Shown piece by piece: positions 1 through 64,000 of a stretch of 64,000 bases of DNA (the first letter of the stretch is position 1; each line of letters opens with the position of its first letter). A program made the position numbers and the translations under genes. The stretch lies in NCBI RefSeq assembly GCF_029265695.1, contig NZ_JAJUHW010000012.1, positions 1 through 64,000 of the forward strand, given 5' to 3'. The notes under the pieces are model-generated. The model worked only from the letters and a program-made list of their open reading frames with translations. It was not told the origin of the DNA and did no database searches. The DNA comes from Gracilinema caldarium. Its GTDB lineage: Bacteria; Spirochaetota; Spirochaetia; Treponematales; Breznakiellaceae.

Positions 1-295
1 AGGAACAGGTACAAAAGTACAAGCAGGTAATACTGTCTCGGTGAATTATAAGGGGATGTTCCTGAACGGTGAGGTCTTCGATGCCTCAGACTTTCATGGC
101 GGCCCCTTCCAGTTTCAGGCCGGTGCAGGCCGGGTTATACCGGGATGGGACCAGATGGTGCTGGACATGAAAAAGGGCGAGAAACGAATAGCAGTGCTTC
201 CCCCGGAACTTGCCTACGGAGAACGGGGGGCTGGCGGCGTTATCCCGCCGAACGCATTCCTCGTTTTTGAAATGGAACTCGTTGCCATAAAATAG
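1..295 (+). CDS. FKBP-type peptidyl-prolyl cis-trans isomerase, C-terminal part (5' end outside window)
   Basis: The frame is open from base 2, so the gene begins before the window; the GTG at 41 is an internal valine. The visible 97 residues are an FKBP domain: the VSVNYKG strand, the FDAS loop, FQAGAGRVIPGWDQ, the MKKGEKR turn, the LAYGERG segment and the closing IPPNAFLVFEMEL strand. Family members catalyse proline isomerisation and often act as periplasmic or lipoprotein foldases. The missing N-terminus hides whether this one has a signal peptide or a dimerisation domain. It ends 8 bases before the next gene, suggesting co-transcription. Confidence 0.93.
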   Translation, partial: GTGTKVQAGNTVSVNYKGMFLNGEVFDASDFHGGPFQFQAGAGRVIPGWDQMVLDMKKGEKRIAVLPPELAYGERGAGGVIPPNAFLVFEMELVAIK

Positions 296-303
296 GACTT
301 CCC

Positions 304-960
304 ATGGGAATAAACGGGCCGGACGCCGAAGCCGATGCTGAAGCATTTGTAGAAGCGGCCTGGCATTTTAAAGACATCCTGGTAGACACATCGAGCCTTA
401 TAGTCCTTGCGGATATCGGGGCCCTGGAAACAGCCGCCAGATTGTGGCGGCTCGCGACCATTGCAGAAGCTGCAGAAGAGGCCGGGCCAGAACTTCGTGC
501 TCAGCTTGGCATGACGGAGCAACAGGGAGGCGCTTTAGATCCGGCCGACAGTGCAGCGCGGCCCCGGATCAGAATTGTTCCCGCAGCACACGCAGCACAC
601 GCAGCACACGCAGCACACGCAGCACACGCAGCACACACAGCACACGCAGCGCCCACAGTACCCTCAACACAGGGCCTTATGACAAAACGAATGTCCACAG
701 ATCAGAAACTCGTCGAAACGGCAAAGTCCCATCGCTGGCCGGTCTTAGCGGAGGACAGAAAAATTCTCATCGCCGCAGAAGAAGCTGGCCTTGTCTGTTT
801 TGACTGTCTTGTAGCCATAGAACTTTTTAAGGCCCTGTCAGCTGCAGGGCAAGCGGCTTATCCACGCTGGCACAGCAAAATCACAGAACGGAATACCTAC
901 ACTGCCTACCGCCGTTCATGGGCAGAGCAAATAGCTATCGCATTACAGAAACTCATGTGA
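304..960 (+). CDS. PIN-like domain protein with Ala-Ala-His repeat insert
   Basis: A 218-residue protein not assignable to a named subfamily. The N-terminal part contains ILVDTSSLIVLADIG, typical of the first PIN strand with its metal-binding Asp. The C-terminal half carries STDQKLVETA and LAEDRKIL, where further PIN acidic residues are expected, followed by a hydrophobic strand (GLVCFDCLVAIELF). PIN folds are Mg-dependent RNases; that activity is inferred here. Residues about 94-116 are a run of Ala-Ala-His triplets encoded by a 9-bp tandem repeat, probably a surface loop between the two PIN halves. The start follows a weak AGGA eight bases after the FKBP gene. There is no antitoxin-like neighbour, so a VapC-type toxin role is not supported. 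Confidence 0.7.
   Translation: MGINGPDAEADAEAFVEAAWHFKDILVDTSSLIVLADIGALETAARLWRLATIAEAAEEAGPELRAQLGMTEQQGGALDPADSAARPRIRIVPAAHAAHAAHAAHAAHAAHTAHAAPTVPSTQGLMTKRMSTDQKLVETAKSHRWPVLAEDRKILIAAEEAGLVCFDCLVAIELFKALSAAGQAAYPRWHSKITERNTYTAYRRSWAEQIAIALQKLM
582..644 (+). repeat. 9-bp tandem repeat (CGCAGCACA), 7 copies
   Basis: Six exact copies of CGCAGCACA run head to tail from 582 to 635 and a seventh has one mismatch (CACAGCACA). A degenerate eighth (CGCAGCGCC) follows. The unit is a multiple of three, so copy-number change keeps the reading frame and only lengthens the Ala-Ala-His tract. Confidence 0.97.
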
Positions 961-966
961 CTTCTG

Positions 967-991
967 GCGGGGCTTCTCGAGAAGAGCCCGC
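967..991. terminator. Imperfect palindrome between convergent genes
   Basis: A 25-base near-palindrome centred on CTTCTCGAGAAG with GCGGG/CCCGC outer arms sits in the 72-base gap between the PIN-like gene and apbE, which converge. It could stop transcripts from either side. No T-tract follows on either strand, so a classical intrinsic terminator is not established. Confidence 0.4.
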
Positions 992-1032
992 GCAATAGTG
1001 TCAATACGGACTAAACAACTCAAAACGCCAGC

Positions 1033-2046
1033 TCAATCAGCCCAACGGTACCGTTCACTCGTTACGGTGAAACTTGAGCGGACACCGGCGGTAGCCCTGA
1101 GCGTCCCATCATCAAAAATAAATATGCCTTCCGCGTTCCCCAGGGATTCAAGAAGCGCCTTGCCCTTTTCATAACCCAGGGCAAAAACGGTGGTAGAAAG
1201 ACCGTCCGCATCGATGGAACGGTCAGTAACAATCGTAACCGAAAGCAGCTTGTTTTGTACCGGATATCCATCGACTGTTGAAAGGATATGATGATAGCGC
1301 ACTCCGTCTTTTATCAAAAACCGTTCATACACACCAGAGGTTACCATGGTTTTGTTTTTTATCTCCAGAATACCCACATAGGCACCCCGTTCACCCGCAG
1401 GATCCTGAACACCAATCCGCCAGTTTTTGCCTCCCTGCTTTTGGCCGTAGGCAAGTACATTTCCGCCTAGATCAATAATCGCCCGTTCTATCTGATTCTT
1501 TTTGAGGATCCGGGCTATCTCATCCGCCGCATAGCCCTTGGCAATTGCGCCCAGGTCCAGCGCCATACCCGGCCTTTTCAAAAACACAGTACGCTGCGCT
1601 TGATCCAACTCCACATCTTTCCAATTGATAAGGGGTAACACTTTATTGATTTCTTCTGGGGCTGGAACACGGGCATTGTCGGTACCGATACCCCACAGCT
1701 TAACTAGAGGACCAACCGTCGGATCAAAGGCTCCGCCGGATAGTTCTGCATAGTGAAGCGCAGCAGACAGTACATCGATGACATCGGCATGAACGGTAAC
1801 CGCTTCGCGTCCAGCGGCAGCATTCACCCTGTCCAATTCGGTGTCATCCTTGTTCACGCTCATATGGTCTTCTATTTCACGGAGACGCGAAAAAAGCGTT
1901 CGGTATAATTCTGGTTTTCCCTTTTCATAGAGGTTGATGGTACAAAGAGTTCCCAGCACATATTCGGTTTGGGCTGGCATCGGTTTTGCGCAGGCGACAA
2001 AGGTTAAAGTAAGACCCGCAATAATAATACTTACAATTCGTCTCAT
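1033..2046 (-). CDS. apbE: FAD:protein FMN transferase (ApbE family), lipoprotein
   Basis: ApbE enzymes move FMN from FAD onto Ser/Thr of exported flavoproteins such as NqrC/RnfG subunits. The protein has the family features TEYVLGTLCTI, FDPTVGPLVKLWGIG, DLGAIAKGYAAD, the DLGGNV strand and the C-terminal TDRSIDADGLSTTVFALG segment. With the ATG at 2046 it is 337 residues and begins with a lipoprotein signal ending FVAC (Cys19), fitting membrane anchoring outside the cytosol. A longer frame to 2124 exists, but it would bury the signal sequence. There is no Shine-Dalgarno; the promoter ends six bases before the ATG. No Rnf/Nqr genes lie nearby, so its flavoprotein substrate is elsewhere. Confidence 0.93.
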   Translation of the reverse strand: MRRIVSIIIAGLTLTFVACAKPMPAQTEYVLGTLCTINLYEKGKPELYRTLFSRLREIEDHMSVNKDDTELDRVNAAAGREAVTVHADVIDVLSAALHYAELSGGAFDPTVGPLVKLWGIGTDNARVPAPEEINKVLPLINWKDVELDQAQRTVFLKRPGMALDLGAIAKGYAADEIARILKKNQIERAIIDLGGNVLAYGQKQGGKNWRIGVQDPAGERGAYVGILEIKNKTMVTSGVYERFLIKDGVRYHHILSTVDGYPVQNKLLSVTIVTDRSIDADGLSTTVFALGYEKGKALLESLGNAEGIFIFDDGTLRATAGVRSSFTVTSERYRWAD

Positions 2047-2052
2047 AATGCG

Positions 2053-2081
2053 AGCATACAAAGAAAGCATACTTGGGGCAA
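2053..2081 (-). promoter_or_regulatory. Promoter of apbE, leaderless architecture
   Basis: On the minus strand TTGCCC (2081-2076), a 17-base spacer and TATGCT (2058-2053) are followed by only six bases before the ATG at 2046. The expected transcription start therefore falls on or next to the start codon. The hexamers are seen; the leaderless transcript is inferred. Confidence 0.5.
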
Positions 2082-2169
2082 GCGGTAGTAGATTACTATT
2101 ATGCTCATATAGACTGAAGACCATTGGTTTATTACACTGTTATTACCTAAAATATCCAGGAGGAGTCCC

Positions 2170-3165
2170 TTGTCGTACACAGCCAGCGAACACAGATACG
2201 CGGCCATGCCCTACCGCCGGTGCGGTCGGTCCGGGCTTGACTTGCCTGCCCTTTCTTTAGGTTTTTGGCATAACTTTGGCGGAACCTCTCCCTATGAAAA
2301 TGCCCGTGCCATGGCCCGGACCGCCTTTGACGCAGGGATTACCCACTTTGATCTGGCTAACAATTATGGCCCTCCTCCTGGCAGCGCGGAAGAAACCATG
2401 GGCCGTCTATTAAAGGACGACTTTAAGCCTTACCGGAATGAACTTGTTATATCCACCAAAGCGGGGTATCTCATGTGGCCCGGCCCCTATGGGGACCGGG
2501 GTTCCCGAAAATACCTGCTGGCCAGCCTGGATGACAGCCTGCGCAGAATGGGTCTCGATTATGTAGATATCTTCTATTCCCATAGACCCGACTATGAAAC
2601 ACCATTAGAAGAAACGATGGGGGCCCTTGCCCAGGCGATCCGGCAGGGCAAGGCACTCTATGTGGGACTTTCTAACTATCCTGCGGAACGGACCCGAGAA
2701 GCCGCAGCCATATTGAGGGATCTCGGCGTGCCCTGCCTCATACACCAACCAAAGTACAACATGTTTGAGCGTTGGATTGAACGGGACCTGCTCTCGGCGT
2801 GTGCAGACGAGGGGATCGGAATTATGGCCTTTATGCCCCTCGCCCAGGGACTCCTGACAGGTAAATATCTACAGGGAATTCCAGCCGATTCCCGGGCTGC
2901 TTCAGAAAGCCCCTTCCTTAAATCCGAGCAAATTACTGAAACGGTGCTGGAAAAAATCCGCAGCCTGAACGCCCTGGCTGCGAACCGGGGACAGAGTCTA
3001 GCCCAAATGGCGATTGCCTGGACTCTAAGGGATAACCGAGTTACGAGCGCCCTTATAGGTGCAAGCCGGCCTGAACAGATTCGGGAAAATATCGGAGCAC
3101 TGGCCAATCTTAGCTTTAGTACCGACGAACTAGCCGAAATAGACCGGATTGTGGGGAGGCCCTGA
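2170..3165 (+). CDS. Aldo/keto reductase (YghZ / L-glyceraldehyde-3-phosphate reductase type)
   Basis: NADPH-dependent carbonyl reductase with a TIM barrel. The catalytic tetrad is visible: Asp in FDLANNYG, Tyr in the same segment, Lys in ISTKAGY and His in YSHRPD. The GPPPGSAEETMGRLL and cofactor-binding LIGASRPEQIRENI segments place it with YghZ-like reductases, which reduce L-glyceraldehyde 3-phosphate and methylglyoxal. The TTG start at 2170 is chosen because AGGAGGAG stands just upstream. A possible promoter is TTGGTT (2124-2129), 18 bases, TAAAAT (2148-2153). It precedes the inositol-phosphatase gene by 6 bases. The physiological substrate cannot be read from sequence. Confidence 0.9.
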   Translation: MSYTASEHRYAAMPYRRCGRSGLDLPALSLGFWHNFGGTSPYENARAMARTAFDAGITHFDLANNYGPPPGSAEETMGRLLKDDFKPYRNELVISTKAGYLMWPGPYGDRGSRKYLLASLDDSLRRMGLDYVDIFYSHRPDYETPLEETMGALAQAIRQGKALYVGLSNYPAERTREAAAILRDLGVPCLIHQPKYNMFERWIERDLLSACADEGIGIMAFMPLAQGLLTGKYLQGIPADSRAASESPFLKSEQITETVLEKIRSLNALAANRGQSLAQMAIAWTLRDNRVTSALIGASRPEQIRENIGALANLSFSTDELAEIDRIVGRP

Positions 3166-3171
3166 ACTTTA

Positions 3172-3966
3172 ATGAAACAAACACTCCTCACCGCCATGAT
3201 TGCCGCAGCGAGGGAAGCCGGATCCTTTCAGCTTTCCGAATTCCGCCGCCGGGAACCCGGCTGGGGTGACACAAAGGCGGCCCACGATTTTGTCTCCTTT
3301 GTGGATGTGGAATCGGAGCGGCTCATTAAAACAAACCTCGTTAAGACCTTACCAGAAGCGGCCTTTTACGGCGAAGAAACCGAACAGCAGCGGGGAGCCA
3401 AATACACCTGGATTGTAGATCCCCTGGATGGAACCACCAATTTTCTCTCCGGCTTGGACCACTTTTCAGTCTCCATCGCCCTCTGGGAAGATGATAGGCC
3501 AAAACTCGCGGTCATTTATAAACCCGCCACGGAAGAACTTTTTACCGCCGCGGATGGCCAAGGAGCTTGGCGCAACGGGGACCTCCTGTCGCAAGCAGTT
3601 CCCATGGACTGCGGCGCTGCCCTTATTGCCACCGGAACTCCTTACCGGTCCCCCGATACGGCGCAAGCCTTTTACCATGCCTTGGACCAGGTACTTAAGA
3701 AATTCCGGGATGTTCGTCGCTGCGGCTCGGCAGCCCTGGACCTTGCCTACGTCGCAGCGGGCTTTTTCCAGGGTTTCTGGGAAGTGGACCTGCAGCCCTA
3801 CGACGTGGCGGCCGGTCTCCTCTTGCTCAAGGAAACGGGACACCCCTACAGTACCTTTCAGGGAAGGCCCTACGATCCCTTTAAGCACCGGGGCCTCGTG
3901 ACCGGCCGCCCCGGAGTATACGAAACCCTGCAGCGACAGGTCGCCGCCGCCTATGGGGATCTATAG
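3172..3966 (+). CDS. Inositol monophosphatase family protein
   Basis: 264 residues with the Li-sensitive Mg-dependent phosphatase signature: the metal-binding acidic motif GEETE, WIVDPLDGTTNF carrying two metal Asp residues, and the C-terminal PYDVAAGLLLLKETG motif. Family members hydrolyse inositol-1-phosphate, or in bacteria often histidinol-phosphate, PAP or fructose-1,6-bisphosphate; the substrate is undecided here. It closely follows the aldo/keto reductase and probably shares its mRNA. Its last bases overlap the convergent PG0541-like gene by 6. Confidence 0.9.
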   Translation: MKQTLLTAMIAAAREAGSFQLSEFRRREPGWGDTKAAHDFVSFVDVESERLIKTNLVKTLPEAAFYGEETEQQRGAKYTWIVDPLDGTTNFLSGLDHFSVSIALWEDDRPKLAVIYKPATEELFTAADGQGAWRNGDLLSQAVPMDCGAALIATGTPYRSPDTAQAFYHALDQVLKKFRDVRRCGSAALDLAYVAAGFFQGFWEVDLQPYDVAAGLLLLKETGHPYSTFQGRPYDPFKHRGLVTGRPGVYETLQRQVAAAYGDL

Positions 3967-4233
3967 TCCAAAGAGCTTAATGCCCTCGTGGGGAAATTTT
4001 TCTTTTACCACTTCTACGGCGGCGGCGATGCGGCGCCCCTCCGCTTCGTCGCACCAGATTATAAGAGCAAAGTTTTCTTCCGGCCATACCGCGTCTCCCA
4101 TACGGGGACCGGAAGAGCCGACACCGTGAACTACGGGAATTTTGGTATATTCCTTAGCCACACCGGCCTTTGCAAAGGCATCAAAAAGGTCTTCTTCCAC
4201 AGAACGATTGGCAAAAAGTTCTAGTCGTATCAT
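3961..4233 (-). CDS. PG0541-like transporter-associated small protein
   Basis: A 90-residue soluble protein starting MIRLELFANRSVEEDL, with a central VVHGVGSSGPRMGDAVWPEENF segment and ending in a conserved GIKLFGL. It resembles the PG0541 family of PII-like small proteins encoded beside RND transporters. Its start overlaps the stop of the RND pump gene (ATGA, 4230-4233), so translational coupling is expected. Function is unknown; a regulatory or sensory role on the pump is inference from the PII-like fold and gene order. Confidence 0.75.
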   Translation of the reverse strand: MIRLELFANRSVEEDLFDAFAKAGVAKEYTKIPVVHGVGSSGPRMGDAVWPEENFALIIWCDEAEGRRIAAAVEVVKEKFPHEGIKLFGL

Positions 4234-7200
4234 TTCGCTGCCTCCTGGGCTGCTTTTTTGCTCAAGCCGGCAGCAATCCGCTCCCGGCGAGCCTCCGCAC
4301 GGGCCTTGCGTTCATCAGCACGTTTATTAAAGATTGCATAAATAACGGGCATTAAAAACAAAGTCATCAGGGTACCGAAGGAAAGCCCCCCGAGGACGGT
4401 TTTCCCGATGGGAGCCACCAGTTCAGACCCTTCGCCGGGGAAAAATGCCATGGGAACGAGACCTAGCACGGTGGTGAGGGTTGTCATCAATATGGGTCTG
4501 AGCCGATTACCCGCCGCTTCCACACAGGCATCATGCAGACTTAAGCCCCGTTTCCGCAGCAGATTAGTATAATCCACAAGGACGATACCATTGTTTACGA
4601 TGACCCCCACGAGAACGAGGAGCCCCACCGCGGTAAGGATATTAAAGACCTCTCCGGTCAGGGCGTAGATGGCTACTATGCCAATTACCGAAAGGGGGAT
4701 CGTAAAGATAATGATAAAGGGGTCCCGGAAGGATTCGAACTGGCTTGCCATAACACCGAAGACCAGGAACACCGCCACAAGCATGATAAGGGCAAATTTA
4801 CCCACATATTCCATGAGCTGCTGGTAGTCACCGGCATATTCAATGACCACATCATCCTCAGCGGGTATTTCCTGGGCGATAAGAGCGCGGATTTTGCTTT
4901 CTACCTTATTTATGGCCACACCCGCATTGGTTCCGGCAGTTACATGAATAACCCGGCCCTGGTTCTCCCTGCGGATAGTAATGGGACCGGTGGTCTTTTT
5001 ATATTGGGCAAAACTGGCCAAAGGAATCTTCTGGCCCGCGGGACTCATGACAAAGATTTTATCCAGCGCCGGCAGCTCGCTCCGATCCGCCTGGGGCAGC
5101 ATGAGTACCACGTCGTATTCACCGCCAGAGGTCCTGAATTTGGTGGCCGTAACCCCGTCTACCGCGGCCTTAAGCTCGTTGCCCACGGTATACACGTTGA
5201 GCCCCAGGGCATACATCCGTTCCCGGTCAAAGACCAGTTCAATCTGGGGGAGCCCATCCTTTAGATCAATTGAAGGTTCTTTGGCTTCGCTGACCTTATC
5301 CCGCAATAGCTGGGCAATTTTTTCGGCGATTGCTTTCCCTTTTACCAGGTCCTGGGTTTTGATAATAATATCAATAGGGCTCGCAGAACCGATCCGCATA
5401 GTGGCGGTGGATGAACTAAAACTCATGGTCGCGCCGGGGAAATCGTTAAAGTGGGCGCGGATCTTATTTTTCATCGTTTCCGCGGTATCAATCCGGTCTT
5501 TAAACTCTGGTAAGGTAATCTGTATGCTTCCCCTGTTAACCGATGCGGTTCCGCCAAAGCCGAGGAGTGATCGCTGACCAATGCTTAAAATCATCCGTTT
5601 GTAGCCCATTATCTCCTGTTCCAGGATTCCCTGTATTTGCTTCAGGACCGCCTCGGTTTCTGCAATAGGAGTTCCGTTAGGAAGTTCCACCGAAAGGGTT
5701 ACCGAATCGGCCTGCTGTTCAGGCATAAAAACATAGCCAATTCGGGGAATCGCGATAAGACTCGCCACAAAAAATACCAAAAGGGTCAGTATGGTGGCTA
5801 GTTTGTGCCGAAGCACCCGGTCAACGGCCCTGCGGTAGGCGTTGTCCAGGGCGGCAAAGAAGGCCACAAAGGGTTTGTCCAAAAGAGCCAAGAATCCATG
5901 GAGGGGCCGCTGAACCCGGGTCGTAAGCGGAAGATAGTGGCTCGTCAGGACCGGTATCAGCATCATGGCCACCGCCAGGGACATGGTAAGGGATATAACT
6001 ACGGTGAAAGAAAGGCCCGAAAAAAGCTCACCCACGATACCAAGCTGCCCCTTGAACATTACCAGGGGAGCGAAAACACAGATGGTTGTTAAGGTTGATG
6101 AGACGATGGCGTTTATCATTTCCTGGCTTCCCAGGATCGCCGCCGCCGTGAGCTTTGCCCCCTTTTCTCGGTATCGGTAAATATTTTCAAGGATAACGAT
6201 AGAGTTATCCACCAACATACCAACCCCCAAGGCAAGCCCTGCCAGGGTCATAACGTTCAGGGTAAGACCCCAGAAGTACATGAGCATAAGGGTAAAGAAA
6301 AGGGATACGGGAATAGTAATGCCGATAATCAGGGTTGGTTTGATGGACCTCAGGAAAATAAAGAGAATAAGAACTGCAAGCAGGGCCCCCTGGAGGGCGC
6401 TTGAGGTTACCTGGTTAATAGAGTTTTCGATAATGTCCGTGGTATTGAAAATTTCCGTAATGCTGATTCCCTGGGGAACCTCCTGGGCTATCCGAGTGAG
6501 CCGTTTGCGAAGCTCCCGGGCGGTCTGGACTGAGTTCTTGCCGCTTTGCTTTTGGACCGTAATCTGCACCGCCGCCTGACCATTTACATAGACCAGACTG
6601 TCTTCATCCCGATAACCCTCATATACGTCGGCGATGTCCCGCAGGCGTACCAGTTTTGAGGCTTCCACTTGGCCGTTCACAAGGCCGCCGCCCTTATATG
6701 AAATCACCGTGGACTGAATTTCATCCAGGCTCTGATATTCCCCAGCAGTTGCCAGCAAATATGAAAGCCCATTATCGAGTATGGAACCGGCTGAAACAGA
6801 GATGTTTTGACTTGCAAGCATTCCCTTTATTTGGGTAATGGTAAGCCCATAAGCCTCAAGCCGGTTCTGAGGAATTTCCACCTTGATAATCTTTTTCCGT
6901 CCCCCAGAGACGGTTCCCATAGCGACCCCGGGGACCTGCTCTATACGGGGAAGTATCGTATTTTCCGCAATTTCCCGCAATTCTTCGGGAGTCCGGTTTC
7001 CTGTCACCATGAGTCCCATAATCGGAATCATGGAAGGATCGAATTTAAAAATAAGCGGGGTATCCGTTCCATCAGGAAGGAACCGCTTAACCAGTTCCAG
7101 GTTATCCCGGACCGAATTGGCTGCGTCAGCCATATCGGTTCCATAGGTAAACTCCAACATGACCATACTGGAACCCTTGGAACTGGTAGAACTGAGCTTT

Positions 7201-7433
7201 TCTAGACTCGACACATTAGAAAGGGTTCCTTCGAGGGGCCTTGTTACAGTACGCTCAACCTCTTCAGGACCCGCACCAGAATATCCCGTGTACACAACAA
7301 GAATGGGAGGTTCAACCTCAGGGTACAAATCGATGGGCAGATTAAGGGTCGCAAATATCCCCAGTCCGATCAGAAGTGCGAAGGCGATAAAAATGGTAGT
7401 GGGTCGTGAAACGACCGTTTTAGCTATACTCAT
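4230..7433 (-). CDS. RND efflux pump, inner-membrane permease (AcrB/HAE1 family)
   Basis: 1067 residues, normal for an RND pump: TM1 at the N-terminus (IFIAFALLIGLGIFATLNLPID), a large periplasmic loop, TM2-6, a second periplasmic loop and TM8-12. The proton-relay region in TM4 reads GMLVDNSIVILEN, with one Asp where AcrB has two; the TM10 equivalent reads VNNGIVLVDY in place of the AcrB Lys region. Both variants are common in HAE1 pumps outside Proteobacteria. It exports hydrophobic compounds through the fusion protein and TolC-like channel encoded just upstream. The Shine-Dalgarno AGAGG precedes ATG at 7433. Substrate unknown. Confidence 0.95.
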   Translation of the reverse strand: MSIAKTVVSRPTTIFIAFALLIGLGIFATLNLPIDLYPEVEPPILVVYTGYSGAGPEEVERTVTRPLEGTLSNVSSLEKLSSTSSKGSSMVMLEFTYGTDMADAANSVRDNLELVKRFLPDGTDTPLIFKFDPSMIPIMGLMVTGNRTPEELREIAENTILPRIEQVPGVAMGTVSGGRKKIIKVEIPQNRLEAYGLTITQIKGMLASQNISVSAGSILDNGLSYLLATAGEYQSLDEIQSTVISYKGGGLVNGQVEASKLVRLRDIADVYEGYRDEDSLVYVNGQAAVQITVQKQSGKNSVQTARELRKRLTRIAQEVPQGISITEIFNTTDIIENSINQVTSSALQGALLAVLILFIFLRSIKPTLIIGITIPVSLFFTLMLMYFWGLTLNVMTLAGLALGVGMLVDNSIVILENIYRYREKGAKLTAAAILGSQEMINAIVSSTLTTICVFAPLVMFKGQLGIVGELFSGLSFTVVISLTMSLAVAMMLIPVLTSHYLPLTTRVQRPLHGFLALLDKPFVAFFAALDNAYRRAVDRVLRHKLATILTLLVFFVASLIAIPRIGYVFMPEQQADSVTLSVELPNGTPIAETEAVLKQIQGILEQEIMGYKRMILSIGQRSLLGFGGTASVNRGSIQITLPEFKDRIDTAETMKNKIRAHFNDFPGATMSFSSSTATMRIGSASPIDIIIKTQDLVKGKAIAEKIAQLLRDKVSEAKEPSIDLKDGLPQIELVFDRERMYALGLNVYTVGNELKAAVDGVTATKFRTSGGEYDVVLMLPQADRSELPALDKIFVMSPAGQKIPLASFAQYKKTTGPITIRRENQGRVIHVTAGTNAGVAINKVESKIRALIAQEIPAEDDVVIEYAGDYQQLMEYVGKFALIMLVAVFLVFGVMASQFESFRDPFIIIFTIPLSVIGIVAIYALTGEVFNILTAVGLLVLVGVIVNNGIVLVDYTNLLRKRGLSLHDACVEAAGNRLRPILMTTLTTVLGLVPMAFFPGEGSELVAPIGKTVLGGLSFGTLMTLFLMPVIYAIFNKRADERKARAEARRERIAAGLSKKAAQEAAK

Positions 7434-7442
7434 AGGGACCTC

Positions 7443-8387
7443 TTAAAATGCAGCTTTAAGGGGAGGCGTAGTGTCCACCACCCGAACCCGCACGCCATCC
7501 TCCAGGAGGCTCTGGCCACGGAGTACAACAAGGGATCCAGCCTCAAGGCCCTGTCTAATTTCTGCCTGATCATCAATAATGATTCCTGGTACTATAATTC
7601 GCTTTTGAGCTATCGTTATAGCTGGATCTTTTGGGTCCGTTTCTACCGTAAAAATATACTGATCTCCATAGCGCCGTACGATGGCCGCGGCGGGTATTTT
7701 GACAACATCACTTTTTTCTTCAGTAACAATCTTAAGCTTTGCAAACATCCCTGGCTTTAAAAGCGCATCTTCATTCTGCACCGAGATACGGACCTCCATA
7801 GTTCGGGAAACTGGATCTACTGTCGGGCTCAGTTCACGTACCCTGCCAGAAAAAATCCTACCTGGATATGCGTCCAGAGAAAGTTCAACCCCTAGACCAA
7901 CCTTCATTTTGGAGATAAACCGTTCTGCCACATAAGTACGGGCTTCTAATGACCCTGAACCGGCTAGACGAGCTACCGGCATCGCTTGGGAAATGGTCAT
8001 TCCAATCTGAACTGGTAACGCCACTACAGTACCCGAAATGGGAGCTTTTACGAGCCCCGTATTAAAGGACATCCCTGGTCGAGATGGATCTACCTCTGCG
8101 ATGGGATCATCCTTCTGCACCCGTTGACCTATAGCAACGTATAGTTTTGTCACTTTCCCGGCCACATCCGAAAAAGCATCGACCGTTGTTCCAGATACAA
8201 GATCGCCTGAGAGTGATAAGTAATCCCTAATTTGACCTCGAATAGCCTCTGTGGTAGTAACTGCGAAAACCGGTATTTGGGTCGCATTATCCTGCTCAGA
8301 TCCCTTTGCAGAATCTTTTGCCATCTGCCCGCAGGAAGAAAGCATCACGAGGGCGATGAGTATACCTGCATAGTAATCATGTTTCAT
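7443..8387 (-). CDS. RND efflux membrane-fusion protein, lipoprotein
   Basis: 314 residues. The signal peptide ends LSSC (Cys19), so the protein should be a periplasmic lipoprotein. Barrel-sandwich (lipoyl-like) half-motifs appear as DAFSDVAGKVTKLYVAIGQRV and VKAPISGTVVALPVQIG. A beta-barrel domain carries DAYPGRIFSGRVRELSPTVD, and a membrane-proximal domain follows. The alpha-hairpin normally between the lipoyl halves is almost absent, because the two half-motifs are separated by only about 20 residues. That short form implies direct docking to the pump, or a TolC contact unlike AcrA. AAGGAG precedes the ATG. It lies between the outer-membrane factor and the pump in the operon. Confidence 0.92.
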   Translation of the reverse strand: MKHDYYAGILIALVMLSSCGQMAKDSAKGSEQDNATQIPVFAVTTTEAIRGQIRDYLSLSGDLVSGTTVDAFSDVAGKVTKLYVAIGQRVQKDDPIAEVDPSRPGMSFNTGLVKAPISGTVVALPVQIGMTISQAMPVARLAGSGSLEARTYVAERFISKMKVGLGVELSLDAYPGRIFSGRVRELSPTVDPVSRTMEVRISVQNEDALLKPGMFAKLKIVTEEKSDVVKIPAAAIVRRYGDQYIFTVETDPKDPAITIAQKRIIVPGIIIDDQAEIRQGLEAGSLVVLRGQSLLEDGVRVRVVDTTPPLKAAF

Positions 8388-8389
8388 GT

Positions 8390-9790
8390 TTAGCTCCTTG
8401 TCAGGGTCCCGAAGGGCACCCCCATGGCATATTCCAGGTCCAGAAGCCCGGTCATAAAGTTAAATTGTTCTTTTATTACCTCAAGCTGGGCCTTTCGCAG
8501 ATCCAGGTCCGCATTGGTAATTTCCATTACATCCTTAAGACCCGCCCTATAGGCCTGTTCGGTCAGAGCATAGGCCTTTTGAGCCAAATCCACGTTCAGC
8601 CGCAGGGCACCCATACTTTGCAAAGACTTTTGCAGCTTAAGAACGATGGAATAAACCTCTGTTTCAGTGCCCCGTATGGCGAGAGCAAGATTGCTGTTCA
8701 GCTTCGCAATAGTGTCGTCCAGATCTGATAAGCCCTGGGCTTCCCGGGAAACCGGAAGCAGGCTGTTAAGCCGCCATGCCAGGGTAAGGGTAAACATACC
8801 CGACCGCTGTTTCCAGGAGTCTCCATTGAACCAGTTGTCTTTAAGCGGATCGCCCTGAAAGGTTGGATCAAAGGTCCAGCCTAAAGAAAGAGAAGGCGTA
8901 TAGAGCTGATAAAAGTTAGCCCGGCGGGTACTCTGGAGGAGCAGTATGGATCGACGCAGTTCTTCTAGATCGGGCTTCCCCGCTACAGCCCTGTTGATGA
9001 GATCTTCCAGATTCAATGAATGAGAGAGCGTTTGCGTCGCATCGGGGGGACTCACCGGCGCCAGATCCAGCTTGGTTCCGTGGGGCAGGCCCAGGTTCAT
9101 GGCCAGAGATTCTATGGCAAGGAGGTAACTGTTTTCCAAATCTTGAATAGTTGGTTTTAAATTTTCTACCCCGACCTGGGCCTGCAGCACCGTAAGCTCC
9201 GGCACAAGCCCCGAACGGTAGTTTTGCCGGGCGGTCTCAAGCCGCCATTCAGCTGCGGCAAGATTTTCTTTAAGGAGACTGATATTTTCCTTCAGTAAAA
9301 GAATCTGCAGGTAGCTTTTCCGGACATCCCGTTCTAGCTGAGCGCGAGCCTTTTCATAACTCAGTTTCCCATTTTCATAGTCCATCCGGACATTTTTTAA
9401 TCCCTCAAAAAGGGCGATATTCAGCATAAGACTGGCGGAAAACCGAGAAGAAAGGCTCCACTGGGGCAGTTCATAGGAAATAGGCATGACCGCATACCCT
9501 ACAGGTGGGGTGCCAACAAGTGTCGTCGGAACCAGGGAGGTCACCGTGGAAACCTCGTTGGTCCGGGCCAGGGTGCCGCTTACATCCACGGTGGGAATAA
9601 ATACGTTCCAGGCTGTATCGGCTTTCCGCTGCTTAGTGCCCAAATCCCGTTTTGTATTGTTTAAAGACAAGTTTTGGGCTATCGCCAGGTTCACCGCCTC
9701 ATCAATATTCAAAGTCCGTACTTCTTGGGCAGATAGAACTGAGCTCACCGCTGCCACAAGAAAGAAGCTCCATAGATATCGATGTTTCAT
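8390..9790 (-). CDS. TolC-like outer-membrane efflux protein
   Basis: About 466 residues with an N-terminal signal (MKHRYLWSFFLVAAVSSVLS) and the duplicated TolC repeat: LNIDEAVNLAIAQNLSLNN at the start of the first half, and long helical stretches with an LKDVMEITNADLDLRKAQLEV segment in the second. It would form the trimeric channel of the RND system. The ATG at 9790 is preferred over 9799 because AAAGG is then correctly spaced. The regulator gene ends at 9787, so the two genes overlap by a few bases. Confidence 0.92.
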   Translation of the reverse strand: MKHRYLWSFFLVAAVSSVLSAQEVRTLNIDEAVNLAIAQNLSLNNTKRDLGTKQRKADTAWNVFIPTVDVSGTLARTNEVSTVTSLVPTTLVGTPPVGYAVMPISYELPQWSLSSRFSASLMLNIALFEGLKNVRMDYENGKLSYEKARAQLERDVRKSYLQILLLKENISLLKENLAAAEWRLETARQNYRSGLVPELTVLQAQVGVENLKPTIQDLENSYLLAIESLAMNLGLPHGTKLDLAPVSPPDATQTLSHSLNLEDLINRAVAGKPDLEELRRSILLLQSTRRANFYQLYTPSLSLGWTFDPTFQGDPLKDNWFNGDSWKQRSGMFTLTLAWRLNSLLPVSREAQGLSDLDDTIAKLNSNLALAIRGTETEVYSIVLKLQKSLQSMGALRLNVDLAQKAYALTEQAYRAGLKDVMEITNADLDLRKAQLEVIKEQFNFMTGLLDLEYAMGVPFGTLTRS

Positions 9791-10992
9791 TCTTTCCATC
9801 CTTTAACCCCATGGGTCATATAGATAAACAGTTCCCTTAAATTCAACAAAGATTCCTCATTCCCCACATTCTGACGGACTTCCACCATGAGCTGGTTTAC
9901 CACATAAAAAAGCACCAATCGGGCTAGGGTAAGTCCATCCCAGCGGGCTACCGCAGCTTTAAGTGGTAATTCGTGTATAAAAGAAAAAAGTTCAAGACTT
10001 CCTTGGGGGAAAAGCATGCCCAGCTCTATCCGCTGAAGCCGTACCCAATCCAAAACAAGAAGGACGTCCCGGTTGTTACGCAGATAGTCATTGACGGTAC
10101 GCAGAGTCAGATAAAGGCGATCCATCGGATCGGGAGACAGGTCTAAGACTCTTTTTAAAGATTGGGATATATGTTCAAATTCTTTTAGGAATAGCTGCCT
10201 GAGCATTTCCTCCTTGCTTGCAAAATGGGCATAGAGGCCGCTCTTAGAAAGACCTGCTTTTTCTGCCACAAATTTCATTGAAGCATCCCAGGGGCCCGCT
10301 TCTCCGATGGCTCGGGCAACCGCCGCAAGGAGCTGGGCTGATGCGGCACTATCATGCCGGGCATCTATAGGCGGTGCTTCTTTCATGGCCATAAAAGCCC
10401 TGTCCAGGGCATCAAAATCTGGCATAGACACCGGTGAGCCAGGAACACACAATCCATCATAGACCAATTCGCTTACCATCCGCAGGGACTCCGCTACCGA
10501 TTCCTCCGCAGGTTCATCAACCTGACATCCCTTCTCAAGATGATAATGGGCTACCGAGAATACCACCGTAATGAGCACCATCCGGAGGTAAAAATGATTT
10601 TTCTTTTCTGCCCAGAACACACCGCGCCGCTGGAGTTCCTGCTTAAAGGTCCGGCCCGGTTTTTCCTGCCCTAAGACCAGGTTCAGAAAGAAAATAAAGT
10701 CGTATTTATTCCTGGTAAAATAGTCAGCCAGGGCCCGGCCGATGAAAAGGAGCCGTTTATTACGAGACTCCTGGGATAATGCTTCCGGCAAAACTTGCCG
10801 GACATGATTGGCAAAGCGGTCAAAAAAATCGTTATAGAGGGCGTCCATAAGGGCGTCTTTGCTGCTGAAATGGCGGTACAGGGCGGGTTTGGTCACCCCC
10901 AAATACTGGGCCACATCGGAAAGGCTTCTTTTTTTATAAAAGTCCCGGCCCCAAACTATCAGGGCCGCTTTCAAGATATCCGCTTGAGTCAT
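9787..10992 (-). CDS. Single-chain double TetR-family regulator of the efflux operon
   Basis: 401 residues, twice the usual TetR length. Two complete TetR units are fused. The first has its helix-turn-helix at residues about 24-43 (LSDVAQYLGVTKPALYRHF) followed by a ligand-binding helical domain to about 200. The second has a helix-turn-helix at about 239-257 (MKFVAEKAGLSKSGLYAHF) and its own C-terminal domain. Normal TetR proteins dimerise to read a palindrome, so a tandem protein could bind as a pseudo-dimer in one chain. The gene heads the efflux operon and a palindrome overlaps its promoter, so autoregulation with ligand-relieved repression is inferred. No clear Shine-Dalgarno precedes ATG 10992. 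Confidence 0.9.
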   Translation of the reverse strand: MTQADILKAALIVWGRDFYKKRSLSDVAQYLGVTKPALYRHFSSKDALMDALYNDFFDRFANHVRQVLPEALSQESRNKRLLFIGRALADYFTRNKYDFIFFLNLVLGQEKPGRTFKQELQRRGVFWAEKKNHFYLRMVLITVVFSVAHYHLEKGCQVDEPAEESVAESLRMVSELVYDGLCVPGSPVSMPDFDALDRAFMAMKEAPPIDARHDSAASAQLLAAVARAIGEAGPWDASMKFVAEKAGLSKSGLYAHFASKEEMLRQLFLKEFEHISQSLKRVLDLSPDPMDRLYLTLRTVNDYLRNNRDVLLVLDWVRLQRIELGMLFPQGSLELFSFIHELPLKAAVARWDGLTLARLVLFYVVNQLMVEVRQNVGNEESLLNLRELFIYMTHGVKGWKE

Positions 10993-10996
10993 CTAT

Positions 10997-11020
10997 ATGT
11001 TACCGACCGGTCGTTAACAT
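10997..11020. promoter_or_regulatory. Operator palindrome upstream of the double TetR gene
   Basis: A 24-base palindrome centred on CGACCGGTCG with GTTA/TAAC outer arms; only one base pair of the twelve is mismatched. It resembles AcrR-type operators (ACCGACCGGTCG) and lies 4 bases upstream of the regulator ATG, overlapping the -10 hexamer. Repressor binding would block the promoter of the whole efflux operon. Confidence 0.8.
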
Positions 11021-11045
11021 ACAGCAGATTATATATTATTGTCAA
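11016..11045 (-). promoter_or_regulatory. Promoter of the efflux operon
   Basis: On the minus strand a consensus TTGACA (11045-11040), an 18-base spacer and TATGTT (11021-11016). The -10 is embedded in the TetR-type palindrome. The 11051-11977 gene ends just upstream. Confidence 0.65.
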
Positions 11046-11050
11046 TTGGC

Positions 11051-11977
11051 TCACGCATTGATATCGATTGCTATTTCCGTGCCTGACTTGCTCTGGATAT
11101 GGAGCGTCCCATTGAGCTGCTTCGTTAATTCCCGTATCAGCACCATACCAAAACTTGTAGAATTATCCGCAGCAAAATCGGGCGGAAGACCTACACCATC
11201 ATCCTTGATAGAAATGTGCAAAATATCACCCTGTCTTTTTGCTTGTATTGAGATACGACCTGCAGCGCGTCCGGAAAAGGCATATTTCATCGCATTGGTT
11301 AAAACTTCGTTAATTATGATACCCAGGGGCTGCAAGATCTTAGAATCTAAATTGATATCATCAATTTCAGTATCTACAGTCACCTTATCCTTGTCAGGGA
11401 AGGTGTCCATAATCTCCTCTGTTAATGAAATAACATAATCTCGCAGAGAAAGGGTTTTATAATCTGTTGATGAATATAATTTATCATATAGCACCATCAT
11501 GCTTTCTATCCGGTTCTGTGCATCATCGAGGGCTGAAACCGCCCCAGCATCCTGCAGCACTGCGGATTGAAGAGACAGAAGGCTTTTCATGGTATTCATA
11601 TTATTTTTGATACGATGGTGTACTTCTTTTAAAAGGTTTTCTTTTTCATCCAGCAGATTCCTAATTTGTTGTTCATACCTATTCCGTTCATTAAAGATAT
11701 GGGCTATTCCTAATACACCGCATAACATACAAAGAGAAAGGACAAGCCCGATACTTTCATTGATCATATTAATCGACAACACAGAAGGAGAGTCTTGAAA
11801 TAGGTAGACAGAACTGAACACAATAATACGGCGTACACTCATCAGTACCAGCGCCAGGGTAATGAAAATCCATGAGACAGTTTTGCCAGATATTTTGATG
11901 AGCCTGATTGCGAAATATGCGGCAAGCAGCTGAAGCACTATGGAAGTTAACGGAATGCCATTTAAAAGGATACTCAT
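11051..11977 (-). CDS. Membrane sensor histidine kinase (HisKA_2 / HWE-like)
   Basis: 308 residues. Three N-terminal membrane helices (about 1-100) without a recognisable sensor domain are followed by a coiled linker and the phospho-acceptor motif LLKEVHHRIKNNM, diagnostic of HisKA_2 kinases. The HATPase_c domain shows the N box (IINEVLTNAMKYAF), DDGVGLP and a short G2 region ending at the C-terminus. No response regulator is adjacent, so its partner is unknown. ATG at 11977 is preferred to the in-frame TTG at 11983; no Shine-Dalgarno is visible and TATGCT (11989-11984) stands six bases upstream. It lies 46 bases after the adenosyltransferase gene. Confidence 0.88.
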   Translation of the reverse strand: MSILLNGIPLTSIVLQLLAAYFAIRLIKISGKTVSWIFITLALVLMSVRRIIVFSSVYLFQDSPSVLSINMINESIGLVLSLCMLCGVLGIAHIFNERNRYEQQIRNLLDEKENLLKEVHHRIKNNMNTMKSLLSLQSAVLQDAGAVSALDDAQNRIESMMVLYDKLYSSTDYKTLSLRDYVISLTEEIMDTFPDKDKVTVDTEIDDINLDSKILQPLGIIINEVLTNAMKYAFSGRAAGRISIQAKRQGDILHISIKDDGVGLPPDFAADNSTSFGMVLIRELTKQLNGTLHIQSKSGTEIAIDINA

Positions 11978-12022
11978 AACCAAAGCATAGTGTCACTTTC
12001 CATAATTTTCCAGAATTGGCCT

Positions 12023-12547
12023 TTATTTGTACCGGATAGCTCCTTCGGCTTGTTCTTCGTAGCGGGCCAACATGAATAGCAGGTCCGATAAGCGGTTCAC
12101 AAAACGCCTCGTGGGGCCGTCCACCGCATCCTGCCGGGCCAAAGCTACAATACGCCGTTCAGCCCGGCGGCAGACGGTTCTGCAAATATCCAGCTTGGCA
12201 GAGCTGTCGGTGGATCCCGGTATGACAAAGCCCTTGAGGGGCACCGCCGATTCCAGTTCATGAACCCAATCGGTCAGGCGGTCCACATCTGCTTCCACAA
12301 CAGGCTGTACATAGGCACCGGGACTCAGGGTTGCCAGGGACCCTGCCACCCGAAAAAGATCCCGCTGCAAAATATCGATTATTTCCTTAACCCGATCTGT
12401 TTTTACATTACGCCGGGCATCTCCTAAGAATGCGTTGAGTTCATCAATAGTACCATAACATTCGACCCGCAGAGAATCTTTGCCGACCCGTTCACCGGAC
12501 CACAGGCCCGTAGTGCCGTCATCGCCGGTTTTGGTTGAAATACTCAT
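12023..12547 (-). CDS. Cob(I)alamin adenosyltransferase, PduO type
   Basis: 174 residues, normal for PduO-type ATP:corrinoid adenosyltransferases, which make adenosylcobalamin from cob(I)alamin and ATP. The ATP-binding N-terminus STKTGDDGTTGLW, the CYGTIDELNAFLGDAR segment, CRTVCRRAERR and the C-terminal NRLSDLLFMLAR are all present. The cofactor would serve B12-dependent mutases or dehydratases encoded elsewhere. The start lies inside the last 29 bases of the AlaX gene, indicating one transcription unit. Confidence 0.94.
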   Translation of the reverse strand: MSISTKTGDDGTTGLWSGERVGKDSLRVECYGTIDELNAFLGDARRNVKTDRVKEIIDILQRDLFRVAGSLATLSPGAYVQPVVEADVDRLTDWVHELESAVPLKGFVIPGSTDSSAKLDICRTVCRRAERRIVALARQDAVDGPTRRFVNRLSDLLFMLARYEEQAEGAIRYK

Positions 12548-13718
12548 GATTTTCAGCTCCTTCTACAAACCTATTCAAATCTTCCCGGGACGAAAAGGAT
12601 CCCTGGTAATAAGTAGGCCCGCCGCCTCCCGTTCCGCCGCTTGCTTCAAGGAGGGACTTGCAAACAGGCCTCAGATCGGCATCGGTTCTGCCGGTCAGCA
12701 GTGCAGCCTTAAGCTCAGGGACGCTGGCGACCAAAATAAACTGGTCCGTCTCTTTTTGCAGCGCCCGGCCTACCCGGAGGGCTTCATCCATAGAACGGTC
12801 GGAAAAGACTTTACTGATAAGCGGCGATTTGCGTGTTTCTTCAAGAATCTGGGCAGCTTCCAGGGATGCAAGCCGTTCCTTAAGTATAAGCATCTGCTTA
12901 TCCTGAATGCTCAATTTTTCGGCGAGATTTGCCACAGCCCTGGCAAGTTCATCCTGGGGAACCTTAAGGCTGTGGCTCGCTGCCCCTGCGGCTTCCCGAA
13001 GCAGCCGGTACTCCCCTACGACCCGCTGTCCTGCGATAAAACTCAGGCGCATCATACCCTTGTACTTTTCTGCCCCCAGGACAGCCAAGGTTCCAATTTG
13101 CCCGGTGGAAGCAAGGTGTATACCCGCGCAGGGTGAATAATCGTATCCGTCAATTTCTACAATACGGAGCAGTTGCTCCCCTTCCGGAGGTTTTTTGCGC
13201 AGGGGAAAACTATTCGCATCCTCAGGCGGACAAAGATGGGTGATAATCTTAAAATTCTCCCGGATAAGTTCATTAACTGAGTCTTCTATAAAAAGGAGGT
13301 CTTCCGGCGAAAGTACGGATATATCCACATCGATGGTGTTAAAACGGTCACCCAGGTGCATGGAAACCGTGGGCCCCCCCGTAAGTCTTAAAATTGTAGC
13401 AGAGAGAAGATGCTGGGTCGTATGCTGGGTAGAAAAGTCGGTGCGGCGCCGGCGGTCAAGTTTGAGCCGGGCCGGCCCTGGTGCTAACGAGGAATCATCG
13501 GCTACAACATGGTATATGGTTTCACCCGCAAATTGGACATCCACCACAGGGACATCGTTAATCCAGCCATGGTCCGCAGGCTGGCCGCCGCCTTCGGGAT
13601 ACAGGATTGTTTTGTCCAGCACCAGGGCCGGCCTGTTATCGCAGGTTTCTATAGCAAGAACTGACACGTCAAGTTCATCAAGCCAACTCTGATCATAATA
13701 GAGGATTTTTGTTTCCAT
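12519..13718 (-). CDS. Alanyl-tRNA editing protein, long AlaX type with DHHA1 domain
   Basis: 399 residues resembling the AlaRS editing domain plus C-Ala/DHHA1 portion without the aminoacylation core. It has the zinc-dependent deacylase signatures FSTQHTTQHLLS (HxxxH) and YDYSPCAGIH (CxxxH), the entry motif ILYPEGGGQPADHG, and a C-terminal DHHA1 glycine-rich segment (EASGGTGGGGPTYYQG). It should hydrolyse Ser-tRNA(Ala) or Gly-tRNA(Ala). The start METKILYY at 13718 matches the family N-terminus; the frame extends to 13781 but without support. There is no Shine-Dalgarno, and a promoter ends 6 bases before the ATG. It heads a run with the adenosyltransferase. Confidence 0.9.
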   Translation of the reverse strand: METKILYYDQSWLDELDVSVLAIETCDNRPALVLDKTILYPEGGGQPADHGWINDVPVVDVQFAGETIYHVVADDSSLAPGPARLKLDRRRRTDFSTQHTTQHLLSATILRLTGGPTVSMHLGDRFNTIDVDISVLSPEDLLFIEDSVNELIRENFKIITHLCPPEDANSFPLRKKPPEGEQLLRIVEIDGYDYSPCAGIHLASTGQIGTLAVLGAEKYKGMMRLSFIAGQRVVGEYRLLREAAGAASHSLKVPQDELARAVANLAEKLSIQDKQMLILKERLASLEAAQILEETRKSPLISKVFSDRSMDEALRVGRALQKETDQFILVASVPELKAALLTGRTDADLRPVCKSLLEASGGTGGGGPTYYQGSFSSREDLNRFVEGAENHEYFNQNRR

Positions 13719-13724
13719 GATTTC

Positions 13725-13753
13725 AGTATGATAGCTCTCAAGGCAGGGGTCAA
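13725..13753 (-). promoter_or_regulatory. Promoter of the AlaX gene, leaderless architecture
   Basis: On the minus strand TTGACC (13753-13748), a 17-base spacer and CATACT (13730-13725), with six bases to the ATG at 13718. Confidence 0.5.
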
Positions 13754-13774
13754 GCGGAGAAAAAAACTCCAGGA

Positions 13775-13803
13775 ATGACAATTTCCCTCTTTTATTGTAT
13801 ACT
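13775..13803 (+). promoter_or_regulatory. Promoter of the TrmH-family gene, leaderless architecture
   Basis: ATGACA (13775-13780), exactly 17 bases, TATACT (13798-13803), then eight bases to ATG 13812. It is divergent from the AlaX promoter in the same 94-base gap. No Shine-Dalgarno lies in between. Confidence 0.6.
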
Positions 13804-13811
13804 TACATGAA

Positions 13812-14570
13812 ATGCGGAATAAACTGACCAAGGAGCTTGCGGTCTGCGGTTTTAATGCGGCAGCAGCTCTTGCAAACATACATCCAGAAAACATTAAGCG
13901 ACTTTTCCTGCGGCAGGACAGGCTCAAACACTTTACCAAGGCATGCAAGTTTTTGGCGGAGCAAAAAAGGCCCTACAAGATTTGCGATGATGATGAACTT
14001 GAGCGGCTCTGCAAAAGCCCCCGCCACCAGGGAGTGGTGGCCATGATTCTAGAACCGGAAGTGGAGCCGCTAAAACCCGAAGAGCTTGATGAATGGGCTC
14101 GGCAAAAACAGTTCGGGCTTATTCTTGATTCGGTGGGAAATGACAACAACCTGGGGGCAATCATCCGGTCTGCGGCATTTTTTGGCGCCACCTGGGTGAT
14201 ACTTTCTGAACGTGACAAGGAAGCCCGGCTCACAACCAGTGCATACCGGGTTGCAGAAGGAGGCATGGAATATGTCCGCATCCGAAAAGTCCGGAATATG
14301 GCGGCCTTTGTCACCGAAGCAGCAACAAAACTCCTTGTATTGGGAGCCCACCACCGAGCACGGCTCCGGCTCCATGATCTTTCCACCCTTACAGAGCCGC
14401 CCTACCGGGGTTTTGCCGTGGTAGTCGGAAATGAAGAAACGGGCCTTTCAAACGAAGTTTCAGAGGCCTGTTCCTATCTGGTGCGAATTCCCGGTTCAGG
14501 CCAGATTGAAAGCCTCAATGTTGCCCAGGCAGCAACCCTATTCCTCCATGAAATATCCAGCCTTGCTTAA
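13812..14570 (+). CDS. TrmH/SpoU-family RNA 2'-O-methyltransferase
   Basis: 252 residues: an N-terminal substrate-binding domain (about 1-95) and a C-terminal SPOUT methyltransferase with the three TrmH motifs. These are NDNNLGAIIRSAAFFGA (motif 1), FAVVVGNEETGLSNEV (motif 2) and RIPGSGQIESLNVAQAATLFLHE (motif 3, the knot binding S-adenosylmethionine). It methylates a ribose in tRNA or 23S rRNA; which nucleotide cannot be told. The ATG follows a promoter by eight bases. The downstream kinase gene starts inside its last 23 bases. Confidence 0.92.
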   Translation: MRNKLTKELAVCGFNAAAALANIHPENIKRLFLRQDRLKHFTKACKFLAEQKRPYKICDDDELERLCKSPRHQGVVAMILEPEVEPLKPEELDEWARQKQFGLILDSVGNDNNLGAIIRSAAFFGATWVILSERDKEARLTTSAYRVAEGGMEYVRIRKVRNMAAFVTEAATKLLVLGAHHRARLRLHDLSTLTEPPYRGFAVVVGNEETGLSNEVSEACSYLVRIPGSGQIESLNVAQAATLFLHEISSLA

Positions 14571-15852
14571 ACGAATCAGTCTTTGGATACTGGGGGACCA
14601 GAACAACACACCCCTTTCCCCGGACAGGATGCGCAAGGAATACCTTGTCCAATTCCTTCTCGTCCTTTTGCCGATTATTGTATCCACCCTCAGTATAGAT
14701 GTTTTTCGGGGTCCTGATGTTTTTACCGTGACCCGGATTGGAGCCAGCCTTTCGCTCGCCCTTTGCCTTATGCTCCTTAAATTGAACTTATATGGTGCAG
14801 CCATTCCGGTCCTCTTTTTTGGGGGCACCATATCAGTCGCTGCAGCTCTTATTCCTTCGGCAATCTACGAAAGGACATCGGGGGCTCTCATGCCCCTGGC
14901 AGCATTAGTCTTTTTTGCAGCCATAGTTCTTATTGGACTTTATTCTGACAAGCTTCGCTGTGCCCTTGGGCTCCTTGTCATAGCAATCACCTTTGATATC
15001 CTGGAGCTTTTTTTTAATAGCCACATTACCCCAGCGGTCATCAATGCACGATTTGGTGTCGTGATTCTGCATATATCAGCCCTGGGGATAAACACCTTTC
15101 TGCGCCATTATTTTGACCGGGTAAACCAGATTGCCGAAGCTCGGAGAATCATGAACCGGCACTTGGAAAAGCTCATCGCCGATACCCGCCAGGATGGGCT
15201 CGACCGGCTCGCATCCCTTACTCACGATCTCCGCTCTCCTATTACCTCGATCATGGGAGTCCAAGCCCTCCTCGCTGCCACAGAACTTACGGAAGAACAA
15301 AAGACCTATGTAGATATCCTTTCCCGTTCAAACAAACTGATGTTTGATCTTGTCCAGTCCATATTGGAACCGGAAGTTCAGGATGATAAAACACTAGAAA
15401 ATAAAGTAAATCTGGTCCATTTAGTGGATCGAGCCCTCGGGAGCTATCGCATTCTTGCTCAGGCTAAGGGACTTAATGTTACGGTATCCATTCCAGAAAA
15501 CATACCCCGCCCAGACATTCCAAAAGCCGAGTTTATTAGAATAATAGAAAACCTGATGGATAACGCTATTAAATACACAAGTACCGGGAGCATCACCATT
15601 TCTGCCCGAAAAAAAACCGAGAATAAAAAGCCATTTGTCGTACTAACCATAAGCGACACCGGTCAGGGTATAAGTGCAGAACGGCTCGCAGAAATAAAAG
15701 CAGACACCGTTTCGCCGGATGAACAGTTTTCCACATCCCACGGTCTTGGACTGAGCGGTGCTATCGAAAAAATCAGCCAGGCTGGTGGCAGCCTTGACAT
15801 CACGAGCAGCCCCGGCAGGGGCACCACGATTACCCTCATACTTCCTGCGTAG
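14548..15852 (+). CDS. Membrane sensor histidine kinase (orphan)
   Basis: 434 residues from the ATG at 14548; a longer frame to 14431 would overlap the methyltransferase by 140 bases and is disfavoured. About five or six membrane helices fill the first 190 residues. HisKA follows with LASLTHDLRSPITSIMGV (phosphorylated His), then HATPase_c with the N box ENLMDNAIKYTS, SDTGQGIS and GLGLSGAIEKISQAGG. The signal is unknown and no response regulator is adjacent. It overlaps the convergent metalloprotease gene by 17 bases at its end. Confidence 0.9.
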   Translation: MKYPALLKRISLWILGDQNNTPLSPDRMRKEYLVQFLLVLLPIIVSTLSIDVFRGPDVFTVTRIGASLSLALCLMLLKLNLYGAAIPVLFFGGTISVAAALIPSAIYERTSGALMPLAALVFFAAIVLIGLYSDKLRCALGLLVIAITFDILELFFNSHITPAVINARFGVVILHISALGINTFLRHYFDRVNQIAEARRIMNRHLEKLIADTRQDGLDRLASLTHDLRSPITSIMGVQALLAATELTEEQKTYVDILSRSNKLMFDLVQSILEPEVQDDKTLENKVNLVHLVDRALGSYRILAQAKGLNVTVSIPENIPRPDIPKAEFIRIIENLMDNAIKYTSTGSITISARKKTENKKPFVVLTISDTGQGISAERLAEIKADTVSPDEQFSTSHGLGLSGAIEKISQAGGSLDITSSPGRGTTITLILPA

Positions 15853-16336
15853 CCTTTGATTCCTCTTTCTTCGCTTGTTCCAGTTCCCGCTGAGCCTGCA
15901 TTTCCATTTGGTACGCTTGGGCCGCGACCCGCATATCCGCTGGGGAAGGGGAACTTACTGCATAGGAAGCATTGATAATTGCCCGGGCTTTCCGGATAGT
16001 GGCTTCCGGGTCTCCCGGCACCGGCGTAAGGTCCACTTTGATAGAACCGCCGACGGCGTATTTGGATCCGTCCGGCAGAGTTATATAGGTGTAATTGATG
16101 GCTCCCGCCGCATAGGGCCCCAGTACTGACATGTGGGCATGTTCATGGGCCTTTACGTCCTGATCAGCAGACACTAGCTCATCGCTGGGCGTCACTTTTG
16201 ATTTTAAGGCATCAGAAAAAGATTGGGACTCAACGGACCTATTGATTTCGGGGCGCCGTGCTTCCGCAGGACGAACCCGCACCACGGATCGAAGAGACTC
16301 AACAGCACTTACAGACCCAACCGGTCCGACCATCAT
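15836..16336 (-). CDS. SprA-like putative metalloprotease (HEHAH motif)
   Basis: 166 residues matching the bacterial SprA-related/CJM1_0395 family. The signature is KAHEHAHMSVLGPYA, an HExxH zinc motif, followed by YTYITLPDGSKYAVGGSIKVDL and PGDPEATIRKARAIINASYA, and the AAQAYQMEMQA tail. Residues 1-55 look disordered and there is no signal peptide, so the protein is probably cytosolic or exported by another route. Protease activity has been inferred from the zinc motif rather than shown. AAAAGGA precedes the ATG pair at 16336/16333. Confidence 0.82.
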   Translation of the reverse strand: MMVGPVGSVSAVESLRSVVRVRPAEARRPEINRSVESQSFSDALKSKVTPSDELVSADQDVKAHEHAHMSVLGPYAAGAINYTYITLPDGSKYAVGGSIKVDLTPVPGDPEATIRKARAIINASYAVSSPSPADMRVAAQAYQMEMQAQRELEQAKKEESKATQEV

Positions 16337-16399
16337 ATATTCCTTTTACTTAAAAAGTAAGTCTTGTTTACCTATTAAGCAATAGCAGACTAAAACGTT

Positions 16400-16428
16400 T
16401 TGACAATCGCCCTTACGAGTCCTAACAT
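16400..16428 (+). promoter_or_regulatory. Promoter of the CsgG/FlgO-like gene
   Basis: TTGACA (16400-16405), 17 bases, TAACAT (16423-16428), then a 27-base leader carrying a strong GAGGAGG Shine-Dalgarno before ATG 16456. This is the normal leadered arrangement, useful as a contrast to the leaderless ones in the window. Confidence 0.65.
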
Positions 16429-16455
16429 TAAATTCATAAAGAGGAGGCTCCCTTT

Positions 16456-18147
16456 ATGAATAAACCAGGCAAGCTACCCAAAACCCTTTTAGTATTGATT
16501 TTTCCCCTATTAGCCGTTGATTTGTGGGCCGCACCAGTGCGGATAGCGGTAAGCGATTTTAATGTTGTATCAGACAATCCTAAATTAAAATACATAGGTA
16601 AAGGTCTATCAGAGATGATAGCCGTGGATCTTGCAGCTGCCAAAACGATTCAGCTCATTGAACGAGAAAAACGGGATGAAATCCTTGCGGAAATGGAATT
16701 CTCATTATCCGGAATCGCCGATGAGTCTTCACTGCTTAAAGCAGGACAACTTTTAGCTGCAGGTTATATTCTTTTTGGCGAAATTATCGATATGGACAGT
16801 ACCGTACTCGTGTCCTGTAAATTAGTCAACGCAGAAACCTCCGAAATCACATGGCAAGATAAATACACAGGCCCACTTTCTGACTATGACAGCATCAGCC
16901 GCAAACTTGCACATTCAGCTCTTGTTGGTCTTGGGTTCTCTGAGGCTGTTGCAGCACAGCCTATACAAAAGGCAAAACCAGCAGTAAGTTCCGAACAGAA
17001 AGTCAAAGCTATATTGGCCTTCTCTAATGCTGTCGATGCCTTTGATAAGAAAGATTCGGAGACTGCTAAGCAACAATTATCGGTTATCAAAGCGATAGAT
17101 CCGCAAAACCCCGCAGTATTGGCATATCTGGCAAAGTTGACCCCGAATACGGCAAAATTTAAAATTCTCATGGATTCCTATATGTCCTACCAAAACCCAG
17201 CATACCTAGGAATTATAAAACAAGATAGTTTCCACTTTGCCGTATCAATGCCGGTCATCCCAGTTTATTATATGCCCCTCATCGAAGGAATCAATTACAC
17301 AAATTACGGAGAAAATCGATATATTACAGAAACAGTAACGGTCAACCAATTTGGCTATGCTTTTCCTTTGAGTCAAAACATGGGCCTGCGCTTGAATATT
17401 CAAATGGATGATCTGGATGTCCGTACAACAGTGGGTTCTCCACCAATTAATAATTACAATGGCGGCCTTTGGGATGATCAATATGCACGTGGCGCATGGG
17501 GCGCCAATATGGACCTGGGAATTCGTTTGGGTACCAATGCTGCTTTTGGAATAGGAGGAGCTATTTATCTACGATCAGATACAGACACCAATCCTGTCGC
17601 TCCTTTTATAAAAAATAGCGGTACAACATGGTCAATAAATGGTGGCTTTCTTGTCAAAACTTCAGATGATTCGATTATTTTTGATAGTCGTATCGGATAT
17701 ATTGCAGAAACCCAAGAACTGGTAGATTATGACACGTTTTTAATGACCGGCGAAACAAGACCATTTCCATTAGCGATTGAAAATAATCTAACCTTTTCTC
17801 TTGCTGGCAAAAAACTGTTTATTGCTATAAAAAATGTAGACAATATAGCTCTTGATACCATGCTCATATCATCTACCCTCATGCCTGCTTTTGAATACTT
17901 TATATTTGATTGGCTTTCTTTGCGAACTGGTATCGAAGGAGCGCTTCTTGTCTCAAACAAAAACCCGGAAACAGGCTTTGGAGGCATGGCAGGCTTCACA
18001 ATTCGGATTATTCCCTGGGGAACCGATATAGATCTGAACCTTGCCTACAGAAATAGACCTTCCAGCGCGGTTGTTGGTTATCTATACCCCGATTTCCTTT
18101 TCTTGCTGAATATTAATAGAAACGGACTCGTAAAGAAAAGCCGATAA
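16456..18147 (+). CDS. Exported CsgG/FlgO-like protein with C-terminal outer-membrane barrel-like region
   Basis: 563 residues. A signal peptide ends about residue 25 (DLWA-AP). Residues about 27-160 form a CsgG/FlgO-like domain: VRIAVSDFNVV, KYIGKGLSEMIAVDLAA, IQLIEREKRDEIL, AGYILFGEIIDMDSTV and SCKLVNAETSEITW. A helical linker (about 175-255) with alternating acidic and basic residues follows. The last 300 residues are rich in Tyr, Gly and Asn with alternating hydrophobic strands, as in outer-membrane barrels. The fusion suggests a periplasmic assembly factor attached to a membrane anchor. Function unknown. It stands alone, with its own promoter and terminator. Confidence 0.75.
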   Translation: MNKPGKLPKTLLVLIFPLLAVDLWAAPVRIAVSDFNVVSDNPKLKYIGKGLSEMIAVDLAAAKTIQLIEREKRDEILAEMEFSLSGIADESSLLKAGQLLAAGYILFGEIIDMDSTVLVSCKLVNAETSEITWQDKYTGPLSDYDSISRKLAHSALVGLGFSEAVAAQPIQKAKPAVSSEQKVKAILAFSNAVDAFDKKDSETAKQQLSVIKAIDPQNPAVLAYLAKLTPNTAKFKILMDSYMSYQNPAYLGIIKQDSFHFAVSMPVIPVYYMPLIEGINYTNYGENRYITETVTVNQFGYAFPLSQNMGLRLNIQMDDLDVRTTVGSPPINNYNGGLWDDQYARGAWGANMDLGIRLGTNAAFGIGGAIYLRSDTDTNPVAPFIKNSGTTWSINGGFLVKTSDDSIIFDSRIGYIAETQELVDYDTFLMTGETRPFPLAIENNLTFSLAGKKLFIAIKNVDNIALDTMLISSTLMPAFEYFIFDWLSLRTGIEGALLVSNKNPETGFGGMAGFTIRIIPWGTDIDLNLAYRNRPSSAVVGYLYPDFLFLLNINRNGLVKKSR

Positions 18148-18172
18148 AACAATTTTACCTGGCATGACCTAG

Positions 18173-18209
18173 CTGTTTGCAGAAATACATCAAGCAGTTC
18201 TGCAAACAG
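18173..18209 (+). terminator. Hairpin terminator between convergent genes
   Basis: A perfect 12-bp stem (CTGTTTGCAGAA at 18173-18184 paired with TTCTGCAAACAG at 18198-18209) with a 13-base loop, followed by a weak T/A-rich tail. It lies between the CsgG-like gene and the convergent LarA-like gene and probably serves both. Confidence 0.7.
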
Positions 18210-18226
18210 TTAGGTTTTAAAAAATC

Positions 18227-19588
18227 TCATTCTCCAAATCTTCTTCTTTCTGCCCAAAGTCCTAAAGCAGGATTGGGTACAAAGAAGATCCGCTCCCCAT
18301 CAGGAAGGGTATTCCACCCCAGGGTCAGCTTCTTAATGTCATAACGGTCCATCGCTTCGTCGAGGTCTCCCCACTGGTACCCGACGGACTCTATTTCTTC
18401 CCGGCTCACCCCCGGACCCGGACAATAGCGGACCGTAAAACGGTCCTCGCTTGAACCATGAATGAGGTGGGCTGCAGCGCTCAGGGCTTCACTCAGTTCC
18501 TCGTCCGCTTCTACCCGGCGCCGAATTTCTGCCGCAGGCCGGTAGCCGTGCTTACGTATCAGGGCATCGATGCCGTGGTCTTCGCCGAAACGCTCAAGGC
18601 CCGGCGCCAGTATCAGGAGTTCCCCCCCATCAGCCATGGCCATCCGGGTCCGGTAAACAGCCTTGTTTCCCAGCCATGTAGTGCGGAATTCCTCAGGTTC
18701 CAGATACACCACGGCCTTTTGAATAGGTTCGTCCAATAGATCCACATTGACCTGCCGGGCAAGGGCTGCCGCTTTTTCAAAGCAGGATCTGCCAAAGCCG
18801 ACAAAGAGGCCCCGGACCGCGAGGGAACCCCGGGACTTACCCGTACGGCGGGCTTCTTCTTCACTGCGGCTACCCACCACCGTAAGGGCCCACAGTATGG
18901 GGGGGAGCAGGTTCCCGAAACGGCGGTAGCCCTCATCAAAAAGGGCTCGCACCGGGGTATTCACCCGGCCCATCATCCGTTCCATTCCGTAAGCCGCGCC
19001 GGTAAAGTGGCTTTTATCGATCGCTTCCTTACCGCCGGTCCCCACAAAAAGGTTCTTAAGGTGGTTTGCCATACCGATGACTTCATGGGGAACCACCTGC
19101 CCCAGAGAAACAATGAGGGAGTATTCTTCTTCCAAAATAGCCTTGTTTACCTGTACCGGCCAGTCAAAACGAACCGCCCCCTCGGCGGTCTTTTCTACCC
19201 AGTCAGCTTCAAGGCGGCCCAGGGTCAGCACGTCCCGGCGCCAGTCATGCCCGCGGAACTTGGAAAGAGGCGTTCCGGGGAACATACGGCGCAACTCCGC
19301 CTCGGTCATGGGCATATGGGTCCCCAGCGCGGGCATGACCATACCAAGCCGGTCTCCTGCGGGGGATGAGCTGAGGATACGGCTTGCAATATCGGTTAAA
19401 AAACCCGCCCGGGAATGAAACCGGGTACCGTCAGGAGGCAAAAGCGCCACCGGCCCGGTCCGCACCCGCTCCAAAGCCTTTTGTAAGGCCCAGGAAAAAT
19501 GAGCATCAATATCCTCATCCGATAGATCCGCATCCGATCCGCCCAGCTCAAGGAGAAGCAGGTCATCCTGGGCTTCGATCAATCTCAT
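18227..19588 (-). CDS. LarA-like protein (nickel-dependent racemase superfamily, DUF2088)
   Basis: 453 residues resembling the lactate racemase LarA family. It shows [13 protein letters not shown] in place of the usual DPTRP loop, [20 protein letters not shown] (family GTHRPMT), GHDW near the usual HNW, and [27 protein letters not shown], where LarA binds its nickel-pincer cofactor. LarA needs LarB, LarC and LarE, none of which is here, so the substrate and cofactor are open. The start overlaps the phosphofructokinase stop by four bases (ATGA). The same-operon link to glycolysis suggests a role near lactate or a sugar-acid epimer, which is inference. Confidence 0.78.
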
Positions 19589-20955
19589 TGTGTTTCCTTC
19601 CCCTGTTTTACCCCCAGGGCATCACTTAAGGTCTTGCTGTTGACCATCAAAATAGGCTGATGGGTTGCTTCGAGGGTATCCCGCCAGAGGCTTCCTTCAG
19701 GATCCACATGGTTACGGCGAGATACTGCTACTTTTGTGGGAAGATGGACAAACTCATTGTTCACCAGTCCTATGAGGACCTTGGTCTTTCCTGCCATGGC
19801 AGCATGAACCGCTGCGTTGCCGAGGCGCTCGCAGTAAATAGAGTCCACCGGTTCGGCCGGAGAAGCCCGGATCGTATAGCTCGGATCGATGTATTTAAGG
19901 TTGATTTCTTTTCCCTTAGCATCAAAATAGGTCTGAATTTTGTCCCGGAGGTAAATACCCACGTCGGCGAACTTCAGGTTTCCCGACGCATCGGTCTTTG
20001 CATCCTTTACCAGCTGGTCCTGCAAGGCCCCTTCTGCAACTACGATGACTGCATGCTTCCGCTTTTCAAGCCGTTTTTCCAAATGGGCTAAGAGACCGTT
20101 GGGCCCCTCGATATCAAAGGGCACCTCTGGAATAAGCACAAAGTTCACTTCATGGCTTGCAAGAGCCGTATGGGCAGCAATAAAGCCCGACTCCCGGCCC
20201 ATCAATTTAACAAGCCCGATACCGTTAATCTGCGAGTGGGCTTCCATGTGAGCCGCAGTAACCGCTTCTACCGCCTTAACTACCGCAGTATCAAAACCAA
20301 AGGACTTATCGATAAACGAAAAGTCGTTATCCACCGTTTTCGGGATCCCCACCACAGCAATTTTCAGGTTGCGCCGGGTAATTTCGTTGGCGATATCCAA
20401 AGCGCCCCGCTGAGTACCGTCACCACCGATGGCAAACAGGATGTTAAGATTGAGCCGCTCGATTGCATCAACAATTTCGGTAACCTGTTTACCGCCACCC
20501 CGGGCCGTCCCCAGAATGGTACCGCCGATTTTATGGATATCATCCACAATATCCGGGTCCAGGGGCTTTATATCAAAACCATATTCGGGGAGGAACCCCT
20601 TGTAACCATATTTAATACCCGAAATCCGCCGTACCCCATAGAGGTACCAGAGGGCTCGGACAATGGCGCGGATGACATCGTTGAGACCGGGACAAAGACC
20701 GCCGCAGGTTACAATTCCCGCATGGACATGGTTCGGCGAAAAGTAAATCTTTTCCCGGGGACCAGCCTTTTCGAACACCATTTTGCGTTCAACCTTGGGC
20801 TGCTCCCCCAGCTTTACTTCCGACCGGTAACGAACAAATTCATCATCACTGACATAATTGGCAATGAAATCTCCCGAAATCCGGGACAGACTAATGGGCG
20901 AATCGATGGTACGTTTTCCAAGATCCTCGACGGTAAAATCAAAGTCATCACTCAT
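19585..20955 (-). CDS. 6-phosphofructokinase, plant-like/TP0108 group
   Basis: 456 residues with a 75-residue N-terminal extension before the core. The nucleotide loop reads GGLCPGLN, and the phosphate-donor motif is GGDGTQRGA (177-185). Gly rather than Asp at the last position of GGDG is the feature that goes with ATP use, whereas PPi enzymes have GGDD. The substrate loop is GIPKTVDND (203-211); Lys here is shared with PPi-type and plant ATP enzymes. [12 protein letters not shown] completes the site. ATP is therefore the likelier donor, but assay is needed. It is the first gene of a two-gene unit with the LarA-like protein, with AAGGAGG upstream. Confidence 0.92.
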
Positions 20956-20993
20956 GGGGTCCTCCTTGGGGCCAAAAGTAAAATCCTTTTACA

Positions 20994-21023
20994 ATTATAA
21001 GTTTTCTGCTAGCACCCTTTCAA
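20994..21023 (-). promoter_or_regulatory. Promoter of the phosphofructokinase operon
   Basis: On the minus strand TTGAAA (21023-21018), 18 bases, consensus TATAAT (20999-20994), then a 38-base leader with AAGGAGG before ATG 20955. Confidence 0.65.
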
Positions 21024-21111
21024 TGGCATGCCAAAAAGTTAGACAAGACTGCCGAGCTTCCATGGGATGTTCATCAACAAAGATAGACCCGATATCCGGT
21101 CCTGGAGTATG

Positions 21112-21339
21112 ATGTTGATTATGGAAGATACTTCAGATCAGCTTGATGAACGGCTGGACCGTGTTGAAATTAAACTCGCCTACTTGGAAGATTTTCTTGA
21201 TCGGCTGCAGCTTGCAGTGCTGGAACAGGGCCGGCAGATGGATAAATTAAACCAGGAACATCGGGTACTCAAGGACAAAATACTTTTTCTTACCAAGGAA
21301 CTGGAAGAAATACCAAACCGTAAGCCGCCTCATTATTAA
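21112..21339 (+). CDS. slyX: SlyX family protein
   Basis: A short coiled-coil protein of about 75 residues. LDERLDRVEIKLAYLEDFLDRL and LAVLEQGRQMDKLNQEHRVL match SlyX, and the C-terminus ends PPHY, the family's hallmark. Function is unknown in the family. The start is uncertain: ATGs at 21109, 21112 and 21121 are all possible, and GGAG at 21104-21107 favours 21112. Confidence 0.8.
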   Translation: MLIMEDTSDQLDERLDRVEIKLAYLEDFLDRLQLAVLEQGRQMDKLNQEHRVLKDKILFLTKELEEIPNRKPPHY

Positions 21340-21343
21340 GAAC

Positions 21344-21372
21344 TTGAAGCTTCAATAGCTTATTGTTATACT
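21344..21372 (+). promoter_or_regulatory. Promoter of the NifU-C gene
   Basis: TTGAAG (21344-21349), 17 bases, TATACT (21367-21372). The leader runs about 55 bases to ATG 21437 and contains GGAGGAA. Confidence 0.6.
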
Positions 21373-21436
21373 AAACTTCTCTGGTCTATCATAGCAAAGA
21401 CTGAATATGACCTGTAACCGTACCACGGAGGAATAT

Positions 21437-21661
21437 ATGCTCGAAGAAAGAATTAAAGCTGCCCTGGAAGATGTCCGCCCCTCGCTTCAGGCCGATGGGG
21501 GGGATGTGGAATTTGTTTCTGTCAGCGAAGACGGGGTTGTCTCTCTAAAACTGGTGGGAGCCTGCGGTTCCTGCCCCATGTCCCAAATGACGTTGCGCAT
21601 GGGTATCGAAAAATACCTTAAAAAGGTAATCCCTGAAATTACTTCGGTTATCGGCGTCTAA
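21437..21661 (+). CDS. NifU C-terminal domain (Nfu-type) Fe-S carrier
   Basis: 74 residues starting [27 protein letters not shown] and carrying the CGSCPM motif that holds a bridging 4Fe-4S cluster. Nfu proteins deliver clusters to apo-enzymes. The start at 21437 fits the family N-terminus and follows GGAGGAA; a longer frame to 21407 is not supported. The next gene, a radical SAM enzyme that needs a 4Fe-4S cluster, starts 14 bases downstream, so a delivery role for it is plausible. Confidence 0.93.
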
Positions 21662-21674
21662 TTCAATTCTTGCG

Positions 21675-23648
21675 GTGACCCGGACTCCAACAAATAAATT
21701 TTTGCCAGTCTCCCGGAGCGACCTTGAAGAACGGGGCTGGGACTATGTGGACTTTGTCTTCGTTTCTGGTGATGCCTATGTGGACCACCCCTCCTTTGCG
21801 GCCGCAGTAATCGGCAGAGTGCTGGAAGCCCGTAGCTTTCGGGTGGGCATTATCACCCAGCCAGACTGGACCGATCCCACTTCCTATCTTGCCCTGGGCC
21901 TTCCGCGGCTTGCGTTCCTGGTCGGCGCCGGCAACATGGACTCCATGGTGGCCCACTATACGGCCAACCGGCGCAAACGATCCGACGATGCGTATACTCC
22001 CGGCGGCAAGGCGGGAAAGCGGCCCGATCGGGCTACGTTAAAATATGTAGAGGGTATACGGAGCGTCTGCAAGACCGTCCCCGTCATTATCGGCGGTATC
22101 GAGGCGAGCCTCCGCCGGCTTGCCCATTATGACTATTGGTCCGATAGGGTCCGCCGATCCATACTTCTGGATTCCAAGGCGGACCTGCTTGTCTACGGCA
22201 TGGGAGAGGCTCCGATAACCGAAATAGCCCGCCGCCTTGCCGCCGGGGAAAACATCCGCAGCATCACCAATGTGCGGGGGACCTGCGTCTGGACCCACGG
22301 CGAACCAGAACTCGGCAGCACAGAGGCGGTGAGACTCCCCGATTTCGACCTGGTCTCCCGGAACGATGAGACGGGTCGCCGGGCCTTTGCGGAACACTTT
22401 ATGCTCCAAAAGGAACATGCGGATCCCCTTTCGGGAAAGGTGCTCCTCGAAAAGACGGACCATCGCTGGGTGGTGCAGAATCCGCCGCCCCTGCCGCCCA
22501 CCGCACAAGAACTCGATGCCATATACGAACTTCCCTACACCCGGCAGGCCCATCCCCAATACGAAAGTGCCGGGGGTATCCCGGCCCTCCAGGAAGTGGC
22601 CTTTTCTTTGGTTTCGAGCAGGGGCTGCTACGGGAGCTGCTCCTTCTGCGCCATAACGTTTCATCAGGGCCGGGTGGTGCGGGGACGGACTCAGCAAAGC
22701 CTTATCCAGGAAGCGAAAGAGCTCCGGAACCTGCCGGGCTTTAAGGGCTATATTCACGATGTGGGTGGACCAACGGCTAACTTTTATAGACCACCCTGTC
22801 CCAAACAGGCCAAAGGTGGCGCCTGCAGCACCAAGGAATGCCTTTCCCCCCAGGTCTGCCCGGCCCTTAAGGCAGACCATCGGGAATATCTTGAAGTTCT
22901 CAAGGCACTCAGGGCCATTCCTGGTATTAAAAAGGTCTTTATCCGTTCAGGCATTCGCTTCGATTACTTACTGTATGACAAAACGTCAGGGGGCAGATTC
23001 CTCGAAGAACTCTGCGCCTACCATGTGTCAGGCCAGCTTAAGGTGGCCCCGGAACATATTTCGGACAGGGTGCTGGCAGCAATGGGGAAAAGCGGCAACC
23101 GGGTCTATGAGACGTTCCGCCGCCAGTTTGAGGAAACGAACCGCAAGCTGGGTCTTAAACAGTACCTCATTCCCTATTTTATTGCGAGCCATCCCGGTTC
23201 AGATCTCTTCGCAGCCATAGAGCTTGCCGAGTATATTAAAAAGACCGGCTTTGTCCCCGACCAGGTACAGGACTTTTATCCCACACCGGGGACCCTTTCG
23301 ACCGTCATGTACTATACGGGTCTTGACCCCCGTACCATGGAGCCCATCTATGTGCCCCGGGGCGAACGGGAACGGAAACTGCAGCGAGCCCTCCTGCAAT
23401 TCGATAAACGGGAAAACTGGCCATTGGTGCTGGAAGCTTTGCAAGAGGCGGGACGGGAGGATTTAATCGGCCGAGGTCCTCACTGTCTCATACCAGATAT
23501 ACGAAGCGTCGGGAAGAATAACAGGGAAATTAGATCAGCAGGGGGCACAAAAAAAAGTGAGCTCCGGTCAGGAGGAGGAAACCGACCGGAGCTCCAAAAT
23601 AACCAAGCCGCACGCCCTCGTCATAAGGGTAAACAGCATAAGCCTTAG
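21675..23648 (+). CDS. YgiQ family radical SAM protein
   Basis: 657 residues, GTG start. The N-terminus contains GWDYVDFVFVSGDAYVDHPSFA, the YgiQ signature, then a cobalamin-binding-like region. The radical SAM cluster cysteines are at 318, 322 and 325 (SRGCYGSCSFC). PGFKGYIHDVGGPTANFY and GQLKVAPEHISD are conserved in the family. The last 60 residues are a basic low-complexity tail rich in Arg, Ser, Gly and Asn. The family's reaction is unknown. It follows the Nfu gene by 14 bases and ends 17 bases before convergent trpA. Confidence 0.93.
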   Translation: MTRTPTNKFLPVSRSDLEERGWDYVDFVFVSGDAYVDHPSFAAAVIGRVLEARSFRVGIITQPDWTDPTSYLALGLPRLAFLVGAGNMDSMVAHYTANRRKRSDDAYTPGGKAGKRPDRATLKYVEGIRSVCKTVPVIIGGIEASLRRLAHYDYWSDRVRRSILLDSKADLLVYGMGEAPITEIARRLAAGENIRSITNVRGTCVWTHGEPELGSTEAVRLPDFDLVSRNDETGRRAFAEHFMLQKEHADPLSGKVLLEKTDHRWVVQNPPPLPPTAQELDAIYELPYTRQAHPQYESAGGIPALQEVAFSLVSSRGCYGSCSFCAITFHQGRVVRGRTQQSLIQEAKELRNLPGFKGYIHDVGGPTANFYRPPCPKQAKGGACSTKECLSPQVCPALKADHREYLEVLKALRAIPGIKKVFIRSGIRFDYLLYDKTSGGRFLEELCAYHVSGQLKVAPEHISDRVLAAMGKSGNRVYETFRRQFEETNRKLGLKQYLIPYFIASHPGSDLFAAIELAEYIKKTGFVPDQVQDFYPTPGTLSTVMYYTGLDPRTMEPIYVPRGERERKLQRALLQFDKRENWPLVLEALQEAGREDLIGRGPHCLIPDIRSVGKNNREIRSAGGTKKSELRSGGGNRPELQNNQAARPRHKGKQHKP

Positions 23649-23664
23649 GAAGTTACAATTTTTT

Positions 23665-24519
23665 TTAGCCGCCAATAATCTCCTGGGCCCGTTCCCGTAC
23701 TAAGGACCGGATAGCTTCGTTCCGCACGCGGCTCGAACCCTGGAAGGAACCGCTGCGGACAACCCTATGGGCTTCCACAGCATCCGCAATGGCATCCACA
23801 AAAACCGAGCCCGCCACCACCGCATGCACATGGTCTGCCACCTGCAGGGCCTGGGCATGGCTTCGGATTCCAAAACCCCCGAGCACCTTGGATCCCCCCG
23901 AAGCACAGAGGGATAAAAACTCCTTGGTACTTTCACTAATTTCGGTAGCCTGCCCGGTAATGCCGGTCCGCAGGGCCGCGTAGAGGTAAGACCGGCCCAG
24001 GGCCGCCATTGTCATGAGCCGCTGCCGTGACATGGACGGGGCCGCCACAGGCACCGCGCTGATCGGCCCTTCTGTACTCCCAGCGGAAGTCCCGTTGTGA
24101 GCGCTGTGAGCGCTGCTAGCATAAGCAGCGCAGGCCGCCGCCAAACCTTCATCGCAATCAAAGGGGAGGTCCGGCACAATGAGAGCCCGGACCCCGGCCT
24201 TTCCAGCCTTGTGAACAAAAGTCTCCACACCGGGACTGGCCACCAGGTTCGCATAGGCCATAACAAAAACAGGAATCTCTGGATAACGCCGCTTAAGTTC
24301 ATCAACTAGACGAAACGCATCGGACACCGAAAAACCCGCAGCTAATGCGGCCGAACAGGCAGTCATTATACTTTTGCCGTCGGCGCTCGGATCGCTAAAG
24401 GGTATCTGGACCTCAAAATATTTGGTCCCCGCCTCTGCCAAGGCCTCCGCCGCCGCAAGACAGCCTTCAGGATCCGGGTAATTGGCCACAAGATGCGCCA
24501 TAAGAGTAATCGGTTTCAT
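23665..24519 (-). CDS. trpA: Tryptophan synthase alpha chain
   Basis: 284 residues; the enzyme cleaves indole-3-glycerol phosphate to indole, which is passed to TrpB. Catalytic Glu36 (FEVQIPFSDP) and Asp47 (ADG) correspond to E. coli Glu49 and Asp60, and RTGITG and GGFGI build the phosphate site. It is about 16 residues longer than usual because of an Ala/Ser/His/Gly-rich insert near residues 130-155 (SAHSAHNGTSAG). The DNA there holds a 9-bp tandem repeat and an 8-bp inverted repeat. The start overlaps the trpB stop by ATGA. It is the last gene of the operon. Confidence 0.96.
   Translation of the reverse strand: MKPITLMAHLVANYPDPEGCLAAAEALAEAGTKYFEVQIPFSDPSADGKSIMTACSAALAAGFSVSDAFRLVDELKRRYPEIPVFVMAYANLVASPGVETFVHKAGKAGVRALIVPDLPFDCDEGLAAACAAYASSAHSAHNGTSAGSTEGPISAVPVAAPSMSRQRLMTMAALGRSYLYAALRTGITGQATEISESTKEFLSLCASGGSKVLGGFGIRSHAQALQVADHVHAVVAGSVFVDAIADAVEAHRVVRSGSFQGSSRVRNEAIRSLVRERAQEIIGG
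24096..24131. repeat. Tandem 9-mer and palindrome inside the trpA insert
   Basis: TGTGAGCGC occurs twice in tandem at 24096-24113. It is followed by an inverted repeat GCGCTGCT (24110-24117) and AGCAGCGC (24124-24131) with a 6-base loop. It encodes the Ser-Ala-His part of the insert and keeps frame. Confidence 0.85.
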
Positions 24520-25745
24520 TGGAGAACCTCCAGTTCACGCTGCAAAAAGGCTTTCCATTCCCGGGGCCGCAGGAGAGGCGCCGTGATAAAAAGGTCCTTA
24601 TCGCCCCGGCCAGACATATTCACCACCACGGTTTTCCCCTTAGGAAGGGAGCGTACCAGATTGATGGCCGCAGCTCCGGCATGGGCACTTTCCAGGGCAA
24701 ATACGACGCCCTCGTTCCGTGCAAAGAACTGAAGAGCCTCCAGGGCTTCCCGATCCGTGGCCCGGCGGAACTCAAGGCGGCCCGAACGGCCCAGGGCCGC
24801 AAGCTGGGGACCGATGCCAGGGTAATCGAGGCCCGCGGAAATCGAGTGGGTCTGGCCCACCTGGCCGTCTTCGGTAAGAAGAAAGCGGCTCTTGTAACCA
24901 TGGACTATGCCGGTGCGGGCCCCTTCGCCGCTCATGCGGGCCGCGTGGTTCCCCGCTTCGGGGCCTCGGCCCCCTGCTTCTACACCTACGAGGCGGGGAG
25001 TTTCCTGATCCAGATAGGGCTCAAAAAAACCAATCGCATTAGAGCCGCCCCCTACGCAGGCCACAAGGGCATCGGGCTCACGGCCAAACTCTGCAAGCTG
25101 CTGCTGTACTTCCCTGCCCACCACAGACTGGAAGGTCCGGACCATATCAGGGTACGGAGCAGGGCCCAGGGCGCTGCCGATTATATAGAAGGTATCCTCA
25201 AAGGAAGCAGCCCAGTCCCGGAATGCCTCGTTTATGGCGTCCTTCAGAGTCCGGGAACCGCTGTGAACCGGGACTACCTGGGCGCCGAAGAGTTCCATGG
25301 TAGCCACATTAGGCTGCTGGCGGTCCACATCCACCGCACCCATGTATACAGTGCAGGGGAGCCCCAGTTTGGCGCAGGCCGCCGCCGTGGCAAGGCCGTG
25401 CTGGCCCGCACCGGTCTCGGCGATGATCCGCTTTTTACCCATCCGCTTGGCCAGCAAGGCTTGCCCAATGGCGTTATTTATCTTGTGGGCACCGGTGTGG
25501 GCCAGCCCCTCCATTTTTATAAACAGGTCCGCACCGCCAAGAAGTTTCGAAGTATGCTCCGCATAAAGGAGCGGCGTCGGCCGCCCGATAAACTCATGCC
25601 TGAGCCGCGCAAGTTCCTGCTGAAACGCCTGGTCTCCCAGAGCTTCATAAAAGGCGGCCTCTATCTCTTCTATGGCCCGCAGGAGCACCTCCGGAACATA
25701 CCGGCCACCGTAGGGTCCAAAATATCCCTTATCACTGTTCATCAT
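24516..25745 (-). CDS. trpB: Tryptophan synthase beta chain
   Basis: 409 residues of the TrpB1 type, joining indole and serine. The PLP lysine lies in HTGAHKINNAIGQA. ETGAGQHG binds the serine carboxylate and CVGGGSNAIG binds the PLP phosphate. SAGLDYPGIGPQ is the COMM-region hallmark of alpha-partnered TrpB. Start and stop both overlap neighbours by four bases (ATGA), so translation is coupled to trpCF and trpA. Confidence 0.97.
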   Translation of the reverse strand: MMNSDKGYFGPYGGRYVPEVLLRAIEEIEAAFYEALGDQAFQQELARLRHEFIGRPTPLLYAEHTSKLLGGADLFIKMEGLAHTGAHKINNAIGQALLAKRMGKKRIIAETGAGQHGLATAAACAKLGLPCTVYMGAVDVDRQQPNVATMELFGAQVVPVHSGSRTLKDAINEAFRDWAASFEDTFYIIGSALGPAPYPDMVRTFQSVVGREVQQQLAEFGREPDALVACVGGGSNAIGFFEPYLDQETPRLVGVEAGGRGPEAGNHAARMSGEGARTGIVHGYKSRFLLTEDGQVGQTHSISAGLDYPGIGPQLAALGRSGRLEFRRATDREALEALQFFARNEGVVFALESAHAGAAAINLVRSLPKGKTVVVNMSGRGDKDLFITAPLLRPREWKAFLQRELEVLQ

Positions 25746-27358
25746 ATTACTCCAATATGGTTTTCTACTTGTTTTACCCGTGAAGCAGCACCCTTAAGCT
25801 CCGTAAAAAAGGCTTCCAGTTTTGCAGGATCCTTAATACCCGGTTCGGCTTCGAGCCTGCTTGATGCATCGATGAGTTCTAGCCCATACCGGTCCACCAC
25901 AGGGCCCACCGTATCAGGTCCGAGGCCCCCTGCAAGCCATAGCCCCGAAGTTTTAAGATCCGGGATAGCCTCTAAAAAGGCATCCAAGAGTTCCGACCGG
26001 ATCATAGCGCCCGTACCGCCTGCAAAGCCCTCCACCTTGGTATCCAAAAGGATGCGTACCTGTCCTGAATTGATAAGCCGTTTCGCTAGTTCAATATCTT
26101 CTAGGGCTCCGATTCGAAGCACCCGGTAATGGGGCAGCTCGTGCAATACCGGGCTTTCCAGCAGGGGATCCCCATGCCATTGGATTGCGTCAAGAATGCC
26201 TTCCTTACAGAGCCTCTGGGCTTCTTTTGCCAGGGGACTCGAAAGCTCCGTAATCACCCCCACGAGAAGAGGTACGGAACTAGCGGTACGGCGCTTAGAA
26301 TTCAGCATTTTCCGGACTTCCCGGACCAGTTCCGGCCGGGCGGTGCGCTTGCTTTCCGCAAAGATAAAACCCAGCATATCAGCACCGAGTTCTGCAGCCC
26401 CTTCTGCATCCTGGAGCCTTGTGATACCGCAGATTTTCACGAGTGGCCGGGAGCGGGAAGCCGTTTCGACAGTCCCCCCAGCCGATAATTCCAGGTTGGC
26501 CGAGGTGGCTTCCCCGTCAGCCTTATATACGCCATCTCTCCGTTCTGCCAGGGACCGCCAGAAATGGCCCGTCCTGTCAGCTTGAGTTTCCTGGAATGCC
26601 GACACCAGGGCCGCCGCGGCTTCCGGCCGCCTTGCCGCCTCTTCTCCCACCAGGATGCCCTGAAAACCGAGCCGGGCCGCATAACGGGCCGTTTCGGGAT
26701 TCCGTATCCCCGACTCGTAGACTGCATGAACTGGGATAGATCCGATCAGGGCGGCCGGGACGAGGGGATCTATCGTAAAGGTAGCCAGGTCCCGGGCATT
26801 CACCCCCGCAAGAACCGGATAACGTTGGCACACTGCCCTGAGTTTTTCTCCATCTTCCCGGGTTCTGATTTCTACCAGGGCTCGCAGGCCCAGTTCTGCG
26901 GCCCGGCCGGCCATGCTCATGAGGCGGTCGGTTTCCAAAATACGGGCAATGAGCAGCACTGCGCCGGCCCCGCAGCGGTAACTTACCTCAACTTCTTCTT
27001 CAGTAAGAAGAAAGTCCTTCCGTAAAAAGGCAAGGGGCCGCTCCCGGTCCGTATCGCTTCGTGAGGCTGCAAGGAGATCTTTAAGAGAACCCTTGAAATA
27101 ATGGGGCTCCGTCAGAACCGATACAGCCCTGGCCCCGGCGGACCTGTATTGGCGGCACAGGGAGGCAACATCCAGATCGGGGGCTATATCTCCCTTGGAG
27201 GGAGAAGCCCGTTTAATTTCCAGAATAGCTCCCTTTTCCGTGAGAAAGGGAACTACTGGCCGTTCCCGCACCGGAGGAATGGGCTGTCCCAAGGTGGGAC
27301 CAAGCCGCGCAAGATCCTCCCTGCGCCGCTCGATGATAGTATCCAAAATATCAGGCAC
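25742..27358 (-). CDS. trpCF: Bifunctional indole-3-glycerol-phosphate synthase / phosphoribosylanthranilate isomerase
   Basis: 538 residues from GTG 27358, which follows AGAGGAAA and overlaps the trpGD stop by 8 bases. A longer frame to 27580 lies inside trpGD and is rejected. The N-terminal half (to about 255) is TrpC: LEIKRASPSKGDIAPD, VSVLTEPHYFKGS, FLRKDFLL. The C-terminal half is TrpF: VKICGITRLQDAEGAAELGADMLGFIF with catalytic Cys, and LLDTKVEGFAGGTG with catalytic Asp. The fusion is known from enterobacteria, where the fused order is the same. The two barrels carry consecutive steps of the pathway (TrpF acts before TrpC). Confidence 0.95.
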   Translation of the reverse strand: MPDILDTIIERRREDLARLGPTLGQPIPPVRERPVVPFLTEKGAILEIKRASPSKGDIAPDLDVASLCRQYRSAGARAVSVLTEPHYFKGSLKDLLAASRSDTDRERPLAFLRKDFLLTEEEVEVSYRCGAGAVLLIARILETDRLMSMAGRAAELGLRALVEIRTREDGEKLRAVCQRYPVLAGVNARDLATFTIDPLVPAALIGSIPVHAVYESGIRNPETARYAARLGFQGILVGEEAARRPEAAAALVSAFQETQADRTGHFWRSLAERRDGVYKADGEATSANLELSAGGTVETASRSRPLVKICGITRLQDAEGAAELGADMLGFIFAESKRTARPELVREVRKMLNSKRRTASSVPLLVGVITELSSPLAKEAQRLCKEGILDAIQWHGDPLLESPVLHELPHYRVLRIGALEDIELAKRLINSGQVRILLDTKVEGFAGGTGAMIRSELLDAFLEAIPDLKTSGLWLAGGLGPDTVGPVVDRYGLELIDASSRLEAEPGIKDPAKLEAFFTELKGAASRVKQVENHIGVI

Positions 27359-29000
27359 AGGCTTTCCTCTGTTGTGCAAAACAGCGAAGCTCTTCGAGTT
27401 TTTCAGCCACCGCCCCCGAAGCGAGGGTATCGGCGGCCATTTTCGCTCCCTCTGCAATGGTAGCTGCCCTTCCTGCCACATACAGGGCAGCTCCCGCATT
27501 AAAAGCCACCGCCGCTTCCAGAGCGGGTCGGCCCGCGCCGGCAATAAGGTCCAAAGCCAGGTTTGCATTGTAGCGGGCATCGGCGCCCATTAGTTCAGAA
27601 AAGTCGTAGCTTCCCAGCCCCAGAGCCGCGGGGTCAAAAACAAAGCGACGCAGCGCGCCCGATTCATCAATTTCTACTATATCTGTGGGCGCAGACGGCG
27701 ACAGTTCATCCATACCGTCCCGACTGTGAACCGTGAGCACCCGCTTTATGCCCAGGAGATGAGCTGCGGTGGCTACCGTTTCCAGGAGGGACTCATCGTA
27801 GACCCCGATGACCTGATAGGCCGCATCGGCCGGATTGGAGAGGGGCCCTACCAGGTTCATCAGGGTTTTAATGCCCAGGGCCTTCCGAGCCGGAGCGGCA
27901 AAACGCATGGCCCCATGGTAAACCGGCGCAAAAAGGAACACAAAGCCGGTTTCTGCCAGCATTGAGCGGGCTTCGGCGGGGCTCAAGCTCACCGGAATCC
28001 CCAGGGCCTCATAAAAATCTGCGCTGCCGGACTTGCTCGAAACGGCCCGGTTCCCGTGTTTTGCCACCGGGAGCCCGCAGCTTGCAGCCACAAGGGCTGC
28101 CATGGAACTGATATTAAAGGTCCCTAGTCCATCCCCGCCGGTCCCGCAGGTATCGGTAAGATCCTGCAGCATTCGATGTGCAGGGCTATTCTTGAGTTCC
28201 GCGCTTCCTTCTTGCAGGAATGGGGTCTTTTTCCGCCGGAGTACCGCTGCACAGCCAGCAATCTCTTCCGCGCTCGGGCCCTTGGCCGACAGGGCAGTCA
28301 GCATAGCCGCGATCCGCGATGTATCAAGGGCGCCCTCGGTAAGCTCTTCCATAAAGGACTCAGCTTCGCTTCTCTTCAGGTGCTCCCGCCGCAGGACCTT
28401 TTCGAAGGCGCCCTTAAAGGCAAAGGCTTCCCGCCGGTAATTCAGAAAGGCCCTGATCAGGGCTTCGCCGTCGGTGCTAGCCACCGATTCGGGATGGAAC
28501 TGAATGCCTTCGATTGGCAAAGTCCGGTGCCGCAGTCCCATGATATCGCCATCGCTCGAGCGGGCGGTAATTTCCAGGTCTGGACTCAAGCCTTCCTCAG
28601 CAACCACGAGGCTGTGATAGCGGGTAAAGGTTCCTTTGGGACCGATGGTCCTAAAAAGGCCCTTTCCATCCAAATTGATGTCTTCCACTTCGCCGTGGCG
28701 TATGTGCTTAGCCCCCACAATAGGAGAACCAAAGGCGTAGCCTATCGCCTGGTGGCCCAGACAGACCCCTAAAATGGGGCATTTGTCTCCAAAACGGCGA
28801 ATAGCCTCCACGCTGATTCCCGCATCTTCTGGCCTGCCCGGTCCGGGAGAAATCACAAGGTGGCTTGGGTTCAAGGCCTCGAGCCCAGCGATGTCAATTT
28901 CATCGTTCCGAATAACCCTGATGGGTTCGGTGGTGAGCCGGGCAAAATATTGATACAGATTGTAGGTAAAAGAATCGTAATTATCGATGATGACGATCAT
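27351..29000 (-). CDS. trpGD: Anthranilate synthase glutaminase / anthranilate phosphoribosyltransferase fusion
   Basis: 549 residues from ATG 29000 with GGAGGAAA upstream. The N-terminal 190 residues are TrpG, a class I glutaminase: MIVIIDNYDSFTYNLYQY, catalytic Cys in ILGVCLGHQAIGYAFG, and the His-Glu pair in IEGIQFHPESVAS. The remainder is TrpD: TCGTGGDGLGTFNISS (phosphoribosyl-pyrophosphate site), PVAKHGNRAVSSKSGSAD, and NLVGPLSNPA. It supplies ammonia to TrpE and adds ribose phosphate to anthranilate. Its start overlaps the trpE stop by four bases, matching the expected 1:1 complex. Confidence 0.96.
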   Translation of the reverse strand: MIVIIDNYDSFTYNLYQYFARLTTEPIRVIRNDEIDIAGLEALNPSHLVISPGPGRPEDAGISVEAIRRFGDKCPILGVCLGHQAIGYAFGSPIVGAKHIRHGEVEDINLDGKGLFRTIGPKGTFTRYHSLVVAEEGLSPDLEITARSSDGDIMGLRHRTLPIEGIQFHPESVASTDGEALIRAFLNYRREAFAFKGAFEKVLRREHLKRSEAESFMEELTEGALDTSRIAAMLTALSAKGPSAEEIAGCAAVLRRKKTPFLQEGSAELKNSPAHRMLQDLTDTCGTGGDGLGTFNISSMAALVAASCGLPVAKHGNRAVSSKSGSADFYEALGIPVSLSPAEARSMLAETGFVFLFAPVYHGAMRFAAPARKALGIKTLMNLVGPLSNPADAAYQVIGVYDESLLETVATAAHLLGIKRVLTVHSRDGMDELSPSAPTDIVEIDESGALRRFVFDPAALGLGSYDFSELMGADARYNANLALDLIAGAGRPALEAAVAFNAGAALYVAGRAATIAEGAKMAADTLASGAVAEKLEELRCFAQQRKACA

Positions 29001-30412
29001 CGCTTTCCTCCTTGTAAAGCGGCCCTGAGGGCAGCTAGCTTTTCGTTGGTTTCTTCCCATTCACGGTCCGGCGTTGACGCATAGACGATGCCCGCCCCGG
29101 ACTGGAGATGCCAGAGACCGTCTTTGACCAGGGCCGACCGTATGGTGATGCAGGTATCAAAACCGCCATGTACATCAAAGTATCCCACCGCGCCGGCATA
29201 AAAGCTCCGATCAAAGCGCTCAAGGGATGATACTATCTCGATGGCCTTAAGCTTCGGGGCGCCGCTTACCGTCCCGGCGGGGAAGGCCGCCCGGAGCACC
29301 TGGGGACCCTCTATGCCCTCGTCGGGTACGCCCTCGACCTCGGACACGATGTGCATAACATGGCTAAAGTGTTCGATTTCCATGTTGCGGCTCACCGTAA
29401 CAGAGCCGGGCTTGCAGACCCGTCCGAGGTCGTTTCGAGCCAGGTCCACGAGCATAAGGTGCTCCGCCCGTTCCTTAGGATCAGCCAGGAGGTCCTGTTC
29501 AAGCTGCCGGTCTTCTTCGGCGGTCCTTCCCCGCCGCCTCGTCCCCGCGATGGGCCGTATCGAGGCAATGCCGTTCCTGAGCCGTACGAGGCTTTCCGGA
29601 GATGCCCCCAAGAGCTGGTAAGCCCCAAAATCAATATAAAACAGATAAGGCGATGGACTTGTAGAACGGAGGCGCCGGTAGCCCTCCAGGGCTGGGAGGC
29701 TGCTTCGGCCGGTTAAACGCCGGGACAGCACTGCCTGCAAGAGGTCCCCCGCCACGATATGTTCATGGATAGCCTGAACACCATCCTTAAAGGTCCGTTC
29801 TTCGAGGGCTTCATCACTTACAATTTCAAAGGGCGCGGATTCTGCGGCCTTTTCCAAATAGGTAAAATCCAGGTCATCCAGCCGCCGCCTGATTTCCGAA
29901 ATCCGTTTATTAAGATCTATCTGGTGTTCCTCATAGTTAAGACCCACCAGGTGCATAATATCCGTATAGTGGTCGATGATAAGATAGAGGTGGCCCACGA
30001 TAAATTCTGCTTCGCTCACTCCAATAGGATCGGGCTTTTGGGCCAAACGAACCCTGTCGCAGCGGCGTACGAAATCGTAACCCAGAAAACCAATTCCCGC
30101 ACCAGGAACGGGGAGGTCAGGCGCGGTGTTTTTATTCTGCAGAGCTACCCGGGCCAGCACATCCAAAATGTCCTTGGCCGTGGCATCCGGCCAGGGGCTC
30201 TCCTTGCCATTCAGTTCCCAGTAGACCCCATCGGGCCGCTGCCGAATCCTAAAGGCCTCGTCCAGCTGGATAATAGAATAGCGCTCCCGCCCTTTCTTAA
30301 AGGACGCGGACTCAAGAATAGCCACGGCCCCCAATTTTTTAGCTGCCGTAAAGGGGGTAAACCGTTCACCCGGCAGGGAAACCACCACCCCGTCATCACG
30401 AATATCCGCCAT
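28997..30412 (-). CDS. trpE: Anthranilate synthase component I
   Basis: 471 residues from ATG 30412, preceded by AAGGGGA; the frame extends to 30463 but the upstream part overlaps the promoter. It makes anthranilate from chorismate. The core shows GASPESLVRLR, PIAGTRRRGR, and the YAGAVGYFDVHG region. An AILESAS motif near the N-terminus corresponds to the LLES element through which tryptophan inhibits the enzyme, so feedback inhibition is likely. It is the first gene of the operon. Confidence 0.96.
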   Translation of the reverse strand: MADIRDDGVVVSLPGERFTPFTAAKKLGAVAILESASFKKGRERYSIIQLDEAFRIRQRPDGVYWELNGKESPWPDATAKDILDVLARVALQNKNTAPDLPVPGAGIGFLGYDFVRRCDRVRLAQKPDPIGVSEAEFIVGHLYLIIDHYTDIMHLVGLNYEEHQIDLNKRISEIRRRLDDLDFTYLEKAAESAPFEIVSDEALEERTFKDGVQAIHEHIVAGDLLQAVLSRRLTGRSSLPALEGYRRLRSTSPSPYLFYIDFGAYQLLGASPESLVRLRNGIASIRPIAGTRRRGRTAEEDRQLEQDLLADPKERAEHLMLVDLARNDLGRVCKPGSVTVSRNMEIEHFSHVMHIVSEVEGVPDEGIEGPQVLRAAFPAGTVSGAPKLKAIEIVSSLERFDRSFYAGAVGYFDVHGGFDTCITIRSALVKDGLWHLQSGAGIVYASTPDREWEETNEKLAALRAALQGGKR

Positions 30413-30433
30413 ACAATCCCCTTGCGTTTCTTT

Positions 30434-30463
30434 ATATAGTAACACTTGGGAATATAGCAACAC
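30434..30463. repeat. Direct repeat at the trp promoter
   Basis: ATATAGTAACAC (30434-30445) and ATATAGCAACAC (30452-30463) match in 11 of 12 bases with an 18-base period. One copy covers the -10 region and the other the start of the trpE leader. Two helical-face-aligned half-sites would suit a repressor acting at the promoter; no regulator gene is adjacent. Confidence 0.6.
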
Positions 30464-30479
30464 AAAACGTTTCTGTCAA
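30451..30479 (-). promoter_or_regulatory. trp operon promoter
   Basis: On the minus strand consensus TTGACA (30479-30474), exactly 17 bases, TATATT (30456-30451). About 33 bases of leader precede trpE, too short for a leader peptide with attenuator, so classical trp attenuation is unlikely. Confidence 0.8.
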
Positions 30480-30668
30480 TAGAAACATTAAAATATTTTA
30501 TTTATTTTAGCTATTGGAAAAGTCAGTCATTACTCTTCGAATTATGAAATTGGATCAAATATCAATGTTAAAATACAGATGAGTTTAATTTGTAAATTGA
30601 AAATAAAGATAAAAGAAAGCCCCCAGCTGCTCAATTAAGCAAACTGGGGTTTTTAGTTTGCAATACGC
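30480..30668. other. AT-rich intergenic region upstream of trpE
   Basis: 189 bases between the trp promoter and the 3' end of the small membrane-protein gene. Apart from the terminator hairpin at 30621-30649 it holds no convincing gene; a 19-codon plus-strand frame from 30579 lacks a ribosome site and is not called. Confidence 0.6.
30600..30654 (-). terminator. Intrinsic terminator downstream of the small membrane-protein gene
   Basis: CCCCAG (30621-30626) pairs with CTGGGG (30644-30649), with further pairing of TGCT and AGCA inside. On the minus strand the stem is followed by a T-rich CTTTCTTTTATC; on the plus strand by TTTTT. It can work in both directions. Confidence 0.75.
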
Positions 30669-30950
30669 TTACCACCAGCCGAAGGCGGTGCCGCAGCGGG
30701 TCAGGTACCACACAAACACGATGCCTACAACCACGGCGTAGGTAAGGAACCAGGGCATCATGGCTCCCCGTTCCTTCTTGAGCAGGGCCCACTGGAACAT
30801 GCTGAACCCGATACATACGATATAGCCGATGAGGGCAAAAATACCGTAGGTAACATTGGGAATGGCCAGAGAATCAAGGCCGAATACAAAAGTAAATGCA
30901 AAAAGTACAACGAGACCTAGAAAAAGCAACATACTGGTTCTGTTATCCAT
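30669..30950 (-). CDS. Small membrane protein, three predicted helices
   Basis: About 93 residues, not recognised. Three hydrophobic segments: MLLFLGLVVLFAFTFVFGL, YGIFALIGYIVCIGFSMFQ and FLTYAVVVGIVFVWYLT, separated by a short KKERGA loop. It ends RCGTAFGWW. AAGGAG precedes two adjacent ATGs; the second (30950) has the better spacing. It stands alone and has a terminator. Its function cannot be inferred. Confidence 0.75.
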   Translation of the reverse strand: MDNRTSMLLFLGLVVLFAFTFVFGLDSLAIPNVTYGIFALIGYIVCIGFSMFQWALLKKERGAMMPWFLTYAVVVGIVFVWYLTRCGTAFGWW

Positions 30951-31086
30951 CATAAACTCCTTAGCGAAGCAATACGGTAAAAATAGTATAACTTGTCAGC
31001 CCCTGCTTGTCCATTACAAAACTAGCTTTTTTCCTTATCTGATTTTCTTATCGAAAGCTGCTTCGCAACACGTTTCATGCATTTCA

Positions 31087-31115
31087 TTGACGATACATCG
31101 ATGCTGTGTTATATT
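31087..31115 (+). promoter_or_regulatory. Promoter of the tatD-dus unit
   Basis: TTGACG (31087-31092), 17 bases, TATATT (31110-31115). The leader to ATG 31167 is about 45 bases and has no clear Shine-Dalgarno. Confidence 0.65.
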
Positions 31116-31166
31116 ATGAGTAATCCAGTTTGGAATCCCCCTATCATTATTCTTTTGGACTAAGCC

Positions 31167-31943
31167 ATGCAGTATTTTGATACTCACGCCCACATAGGGC
31201 TCATCTATGATGACCCTATCGAGCAGCTCATTGTTACTCAGGAAGCCCGGCAAGCATCGGTAAGTCGGATTGTTTCGATATGTAACAGTCTGCACGACTT
31301 TGTCAAAGTATACGAAAACTTGAAATCAGCTACTCACGTATACCATGCAGTCGGTGTTTCTCCTTCGGAAGTACAGAATCCTGGGAAAAACTGGGTTCAG
31401 ACCATTGAACAGAGCGTACGGCTGCCTCGGGTTGTCGCTATTGGCGAAATCGGATTGGACTATTTCCGTAAATTTGGGGACAAGAAGTCCCAGATAGAAC
31501 TGTTCATTACCCAGCTTGAACTGGCAGCAAAGCTCGATCTGCCTGTCATTATTCACAACCGGGAAGCTGGACAGGATGTTTTAGAAATACTCCGGGACCG
31601 GCTGCCGCCCAAGGGTGGTGTGCTTCACTGCTATTCGGAAGATGCAGCCTATGCCGAGAAAGCTCTGGATCTGAACCTGTATTTTTCTTTTGCAGGGAAC
31701 CTAACATACCGGAACGCCCGTAATCTCCACGAAACGGTGCGCATGTTGCCCCTGGATAGGATCCTTATCGAATCGGAAAGCCCCTTTATGGTTCCAGCGG
31801 AATACCGGGGCAAACGAAACATGCCTAAATACCTCCCGTCCACGGCCCATTTCCTGGCGGATATGCTTGAAATGGACGAAGAAGAGCTTGCATCAATCCT
31901 TTGGGAAAACTCTAACCGGTTCTTTGGGCTGCCGCAGGCATAA
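31167..31943 (+). CDS. TatD family metal-dependent deoxyribonuclease
   Basis: 258 residues forming an amidohydrolase-type barrel. Metal ligands are visible as FDTHAHIG at the N-terminus, GEIGLDYFRKFG, PVIIHNREAGQD, GGVLHCYSEDA and LIESESPFMVPAEYRGKRN. The usual Asp in LxETDxP is Glu here (ESESP), a variant that might weaken metal binding. TatD proteins are 3'-5' exonucleases in DNA and RNA quality control. It precedes the dihydrouridine synthase by 11 bases. Confidence 0.92.
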   Translation: MQYFDTHAHIGLIYDDPIEQLIVTQEARQASVSRIVSICNSLHDFVKVYENLKSATHVYHAVGVSPSEVQNPGKNWVQTIEQSVRLPRVVAIGEIGLDYFRKFGDKKSQIELFITQLELAAKLDLPVIIHNREAGQDVLEILRDRLPPKGGVLHCYSEDAAYAEKALDLNLYFSFAGNLTYRNARNLHETVRMLPLDRILIESESPFMVPAEYRGKRNMPKYLPSTAHFLADMLEMDEEELASILWENSNRFFGLPQA

Positions 31944-31954
31944 CACCATTGAAC

Positions 31955-32965
31955 ATGGAAAAAACCATGACAGATGCAGAAAAACCGCTCTACCGGTCAG
32001 TAAGCATAGGCAGCCTTGAACTCGAAGGCAATCTATTCCTTGCACCGGTAGCGGGTTACTCAGACCGGGCATTTCGCTCGGTCTGCATCGAATTTGGCGC
32101 CAATTTTACCTGCACCGAGCTTATTTCTTCGGAAGCCCTGATAAGGGACTCAAAAAAATCAGAGTACCTGCTCCTCCGGGCTGAAAACGAGCGGGCCTAT
32201 GCGATTCAACTCTTTGGGTCCGATCCAGAAGTAATGTATCAAGCAGCCCTCAGGTTAGCGCCGTACCATCCCGAAGCGGTGGATATAAACTGCGGCTGTC
32301 CTGTTCCTAAGGTGGTTAAAACCGGAGCTGGTTCGGCCCTTATGAAAGACATTCCCCGTTTTGGCAGGATTGTTGAGGCCGTAACAAGGGCTTCTCGGGA
32401 AGCCCTCGGGAATGTTCCTGTTACCGTGAAAATAAGATCAGGCTGGGATGAACAGAGCATCAACTATCGGGAGGCTGCTGCTGCTGCGGTGGAAAACGGA
32501 GCTGTTCTCGTCGCCCTCCATGCCCGCACCCGCGCCCAGGGGTACTCAGGCTCAGCAAACTGGGACCATATCGCAGATCTCGCCAGCCGGCTCAAGGTAC
32601 CAGTGGTAGGTTCCGGTGACTTGTTTAGTCCCGAGGATGCCCAGCGGATGCTCAAGGAAACCGGCTGCGCCGCAGTCATGTTTGCCCGGGGAGCCATGGG
32701 GAACCCCTTTATTTTTGCCGAAACCCGATCGCTCCTGGAAACCGGCACTTATGAGCCAGTGCCAGCCCCACAACGTATACAAACAGGCTTTACTCAGCTT
32801 AAGCGTTTAGCCGCAGATATTGGAGAGCATCTTGCCTGCAGGGAAATGCGTAAACAGTTCTGTGCCTACACTAAAGGGATATCCGGAGGAGCTGCACTGC
32901 GCAATGAACTGGTACATGCAGAAACAATACTGCAGTATCAGCACATATTAGCCGATTATTTATAA
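31955..32965 (+). CDS. tRNA-dihydrouridine synthase (DusB-like)
   Basis: 336 residues from ATG 31955 (the frame opens at a TTG six bases earlier). An FMN-binding barrel: LFLAPVAGYSDRAFR, the catalytic Cys in VDINCGCPVPKVVKTGAGSAL, VKIRSGWD, LHARTRAQGYSG and VVGSGDLFSPEDA. It reduces a uridine in the tRNA D-loop; which position is undecided. No Shine-Dalgarno is evident, so translation may be coupled to tatD. Confidence 0.94.
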   Translation: MEKTMTDAEKPLYRSVSIGSLELEGNLFLAPVAGYSDRAFRSVCIEFGANFTCTELISSEALIRDSKKSEYLLLRAENERAYAIQLFGSDPEVMYQAALRLAPYHPEAVDINCGCPVPKVVKTGAGSALMKDIPRFGRIVEAVTRASREALGNVPVTVKIRSGWDEQSINYREAAAAAVENGAVLVALHARTRAQGYSGSANWDHIADLASRLKVPVVGSGDLFSPEDAQRMLKETGCAAVMFARGAMGNPFIFAETRSLLETGTYEPVPAPQRIQTGFTQLKRLAADIGEHLACREMRKQFCAYTKGISGGAALRNELVHAETILQYQHILADYL

Positions 32966-33021
32966 AGGGATTTTATTAACTCCCTTGTGAAACTAACCAG
33001 AGGGTGCTAGGATATTGTAGT

Positions 33022-34104
33022 ATGTCAGAATCTGAAAATGACAAAGTAGATAGCAATCTAGCAGAACTCGAACCATTTGATCCCTTTGTCGTGGATCACG
33101 AAAAACAGATATTCGATCTGCGGCAGCTTCTGGAAATATCAAAAAGTCTCAACTCAACCCTGGATTACAGCATCCTGATAGACTCAATTCTTTTTATCTG
33201 CATGGCCCAAATGAAGGTTATTAAAGCAGGCCTCTTTGCAAAAAAGGGCCTTGATTCCACCGAGTTTGTGCTCCAGAGAAATTTTAAGGGTTTTGATATC
33301 GACCTATCCCGAGAGTATGCTATTCCAGAAAACCACCCGCTCATTCGCCTCTTTGCAGAACGCTATGGATGCTACACCTTGGAGGACATCCACAAATGCA
33401 TCGGCCCCCTGGAAGGACTTGAACATATCGAAGCCATGGAACCGTCCCTCCTCGTTCCTCTCAAAACCAAGGGACAGATAAACGGCATCCTGATTTTAGG
33501 AGAACGGATCGACGAAACTGAATTTGATCCCTACGAACGGGAGTATCTCCTTAACATTGCGACCCTGGCGGCTATTTCCATAAACAACGCATTTCTTTTT
33601 GAAATGACCACCACCGACATGATGACTAAACTAAAAATGAAGCACTACTTCTTCACCGTGCTGCAGGACCGCTACGGAAACAATGACATGCCGCCCAAGG
33701 GCTTTAACATCATCATGCTGGATATCGATTTCTTTAAGCGATTTAACGATACCTACGGACACGCCTGCGGCGATATGGTGCTCATTTCGGTAGCAAGAAC
33801 CATCGCCGACCACGTTCGCAGTACGGATATTGCGGCCCGCTATGGTGGAGAAGAGTTTGTGGTGCTTATCGCGGAAGATGGCCCCGAAACGGCTATAAAA
33901 ATCGCAGAACGCATCCGGCAAGCCATCGAAGATATGGAAACCCAGTACGAAGGCCAAACACTCAAAATTACCGTTTCCTGCGGTGTGGCCAGTTACAACA
34001 AACATATCGATAACAATCCCAAGTCCGTAGTAGATCGGGCGGACCGGGCGCTCTATCAATCTAAACAGCAGGGCAGAAACCGGGTTACCTTTCTAGAAAA
34101 CTGA
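33022..34104 (+). CDS. GAF-GGDEF diguanylate cyclase
   Basis: 360 residues, soluble. Residues about 30-195 are a GAF-like sensor domain, and residues about 196-360 a GGDEF domain. The active site is intact as GGEEF (275-279). An RxxD inhibitory site (RSTD, 266-269) lies five residues before it, so product inhibition by cyclic di-GMP is expected. LDIDFFKRFNDTYGHACGD binds metal and GTP. The GAF domain's ligand is unknown. The ATG at 33022 is chosen over GTG 33004. TTGTGA, 17 bases, TAGGAT (33008-33013) ends eight bases before it. It runs into the ferredoxin gene. Confidence 0.93.
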   Translation: MSESENDKVDSNLAELEPFDPFVVDHEKQIFDLRQLLEISKSLNSTLDYSILIDSILFICMAQMKVIKAGLFAKKGLDSTEFVLQRNFKGFDIDLSREYAIPENHPLIRLFAERYGCYTLEDIHKCIGPLEGLEHIEAMEPSLLVPLKTKGQINGILILGERIDETEFDPYEREYLLNIATLAAISINNAFLFEMTTTDMMTKLKMKHYFFTVLQDRYGNNDMPPKGFNIIMLDIDFFKRFNDTYGHACGDMVLISVARTIADHVRSTDIAARYGGEEFVVLIAEDGPETAIKIAERIRQAIEDMETQYEGQTLKITVSCGVASYNKHIDNNPKSVVDRADRALYQSKQQGRNRVTFLEN

Positions 34105-34109
34105 AGCAT

Positions 34110-34418
34110 ATGGTACAAATCAAGGTACATCATATTGATGGCCGGATCTCCCGCATATCCGTATCTCCTGCGGTTTCGCTGCTTAATTCGTTACTTTCTG
34201 CAGGCATTGCCATGCACCACCGCTGCGGCGGCAAGGCCCAATGCGGCACCTGCCGCATCAGAATAAGCGCCACAAGCAAAGACAGCACAGTTGCAAACAG
34301 TATCTCAGCCAAAGAGGCAGAACGGCTTACAGCCATTAGAGCGGATCCTGCGGCAGGAGACCGGCTTGCCTGCCAGACCTATGTTTTTGCCGACACCGAT
34401 GTATATCTTTTCGATTGA
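34110..34418 (+). CDS. 2Fe-2S ferredoxin
   Basis: 102 residues. Cluster cysteines are Cys39, Cys45, Cys48 (RCGGKAQCGTC) and Cys88 (RLACQT), spaced C-x5-C-x2-C as in adrenodoxin-like ferredoxins and the ferredoxin domain of corrinoid-activating proteins. It starts 5 bases after the cyclase stop. An electron partner is not encoded beside it. Confidence 0.9.
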   Translation: MVQIKVHHIDGRISRISVSPAVSLLNSLLSAGIAMHHRCGGKAQCGTCRIRISATSKDSTVANSISAKEAERLTAIRADPAAGDRLACQTYVFADTDVYLFD

Positions 34419-34450
34419 CCAGGTCATCCCCGCTCAAGTATGTTAATACC

Positions 34451-35083
34451 ATGAATACCATTATCCGTAAACCTTTTCGGTACCGTTATGACAATCTGGT
34501 CCTCATCCTCATTGGGATCAATCTCCTGGTGTTTCTTGCCCAAAACCTTTTCCCCGAAGCAACAGTCTATTTATCGCTTAATACCCAGCTTGTGCTCCGC
34601 TACGGCATGGTCTGGCAGTTTTTAACCTACATGTTCGCCCACGGAGGCATATCTCATCTGCTGCTTAATATGCTGGGGCTCTTCTTTTTCGGCACCCCTG
34701 TTGAACGGCAAATGGGATCCAAAGAGTTTCTGCTGTTTTATTTGGTAACCGGCTTTTTTGCCGGCCTTTTTTCATTTGGGCTCTTCCTGCTCACCGGTTC
34801 TGCCTCGGTATTTCTCCTTGGGGCATCAGGTGCCCTCTTCGCAGTCCAGCTCGCCTATGCAACCTTTTTCCCCGATTCCATAGTCTACCTATGGGGCATA
34901 CTGCCTCTGCGGGCCCCTGTTATGGTTTTGGGTTTTACCGCCCTGGAACTCTTTTTTTCGGTTACCGGTATTGCTTCAGGCGTCGCCCACTTTACCCACC
35001 TGGCGGGTTTTGCCTTCGCATGGCTTTATTTTATCATCCGATATGGAGAGAATCCCTGGCATTATCTTAAGATTCGCCGATAA
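34451..35083 (+). CDS. Rhomboid family intramembrane serine protease
   Basis: About 210 residues, six helices. The catalytic Ser126 is in GASGALF and His183 in AHFTHLAG, so the dyad is complete, and the FAHGGISHLLLNM helix-2 motif is present. It cleaves membrane proteins within the bilayer; substrates unknown. The ATG at 34451 is preferred to TTG 34415, which overlaps the ferredoxin stop. TTGACC (34415-34420), 18 bases, TATGTT (34439-34444) ends six bases before the ATG, and no Shine-Dalgarno is present. Confidence 0.92.
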   Translation: MNTIIRKPFRYRYDNLVLILIGINLLVFLAQNLFPEATVYLSLNTQLVLRYGMVWQFLTYMFAHGGISHLLLNMLGLFFFGTPVERQMGSKEFLLFYLVTGFFAGLFSFGLFLLTGSASVFLLGASGALFAVQLAYATFFPDSIVYLWGILPLRAPVMVLGFTALELFFSVTGIASGVAHFTHLAGFAFAWLYFIIRYGENPWHYLKIRR

Positions 35084-35159
35084 ATAAAACAAAGGAACCT
35101 TGCACGCCGCTCCTTTAAGCGGCAATCTGCAATCAGTAAATCCCCTTAAGGAGCAGCCG

Positions 35160-35855
35160 GTGCTCAAGCAAACCATAAAGGTACATACCGCATTGCTCAC
35201 CCTTTTAGTACTCAGCAGCCTTCCCGCCTGGCCGCAGATGGTTCTCCGGGGAGAAGTCAGGGTAGATCTAGAGCCTGTTTATATTCAGTATATTGAGGAA
35301 CCCTATCCGCTGGATACAAAAACTGCCCAAAAGCGGGCCTTGGAAGAAGCGGCCCTTTATTTCGGAGCCATGATATACGGATGGGCCTATGACTATGAAA
35401 TAGGCGAAAAGGCCCGGGCCATTCCCGAACAGTTTGAACTTACAAGCCAGGGAACCATCCCCTTCGGCGACGAGAAACTCTTTGCTACCGATGCCTGCCT
35501 CGAAGGGAGCTATCTTTTTGTTTGGATGGATTACCGGCCCGACCCAAGTCAGGAACGGCGGATTGAACAATGGAAGAGCGGGACCATCAAGAAAGTGCAG
35601 GCCATCGGGAACGGCCCCCTTGCAGGACCAGGAGCCGCAGGCTGGCTCGATGGCAAAAAACAGGCCCTGGAGGATGCAGCCCGCGCAGCGGTCCGGTCCC
35701 TTTTACGGGGCACCGAGCGGAACCGGCCCAAACACAGTACCGGTTTTGTCGCCCTAGCAGCCTTTCCCCGCTACTGGATGGATGCGGGCCGCTGGCAGTG
35801 CGGCGCTACTTTTTATATAGAAGTAATCGACATTACACCCTTTCCTGCCTACTAA
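35160..35855 (+). CDS. Exported protein of unknown function
   Basis: 231 residues from a GTG at 35160 preceded by AAGGAG; an upstream GTG/ATG frame to 35100 lacks a ribosome site. A signal peptide (residues 1 to about 26, ending PAWPQ) points to the periplasm. It has no recognised domain. Visible features are ARRALEE-like helices around TAQKRALEEAALYFGAMIYGW, a GDEKLFATDACLEGSYLFVWMDY stretch and DGKKQALEDAARAAVRSLLRG. The C-terminus ends in alternating strands. Downstream lies the convergent YjbQ gene. The function cannot be inferred. Confidence 0.75.
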   Translation: MLKQTIKVHTALLTLLVLSSLPAWPQMVLRGEVRVDLEPVYIQYIEEPYPLDTKTAQKRALEEAALYFGAMIYGWAYDYEIGEKARAIPEQFELTSQGTIPFGDEKLFATDACLEGSYLFVWMDYRPDPSQERRIEQWKSGTIKKVQAIGNGPLAGPGAAGWLDGKKQALEDAARAAVRSLLRGTERNRPKHSTGFVALAAFPRYWMDAGRWQCGATFYIEVIDITPFPAY

Positions 35856-35939
35856 GGGTCTCAGAAACAGCTCGCTTTCGGAACAGTTTTCACAGATTCC
35901 CTGCAGCCCTCTTACCCTTAACATGTATCGTTGCGCCCG

Positions 35940-36356
35940 CTATTCCCCGATAATCTTTACCAGGACCCGCTTGCGCCGCTGGCCGTCGAATTCGCCGTAA
36001 AAAATCTGCTCCCAGGGACCAAAATGAAGTTCTCCTCGGGTAATGGCAACCACCACTTCCCGGCCCATAATCTGGCGTTTCATGTGGGCATCCGCATTGT
36101 CCTCGCCCACATTGTGCCGGTAGGAAGAGACTGGCTCATGGGGAGCAAGCTTTTCGAGCCAGGCATCAAAATCCTGATGCAGCCCCCCTTCATCATCATT
36201 GATAAAAACACTTGCGGTAATATGCATGGCATTTACCAGACAGAGCCCTTCCTGCACCCCCGATTCCCGAACGAGGTCGGCCACCTGAGGCGTTATGTTG
36301 ATAAACTCTCGCTTCTTTCTGGTCTCAAACCAGAGTTCCTTAGTGAGGGATTTCAT
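35940..36356 (-). CDS. YjbQ/UPF0047 family protein
   Basis: 138 residues, normal for YjbQ. Conserved [26 protein letters not shown] and [47 protein letters not shown] segments carry the three histidines proposed for catalysis. Members show weak thiamine-phosphate-synthase activity and D-aminoacyl phosphate or phospholipid-linked roles are disputed. The larger frame to 37145 runs over the pheS region and is rejected. There is no Shine-Dalgarno; TGGACG, 17 bases, CATAAT (36369-36364) ends seven bases before the ATG. Confidence 0.9.
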
Positions 36357-36494
36357 ACAGATTATTATGAAGCATACTTTTAGAATCGTCCACAAATAAC
36401 AGCTCCGGTCTTTACAGGAAGGCCCTTCTCGGGTAACGTATACCCACATCCCGGATAATAGCAGACATGTGGGCCGGGACTTTTGGGAGTTTTC

Positions 36495-38099
36495 ATGGAT
36501 ACTCAAGCATTGGTTAAAAATCTGCATCCCCTCGAAGTCCGGATAATCCGGCATTATGGTATGCAGGATGAACTCACCATCGAAAAAGTAGAATCCGACC
36601 TCGGATTTAAAAGCGGAAACGGAAATCAGGCCCTTTCGTGGCTTTCCAGCAAGGGTCTTGTACGGGAAGTCAGGCGTGAAACAAGCATCTTTTATGAACT
36701 GACAGACTTGGGCCGCCAGTGGAAAGAACAGGGGACGCCGGAAGAACGGATGCTCAAGCTCCTTAAAACCAAGCTGGGTCTCCGGCTTCCCGAAATTGCC
36801 GAGGCTCTTGGTATCGAAAACAAGGACGTCGGCAGCGCCTTTGGAGCCCTCTCTAAAGCGGGTCTTCTTGCCATGGATGAGGCCAAACGGGTCGTGCTGG
36901 CTGCGGCGGCGGACGTACTGGACAACGGCCTGCCTGCACAGGGTGAGGCTGCTGAAAAAATGGTAACCCTGCGCCGGCTCCTCGAAAAGGCCGCCGCCGC
37001 CAGCGGCGGAGTACTGGCCGAAGGGGCCCTCACGGCACCGGAAAAGGCCGTCATGGCCGGCATTGCCAAAAAACGAGGCGCCAGCGATGCGGCCTTCCGC
37101 ATCGCCGAGCGGGAAACGGTGGTCTTTGCCTTTACCGAAGCGCATCCAGAGCTTGCCAAGGCCCTGGAAGCGGCAGGCATTACGGGAGATGAAATCGGTA
37201 CTCTTACGCCGGAACTCCTCGCAAGCGGCGCCTGGAAGGGAGCCGCCTTCCGGTCCTACAACGTAAAAGTACCGCCAAGCCGCCTCCTTGTGGGCCGCTC
37301 CAATCCTTATGCAAAATTCTTGGAAGATGTAAAGGATAAGCTCGTTTCATTAGGCTTTGAAGAATTCGACGGGTCCCTGGTGGAAACCGAATTCTGGAAC
37401 TCCGATGCCCTCTTTATGCCCCAGTTCCATTCCGCCCGGGATATCCACGACGTGTATTATGTGGCAGAACCGACCAAGGCTAAATTTATAGAAGAACCCT
37501 GGCTTTCCCGGGTAGCCGCAGCCCATGAAAATGGAGGAGACACGGGGAGCCGGGGATGGAACTATGCCTTTGACCGGGAATTTACCCGCAGACTCATACT
37601 GCGGAGTCAGGGAACCGTACTCTCAGCCCGCCAGCTCCCGACCGCCAAGGTGCCGGGGAAATATTTTGGTATTGCCCGCTGTTTCCGCTACGACCGGGTC
37701 GACGCGACACATCTGTCGGACTTTTATCAGACTGAAGGTATTGTCCTCGGAGAAGAGGTCAACCTCAGGACCCTCTTGGGCTTCCTTGAAATGTTTGCCG
37801 TGGAAGTCGCCGGCGCCAAGGAAGTTAAATACGTTCCGGGCTACTTCCCCTTTACCGAGCCTTCGGTAGAGGTGCATATAAAACACCCGGTGCTGGGCTG
37901 GTTCGAACTAGGCGGTTCCGGCATTTTCCGGCCCGAAGTTACCAAGGCCCTAGGGGTAGACGTACCGGTAGCAGCCTGGGGTATCGGCATTGACCGTATG
38001 GCCCTCATGGCCCTGGGACTCAACGACCTGCGGGAACTCTTTAGCTATGATATTGAAAATGTCCGCCTCAGACGGGCAAAGGAAAGCAGCCGGGAATAA
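36495..38099 (+). CDS. pheS: Phenylalanyl-tRNA synthetase alpha chain, archaeal/eukaryotic type
   Basis: 534 residues from ATG 36495 with GGGAG upstream. It has the long N-terminal winged-helix extension (about 1-160) seen in archaeal/eukaryotic PheS and absent from the bacterial type. The class II core follows: [35 protein letters not shown] (motif 1 region), [27 protein letters not shown] (motif 2) and [15 protein letters not shown] with [11 protein letters not shown] (motif 3). This type is known from spirochaetes. It charges tRNA(Phe) with the beta chain encoded 38 bases downstream. Confidence 0.96.
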
Positions 38100-38137
38100 G
38101 GCCCTGCCGAAATGTTGCAGAGGATGGAGTAAACAAG

Positions 38138-39880
38138 ATGCCTAAAATAGAAGTGAATGAACAGCTTTTTTACAGTCTCGTAGGCCGGCGCTGGTCGAAC
38201 CGGGATGCCTTTGAAGAAGCCCTTACCTGCGCGAAGGCAGAGCTGGACGAAGATTCAGACAAAAAACTACCCGAAGCAGAACGGGTCTTAAAAATTGAGC
38301 TTAACGACACAAACCGGCCGGACCTCTGGTCCACTGCCGGCGTTGCCCGGCAGCTGCGGATCCACGGCGGCGGCGGTATTCCCCAGTATTCATTCTTCTC
38401 CCGCCCCGGGGCAGTTCAGGAATCTCAGCGCTACCGGGTCGTGGTAGATCCGGCTCTTAAAGACATTAGGCCCTATATCGCCGCCTATGTGGTAAGCGGC
38501 AAAGCCATCGATGACAGCCGCCTTAAGGACATTATCCAAACCCAGGAAAAACTCTGCTGGAATTTTGGCCGCAAGCGGCGTTCCATTGCCATGGGGGTTT
38601 ATCGGACCAGTCTTATCAAGTGGCCGGTGCGCTATGTAGCCGCCGATCCCGACAGTACCAAATTCACACCCCTGGGTTTGGAGGAAACTCTTTCCCTCCG
38701 GGAAATCTGCGAAAAACACCCCAAGGGCCAGGAATACGGCTACATCGTTTCGTCCTTTAAAAAATTCCCCTATCTCACCGATTCGGCGGGAGATACCCTT
38801 TCGTTCCCGCCGGTCATTAACAGCGCCCGGATTGGAGCGGTAGAGGAGGGCGACTCGGAACTGTTCATCGAAATGACCGGCACGGACCTGGAATCCTTGA
38901 CCTTAGCGGTGAACATGACCGCCTGCGATTTTGCCGATATGGGCTACACGGTGCATCCGGTCACTGTAGAATATCCCTATGATACACACTTTGGAAGAAC
39001 CATTACCTTCCCCTACTATTTCCAGAAACCAACCTTCTGCTCGCTGAAGCGGGTGGAACGGTTCCTCGGCGAAGCCCTGGACGCCAAGGCCTGTGTGGCA
39101 GCCCTGGAACGGATGGGCTGCAAGGCTGATGTTGCGGAAGATACGGAAGCAGGATCCACAGAAAAAAGCCTCGGAATCCAAGTCTATCCTCCGGAATATC
39201 GAAACGACTTTCTCCATGCGGCAGACGTGGTAGAAGACGTGATGATCGGCCGTACCCTTCCCTCGTTTACGCCCCTCAAACCCCGGGACTTTACCATTGG
39301 CCGGCTCACCCCCATCACCCAATTCTCCCGCCGGGTTAAGGAATGCATGATCGGCCTTGGATACCAGGAAATGATCTACAATTATCTTGGGTCCGGCAAA
39401 GACTTCATCGAAAAGATGCGGCGGGACGGGTCCCAGATTATTCGAATCAGCAATCCCATGACCGAAAATTACGAGTATGTTCGGGACTCAGTGTTAGCAT
39501 CCCTCATGATTTCCGAGTCCGTATCTGCCCATGCGGTCTTCCCCCACAAGATTTTTGAGGTGGGCAAGGTGGCGTATCGGGATGATACTGAAAATTATGG
39601 GGTAAAGACCCGGCAGCACCTGGGCTTTGTTCATGCTGCCTCGGATGCCAACTTTAACACCGTCGCAAGCCAGATACAGGCTATCTTCTACTACCTTTCC
39701 CGGGAGTACGATGTGGAAGAAGCGGAGGACAGCCGTTTTATCCCCGGCCGGGCAGCGGCGATTCTGTACAAAGGAAGCAGAATCGGCGTGTTCGGCGAAC
39801 TGCACCCCCAGGTACTCGAAAACTGGGGCGTAACCATGCCCTGTACGGCCTGTGAGGTCGATCTGGACGCCCTGCTATAA
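38138..39880 (+). CDS. pheT: Phenylalanyl-tRNA synthetase beta chain, archaeal/eukaryotic type
   Basis: 580 residues, short compared with about 800 in the bacterial type. It lacks the EMAP-like N-terminal tRNA-binding and the C-terminal anticodon-binding domains. It opens MPKIEVNEQLFYSLVGR and has the B3/4-like editing region with ELNDTNRPDLWSTAGVARQLR and RRSIAMGVYRT, then the class II-like fold with PPEYRNDFLHAADVVEDVMIG. A GGATGGAG ribosome site precedes the ATG. It pairs with pheS. Confidence 0.96.
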   Translation: MPKIEVNEQLFYSLVGRRWSNRDAFEEALTCAKAELDEDSDKKLPEAERVLKIELNDTNRPDLWSTAGVARQLRIHGGGGIPQYSFFSRPGAVQESQRYRVVVDPALKDIRPYIAAYVVSGKAIDDSRLKDIIQTQEKLCWNFGRKRRSIAMGVYRTSLIKWPVRYVAADPDSTKFTPLGLEETLSLREICEKHPKGQEYGYIVSSFKKFPYLTDSAGDTLSFPPVINSARIGAVEEGDSELFIEMTGTDLESLTLAVNMTACDFADMGYTVHPVTVEYPYDTHFGRTITFPYYFQKPTFCSLKRVERFLGEALDAKACVAALERMGCKADVAEDTEAGSTEKSLGIQVYPPEYRNDFLHAADVVEDVMIGRTLPSFTPLKPRDFTIGRLTPITQFSRRVKECMIGLGYQEMIYNYLGSGKDFIEKMRRDGSQIIRISNPMTENYEYVRDSVLASLMISESVSAHAVFPHKIFEVGKVAYRDDTENYGVKTRQHLGFVHAASDANFNTVASQIQAIFYYLSREYDVEEAEDSRFIPGRAAAILYKGSRIGVFGELHPQVLENWGVTMPCTACEVDLDALL

Positions 39881-39898
39881 TTACTTAAGGAGCTTGCC

Positions 39899-40390
39899 AT
39901 GCAAATAACCTTTGATCTGGTTCAGCTTCCGGTTCCCCAGGACCTGAATATCATTGTGGGCCAGTCCCATTTTATTAAAACCGTGGAGGATCTGGCGGAA
40001 ATCATGACCGCTTCGGTGCCGAATGTAAAATTTGGACTAGCCTTTAACGAAGCCTCGGGACCCTGCCTCGTACGCAGCGAAGGAAACGATCCGGAACTGG
40101 TTAAGGCCGCCGAATCCTGCGCCCTTACGGTAGGCGCGGGGCACACCTTCTATCTTATTATGAAAAACGCCTATCCCATCAACGTGCTGGACCGTATCAA
40201 GGCCTGCCCCGAGGTCTGCCAGATCTACTGCGCCACCGCAAATCCCGTACAGGTGGTGGTGGCTATAAGCGATCAGGGCCGGGGCATCATGGGCGTTATA
40301 GATGGCTCAAGTCCCAAGGGTGTGGAAGGGGATGCGGAAAAGACTGAGCGAAAGGGCCTTTTGCGCCGCTTTGGCTACAAGTTTGCGTAA
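39899..40390 (+). CDS. Adenosine-specific kinase (PAE2307-like)
   Basis: 163 residues matching the DUF355 adenosine-specific kinase family. Conserved segments include IIVGQSHFIKTVEDLAEIM, KFGLAFNEASGPCLVR, AESCALTVGAGHTFYLIM and CATANPVQVVVAISDQGRGIMGVIDGSSPKGVE. The family is mainly archaeal, with some bacteria; activity is assigned from structural work, so the substrate is tentative. AAGGAG precedes the ATG and it follows pheT by 18 bases, so it may share the pheST mRNA. Confidence 0.9.
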   Translation: MQITFDLVQLPVPQDLNIIVGQSHFIKTVEDLAEIMTASVPNVKFGLAFNEASGPCLVRSEGNDPELVKAAESCALTVGAGHTFYLIMKNAYPINVLDRIKACPEVCQIYCATANPVQVVVAISDQGRGIMGVIDGSSPKGVEGDAEKTERKGLLRRFGYKFA

Positions 40391-40401
40391 GAATAGGTGT
40401 A

Positions 40402-40420
40402 GCGGTTTCAATGAAACCGC
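40402..40420 (+). terminator. Hairpin after the adenosine-kinase gene
   Basis: GCGGTTTC and GAAACCGC form a perfect 8-bp stem around a 3-base loop. The following sequence is not a clean T-run, so termination is likely but not certain. Confidence 0.45.
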
Positions 40421-40450
40421 TGCACAGCGATTTGTTTACTTGAATAAAGC

Positions 40451-40465
40451 ATATACAATGTATAT
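40451..40465. promoter_or_regulatory. Palindromic operator upstream of mazE
   Basis: ATATACA-A-TGTATAT, a perfect 15-base palindrome, immediately before a TATAAT (40468-40473) and 22 bases upstream of the mazE ATG. It fits the known autoregulation of mazEF by the antitoxin. Confidence 0.6.
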
Positions 40466-40487
40466 CTTATAATAAGAGGGAGCAAGT

Positions 40488-40721
40488 ATGCAGACCGTAG
40501 TACAGAAATGGGGGAACAGTCTCGGAATACGTATTCCGTCTCTTTATGTAAAAGAGTTTAATTTGAAAAGCGGCAATTTAGTTGAAATTACTGAAGAAGA
40601 TGGTAAAATCGTAATACACCCGCCTAAAAAAACACTCACAGAATTACTTTCAAAAGTTACCAATGAGAATAAGCATTCAGCAATAGAAACTGGGCCTTCC
40701 ATGGGAAATGTAGAATGGTAA
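40488..40721 (+). CDS. mazE: MazE/AbrB-type antitoxin
   Basis: 77 residues: an AbrB-like swapped-hairpin DNA-binding domain (VQKWGNSLGIRIPSLYVKEFNLKSGNLVEI) followed by a short tail that would wrap MazF. GAGGGAG precedes the ATG. The gene is AT-rich compared with its neighbours, as expected for recently transferred toxin-antitoxin genes. The toxin frame starts inside its last seven bases. Confidence 0.92.
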   Translation: MQTVVQKWGNSLGIRIPSLYVKEFNLKSGNLVEITEEDGKIVIHPPKKTLTELLSKVTNENKHSAIETGPSMGNVEW

Positions 40722-41062
40722 AAAAATATGTCCCTGATCAAGGCGATATTGTTTGGCTTGATTTTAATCCGCAGTAGGGACATGAACAAAAACGCCGTAG
40801 ACCTGCACTTGTTCTTTCCTTTAAAGAATATAATGAAAAGATTGGATTAGCAATCTTTTGCCCTATAACAAGTAAAGTAAAAGGCTATCCTTTTGAAGTT
40901 GAAATTATTGGAGAAAAAATAAAAGGATGTGTACTGAGTGATCAAATAAAAAGCCTTGATTGGACAGTAAGAAATATTGAATATATTGAAAAAATTACAA
41001 ATGATAAAAATGATAAATTTGAAGAAGTAATAAATACTGTGCTTTTAATAATAAAGAGATAA
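40715..41062 (+). pseudogene. mazF: MazF toxin gene interrupted by an in-frame amber codon
   Basis: From ATG 40715 the frame reads MVKKYVPDQGDIVWLDFNPQ, then TAG at 40775-40777 (codon 21), then GHEQKRRRPALVLSF and onward to TAA at 41060-41062. Both sides match MazF, an mRNA interferase, at full length (115 codons). The stop sits where MazF normally has Lys in DPTKG, so a single AAG-to-TAG change would explain it. No restart codon with a ribosome site is evident near 40778. The toxin is probably dead, and the antitoxin intact. Confidence 0.88.
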
Positions 41063-41097
41063 GAGCACAGAACATTTGCGTAAAAGGAGGCACTCAA

Positions 41098-41961
41098 ATG
41101 GATGAGGCTTTAAAAAAACGGATTCTTGCGGCGCAAAAAAACGAGATTACCGAGTATTATGTATACACAAAGCTGGCGGCCCTTGCCAAAACTGAACAGA
41201 ACGCCCAGGTCCTCCGGGACATCGGCGAAGCAGAGCGGCGCCACGCAGAGTTCTGGAAGACCAAAACTGGAGTAGAGGTCCAGCCCAACTGGGGCAAGGT
41301 GTGGCGGACGGTCATGCTAGCCCGTATTCTTGGGCTTACCTTTGTACTCAAACGGATGGAAAAAAACGAAGGCACCGCATCCCGCAAATATGCGGAAATT
41401 GAGGAAGCCTTTCCGGAAGTTAAGAAAATCGGTGCCGAAGAAGCGGCCCATGAACAGAGCCTCCTGGCCATGCTGGACGAGGAACTCTTGCAATATGTGG
41501 GCTCCATCGTCCTCGGTCTCAACGACGCCTTAGTTGAACTTACCGGAGCCCTCGCCGGGTTTACACTCGCCTTAGGGGATACAAAAATCATTTCTTTGGC
41601 AGGTCTTGTAACGGGTATTTCAGCAGCCTTCTCTATGGCCGCTTCTGACTACCTATCTTCCAAGGCAGAAGGGGATGCACGGGCAGCCCGATCAGCCCTC
41701 TATACGGGGGTAGCCTACCTCATCACGGTTATTTTGATGATCCTTCCCTACCTGCTTATACCCTATAAATTTGTGAGCCTCGCCATTACCCTTATCATCG
41801 TGGTGTCAATCATCTTTCTCTTTAACTATTACATATCCGTTGCCAAGGACCTCAATTTCAGGCAGCGTTTCTGGGAAATGACCTTTATCAGTCTCGGGGT
41901 GGCGGCCTTTTCCTTTACCTTGGGCTGGATACTCAAAATCATGCTCGGGGTAGACGCGTAA
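41098..41961 (+). CDS. Erythrin-VIT1 fusion (MbfA-type iron/manganese exporter)
   Basis: 287 residues. Residues 1-130 are a ferritin-like erythrin domain with metal-binding Glu residues (AAQKNEITEYYVYTKLA, EAERRHAEFW, AEEAAHEQSLLAML). The remaining residues are a VIT1/CCC1-type membrane domain (GSIVLGLNDALVELTGALAGFTLAL, then FSMAASDYLSSKAEGDARAARSALYTGVAYL). Family members export Fe2+ or Mn2+ under oxidative stress. AAAAGGAGG precedes the ATG. It opens an iron-related block with the Fe-S assembly genes 68 bases downstream. Confidence 0.92.
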   Translation: MDEALKKRILAAQKNEITEYYVYTKLAALAKTEQNAQVLRDIGEAERRHAEFWKTKTGVEVQPNWGKVWRTVMLARILGLTFVLKRMEKNEGTASRKYAEIEEAFPEVKKIGAEEAAHEQSLLAMLDEELLQYVGSIVLGLNDALVELTGALAGFTLALGDTKIISLAGLVTGISAAFSMAASDYLSSKAEGDARAARSALYTGVAYLITVILMILPYLLIPYKFVSLAITLIIVVSIIFLFNYYISVAKDLNFRQRFWEMTFISLGVAAFSFTLGWILKIMLGVDA

Positions 41962-42028
41962 GAGGCTGATTCAGGGGCTAGCGCCAGAAGGTTCAAGTGA
42001 TTATAGTAGTACTGAAAGGAACTCATCG

Positions 42029-42760
42029 TTGAACTTACTGGAAATTCGCAATCTATCACTCGTAAAAAATGGCAAGCCCCTGCTGCTGAACATTACAGCC
42101 GATATTTGGCAGGGCTATGTACATGCGGTCATCGGGCCTAATGGAGCAGGAAAATCCACACTGGCTCAAACTATTATGGGCCTTTCTGGCTACCGGGATA
42201 TCGAAGGGGAAATAATTTTTGAAGGGAAACCCATACAGGGTCTTTCTGTTGATGAACGCGCCCGGCTCGGTATTACCCTCGTGTTCCAGGAGCCCGCCCG
42301 TTTCGAAGGTCTTTCGGTTCCCGACTTTATCCTTGCCGGGGCAAAGGAAAAACGACCTGGACTGGTGGACGAAGCACTGCGGGTCGTCGGCTTGGACCCC
42401 CAACGCTATCGTTCCCGGGCGGTCGATAAAACCCTATCCGGGGGAGAACGGAAGCGTATTGAGCTTGCCTCGGTTTATGCCATGAAACCCCGGCTCCTGT
42501 TGATGGATGAGCCGGACAGCGGCGTAGATATCGACTCCATTCAGCATATTTTTACCGTAATCCGGGAGCTGAAAGCGGAAGGGACTACGGTCCTCCTTAT
42601 TACCCACAGCGGCGAAGTCCTGCAGCAGGCGGATCACGCATTTTTGCTCTGTGCGGGCCAGATAGTCGACAAGGGCTCCATGGACCGAATGCTCGATTAT
42701 TTTAACGGACAGTGCGCCCCCTGCACCCATGTGGGTTGTCCCGACATTGACAGGAAATAG
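42029..42760 (+). CDS. SufC-like Fe-S assembly ATPase (SmsC candidate)
   Basis: 243 residues, TTG start at 42029 with AAAGGA upstream. A SufC-type ABC ATPase: Walker A GPNGAGKST, signature LSGGERKR, Walker B LLLMDEPDSGVDID and the His switch LLITHSG. The C-terminus carries a CAPCTHVGCPD cysteine cluster, unusual for SufC, possibly metal-binding. Together with the next gene it forms a two-gene scaffold without sufD, sufS, sufE or sufU, like the SUF-like minimal system described recently. It energises cluster assembly on the partner protein. Confidence 0.9.
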   Translation: MNLLEIRNLSLVKNGKPLLLNITADIWQGYVHAVIGPNGAGKSTLAQTIMGLSGYRDIEGEIIFEGKPIQGLSVDERARLGITLVFQEPARFEGLSVPDFILAGAKEKRPGLVDEALRVVGLDPQRYRSRAVDKTLSGGERKRIELASVYAMKPRLLLMDEPDSGVDIDSIQHIFTVIRELKAEGTTVLLITHSGEVLQQADHAFLLCAGQIVDKGSMDRMLDYFNGQCAPCTHVGCPDIDRK

Positions 42761-42762
42761 TT

Positions 42763-43698
42763 ATGGCAGCAAACGAAAAAGAAGAACTTCTGGCAGAGCT
42801 TTTGGCGTCCATCAATCAACACCATTATGGACCTGGGGTGGCCCATATCGAAATACACGGCAACGAAGTCTTGGGGGCTCACCTGGTGGATGGACTTGAG
42901 GTCAGCTCTGAAAGTTTCTCAGATGGTGTGCGGGTCGAAATTCGGGTCCGTGCGGGCGTTCACATTGCTCAACCGGTCCATTTCTGCTTTGGCATTATTC
43001 CCGATAACGGGATACAAAAGATTATCTCCCACACGGTTATTGAAGAGGGTGCCAAGGCCCAATTTATGGCCCACTGCACATTCCCGAATGCAGTCAACGT
43101 CCAGCACCTTATGGACGCAAAGATTGAATTGCAGAAAAATGCAAGCCTTTCTTATTTCGAGCGGCATATTCACGGTCCCAAGGGCGGGGTAACCATAGTC
43201 CCAAAAACGGTAGTTTATTTGGCTGAAAATGCCCGGTATAGCACCGAATTTGAGCTTATCCAGGGAGCTGCGGGAGTGGTAGAGCTGGATTATAAAGGTT
43301 ATTGCGAAAAGGACGCAGTGCTCGATATGAAAGCCCGGCTCTACGGGAGGCTCAATGACTCTATCCATATCCGCGAGGCAGTAGAGCTTAAGGGAGAAAA
43401 TGCGGTCGGAGTTTTAACCAGCCATATTGCATTAAAAGAGCAGGCCCAGGCAATTATTGAAAACGAAATTATTGCCGAAGCGCCCTTTGCCAGAGGCCAT
43501 GTGGACTGCAAGGAAATCGTACAGGGGGAAGCCCAAGCCCGGGCTATTCCTATTGTCTTTGTAAAAGACCATCGGGCCCATGTAACCCACGAAGCAGCCA
43601 TCGGATCGGTGGATTCCAAACAGCTGGAAACCCTCTTAAGCCGGGGACTCACTGAAGACGAAGCAACCGACCTTATTATTAAGGGGCTCCTGTCATAA
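42763..43698 (+). CDS. SufB/SufD-like scaffold (SmsB candidate)
   Basis: 311 residues, much shorter than E. coli SufB (about 495). It matches the beta-helix core and C-terminus: ISHTVIEEGAKAQFMAHCTFPN, TIVPKTVVYLAENARYSTEFELIQG, and the C-terminal PIVFVKDHRAHVTHEAAIGSVDSKQLETLLSRGLTEDEATDLIIKGLL. The SufB-type cysteine and histidine candidates are present in HFCFG, AHCTF, DCKEI and VTHEAAI. It starts two bases after the SufC stop. Which of SufB or SufD it descends from cannot be decided by eye. Confidence 0.88.
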   Translation: MAANEKEELLAELLASINQHHYGPGVAHIEIHGNEVLGAHLVDGLEVSSESFSDGVRVEIRVRAGVHIAQPVHFCFGIIPDNGIQKIISHTVIEEGAKAQFMAHCTFPNAVNVQHLMDAKIELQKNASLSYFERHIHGPKGGVTIVPKTVVYLAENARYSTEFELIQGAAGVVELDYKGYCEKDAVLDMKARLYGRLNDSIHIREAVELKGENAVGVLTSHIALKEQAQAIIENEIIAEAPFARGHVDCKEIVQGEAQARAIPIVFVKDHRAHVTHEAAIGSVDSKQLETLLSRGLTEDEATDLIIKGLLS

Positions 43699-44928
43699 AT
43701 GTGCCGTACGGTAGGACGTAGCCTTCTAGTGATAGCGGTCCTCCTGTACAGCCTTGGCCTTGTTTTATTTATATCCGATGCCTCATCGATTAATTTTGAC
43801 CTTTGGGCTACCGTAGTTGTTTCCTGGATTTTCTTGGGTATCGCTGGCCTATTTATGGCCCTTGCGCAAACTCTGCCGGGGAAACTGCTTGCCTGGTTTG
43901 GGGCGGTAGCGGCCTATATAATCCTGGGATATTCCATAGAAGCCTACCTTACGATAAAGCTCTGTCTGGCTACGGCGTTCTTTATTATGAGCGGACTTTC
44001 CCTACAATGGCCGGGGAACGTCCTCGGCGGAGGAATCGCCCTCATGCTGTTTGCCATATTTCAGCATCCGAGCCGTATGCTGGGCGAAACCATGCTTGCG
44101 CCTTCGGTGCCCCGGATCGACCGGCCTTCGGAACTTACCTTTATCGGCGTGCTTCTTGCGGTTATGCTGTCCCTATCCTTTATCCGGGCCCTGCTTGATA
44201 AACTAAGGACCGCAGAGGAGACGGTTACCCATTTGGATGTGACCATTGACCGCCTTTCCGAATTTAATCAGGATCTCCAGCGCTATGCCCGCACCGCAGA
44301 CGAAGAAGCAATTACCCGGGAACGGAACCGCATCAGCCGGGAAATCCACGACATTTCTGGCTACATTTTTACCAATATCATTGCCCTCATGGATGCGGCG
44401 ATCAGCATGGGAGGCCGGGATCCTGAGGCCCTTGCCGATTTGCATACCACCGTCCGGGCCCAAGCAAAAGAGGGCCTTCAGGAAACAAGGCGGGCCCTGC
44501 GGGAACTACGGGCCAGCGATACCCATCGGGAACGGGGAATTGCCGCGATATACAAAATAAAAGCTGTCTTTGAACGGGTCACGGGCATACAGGTTGACAT
44601 AGAAGCGGGCAACATGCCGCCCAGTTTCGGCGAAGAAATCGACATGGCTGTTTACCGGGTGGTGCAGGAAGCGCTCACCAACGCCATGCGGCACGGAAGA
44701 GCAAGCCATGTATGGGTCCAGTTTTGGATTATGGAAGATAAGCTGGAACTCAGCGTACAGGATGACGGTCTTGGTTCAAAAGATATTGTTAAAGGAATAG
44801 GCCTATCCGGTATGGAAGAACGGATAAAACATCTGGGCGGAACCATTCGGGCAGGCAATGCCCCGGAAGGGGGCTTTAAGGTACTCGTTCATATTCCTTT
44901 GGGAGCATCCTATTATGGAAAAAATTAA
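43699..44928 (+). CDS. Sensor histidine kinase, NarL-partner type (HisKA_3)
   Basis: 409 residues. Six hydrophobic segments fill the first 170 residues, and a coiled region (about 170-195) leads into RNRISREIHDISGYIFTNI, a HisKA_3 acceptor. HATPase_c has YRVVQEALTNAMRHG and VQDDGLGSKD and GIGLSGMEERIKHLGG. It begins the base after the stop of the SufB-like gene, and overlaps the response regulator by 14 bases, so the Fe-S unit and the two-component system should be on one mRNA. The signal is unknown. Confidence 0.93.
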   Translation: MCRTVGRSLLVIAVLLYSLGLVLFISDASSINFDLWATVVVSWIFLGIAGLFMALAQTLPGKLLAWFGAVAAYIILGYSIEAYLTIKLCLATAFFIMSGLSLQWPGNVLGGGIALMLFAIFQHPSRMLGETMLAPSVPRIDRPSELTFIGVLLAVMLSLSFIRALLDKLRTAEETVTHLDVTIDRLSEFNQDLQRYARTADEEAITRERNRISREIHDISGYIFTNIIALMDAAISMGGRDPEALADLHTTVRAQAKEGLQETRRALRELRASDTHRERGIAAIYKIKAVFERVTGIQVDIEAGNMPPSFGEEIDMAVYRVVQEALTNAMRHGRASHVWVQFWIMEDKLELSVQDDGLGSKDIVKGIGLSGMEERIKHLGGTIRAGNAPEGGFKVLVHIPLGASYYGKN

Positions 44929-45616
44929 GGTAATGCTGGTTGATGATCAGCCGCTCTTTGCCCAAAGTCTGCGGACATTTCTCGAAAATTATGCTACCGA
45001 CATCGTAGTAGTTGGCCTTGCTGAAAATGGTTCTAAGGCAGTAGAACTTGCTCTGGATTTGGCAAAATCCGCCGCTCCCGATAATCCAGAAAGCGGCGCC
45101 CCCGATGTGGTACTCATGGATGTTCACATGCCCATTATGAACGGGGTAGAGGCAACAAGAAGGCTGCGCTCGTATCTACCGGAAACAAAAATTATTATGC
45201 TGTCCACCTATGACGAAGACGATTATGTGCGGGATGCCCTTAAGGAAGGCGCTTCTGGATACCTCCTTAAGGATATTTCGCCCACCGAGTTGATCGCCGC
45301 CATTCGGGCTCTGCGGGGTGGCGTTATGCAGATATCGCCCCAAATTGCGGCAAAACTGGTACATCAACTGTACGATGATTCCAAACCTAAGGCGGAAGCG
45401 ATATCTAAAAAATTTGAATGGTTTAATACCCTGACGAAACGGGAGCGTGAAATTTTTACCTTAATTGCGACCGGCCTTGATAATGAAGGCATTGCACGAA
45501 AACTGAACATCGCTGAACAAACGGTCCGTAACCATGTGAGCATTATTTATTCCAAGCTCGGGGTCAAGGACCGTTTCGAAATCATCCAGCTGGCCAACGA
45601 AATCCGCTACCACTAG
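44915..45616 (+). CDS. NarL/FixJ-type response regulator
   Basis: 233 residues from ATG 44915 with GGGAG upstream. Receiver domain: MLVDDQPLFAQSL, phosphorylation Asp69 in PDVVLMDVHMP, and GASGYLLKDI. The C-terminal LuxR-type helix-turn-helix reads LTKREREIFTLIATGLDNEGIARKLNIAEQTVRNHVSIIYSKLGV. It is the direct partner of the kinase gene it overlaps. Targets unknown, but the adjacent Fe-S genes are the obvious candidates. Confidence 0.95.
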   Translation: MEKIKVMLVDDQPLFAQSLRTFLENYATDIVVVGLAENGSKAVELALDLAKSAAPDNPESGAPDVVLMDVHMPIMNGVEATRRLRSYLPETKIIMLSTYDEDDYVRDALKEGASGYLLKDISPTELIAAIRALRGGVMQISPQIAAKLVHQLYDDSKPKAEAISKKFEWFNTLTKREREIFTLIATGLDNEGIARKLNIAEQTVRNHVSIIYSKLGVKDRFEIIQLANEIRYH

Positions 45617-45654
45617 GCGATCTGTGTGCCATCCGCCCAGCCTCGGGACTGTAG

Positions 45655-45843
45655 CTATTTGAGCGCTTCGAAGCGATCGCAGAAATGGGACCCCTTAGTT
45701 TTTTGATGGTGAACCAAGCAGTTCCCCTCTCGGTGTGTATCAACCTTAAACATTTTTTTATCGCTATAATAGGTTCTCTGGCCTTCCCATTGAATGCATG
45801 CATAACAGCGTTTGACGCCTGCCTTTTTCAGATCCTGTTCCAT
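45655..45843 (-). CDS. Small Cys/His-rich protein
   Basis: 62 residues from ATG 45843 with GGAGG eight bases upstream. It has a CYAC pair, then Cys and a His pair (GNCLVHH) and a C-terminal HFCDRFEALK, a pattern suited to binding one zinc ion. It was not assigned to a known family. The frame continues upstream to 45882 but the longer form lacks a ribosome site. It converges with the response regulator gene 39 bases away. Confidence 0.7.
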   Translation of the reverse strand: MEQDLKKAGVKRCYACIQWEGQRTYYSDKKMFKVDTHREGNCLVHHQKTKGSHFCDRFEALK

Positions 45844-45944
45844 ACTTTTTGCCTCCACGTGTATGCTGTCCTGGCAACACACCAGTTATTGATAATTTTT
45901 ATCATAGAGTGGAGAAAAAAGCGAGAAAAAAAAGCTGACTCAAG

Positions 45945-45960
45945 TGGTACAATAGTACCA
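45945..45960. promoter_or_regulatory. Inverted repeat upstream of the sugar transporter operon
   Basis: TGGTAC-AATA-GTACCA, a perfect 6-bp inverted repeat with 4-base spacer, 130 bases before the substrate-binding protein gene. Possible regulator site. Confidence 0.45.
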
Positions 45961-46032
45961 GCATATTTTATAACTTTTGGGACAAGAATCACTCCCCAGC
46001 AGTCTAAAGTGGACCTACACTTTCCAGGTACA

Positions 46033-46053
46033 CAGACAGTATACCGCTGTCTG
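46033..46053. promoter_or_regulatory. Second inverted repeat upstream of the sugar transporter operon
   Basis: CAGACAG and CTGTCTG, perfect 7-bp arms around a 7-base spacer, lie 36 bases upstream of the ATG and just before TATAAC. A repressor site is plausible; no LacI-type gene is in the window. Confidence 0.5.
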
Positions 46054-46089
46054 AAATCAGAGTCCTATAACTTAAAGGAGGCTAATGGT

Positions 46090-47319
46090 ATGAAAAAGTA
46101 CCTCGCCGTCATCGCCGCGTGTTCTATCGCAGCCACCGCTTTCGCAAGCGGTGCAAACGAACTGGTCATCAATTCTTATATGTCTGACCAGGCACCCAAG
46201 GAAACCTTCCAGAAATTGGTAGATGATTTCCAGAAGAAAAATCCCGACATCAAAGTAACGGTGAACACCACCGCCCACGAACAGTTCAAAACCCTGCTCC
46301 CCAGCTGGCTCACTTCCAAGCAGGCCCCGGATGTGGTTACCTGGTTTGCCGGTTACCGTATGCAGGCCTTTGCCGAAAAGGGACTCCTGGAACCCATTAA
46401 CGAAGTATTCCCCGGCGGTTCCTTCGAAGCCGAATTCCCGCCGGCCTTCAAAACCGCATCCAGCTATAACGGCAATATCTATTTCATGCCCCAGAGCTGG
46501 TACTGGTGGGCAGTGTATTACAACAAGGATGTCTTCGCAAAACTGAACCTGTCCATTCCTAAAACAGCGGACGAGTTTATGGCAGTCTGCGACAAGCTTA
46601 AGGCTGCAGGAATTGCTCCCATTGCAATCGGTGCTAAAGACACCTGGACCGCCGGCGGCTGGTTCGACTACATGGACAGCGCGGTTAATGGCGGCGAATT
46701 CCATGTAAAGCTTACCAAGGGAGAAGTACCCTATACGGATCCCAAAGTAAAGAAAACCTTTGGCTATATCGCGGAATTTGCAAAACGGGGCTACTTTATG
46801 CCCAATGCGGCCAGCTACTCCTGGCAGGAAGCGGCAAACGTGCTGTTCCGCGGCGAAGCAGGCATGTACCTCATGGGACAGTTTATTAAAGACGTTGCCC
46901 CCGCGGATGTTAAAGACAAGATTGACTTCTTTAAGTTCCCCGCCTTCGAAGGCAGAACCGAATATGCTGTGGATACCCCCACTGACGGCTTTTTGATTCC
47001 TAAGAACGCCAAAAACAAAGCTGCCGCAAAGAAATTCCTTGCATACCTTGCAACCGCAGAAGCCCAGGAAATGTTCTGCAAACCCCTCGGCCGGCTCGCG
47101 GCAAACAAGAACGTGGCCGTTCCCAATGCGGATGCAAAACGTGGCCTTGATATGGTCCTCGGAGCAAAGACCGCTATGCAGTTCTACGATCGGGACGCCC
47201 CTGAAGAAATGGCTGCCAAGGGCATGAACGCCATAGTCGATATTATCGCCAATCCCTCACAGCTTGATTCTATCCTTACCGCTCTGGATAAAGAACGGGT
47301 CCGGATTTACAGCAAATAA
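46090..47319 (+). CDS. Sugar ABC transporter, extracellular substrate-binding protein
   Basis: 409 residues with a 19-residue signal peptide (MKKYLAVIAACSIAATAFA) and no lipobox, so it should be a soluble periplasmic protein. It is a family 1 solute-binding protein: LVDDFQKKNPDIKVTV, PDVVTWFAGYRMQAFAEKGLLEPI, YYNKDVFAKLNLSIPKTADEFMAVCDKL and WFDYMDSAVNGGEF. Oligosaccharide transport is typical; the sugar is not known. AAAGGAGG precedes the ATG. A hairpin follows, before the first permease gene. Confidence 0.94.
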   Translation: MKKYLAVIAACSIAATAFASGANELVINSYMSDQAPKETFQKLVDDFQKKNPDIKVTVNTTAHEQFKTLLPSWLTSKQAPDVVTWFAGYRMQAFAEKGLLEPINEVFPGGSFEAEFPPAFKTASSYNGNIYFMPQSWYWWAVYYNKDVFAKLNLSIPKTADEFMAVCDKLKAAGIAPIAIGAKDTWTAGGWFDYMDSAVNGGEFHVKLTKGEVPYTDPKVKKTFGYIAEFAKRGYFMPNAASYSWQEAANVLFRGEAGMYLMGQFIKDVAPADVKDKIDFFKFPAFEGRTEYAVDTPTDGFLIPKNAKNKAAAKKFLAYLATAEAQEMFCKPLGRLAANKNVAVPNADAKRGLDMVLGAKTAMQFYDRDAPEEMAAKGMNAIVDIIANPSQLDSILTALDKERVRIYSK

Positions 47320-47338
47320 CTTTTAATAACAATCGCTT

Positions 47339-47363
47339 GGCCGCTGCCGCCCTGGCAGCGGCC
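47339..47363 (+). terminator. Intercistronic hairpin after the binding-protein gene
   Basis: GGCCGCTGCC and GGCAGCGGCC form a perfect 10-bp stem around a 5-base loop, followed by CTGTTTT. It lies 19 bases after the binding-protein stop and 23 before the permease start. Such hairpins stabilise the upstream message or reduce readthrough, giving more binding protein than permease. Confidence 0.8.
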
Positions 47364-47386
47364 CTGTTTTCCAAGGAGACACACCG

Positions 47387-48271
47387 ATGACCCTGAAAAT
47401 CCATAAAGACAGACTGTTGCCCTGGGCCTTTCTGGCATTACCCCTCACGATGTACCTTGTCTGGGTCATCATTCCTGTACTGCAAAGTCTGCTTTTTAGC
47501 CTTACCTACCGGGACACTATCATGTACGGCCAGAAATTTATCGGTCTGGCCAATTTTGTCCGGCTCTTTCAGGATCCCCAGTTTCATCTTGCATTATGGA
47601 ATAACTTTATCTGGCTCGTATTTTTTGTCGGCATCCCGATTCCCCTGGGCTTGGGCATTGCAATGCTCTTTAACCAGGAATATCCCGGGGCCCGGCTCTA
47701 TAAAACACTGTTCTACATTCCCATGACCCTTTCTTTTGCGGTCATCGGAACCATTTGGGCATGGATTTACCATCCCGATTTTGGCGCCTTGAATACCCTG
47801 CTCCGCGCAGCCCGGCTCGATAGTTGGGCAAAACAATGGCTCGGAGATAAACGATATATGACTATGGCATTGGTAGCAGTCGGCGTGTGGCGGCAGGTTC
47901 CCTACGTCATGATTTTATACCTGGCGGGCCTCAAAAATGTGCCCGAAGAACTGGTAGAAGCCGCAACAGTTGACGGCGCAAACTGGGGGCAACGGTTCCG
48001 CCATGTCATTATCCCCATGCTTGCCCCCGCGACGGTAGTAGCAGTTACCATTTCCATTATCGACTCGCTGCGGTCCTTTGATATTGTCTATGTTATGACC
48101 AATACCAAAGCCCGGGCAGCAGAAGTATTGGCAAGTTATATGTACTCCTCTGCCTTTCACTATCAGGACTATGGGTATGGATCGGCCATTGCGGTCATCC
48201 AGTTCCTGATAACCTTCGGATTCATCGTTGTCTATGTTTCCAACACACTTAAAAACGAGCTGCAGCGCTAA
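47387..48271 (+). CDS. Sugar ABC transporter permease (MalF type)
   Basis: 294 residues with six membrane helices. The EAA motif region reads VPEELVEAATVDGANWGQRFRHVIIPMLAP, which contacts the ATPase. The N-terminal helix MYLVWVIIPVLQSLLFSLTY is typical of this family. AAGGAG precedes the ATG. It pairs with the MalG-type permease encoded next. Confidence 0.95.
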   Translation: MTLKIHKDRLLPWAFLALPLTMYLVWVIIPVLQSLLFSLTYRDTIMYGQKFIGLANFVRLFQDPQFHLALWNNFIWLVFFVGIPIPLGLGIAMLFNQEYPGARLYKTLFYIPMTLSFAVIGTIWAWIYHPDFGALNTLLRAARLDSWAKQWLGDKRYMTMALVAVGVWRQVPYVMILYLAGLKNVPEELVEAATVDGANWGQRFRHVIIPMLAPATVVAVTISIIDSLRSFDIVYVMTNTKARAAEVLASYMYSSAFHYQDYGYGSAIAVIQFLITFGFIVVYVSNTLKNELQR

Positions 48272-48286
48272 AGGGAGGCGACAATT

Positions 48287-49132
48287 ATGACAATGTCTTC
48301 GAATCGGCGGTTTTTATTTAAGTTCGCCTTTTATGTAGTCGGCACTTTGCTTGTAGCAAGCTGGCTCATCCCTATAGCGATAGCATTCTTTACATCTCTT
48401 AAGTCGATGGATGAACTCATGGCGAGCCCTCGGATGTGGGCCCCGCCTAAAAAGATAGTGCTTGGCAATTTTGCAGAAGTTTGGACTAAGGTTGGCATGG
48501 CCCGCTATGTCATCAATACCCTTATTATTACTATCCCCTCGGTGATCGGGGCCCTACTTATTTCAAGCCTTGGGGCCTTTGCATTGGCCTTTTACAAGTT
48601 TAGGCTTAACAAGACGGTCCTTATTGTCTTTATTACCGGGATGCTTATTCCTTTTCAGATGCTCCTGATTCCGGTATACCGCTTTTCGGATGCAACGGGG
48701 CTTATCAACACCTATCCGGGGATTATTCTGTTTCACATCGCCTTTCAGCTTGGTTTTTGCACATTCTTCTTGCGCAATTTTATGAAACAAATCCCCTTTA
48801 GCCTTATCGAAGCACCCCGAATCGACGGCGCAAGCGACTTCTTTATTTACCGGAAAATTGTACTTCCCCTGTCGGTCTCTTCCATGGCTGCCCTGGGAGT
48901 CCTTGAGTTCACCTGGATATGGAACGACCTGCTCTGGTCCCTCATTCTGCTGCAAGTAGACCGGCTTAAGCCGGTTACGCTGGGACTTGCCAACATGCAG
49001 GGAGAGTTCATCTCCAATTACAACATGATTGCAGCGGGCTCAATCATCGCAGCGGGAGCTCCCCTGGTAATCTTCCTGCTTTTCCAGCGCTACTTTATTG
49101 CGGGCCTAACCGTTGGAGCGGAAAAGGGATAA
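48287..49132 (+). CDS. Sugar ABC transporter permease (MalG type)
   Basis: 281 residues, six helices, with the EAA motif around IPFSLIEAPRIDGASDFFIYRKIVLPLSVSSMAAL. GGGAGG precedes ATG 48287 (a second ATG is two codons later). It ends in a terminator. No ATP-binding subunit is encoded in the cluster, so it probably uses a shared MsmK/MalK-type ATPase from elsewhere. Confidence 0.95.
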   Translation: MTMSSNRRFLFKFAFYVVGTLLVASWLIPIAIAFFTSLKSMDELMASPRMWAPPKKIVLGNFAEVWTKVGMARYVINTLIITIPSVIGALLISSLGAFALAFYKFRLNKTVLIVFITGMLIPFQMLLIPVYRFSDATGLINTYPGIILFHIAFQLGFCTFFLRNFMKQIPFSLIEAPRIDGASDFFIYRKIVLPLSVSSMAALGVLEFTWIWNDLLWSLILLQVDRLKPVTLGLANMQGEFISNYNMIAAGSIIAAGAPLVIFLLFQRYFIAGLTVGAEKG

Positions 49133-49156
49133 AGGTAACTTTGTTTAGTAATGCGG

Positions 49157-49212
49157 CCCCCTGCAAGTACGCTAGTACGCCAGTACTCGAGTACGGCTGG
49201 GGGTATTTTTTT
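49157..49212 (+). terminator. Terminator containing four copies of an 8-bp repeat
   Basis: CCCCC (49157-49161) pairs with GGGGG (49199-49203) and a run of seven Ts follows. Between the arms the sequence is four tandem 8-mers starting AGTAC (AGTACGCT, AGTACGCC, AGTACTCG, AGTACGGC; 49166-49197), whose GTAC cores let the loop fold further. It ends the sugar transporter operon. Confidence 0.8.
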
Positions 49213-49258
49213 GCGACTTTTACAAAGAGAAACAGCCACTGAGAGGTACTCTGATGGC

Positions 49259-49477
49259 TTACTTTTTTTTCTGGGCCTGGTCGACCAGGGTGTCAAGAGA
49301 ATCGTCCTTAGCTTCCTTTGCCCGCTTCCGCTCAACAAAATGAAGGGCTTCCTGGGCTGCAATTTGGGCATGCTCGTACCAGATCGTGTACAATTCATTG
49401 TTAATCGTGCTGGGATAGGGGGCTCCCTGCAGGGAAGAAACAAGTTCCACAATAATATCCGATGCTTTTTTACGCAT
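49259..49477 (-). CDS. Small hypothetical protein
   Basis: 72 residues, with a strong AAAGGAGG nine bases before the ATG, so it is likely to be real. It is helical and charged: MRKKASDIIVELVSSLQGAPYPSTIN, then YTIWYEHAQIAAQEALHFVERKRAKEAKDD, ending QAQKKK. Not recognised. An imperfect hairpin (AGCCA, 49234-49238, with TGGCT, 49255-49259) follows on its strand. Confidence 0.75.
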   Translation of the reverse strand: MRKKASDIIVELVSSLQGAPYPSTINNELYTIWYEHAQIAAQEALHFVERKRAKEAKDDSLDTLVDQAQKKK

Positions 49478-49608
49478 TGGCAGCCTCCTTTTACTTATCT
49501 ATTATAAAACATATTTTTTATTTTGTGGTGGACAAGCAGTTAAAACTCAGGAATACTTTATCCAATGTCAAAAGTCGGTTACTTTTGAATTGGATTAAGG
49601 AGGTTTTC

Positions 49609-51114
49609 ATGACCCAACAAAAACGATGGCTCGGCCTTTTTTTTGTTTTGCTTATCAGTCTTTTTTTTGTTTTTCCTGTCGTTGCCGAAAACAGCGCAGC
49701 AAACCCGGTTGCACACCGGCTGCTTGCAAACGGTCTTGAAGTATTTGTCGTAGAAAACCATGCAGTTCCCTTGGCTACCATTTGTGTGGTATTCCGGGGC
49801 GGAGCTTCTGCCCAAGCTCCTGAAAATGCGGGACTCTTTCATCTCTACGAACATATGCTTTTTGCAGGAAACGAAAAATACCCCACCCAAGCAGCCTTTA
49901 CCGCTGCACTAAACCGGATGGGAGTCCCCAACTGGAACGGGGCAACCGGCAGTCAATATATCAATTATTACATTACCGTTCCCTCCAACAGACTTTCAGA
50001 AGGCATTGAATTCTGGTCCTGGGCGGTAAAAAAACCAATATTCAATGAAGAAAAATTAGAGAGAGAAAAAGAAGTCGTCATTAACGAGATCCGGGGGTAC
50101 CATACGGATCCTGACCATATTTTCCAGAATGCACTCCAATCCAGAGCATTTTATAAGTTTCCTTGGCGTAAAAACATAGATGGACCTGAAGAAAATATCC
50201 GCAAAACTACCGTGGCAGATCTGCAAAAGATACAGGAAACTTACTATATTCCCCGCAATACGGCCCTTATGATAGCGGGAGATATAAGACCAGACCAGGC
50301 CTTTGCACTAGCTGAACAATGGTTCGGAGATTGGAAAGGCGGGACAGCCCCGACCATTGCAGAACCTCCCCAGGGCCCCATCCCTGCAAACCTTAAGCTC
50401 GCCTATGCGGACGAAACCTTTTATCAGGGGGTTTCCATGGTTCAGTACCTGTGGCGAGGGCCAGATGTGCTCAGGGAAACAAAGGATACATACACCGCCG
50501 ATGTGCTGCTATTCCTGCTTTCGTCCCCCGTAGGCCGCTTTAAGACGACCCTCATGGAAAAGGGCCCTGGCTTATATGATGAACGGTATATCGATTTTTC
50601 ATACCCTACCAGCCGCGATGGAGGCACCTTTGGGTTCACAACCTATCTCAGAATGGGCATACCCGGTGCTCCTTCTATCCTCTCCCGTTCCGAAGCGCTG
50701 AGAAAACTCGTACTGGAAGAATTTGCCGCTATCGCTGAGGATCCGGAAGGCTATTTTGGCAAAGAAGAACTAGAAAAGGCAAAAACAAAGTTGATAGACC
50801 AAAATCTGCTCTCCATGGAAGTGGCATCTTCCTTTGTAACCGGGACCCTCACCTTCTGGTGGTCCGTGGCAACCACAGATTACTTCTTCTCCTATGAAAA
50901 AAACTGCAAAGCGGTAAGCTTTCAGGATATCAGGGATCTCATTAAAAAGTACCTGACCGGCCCAAATGGGACATCACAGCCGCCCGTAGCTACAGCGGTC
51001 CGCTATTCTACCTCCGATGGCTGGAAAGAAACAGGCCTGCAGTCTGACCTGTCGGCCTATGGCTATCAGGAAGTACAAGAAGAAACTGCCTTCTGGTGGC
51101 AGCAGCAACGATAG
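49609..51114 (+). CDS. M16 family zinc metallopeptidase, exported (active subunit)
   Basis: 501 residues from ATG 49609, preceded by AAGGAGG, with a signal peptide (QQKRWLGLFFVLLISLFFVFPVVA-E). The inverted zinc motif HLYEH (HxxEH) and the downstream Glu in VVINEIRGYH are intact, so it should be the catalytic half of an M16B pair. It is periplasmic or exposed. The next gene, a partner lacking the motif, starts 10 bases after its stop. Substrates would be periplasmic peptides or proteins. Confidence 0.93.
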   Translation: MTQQKRWLGLFFVLLISLFFVFPVVAENSAANPVAHRLLANGLEVFVVENHAVPLATICVVFRGGASAQAPENAGLFHLYEHMLFAGNEKYPTQAAFTAALNRMGVPNWNGATGSQYINYYITVPSNRLSEGIEFWSWAVKKPIFNEEKLEREKEVVINEIRGYHTDPDHIFQNALQSRAFYKFPWRKNIDGPEENIRKTTVADLQKIQETYYIPRNTALMIAGDIRPDQAFALAEQWFGDWKGGTAPTIAEPPQGPIPANLKLAYADETFYQGVSMVQYLWRGPDVLRETKDTYTADVLLFLLSSPVGRFKTTLMEKGPGLYDERYIDFSYPTSRDGGTFGFTTYLRMGIPGAPSILSRSEALRKLVLEEFAAIAEDPEGYFGKEELEKAKTKLIDQNLLSMEVASSFVTGTLTFWWSVATTDYFFSYEKNCKAVSFQDIRDLIKKYLTGPNGTSQPPVATAVRYSTSDGWKETGLQSDLSAYGYQEVQEETAFWWQQQR

Positions 51115-51124
51115 GGGGAATAAA

Positions 51125-52588
51125 ATGAATAAGCAAAAAACCATAATATCATTACTGTTTCTTGGAGCTGTAATTGCATTCTTTGCTGCAAGCTGCGCAT
51201 CTACACCCTTTCCATTGGCCAAGGACACGCAAACCTTTCAGGGAAAAAACCTATCAGCCTTTGAACAAGAAAACCTGAAAAGCTTTACTACCTTTACCCT
51301 ATCCAACGGTATTCCAGTGATAGTAAAACAAAGCAATGCAAGCCAGGTTTTTAACCTATCCCTGGTGCTCCGCGGCGGGAGTCTCATTGCTCGCTCAGAA
51401 ACGGCGGGCTTTGAACAGGTGGCTCTCCAAACCATGGCCCGCGGATCTAAAACCTATTCATACGAAGATATCCAAACCCTGCTCGATGAAATGAGTGCCT
51501 CCATAGGGGCATCCAGTACCTTTGAGTATTCCACCTTTAGTTTAACGGGATTGCAAAAATACATAGACTCCCTCATACCTGTCTGGTCCGATTGCCTTGT
51601 AAATCCCCTTTTCTCAGAAAAAGATTTTTCACAAACTCGTTCCGATGCCCAACTTGCCCTGCAGGGAAAAGAGCAGGATCCGTGGACCAAAACAGCCCTT
51701 GTCATGAACAAGGAATTCTTTGGCAGTCATCCTTACGGTAATGTACCCGAAGGTACCTTGGAGACTCTGGCTTCCATGACGCTCCAGGATCTCACCACAT
51801 GGTATGCCGAGCTTTTTTCTGCTAACCGTATGTTTGTTGTCGCAGTCGGCGCAGTGGACCCCCAAAAACTTAAGAAAGAGCTAGAAAAAAGTATTGGCAA
51901 AATCCCTGATAAGGGTGTAGAACTCCCTAAACCGGCACCCCAGTTTACTGCTTCTTCTCGTTTAGTCCGTGTTGAACATCCAGCATCTCGTGGACTTGCG
52001 TACCTCAGAGGAGATTTTGCGGCCCCCTCGCCTTCAGCGCCTGATTATATGGCCATGAATGTGGGACTTAAAATGGTTTCCGACCTCCTCTTTAATGTGG
52101 TCCGCGATAAATACGGGGCAACCTATTCACCCGCTTCCTATATCCGTGCATTTCCCGCTAACTACGGGTCCTTAGTCATGTTTAAAACCAAGGTTCCTGA
52201 TAAAATTAAGTCCTATATCGATGAGGCTCTTTCGGATTTCGTAAAGGGATACTGCGTTGCTATAGACTCTGCTGCTGCAGAAGATCCTTCCGCACGGGTA
52301 CCCATTGCAGAGGCTCTGCCTACCTACAAGGCCCTCTTTGTGAACGAGTATTATCAAAACCAGCAGACTACCGCCCAGCAGGCAGCTTCCATTATTTCGT
52401 CGGTCATTCTCACCGGCGACTACCGATCCTATCTCAAAGACATGGCTAAAATCGAAAGCATCACCACCGACCAGGTACAACAGGCTGTTTCCAAATACCT
52501 GTTACAGGGAAAAATAACCTGGGTAGTGACCGGGTCCCGAGACATGATAGAATCGGTTAAAGAAACTGATTTTGTACCCCAAAAATGA
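51125..52588 (+). CDS. M16 family protein lacking the zinc motif, lipoprotein (partner subunit)
   Basis: 487 residues. A lipoprotein signal ends AASC (Cys24), so this half is membrane-anchored. The M16 fold is recognisable (FTLSNGIPVIVKQS, SLVLRGGSLIARSETAGFEQVALQTMARG), but FEQVALQ stands where HxxEH should be and the zinc ligands are missing. Bacterial M16B enzymes often form such active/inactive heterodimers. It probably anchors and shapes the chamber for the upstream protease. Confidence 0.92.
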   Translation: MNKQKTIISLLFLGAVIAFFAASCASTPFPLAKDTQTFQGKNLSAFEQENLKSFTTFTLSNGIPVIVKQSNASQVFNLSLVLRGGSLIARSETAGFEQVALQTMARGSKTYSYEDIQTLLDEMSASIGASSTFEYSTFSLTGLQKYIDSLIPVWSDCLVNPLFSEKDFSQTRSDAQLALQGKEQDPWTKTALVMNKEFFGSHPYGNVPEGTLETLASMTLQDLTTWYAELFSANRMFVVAVGAVDPQKLKKELEKSIGKIPDKGVELPKPAPQFTASSRLVRVEHPASRGLAYLRGDFAAPSPSAPDYMAMNVGLKMVSDLLFNVVRDKYGATYSPASYIRAFPANYGSLVMFKTKVPDKIKSYIDEALSDFVKGYCVAIDSAAAEDPSARVPIAEALPTYKALFVNEYYQNQQTTAQQAASIISSVILTGDYRSYLKDMAKIESITTDQVQQAVSKYLLQGKITWVVTGSRDMIESVKETDFVPQK

Positions 52589-52597
52589 GGGATTAAA

Positions 52598-53632
52598 ATG
52601 AAAATCTTGTTTATTGGCGGCACCGGCAATTTATCCTGGGATACTTCGCTCTATGTGCTTTCACAGGGCCATGAGCTTTACCACCTGAACCGGGGGCTGC
52701 GGCAGCCAAACTCAGCTGAAACGGTGCGCGACACCGTAATAGGCTCAGCAAAAGCTATTCAACAGCTTACCGCGGACATCCATGATGAAGGGGCTGTAAG
52801 GACAGCCTTAGGGAACCGCACCTTTGATGTGGTGGTAAACTTTATTGCCTATACCAAAGAAGATGTCGAACGGGATATCCGGCTCTTTTCCGGGAAAACC
52901 GGACAGTATGTGTTTATTTCCAGCGCGTCCGCATACCGTAAGCCGCCGGTTCATCATGTTATCACCGAATCTACGCCACTGGTGAATCCCTATTGGGAAT
53001 ATTCAAGGAACAAAATAGCCTGCGAAGAGTGCCTTATCCAAGAATGGATAGAACGAAAGTTCCCGGTAACTATTATTCGTCCATCCCATACATACAGTAA
53101 ATCCTGGCTTCCGACCGCATGGACATCATCGGACTTTACCGTGGCTGCCCGTATGCTGGCCGGCAAGGAAGTTGTAGTACACGGAGATGGGCAGTCCCTG
53201 TGGACCCTCACCCACAGCAGGGATTTTGCGGTAGGCCTTGCGGGACTGTTGGGGAACCAAGCTGCAATCGGAGAAGCATTCCAAATTACCGGAGACGAAG
53301 CCCTTACCTGGGATACCATTCATCACACCTTAGCCCAGGCCCTTGGCGTAGAACCCCATATTGTCCATATCCCCTCAGATTTTATCGCCCGGATGGATCC
53401 CGAAATGGGATCCCATTTCCTCGGCGATAAAACCTACTCTGCAGTGTTTGACTGTTCTAAGCTTAAACGGCTCGTACCGGCCTTTAAGACCACCATCTCC
53501 TTTAGCCAGGGAATCCGTGAATCGGTGGACTGGTATTTAGAAGACCCTAGCCGCCAAAAAGTAAACAGCCACATTGATGGGGTTATCGATAGGGTTTTAA
53601 ATGCCTGGAAAAAGGCCATGAATGCGATATAA
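52598..53632 (+). CDS. NAD-dependent epimerase/dehydratase (extended SDR)
   Basis: 344 residues. It opens MKILFIGGTGNLSWDTSLY, with a GxxGN variant of the usual GGTGFIG cofactor loop, as in the chloroplast-stem-loop-binding SDR group. YVFISSASAYRK supplies the catalytic Ser and YWEYSRNKIACEE the Tyr-x-x-x-Lys pair. TLTHSRDFAVGLAGLLGN follows. It uses NAD(P) on a nucleotide-sugar-like or unknown substrate. It follows the M16 pair by 9 bases with a GAGGGA site. Confidence 0.9.
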   Translation: MKILFIGGTGNLSWDTSLYVLSQGHELYHLNRGLRQPNSAETVRDTVIGSAKAIQQLTADIHDEGAVRTALGNRTFDVVVNFIAYTKEDVERDIRLFSGKTGQYVFISSASAYRKPPVHHVITESTPLVNPYWEYSRNKIACEECLIQEWIERKFPVTIIRPSHTYSKSWLPTAWTSSDFTVAARMLAGKEVVVHGDGQSLWTLTHSRDFAVGLAGLLGNQAAIGEAFQITGDEALTWDTIHHTLAQALGVEPHIVHIPSDFIARMDPEMGSHFLGDKTYSAVFDCSKLKRLVPAFKTTISFSQGIRESVDWYLEDPSRQKVNSHIDGVIDRVLNAWKKAMNAI

Positions 53633-53704
53633 GTCACCCATAACCTAGGGGAACCTAGGGAGCCCCCCACTGGAAACAGGCGCACAAATGTGATAAAAAA
53701 GGTT

Positions 53705-54238
53705 ATGAATATCGCTAAAGATTGCGTAGTCAGCATTGACTACACCCTTACCGACCCCGAAGGACAGATCCTGGATACATCCTCCGGTGCCGGTCCTCTT
53801 TCGTATCTCCACGGCAATGAAAACCTTATCCCCGGCCTTGAAAAAGCCCTGGAAGGCAAAACCGCAGGGGATTCTTTCAAAGTAACTATTCCCGCCGCAG
53901 AAGCCTACGGACTCCGGGACGAACAGCTGGTTATTAATGTCCCGCTGGATCGTTTCCAGGGAGCCGGCACAGTAGAAGCGGGCATGCAGTTCGAGGCAGA
54001 AACCGCCGAAGGGAGCCGCATCGTCACCGTTACCAAGGTAGCCAACGGCATGGCCACCGTCGATGCAAACCATCCTTTGGCCGGTATGGATTTAACCTTT
54101 GATGTTAAAGTTGTAGACGTTCGCGCCGCCACAGCAGAAGAGCTGGAACACGGACATCCCCACATGCACGATGATGGCTGTGGCGATGATTGTGATTGTG
54201 GCGACGATGAAGGCTGCAACTGCGGCGGCTGCCATTAA
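53705..54238 (+). CDS. slyD: SlyD-like FKBP-type isomerase with metal-binding tail
   Basis: 177 residues from ATG 53705 (GTG 53690 is possible). The FKBP domain with insert-in-flap matches SlyD: VVSIDYTLTDPEGQILDTS, GPLSYLHGNENLIPGLEKALEGK, and DANHPLAGMDLTFDVKVVDV. The C-terminal tail is rich in His, Asp and Cys (about 30 residues, starting HGHPHMHDD), as in nickel-binding SlyD. SlyD isomerises proline, chaperones and delivers nickel to hydrogenase-type sites. The next gene starts before this one stops. Confidence 0.92.
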   Translation: MNIAKDCVVSIDYTLTDPEGQILDTSSGAGPLSYLHGNENLIPGLEKALEGKTAGDSFKVTIPAAEAYGLRDEQLVINVPLDRFQGAGTVEAGMQFEAETAEGSRIVTVTKVANGMATVDANHPLAGMDLTFDVKVVDVRAATAEELEHGHPHMHDDGCGDDCDCGDDEGCNCGGCH

Positions 54239-54617
54239 AAAAATTATTACCAGATTCCGTCCCTGGGATCTGGTAATACTTACTCTTTCTATTATCATTA
54301 CTCTCTGGGCATTCTTCCTTGTTTATCATACTGAAAACAGAGAATTGCAGGTTGTCATTGAGGGAGCAGAACAGTCTTGGGTATTCCCCCTATCAGCAAA
54401 AGAAGAGATCCATGTCACCGGTCCTCTCGGAGACACGGTTGTAATAATTCACAACGGATCAGTACATATTCATTCCTCTCCATGCCATAACCAGCTCTGT
54501 GTAGCCATAGGAGAAATTCGCAATCAGGGACAATGGATAGCCTGTCTACCTAACAAGGTTTTCGTACGTATTATCGGAACTCCTGCAAAGGATAGCCTAG
54601 ATGGATCTACCTACTAG
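54207..54617 (+). CDS. NusG domain II-containing membrane-anchored protein
   Basis: About 136 residues. One N-terminal membrane helix (PWDLVILTLSIIITLWAFFLVYH) is followed by an extracytoplasmic NusG-II-like beta domain ending SPCHNQLCVAIGEI and GQWIACLPNKVFVRI, with three conserved cysteines. The start is uncertain: ATGs at 54171, 54174, 54186 and 54207 all overlap the slyD end and none has a strong ribosome site; 54207 gives the shortest tail before the helix. In other bacteria this family sits beside the Gx-type transporter, as here, often with ApbE, which is elsewhere in this window. Confidence 0.8.
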   Translation: MKAATAAAAIKKIITRFRPWDLVILTLSIIITLWAFFLVYHTENRELQVVIEGAEQSWVFPLSAKEEIHVTGPLGDTVVIIHNGSVHIHSSPCHNQLCVAIGEIRNQGQWIACLPNKVFVRIIGTPAKDSLDGSTY

Positions 54618-55152
54618 TATGCAGTCATCCAGTAAGCCTCCACTGGCCGTACTTGGCGCTCTGTGCCTGTTCCTCTCAACCATTGAATACCTCATTCCCA
54701 AACCTCTCCCCTTTATCCGCATCGGTCTTGCAAATATTCCTATTATGCTTGCCATAGACCTCTTTTCTTTTAAATCATATATACTGCTCGTTATTCTCAA
54801 AGTTGTCGGCCAAGCAATCATTACAGGTTCTTTGTTTTCCTATGTTTTTCTGTTTTCATTAGGCGGGACCTTTGCATCAGCCCTTGGTATGTATGTTCTC
54901 CGCAAAGCAATAGGGAAACAGAATATAAGCTTCATCGGCATCGGTATTATAGGAGCCCTCTTATCCAACAGCCTGCAAATCCTGTTAGCCTGGATTTTTA
55001 TTTTTGGTCCCAGTGCCCAATTTATTGCACCCCCCATGCTTCTCCTTGGGCTCGTAACGGGGCTCCTCTTGGGTATCTTTTGCGAAAGCTTTGCAAAACA
55101 ATCCCAGTGGTACCAACATGAACTGGAGGCATTACACCGTGCTGGATCGTGA
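54601..55152 (+). CDS. Gx transporter family membrane protein
   Basis: 183 residues with about five helices. It matches the Gx family formerly named heptaprenyl diphosphate synthase component I: LCLFLSTIEYLIPKPLPFIRIGLANIPIMLAIDLF, VGQAIITGSLFSYVFLFSLGGTFAS, and the GIIGALLSNSLQILLAW helix. It is thought to be a membrane S-like component; the substrate is unknown. AAGGAT precedes the ATG. It overlaps the preceding stop by 17 bases and the next start by 14. Confidence 0.85.
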   Translation: MDLPTSMQSSSKPPLAVLGALCLFLSTIEYLIPKPLPFIRIGLANIPIMLAIDLFSFKSYILLVILKVVGQAIITGSLFSYVFLFSLGGTFASALGMYVLRKAIGKQNISFIGIGIIGALLSNSLQILLAWIFIFGPSAQFIAPPMLLLGLVTGLLLGIFCESFAKQSQWYQHELEALHRAGS

Positions 55153-55768
55153 ACAACGAAGTGCCTTCTCCTTAAGATTTTTCTCCAGTTACGATCTCTT
55201 TGTTTCCGGCATGCTCTGTATTTTTCCCCTGGTATTCAGCCCCCATCTGTATTTCAGGGCTTTTTTGTTATTTTATTTTTATCTTTTTGCTTGGATCCAG
55301 GGCAAACGGGCATCATTGCTTATTGCGACCCTTGTCTCAAGCAGTATTGTAGTTTTTAATCTTCTTGTCCCTTATGGCAAAGTACTTATTAAAATCGGAG
55401 AATTTCCGCTGACCCAGGGAGCCTTTTTGGCGGGACTAGAAAAGGCGATTACTCTTGAGGGGCTGATTATGCTTTCTAAGGCTACTATCAGATCCGATCT
55501 TCAGCTCCCCGGTACATTTGGGGCCCTCGTAGCCCAATCGTTCAAGATTTTTGAAGAACTCTTAGCTAAGAAAAAAAATATTGATTATCGGGATCCCATT
55601 GGGAGTATTGACCGCCTTTTGATAGAACTTGCATCGGACAGTCCTGAAAAACCCGAATGGGCTGCTCCTGTCAGAAACAAAGGGGAGCGGATGATCGGAC
55701 GCATTATCTTGGTCCTGCAAACGCTCATCATATGGATATTGCTGTTTATATCTAAATATTCAAAATAG
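55139..55768 (+). CDS. Unrecognised membrane protein linked to the Gx gene
   Basis: 209 residues from GTG 55139, chosen for GGAGG nine bases upstream; a longer frame to 55091 lacks one. It has about three hydrophobic stretches in the first half (FVSGMLCIFPLVFSP, RAFLLFYFYLFAWI, LLIATLVSSSIVVFNLL), then a cytosolic-looking helical region with TLEGLIMLSKATIRSDLQLPG, and a C-terminal helix (IIWILLFISK). The middle helical region and position beside a Gx gene recall EcfT-type components, but no diagnostic motif was seen. Function unknown. Confidence 0.75.
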   Translation: MLDREQRSAFSLRFFSSYDLFVSGMLCIFPLVFSPHLYFRAFLLFYFYLFAWIQGKRASLLIATLVSSSIVVFNLLVPYGKVLIKIGEFPLTQGAFLAGLEKAITLEGLIMLSKATIRSDLQLPGTFGALVAQSFKIFEELLAKKKNIDYRDPIGSIDRLLIELASDSPEKPEWAAPVRNKGERMIGRIILVLQTLIIWILLFISKYSK

Positions 55769-55777
55769 AAGCCCTTA

Positions 55778-56452
55778 TTATCCCAGGCGCTTCTTTACCC
55801 GTTCAGCTCCATCAGAAGCTTCTTTGTAAGAAGGATTTAATTTTAATGCCTGCTGATAAGCTGTAAGGGAGCCAGAATAGTCTCCAAGGGCTTCCCGGAC
55901 GGAACCTAAGCGGTACCACCATACGGGGAGCCCCGATTCCAGCTTGACCGCTATGGTATATGCAATATCAGCATGGTTATATTTTTGCTGTATGCGGTAA
56001 ACCTCTCCCATAAAAAAGTAGGCCACCGACACACGTTCCGCGTTTGGAGCAGCATCTACATATTTTTGCATGTATTTGAGAGACAGATTATATTCATTTT
56101 GATAGAAATACGCTTCCCCCATGGTCTCCATGACCCGGTAGTCATTTGGATTTACCTTGAGACCCTTTTGAGCCCACTCTATAACTTCACTGTATTTTTT
56201 TTGCCGCAACAAAGCCCAGGTCAGTACGGTATAGGAATCCATATTGGTAGCATTCTGCGCGATTTCCTGTTTGCAGATTTGTACCGCCTCATCATATCGG
56301 GCATTGGCATCGCTCATACGCCCCTGGGCTTCGAGGTCACGGCCAATCCGATAACTTTTCAGTGCGTCGGGTTTTTCCTGGGCAGAAAGAGTAAGTCCCA
56401 ACAATAGCATGAGAGACACTATAAATGATAAACGGCGCATTTCCCTATTCAT
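55778..56452 (-). CDS. Exported TPR-repeat protein
   Basis: About 224 residues with a signal peptide ending TLSA-QEK. At least four TPR-like units follow: YRIGRDLEAQGRMSDANARYDEA, SYTVLTWALLRQKKYSEVIEWAQKGLKVNPND, MGEAYFYQNEYNLSLKYMQKYVDAAPN and RLGSVREALGDYSGSLTAYQQALKLNPS. TPR proteins scaffold complexes; the partner here is unknown. The ATG at 56452 or 56440 is used. The downstream gene converges 10 bases away. Confidence 0.88.
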   Translation of the reverse strand: MNREMRRLSFIVSLMLLLGLTLSAQEKPDALKSYRIGRDLEAQGRMSDANARYDEAVQICKQEIAQNATNMDSYTVLTWALLRQKKYSEVIEWAQKGLKVNPNDYRVMETMGEAYFYQNEYNLSLKYMQKYVDAAPNAERVSVAYFFMGEVYRIQQKYNHADIAYTIAVKLESGLPVWWYRLGSVREALGDYSGSLTAYQQALKLNPSYKEASDGAERVKKRLG

Positions 56453-56533
56453 AACACAATAATGCACTGCTCAGCGGATTTTTGCAAGAAGGCAGCCGGT
56501 GCACCTCTTACCCATAAAAAGAAGTGCACCCAC

Positions 56534-56585
56534 TCAAAAAAAATAACAGAACAGGCTGCTTGCAGCAGAGGGCCTAAGCAGCCTG
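56534..56585 (-). terminator. Intrinsic terminator of the 5'-nucleotidase gene
   Basis: On the minus strand CAGGCTGCTT and AAGCAGCCTG form a perfect 10-bp stem around a 14-base loop (56585-56552). A TTCTGTTA stretch and eight Ts follow (56543-56536). Confidence 0.92.
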
Positions 56586-56593
56586 CCGGTTTA

Positions 56594-58498
56594 CTAGAAG
56601 ATGTTCTTTACCCGTTCTTCCTTTGTTTCGGACAAGATTTTGCCCAACACATAGTCGAGCATGACTTCCGAATCCACAAAGCCAGTATCATATTTCCGGC
56701 CCTTTGGAATTGCAGCAAGGGTAGTGTTCTTGTCGCCCCCATCGGCCATAAAATTATTAACCACCAGCTTGTAGGTTCCTTTAGGATCAAGAGCTTTCCA
56801 GGATCCATCCTTGGCTTTAACCATCACATCGGTTACACGAGCACCCTTTGCATTGTTCACCATGAGGCTCAGCTTAAGACCTGACACATAAACATAGGCA
56901 GTTTCCGGAGCTTTTGCATAACTAGAAATTGTGAAGTCAGCCATGTCTTCGAGAATATTTTTTACTTCTTCGCCGGACACATCGATCGTCACCAAGGTGT
57001 TAGCAAAGGGCTGTAATTCATATACCTTAGCGACAGAAATCTCGCCACTGTCTAAATCAACACGTACACCACCTGGATTCATAATGGCAATATCCGCACC
57101 GGTTTTCCAAATCATAGAATCGGCAATGATAGGACCGGGACCGGAATTATTGCCCCGTTTCAGAGCATCCGTAGCCTTGGTGGCAATTTTAGCCTGGAGG
57201 GCTTTCAGAGCAGGACTGTATTTTGCGAGTTTTTCAAGCCCTTCTTTTTTTGGATCTATAAACAAGAACCGTGAATCATCCTTAAATTTAGCTATCAGAG
57301 CTGAGAATGCAGTCATATAGTTCTGCAATGCCTTTTCAGAAGGTACCACAGCATATGCTTTGCCATCATATTCTTTAACACCATAGGTTCCATCGGCAGA
57401 ACGAACAAATTCAACCCGTTTCAGCTTACCATCCGCATCGGGAAGATCATAAATACGGAATTTATCAAGTCCTGCAAGGAGTTTGCTGTTTCCCTTAAAG
57501 GAGGTAATTTTTCCGTCCTTGTCGAAATCAACATCGAGGATGCCAATCATATTCGCCCAGTTCCAAGAAGTAACGATAAGAACGGGATCCCCAGCAGGAC
57601 TTTTTGCAACTGTTGGATAATCACCCTGGGATTTAAGTCCCAAATCAGCAAAGGGGCCAAGAATGAAATGAGAGTGACCGCCGACAACAACATCGATACC
57701 GCTTACCTTTGTTCCTATCGTTTTATCAAGCTCATAACCAGCATGGCTCAGTACGATAATCTTGTTTATTCCCTTTGCTTCCAGTTCCTTTACAACCTTT
57801 TCCAGGGAGCTTACTGGATCTAAGAACTTAATTGTAGGACCAGGACTGGAAATATCGGGGGTCTCTGGGTTAGCTACACCAACAATTGCGACCTTCGCAC
57901 CGGCGACCTCTTTAATGATATAGGGTTTAATGCTGTCTTTAAGCGAAGGTTCTGCAGAGAGATCCAAATTGCAGGCTAAAACCGGGAATTTAGCATCCTT
58001 AATAAAGTCTGCTAACACCGTGGGACCCTTATCAAATTCATGATTACCCACAACGAGAGCATCTAACCCAATAGCATTTAAGAAATCCCCATCTGCTTTA
58101 CCTTTGAATTCGGTAAAATAGAGTGTCCCCTGGAACACATCGCCCGCATGCAGAAAGAAGCTGTTCGGCTTCTCAGCACGCAACGTTTCCACTGCAGCCC
58201 AGAGTCGGGCAAATCCGCCTAATTCTACAAAGGTGCGTTTTGCTTTAAGTTCGGGAGTAATGTCAACCTTTAGTTCCGTAAGCGCTGACTCAAGCTTTGC
58301 ATGGGTATCATTAACATGAAACAGAGAAAGCGACAGGGGCTTTTCTTCTGCATTCTGGGCTACCGAAGCTTGAGCAGCTTTTGCCTGGGTCTCGGCGGAT
58401 TTGCCCGCCGGCTCGGGACCTCCGGCACAACTAGCAAACAGCACAGCCGCAGCCAGCATAGCGCTGGTCAGAACTTGCATCATTACACGCTTTTTCAT
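56594..58498 (-). CDS. 5'-nucleotidase/UshA-family metallophosphatase, lipoprotein
   Basis: 634 residues from ATG 58498 with GAGGAGG upstream. A lipobox ending FASC (Cys24) anchors it in the envelope. The N-terminal metallophosphatase domain has LFHVNDTHAKLES, HAGDVFQGTL, VGNHEFDKGP and GGHSHF, the dinuclear metal ligands. The C-terminal domain with NPGGVRVDLDSG and ANTLVTIDVSGEEV binds the substrate nucleotide. It releases phosphate from extracellular nucleotides or sugars. A divergent cyclic-nucleotide-binding regulator shares the upstream region. Confidence 0.95.
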   Translation of the reverse strand: MKKRVMMQVLTSAMLAAAVLFASCAGGPEPAGKSAETQAKAAQASVAQNAEEKPLSLSLFHVNDTHAKLESALTELKVDITPELKAKRTFVELGGFARLWAAVETLRAEKPNSFFLHAGDVFQGTLYFTEFKGKADGDFLNAIGLDALVVGNHEFDKGPTVLADFIKDAKFPVLACNLDLSAEPSLKDSIKPYIIKEVAGAKVAIVGVANPETPDISSPGPTIKFLDPVSSLEKVVKELEAKGINKIIVLSHAGYELDKTIGTKVSGIDVVVGGHSHFILGPFADLGLKSQGDYPTVAKSPAGDPVLIVTSWNWANMIGILDVDFDKDGKITSFKGNSKLLAGLDKFRIYDLPDADGKLKRVEFVRSADGTYGVKEYDGKAYAVVPSEKALQNYMTAFSALIAKFKDDSRFLFIDPKKEGLEKLAKYSPALKALQAKIATKATDALKRGNNSGPGPIIADSMIWKTGADIAIMNPGGVRVDLDSGEISVAKVYELQPFANTLVTIDVSGEEVKNILEDMADFTISSYAKAPETAYVYVSGLKLSLMVNNAKGARVTDVMVKAKDGSWKALDPKGTYKLVVNNFMADGGDKNTTLAAIPKGRKYDTGFVDSEVMLDYVLGKILSETKEERVKNIF

Positions 58499-58542
58499 AC
58501 ACAAACCTCCTCGTTTGTTTATAGAGATCAGGGCCTTACATT

Positions 58543-58560
58543 GTACACCTTTTTGTGTAC
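58543..58560. promoter_or_regulatory. Inverted repeat in the 5'-nucleotidase / regulator divergent region
   Basis: GTACAC-N6-GTGTAC, perfect 6-bp arms, lies in the 141-base gap between divergent genes and covers a TACAAT that may be the -10 of the 5'-nucleotidase. The N6 spacing resembles CRP-type operators, and the neighbouring gene encodes a CRP-type protein. Confidence 0.55.
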
Positions 58561-58602
58561 TTTTGGTTAAAAAATCGTTTATTTTTGAACTTTCAGAAAT
58601 TG

Positions 58603-58632
58603 ATGACAAAAAGCGAACAGGTGGCATATACT
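58603..58632 (+). promoter_or_regulatory. Promoter of the cyclic-nucleotide-binding regulator, leaderless architecture
   Basis: ATGACA (58603-58608), 18 bases, TATACT (58627-58632), then seven bases to ATG 58640. No Shine-Dalgarno. Confidence 0.6.
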
Positions 58633-58639
58633 TGAATGT

Positions 58640-59272
58640 ATGGAAAATCTTACCATTTACTCATATCCAATAAATACAACCATATTCAAAGAAGGGGAAA
58701 CTGGGGAACTTTTGTATATACTTGTGGAAGGGGCGGTAGAACTTCGCAAGAATGTACAGGGAGCCGAAATAGTTTTAAAAACTATCGACCAGAAAAACGA
58801 TTTTTTCGGCGAAATGGCGCTTATCGACGGAAAACCCCGCTCTGCCACGGCGGTAACGGTAAAACCCACGAAGCTTATCCCGGTGGACAATGCGGCCTTT
58901 GAACGAATGGTCCTGAGCAACGGCAAATTTGCCTGGAAAATTATCGGAATCCTATCGGACCGTATCCGGGAAACGAATAAGCAGATAGAGGCTCTGCTAA
59001 ATACTAATCCTAAGGACCGCATCAATTTTGCCATTGCCGACTATGCGCTCAAGGTAAACATAAAAATCCACGACGGCCGGTACAAGGTTCCTGTGGAAGC
59101 ATTAAAGGAATGGCTTAATAACCACTGCGGCGTTTCCCTGGAAGAAATCGATAATCAGCTATTCAGGCTCCTTAAAAGCGAAAGCATCGCCTACGGCGCG
59201 AGCAAAGACAAGGGAAACACAGAACTGATTATCAGCACCAATTTTATTCAGCAATATAACCGCAGGCGATAA
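58640..59272 (+). CDS. CRP/FNR-type cyclic nucleotide-binding protein
   Basis: 210 residues. The cNMP-binding domain occupies residues about 1-120: FKEGETGELLYILVEGAVEL and FFGEMALIDGKPRSATAVT with the phosphate-binding cassette, followed by the long C-helix (AWKIIGILSDRIRETNKQIEALL). Residues about 130-205 are helical with YKVPVEALKEWLNNHCGVSLEEIDNQLFRLLKSESI, which looks like a winged helix, so it probably binds DNA. Its ligand may be cAMP. Its gene is divergent from the 5'-nucleotidase. It ends one base before the convergent GltD-like gene. Confidence 0.9.
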   Translation: MENLTIYSYPINTTIFKEGETGELLYILVEGAVELRKNVQGAEIVLKTIDQKNDFFGEMALIDGKPRSATAVTVKPTKLIPVDNAAFERMVLSNGKFAWKIIGILSDRIRETNKQIEALLNTNPKDRINFAIADYALKVNIKIHDGRYKVPVEALKEWLNNHCGVSLEEIDNQLFRLLKSESIAYGASKDKGNTELIISTNFIQQYNRRR

Positions 59273-59273
59273 G

Positions 59274-60794
59274 CTAGCTTTTTTGCGCCAACAACTGGTT
59301 AATGGCTGCGGCGGCCCTGCGGCCCTCACCCATGGCAAGAATTACCGTGGCCGCGCCGAGCACGATATCACCCCCCGCATAGACCGCATCAAGGGAGGTC
59401 TTCTGGTCCGCACCGACTACAATTCGGCCTTTTTTGTCCACCACTAGGCCTTCTGTCGTTTTCACGAGGAGCGGATTCGACTCATTTCCCAGGGCGACAA
59501 TAACGGTATCGCAATCAAAAACATATTCAGAACCGTCTATTGGCACAGGGCTCCGGCGGCCTGAAGCGTCCGGTTCTCCAAGCTCGAACTTCTGGAGTTC
59601 CATACCGATAACACGGCCCTGTTCGTTGCCAAGAATTCTTGTCGGATTACGCAGGAAATTGAACTGAATGCCTTCTTCCATGGCGTGTTCAACCTCTTCT
59701 GCCCGGGCAGGCATTTCTTCCCGGGTACGCCGATAAATGACATGCACCTCTTGAGCCCCAAGACGCAGGGCCATACGGGCCGCATCCATCGCCACATTGC
59801 CGCCCCCCACAACCGCTACAATTTTTGATTTGTAGATGGGGGTAGCGGCCTTTGATGCATCGTAGGCCTTCATCAAATTTGCCCTGGTGAGGTATTCGTT
59901 GGCGCTGAAGACCCCGACGAGGTTTTCTCCGGGACAGCCGAGGAATTTGGGAAGCCCCGCCCCTACGCCTACAAAGGCCGCATCAAAATGATCTTCTTCC
60001 AAGAGCTGCTTAAGGGTCCTCGTTCGGCCGACAAGGAAATTGGTCTCTATTTTTACCCCCATTTTTTTAAGGGTATCTATTTCGGCCTGTACTATAGATT
60101 TGGGGAGCCGGAATTCAGGAATTCCGTAAACCATAACGCCGCCGGGTTTGTGAAAGGCTTCGAAAAGTACCACTTCGTGCCCTTCCCGGGCCACATCGGC
60201 AGCTACGGTTATACCCGCCGGTCCGGATCCGATCACAGCAACCCGCTTACCGGTTTTTGGTTTAACCGTCGGGGGTGTTACCTTCCCGTTTTCCCGCTCC
60301 CAGTCGGCCACAAAGCGTTCCAGGCGGCCGATTGCCACGGCCTTGCCAATATCCTTGAGGCTCTTACCGACGGTACACTCAAGCTGGCACTGTTTTTCCT
60401 GGGGACAGACCCGGCCGCACACCGCAGGGAGGAGATTTGTTTCCTTTATTGCATCTACCGCAGCCTTAAAGTCCCCCTGCTGGATAAACGAAATAAAGCG
60501 CGGAATAGGGACCTGGACGGGACAACCCTTTACACAGGGTTCGTTTTTGCAGTTAAGGCACCGCTCTGCCTCGAGCCGAGCCTGGGCTTCGCTGTATCCT
60601 AAGGCTACCTCGCTGACCGTTTTTCCCCGGGCCACCGGATCCTGGGCAGGCATTTCCTGGGGAGGTATGGCAAGCCGTTCTTTAACACTTAAGGCCTGGC
60701 CCGCAGCTTTTTTTTCTAAAATGGGAGCAAGCAGCTGTTCAGCTTCCCGTTGCAGTTCTTCCCGGCTCTTGCCGGACTGGTGCAGTTCGCTCAT
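59274..60794 (-). CDS. GltD-like flavoprotein, probable NfnB/sulfide dehydrogenase alpha subunit
   Basis: 506 residues. An N-terminal pair of 4Fe-4S clusters (CLNCKNEPCVKGCPV, CGRVCPQEKQCQLEC) precedes the FAD domain (VIGSGPAGITVAADVAREGHEVVLFE) and an NADPH domain (VVGGGNVAMDAARMALRLG). Together with the following FAD/NAD-binding subunit it should form NfnAB, an electron-bifurcating NADH-dependent ferredoxin:NADP oxidoreductase. It is not assigned to glutamate synthase because no large subunit is present. Its start overlaps the partner's stop by ATGA. Confidence 0.93.
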   Translation of the reverse strand: MSELHQSGKSREELQREAEQLLAPILEKKAAGQALSVKERLAIPPQEMPAQDPVARGKTVSEVALGYSEAQARLEAERCLNCKNEPCVKGCPVQVPIPRFISFIQQGDFKAAVDAIKETNLLPAVCGRVCPQEKQCQLECTVGKSLKDIGKAVAIGRLERFVADWERENGKVTPPTVKPKTGKRVAVIGSGPAGITVAADVAREGHEVVLFEAFHKPGGVMVYGIPEFRLPKSIVQAEIDTLKKMGVKIETNFLVGRTRTLKQLLEEDHFDAAFVGVGAGLPKFLGCPGENLVGVFSANEYLTRANLMKAYDASKAATPIYKSKIVAVVGGGNVAMDAARMALRLGAQEVHVIYRRTREEMPARAEEVEHAMEEGIQFNFLRNPTRILGNEQGRVIGMELQKFELGEPDASGRRSPVPIDGSEYVFDCDTVIVALGNESNPLLVKTTEGLVVDKKGRIVVGADQKTSLDAVYAGGDIVLGAATVILAMGEGRRAAAAINQLLAQKS

Positions 60795-61657
60795 CGGCGT
60801 CCTCCCTGAGCTTCCATAGTTTCTATCTGCAGTTCCAGGTGGCAGACATGGTGATCTTCTTCTTCCTTTTCCTTGTAAGCCCGGAGGCGGGTCATCATAT
60901 TGTCAAAATCCACCTGGTGGCCGTCGAATTCTGGCCCATCAACACATACAAATTTGGTCTGGCCCCCTACGGAAACCCGGCAGCCGCCGCACATGCCGGT
61001 TCCATCAATCATGATCGTATTGAGAGAAACTACCGTGGGAACCTGGAAAGGCCTCGTTGTCTCGGCGCAGAATTTCATCATAATGGGCGGTCCGATAGCT
61101 ACCGCCAGATCCGGCTTGGGATCCTGGGAACAATATTCTTTAAGCGGTTCGGTAACGAGGGCCTTGCGTCCATAGGAACCGTCATCGGTTACGATAACCA
61201 GTTCATCCGCAATTTTGCGCATCCGATCTTCAAATATAACAAGATCCTTGTTCCGGGCGCCAATAATGATTATCACCTTATTCCCCGCAGCCTTCATGGC
61301 CTGCGCTATGGGATGCAGCGGAGCAACCCCGATACCACCGCCCACGCACACCACCGTACCAAATTTTTCAATATGGGTTGGGTTTCCCAGGGGGCCCAAA
61401 ATGTTTTCCACATAATCGCCTACATTTTTTGCCGCAAGCCGGTGGGTGCTGGCGCCGACGGTCTGGAACACCATGGTAATAGTTCCGGCCTTGGGATCCG
61501 CATCGGCTATAGTAAGGGGAATACGCTCACCCCATTCTGAATCGATTTGTACAATAATAAACTGTCCTGCCTTTCGGTTTTGGGCGATGAGCGGAGCTTC
61601 CACCTCCATCTCAAACACCTCAGCCGAAAGCTGTATCTTCTTGATTATTTTATTCAT
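60791..61657 (-). CDS. FAD/NAD-binding subunit with 2Fe-2S, probable NfnA
   Basis: 288 residues resembling PyrK/NfnA. FAD-binding barrel: FIIVQIDSEWGERIPLTIAD. NAD-binding: VCVGGGIGVAPLHPIAQAMKAAGNKV. The C-terminal 2Fe-2S ligands are in GTGMCGGCRVSVGGQTKFVCVDGPEFDGHQVDFD. It pairs with the downstream GltD-like subunit. AAAGGAG lies upstream of the ATG. Confidence 0.93.
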   Translation of the reverse strand: MNKIIKKIQLSAEVFEMEVEAPLIAQNRKAGQFIIVQIDSEWGERIPLTIADADPKAGTITMVFQTVGASTHRLAAKNVGDYVENILGPLGNPTHIEKFGTVVCVGGGIGVAPLHPIAQAMKAAGNKVIIIIGARNKDLVIFEDRMRKIADELVIVTDDGSYGRKALVTEPLKEYCSQDPKPDLAVAIGPPIMMKFCAETTRPFQVPTVVSLNTIMIDGTGMCGGCRVSVGGQTKFVCVDGPEFDGHQVDFDNMMTRLRAYKEKEEEDHHVCHLELQIETMEAQGGRR

Positions 61658-61679
61658 ACCCTACGATACTCCTTTATTT

Positions 61680-62435
61680 TCAGTAATAATAATACCGGAC
61701 CTTCCGCCGCTTTGGGATATACCGGCGAACTCGGAAAAAGCCGTATAAAAAGCCGCCAATATGGGCCGCATAGGCTACCCCATCCCCCCTGGTACCCCCC
61801 AGATAACCCATACCGTTTACCATCTGGAAGATAAACCAGAGTCCAATCACTACCACAGCGCTGACCGTGGTCGGAATAATATTGAACAAAAGCACCCGCA
61901 CCCGGTTTCCGGGAAAGAGTAGGAGATAGGCCCCCATAACACCCGAAATAGCCCCGGAAGCCCCCAGGGTCGGAGTCAGCAATGCATCCTGGGTAATAAC
62001 ACAGACTAGAATATGAGCCGCCGCAGAAACGAGCCCCGACACAAGATAAAACAAAAGAAAGCGGAAATGGCCAAGACGGTCTTCTACATTATCACCAAAA
62101 ATCGAGAGGAAAAGCATGTTACCCGCAATATGGGCGATACCTCCGTGCATGAACATCGCAATAAGGATAGTTACATAGACCGGTACCGGAGTCGGAGCCA
62201 GCCCCGGAACGGTATAGCGGGAGCCTGACCAGCGGTCCATAACAATTGTAGGAGGAGTCACAATATCTTTACCAGAAATAATTTCCTGAGGAACCATAGA
62301 ATATGAGTACACCACCTGGTCATCGGTACCAAAGCCTTGGAAAAAGATAAAAACCCCAATATTGAGGGCTATCAAAATCCAGGTTACCACTGGAGTCCTG
62401 AGCCTGTAAGAATTATCATCGCCGATCGGTAACAT
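61680..62435 (-). CDS. Rhomboid family intramembrane serine protease
   Basis: 251 residues. Catalytic Ser160 (GASGAISG) and His225 (AYAAHIGGFL) are present, with FMHGGIAHIAGNMLFLSIFGDNVEDRLG as helix 2 motif. The C-terminus ends in a basic and aromatic tail. It is distinct from the other rhomboid (34451-35083) in length and sequence, so not a recent duplicate. GAGGAG precedes the ATG. It lies downstream of nothing and 23 bases before the Nfn unit on the same strand. Confidence 0.93.
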   Translation of the reverse strand: MLPIGDDNSYRLRTPVVTWILIALNIGVFIFFQGFGTDDQVVYSYSMVPQEIISGKDIVTPPTIVMDRWSGSRYTVPGLAPTPVPVYVTILIAMFMHGGIAHIAGNMLFLSIFGDNVEDRLGHFRFLLFYLVSGLVSAAAHILVCVITQDALLTPTLGASGAISGVMGAYLLLFPGNRVRVLLFNIIPTTVSAVVVIGLWFIFQMVNGMGYLGGTRGDGVAYAAHIGGFLYGFFRVRRYIPKRRKVRYYYY

Positions 62436-62531
62436 GTTTGCTCCTCATCGGTTCATCCTAAGCAGAAATTGCCTTTTACACAAGACCAATATGACAATTA
62501 TGACAAAACTGTAATGCTTATAATAAGACCC

Positions 62532-62560
62532 ATGACACAAAGCACACCCTTTGATACACT
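62532..62560 (+). promoter_or_regulatory. Promoter of the UDG-like gene, leaderless architecture
   Basis: ATGACA (62532-62537), 17 bases, TACACT (62555-62560), then six bases to ATG 62567. No Shine-Dalgarno. Confidence 0.55.
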
Positions 62561-62566
62561 GCTGCC

Positions 62567-63397
62567 ATGACCGAAAGTCAATGGATCCGTTTCCAAAAGG
62601 TCCGCCATGAATATAAGACTTATATTGATGAACTTTCCTCGGCGCTTCCGGATTTATCTGCTGTTCTTTCCCAGCTGGTAGCCGTCCGTTCTGGACCGGC
62701 CTACCCGATTGAAACGCCGGTCGTTTACAATCATGCCCTGGATGATATAGGACCGGACAAGCAGATTAAAATAATCCTCGTTGCAGACAACCCCGGACGG
62801 CGGGAACAGTCCGCAGCAGAACGGCGCTACTTAGTCGGCCCCTCGGGCAAATTGGCCGATGGCTTTTTTAAACAGTACCCTGAACTAGGAATCGAATTCC
62901 GAAAGCATGTCCTTATTCTTAATAAATGCCCCATCCATACCCCCCGAACCGGAGAACTGCGGGACCTAGCCCGCCTTGGCGGCCTGAACATTGAGCAGGC
63001 GATTAAAGAGTCCCAGTCTGCCATGGCCCGCTTTATCCATCAATTTCACGAAATCTTTGCAGACGAAGCGGAACTCTGGATTATTGGCTATTCAGAATTG
63101 GGCAAGGGTAAATTATTCGAACCCTTTACCAATGCGCTTCTGAATGCCTATTCGGAAAATAATACGTGGGGAGCTCCAGCGGCGAGGCCTTCGCCGACAA
63201 CAGGGGCTTCGCCAGCGGGAGCCCCACTGCATAGCAAAAAGCCATCTCTACTCAAAAACAGTATGTATCTATACCGGCATTTTTCCATGAACCAGTTTTC
63301 GGCGGATTTTAAGAAACAACGACAAGCAGGAGAACGCGCCGAGGAAACGCTGCACCGAATCGGGCTCCAGTACCGAGCGAAAATATTTGGCTGGTAA
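62567..63397 (+). CDS. Uracil-DNA-glycosylase-like superfamily protein with low-complexity insert
   Basis: 276 residues. IILVADNPGRREQSAAERRYLVGPSGKLADGFF resembles the first motif of family 4-5 uracil-DNA glycosylases (GEAPG...RPFVGPAG), and VLILNKCPIHTPRTGELRDL the following strand (TNVVKCRPP). The catalytic residues seem altered, so activity is uncertain. Residues about 201-222 are an Ala/Pro/Ser/Gly/Thr-rich insert (WGAPAARPSPTTGASPAGAP), encoded by a palindromic DNA segment. The C-terminal region is basic. It is preceded by a promoter 6 bases before the ATG. Confidence 0.65.
   Translation: MTESQWIRFQKVRHEYKTYIDELSSALPDLSAVLSQLVAVRSGPAYPIETPVVYNHALDDIGPDKQIKIILVADNPGRREQSAAERRYLVGPSGKLADGFFKQYPELGIEFRKHVLILNKCPIHTPRTGELRDLARLGGLNIEQAIKESQSAMARFIHQFHEIFADEAELWIIGYSELGKGKLFEPFTNALLNAYSENNTWGAPAARPSPTTGASPAGAPLHSKKPSLLKNSMYLYRHFSMNQFSADFKKQRQAGERAEETLHRIGLQYRAKIFGW
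63170..63225. repeat. Palindromic in-frame segment inside the UDG-like gene
   Basis: The segment holds GGAGCTCC, then GGCGA (63181-63185) paired with TCGCC (63191-63195), then GGGGCT (63203-63208) paired with AGCCCC (63220-63225), and the direct motif GCTTCGCC. The whole segment is an imperfect inverted repeat that keeps frame, as in palindromic elements inserted in bacterial genes. Confidence 0.6.
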
Positions 63398-63473
63398 ACA
63401 CAGTGAAGGGAGGGGCCAAACTTAAGTCTGCGATTGCTTGCAATTATCATCCTCTTGAACGAAACTGGATGAG

Positions 63474-64000
63474 ATGACAATTTTACCGCGCTTCCTGAAT
63501 CCGGTTCTTTTTCAAGGTGTTAGAAAAAGGAAAAGCTACTTTGAAGGCTGGTACTTTAAGCAGTCCTTTTCCCGCGAAAAAGGTGCGGTTAGCCGTACCC
63601 TGGCAATTATCCCAGGTCTTAGTTGGGATGAAAACGGTGCAGGCCACGCCTTTATTCAAACCATAGACAGCCTGGACGGCTCAACTAACTATTTCAGGTT
63701 TCCTGCCGATTCTTTTATCTTTCAGGATAAACCTTTCTGTATCAGCATCGATAAAAATCACTTTTCCCTCGAAGGCATTCATCTCGATGTTCTGGATAGC
63801 GATACCTCCCTAGTCGGAGACCTTTCGTTCCAGAACCTTACACCAGTAAGCCCTATTATGGGCCCCTATATGTTTGTCCCATTTATGGAATGCAACCATG
63901 GCATCGTGAGCATGCATCACAGGGTAGAAGGAAAGATAACCATCATCCGCAAGGAACAAGAAGGAGAAATCCTGAACTTCGAACCCGGCATTGGCTATAT
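63474..64000 (+). CDS. Tocopherol cyclase family protein (3' end outside window)
   Basis: At least 175 residues from ATG 63474, running past the window end with no stop. It reads MTILPRFLNPVLFQGVRK, then SYFEGWYFKQSFS, the FEGWYFK hallmark of the tocopherol-cyclase-like family (PF14249), and alternating strands up to IMGPYMFVPFMECNHGIVSMHH. In bacteria without tocopherol the function is unknown. A GGATGAG site precedes the ATG. Confidence 0.85.
   Translation, partial: MTILPRFLNPVLFQGVRKRKSYFEGWYFKQSFSREKGAVSRTLAIIPGLSWDENGAGHAFIQTIDSLDGSTNYFRFPADSFIFQDKPFCISIDKNHFSLEGIHLDVLDSDTSLVGDLSFQNLTPVSPIMGPYMFVPFMECNHGIVSMHHRVEGKITIIRKEQEGEILNFEPGIGY

Follow-up and report, generated by a model that had tools for sequence, protein, structure and literature searches.

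A natural, spirochete-wide double TetR protein that regulates, most likely by repression, the operon of an RND pump

In a 64,000-nucleotide stretch of the Gracilinema caldarium genome (the window; the genome comprises 3.04 Mb in 88 contigs), a gene for two fused TetR units precedes the genes of an RND efflux pump. We conclude that its product is a natural, spirochete-wide double TetR regulator of the pump operon that most likely acts as a repressor. The mechanism that we favour, with a probability of about 0.7, is that of an autoregulated local repressor of the tetR-tolC-mfp-rnd operon, a single-chain pseudo-dimer of which one chain would bind one near-palindrome. The sequences themselves show two intact TetR units, a conserved operon, a single conserved operator in each promoter and where that operator lies with respect to the promoter. 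The intrachain pseudo-dimer and the ratio of one chain per operator are suggested by structure models and by analogy with Mce3R of Mycobacterium tuberculosis, while repression, autoregulation and induction by a pump substrate are what general knowledge of the TetR family would lead one to expect. The features concerned are as follows; the counts of downstream genes take the family loci with enough sequence.

4230-7433, minus strand: RND permease, present in 42 of 43 family loci
7443-8387, minus strand: RND periplasmic adaptor (MFP), above the cut-off of TIGR01730, present in 46 of 47 family loci
8390-9799, minus strand: TolC-family outer-membrane factor, overlapping the end of the regulator by 13 bases, downstream in 86 of 88 family loci
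9787-10992, minus strand: double TetR-family regulator, 401 aa, N unit at residues 1 to about 205 and C unit at about 206 to 401
10195-10332, minus strand: C-terminal TetR_N domain with recognition helix 250-254 and the motif SKSGLYAHF (from Pfam, AF2 helices and alignment)
10837-10977, minus strand: N-terminal TetR_N domain at residues 6-52, with recognition helix 35-39 and the motif TKPALYRHF (from Pfam placement, AF2 helices and alignment)
10996-11021, minus strand: imperfect palindrome of 26 bp, putative operator
11016-11021, minus strand: putative -10, TATGTT, within the operator (consensus match only)
11040-11045, minus strand: putative -35, TTGACA, at an 18-bp spacer (consensus match only)

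Two TetR units in one chain

The open reading frame of the regulator starts with ATG, and we judged it to be real. Its product matches Pfam TetR_N (PF00440) in two separate stretches with 79.9 bits against a cut-off of 24, and each copy exceeds the cut-off alone (46.3 and 42 bits when searched singly in the genome). The initial annotation had recognised two full TetR units in this 401-residue chain, with helix-turn-helix (HTH) motifs at residues 24-43 and 239-257; the doubled Pfam match and the AF2 model bear this out, the model having helix pairs at 24-31/35-39 in the N unit and at 239-245/250-254 in the C unit, as well as all-helical ligand/dimerisation domains (helices 45-179 and 260-398). 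The structures of FadR and FasR align to single halves of the modelled protein. BLASTP of the N half against the C half gave 32% identity over 84 residues (E 9e-9), covering the HTH and the next helices, and no similarity between the halves outside that stretch.

Across the window's family, each HTH region averages 3.2 bits of conservation per column, K35/Y39 and K250/Y254 being among the conserved residues. The ligand regions are less conserved, with 1.9 bits per column in the N ligand domain and 2.0 at the end of the C one, while helices 4-6 of the C unit lie in between at 2.7. The two DNA-binding domains are thus under equal constraint. In the alignment each recognition helix is conserved, yet that of the N unit differs from that of the C unit, and both HTHs are still recognisable in distant orthologues.

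Mce3R (Rv1963c; PDB 9B7Y) is a protein whose single chain is the functional fold, a pseudo-dimer (PMC11667970). From an alignment of 93 relatives and with one chain given, AF2 modelled the window protein with a pLDDT of 93.3 and a pTM of 0.91. Compared with solved structures, the model matched Mce3R (9b7y_A) best, with a Z score of 21.1 over 332 residues and an rmsd of 4.2, the match spanning residues 1-394; the next chains were ordinary TetR proteins that match one half only (Z at most 15.7). Foldseek also ranked Mce3R first for this model, but its global superposition is poor (rmsd 13.2, TM score about 0.5), so the halves may sit at a different angle than in Mce3R. An orthologue from another family (L174), which shares 19% identity with the window protein by profile alignment and was modelled without window-family sequences, reached a pTM of 0.90 and again matched Mce3R (Z 23.1, 344 residues), the next match scoring 14.2. 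The Mce3R structure was released in November 2024 and hence, we assume, was not in the training set of AF2.

Both models pack the N unit against the C unit within one chain; AF2 was given a single chain and hence had no chance to build a swapped or higher assembly. Direct-coupling analysis, at an effective depth of 129 that amounts to too few sequences, found no excess contacts between the two last-helix pairs. The structure prediction of the fused chain proposed at the outset, run here on the protein chain, yielded an intrachain pseudo-dimer and a whole-chain match to Mce3R in two orthologues. From the models and the analogy, we consider it well supported that one chain forms an intrachain N-C pseudo-dimer with an asymmetric four-helix bundle like that of Mce3R, as predicted in the models, and likely that the double TetR binds DNA as a monomer, which was one of two possibilities raised by the initial annotation. 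The other, two separate ligand pockets, is unsupported; Mce3R has a single shared asymmetric ligand cavity (PMC11667970).

The operator and its proposed occupancy

The promoter was first described as containing a 24-base palindrome with one mismatched pair that overlaps the -10. The mismatched pair and the overlap stand, but the length does not: the inverted repeat at 10996-11021, which reads TATGTTACCGACCGGTCGTTAACATA on the plus strand, is 26 bp long, with 13-bp arms, and its 20-bp core (10999-11018) is GTTAACGACCGGTCGGTAAC on the minus strand. TTGACA at 11045-11040 with TATGTT at 11021-11016 is the only minus-strand sigma-70-like promoter match, and because this match puts TATGTT at 11021-11016, the inverted repeat covers the putative -10.

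The 20-bp core, GTTAMCGANNNNTCGKTAAC, lies directly upstream of 97 of 99 family orthologues when up to two mismatches are allowed, nearly all of them having none. Each of these 97 promoters has one operator, set at a constant distance behind a TTGCC...TTATT promoter, while 0-147 bases part it from the start codon; being fixed relative to the promoter and variable relative to the start codon, it has the layout of a promoter-tied repressor site. Most relatives have it downstream of the -10, where it would overlie the transcription start. Outside the family, 63 of 69 orthologues keep the core, whereas shuffling of the upstream regions produced it once in 1380 (up to two mismatches in either case). 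As judged from this recurrence in sequence before family and non-family orthologues alike, the palindrome upstream of the double tetR is more than chance. In the six genomes checked (up to one mismatch), the core occurs once per genome and always before the double tetR, and the protein would therefore be a dedicated local regulator. Beyond the family, each of the 14 orthologues tested is likewise followed by tolC.

Individual loci depart from this scheme. Two family members (L067 and L109) are without a recognisable operator, and L067 is also without a downstream tolC, mfp or rnd match; L095 has about 1.4 kb extra between regulator and tolC, where nearly all other loci have 0-400 bases. The operators of L022 and L053 are perfect palindromes. 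In three loci from Treponemataceae-like genomes outside the family (L053, L055, L142) two perfect operators abut (GTTACCGAACAATCGGTAACGTTACCGATTGTTCGGTAAC), 20 bp from centre to centre, which suggests two repressor units side by side.

We propose that the N and C units would pack via their last helices into a TetR pseudo-dimer, as in Mce3R, such that the two HTHs of the same chain could fill the two half-sites of a single 20-bp near-palindrome. Because the operator overlaps the -10, its occupancy there (or over the start point, in most relatives) would block transcription of both regulator and pump, until a small-molecule ligand, presumably a substrate of the pump, enters the ligand domain and the repressor is released.

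A second arrangement, which we regard as possible although clearly less probable, has two full chains on one operator, either with four HTHs in the manner of QacR, a tetramer on its 28-bp palindrome (PMC4482099), or as a side-by-side dimer such as the C2 homodimer that Mce3R forms via helix 15 (PMC11667970). The inverted repeat of the window, at 26 bp, offers room for two TetR-type dimers, that of the closest relative extends up to 32 bp, and tandem operators exist in the three loci named above; however, conservation is mostly limited to the 20-bp core while the flanking arms differ among relatives, most promoters have a single site, and every Mce3R chain sits on its own 27-bp duplex region, at one chain per 25-27 bp site (PMC11667970). 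We consider improbable a swapped homodimer, in which N would pair with N' and C with C', so that two ordinary TetR dimers would arise that differ from each other in site and pocket. Both units are indeed complete TetR folds, and the authors of the Mce3R study also weighed this alternative (PMC11667970), but there is one operator species, present once in each of the 97 family promoters and once in each of the six genomes checked, both models set N against C in one chain (pTM 0.90-0.91), and cryo-EM ruled the arrangement out for Mce3R. That only one unit binds DNA, the other being a sensory or structural add-on, is the least probable of all: the two recognition helices do differ, but both HTHs are equally and strongly conserved, even into distant orthologues, and the operator half-sites are near-identical. 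The preferred reading, one chain on one near-palindrome, also escapes two objections foreseen by the initial annotation: in silico neither half lacks a DNA-binding domain, and there is no need for two palindromes, because exactly one operator stands before the pump operon.

The mismatched pair of the operator

At position 5 of the half-site, 74 of the 97 family operators have A in one half and C in the other, where 48 would be expected if the halves were independent. The asymmetry occurs in both orientations, including the exact inversions GTTAACGACCGTTCGGTAAC and GTTACCGAACGGTCGTTAAC, and the orientation of the operator changed at least eight times on the tree. Independent change describes the operators less well (lnL -90.8) than a model that allows direct swaps from A/C to C/A (lnL -80.9).

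We considered this asymmetry as proof of single-chain binding and rejected it as such. As a control we took the orthologues of L217, an ordinary single-unit TetR in this bacterial family, and 17 of their 19 operators have a conserved T/G asymmetry, inverted cases among them; the window's own C15 TetR, also taken as a control, had only four family matches, too few to be of use. Given that an unrelated single-unit TetR shares conserved asymmetry, the feature is not diagnostic of a single-chain binder. At loci L245-L262, the operator of a single-unit TetR from this family is of the TATACCTACCGTTCGGTATA type, and its T/G asymmetry is conserved but in some cases inverted; a lasting difference between half-sites may thus be common in this group.

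It is conceivable, though in our view doubtful, that the units act as a natural hetero-dimer within the chain and are specialised for A-type (GTTAACGA) and C-type (GTTACCGA) half-sites of a directed operator, with residue 36 of the N unit (P or not) and residue 252 of the C unit (G or S) setting the preference. The residue-operator correlations for N36 and C252 are suggestive, yet not significant once relatedness is considered: proline at N36 is associated with C/C operators by Fisher's test (p 7e-5), but on well-supported branches about 2 independent pairs support the association and 0.2 oppose it, which is not significant. If specialised reading of half-sites were true, the regulator would offer a natural system for tracking the joint loss of symmetry of a fused dimer and its operator.

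Distribution, origin and known relatives

We found the double TetR in 147 of 200 genomes of the window's family (E 1e-10) and, by profile search, in 107 of 395 genomes of its class; the orthologue in the complete genome G001 is 54% identical. At the profile threshold used, there was none in G255 (1.1 Mb) or the g58 genomes (2.8 Mb), which are reduced or host-associated treponemes. A 96% identical copy is found in a metagenome-assembled genome (MAG) named Treponema sp. M74. In one locus (L210, G559:C18:52163-53348), the double tetR appears as two adjacent open frames that match residues 2-157 and 168-399, which may be a natural split, a frameshift or an assembly error.

In a tree of the halves from 35 diverse orthologues, the N units form one clade and the C units another (both starred), the simplest reading of which is a single fusion before the class diversified. 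A tree with N and C as sisters lies 18.9 lnL units above the first and is not rejected (AU p 0.83); on these sequences, an origin of the double TetR by duplication is possible. The phylogeny of the two halves, suggested earlier as a way to separate duplication from fusion, thus recovers the N and C clades and one early fusion, but singles out neither origin.

The initial annotation implied that a double TetR would be new. This does not hold, given that the same architecture is already published for Mce3R, solved as a single-chain pseudo-dimer, and for the 204 double TFRs predicted in actinomycetes (PMC11667970). Two TetR units in a chain of about 400 aa, and the fact that models of two orthologues both match it best over the whole chain, liken the spirochete protein to Mce3R, which is an autoregulated repressor, as would be expected here. 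Identity in the structural alignments is only 13-17%, and a profile match of the double TetR to 9b7y best covers the N domain only; the likeness drawn here is one of architecture. They differ in target, the tolC-mfp-rnd operon in spirochetes as against mce3 and lipid genes for Mce3R, and in operator, near-palindromic in spirochetes and non-palindromic for Mce3R, the latter being a property of the sole member studied rather than of the architecture. In Mce3R, R53A abolishes binding (PMC11667970). What is new here is the spirochete-wide lineage, the near-palindromic operator and the pump target.

AcrR, MtrR and TtgR are TetR repressors that adjoin an RND pump and have their operator over the promoter. 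The spirochete protein shares with them the TetR_N domain, an operator at the promoter and linkage to an RND pump, and MtrR and TtgR are among its sequence matches; these proteins, however, are homodimers of about 200 aa, in contrast to two fused units in 401 aa, and the NCBIfam models score far below their cut-offs (MtrR 70 against 280, AcrR 36.5 against 271). Engineered single-chain Tet repressors (scTetR; for example PMC1797012) likewise join two TetR units into one polypeptide that makes up the dimer by itself. They are man-made, from one TetR and a linker, whereas the spirochete pair is natural, class-wide and diverged.

Literature searches, in which subscription journals were scarcely covered, found no spirochete double TetR, and this branch appears unstudied. 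With one double TetR repressor solved, on a non-palindromic site, the spirochete form constitutes a second, class-wide lineage, of which nature offers some 180 orthologues together with symmetric, asymmetric and inverted versions of the operator. Their number and variety make the system tractable for asking whether fusion of a dimer frees the DNA and ligand specificity of its halves. The findings also predict control of an RND pump in many relatives of the treponemes.

A gene for a membrane sensor histidine kinase (HWE/PhyK-like match; window 11051-11983, minus strand) precedes the regulator on the same strand; 58 bases lie between the two genes, and this interval contains no terminator match. 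Among the loci examined, only the 96% identical relative (L004/L005) has this neighbour too. Elsewhere in the same genome, an ordinary single TetR of 242 aa (L123; G000:C86, 1441-2166, plus strand) lies directly before another adaptor-type efflux gene and is a natural comparison for the double form.
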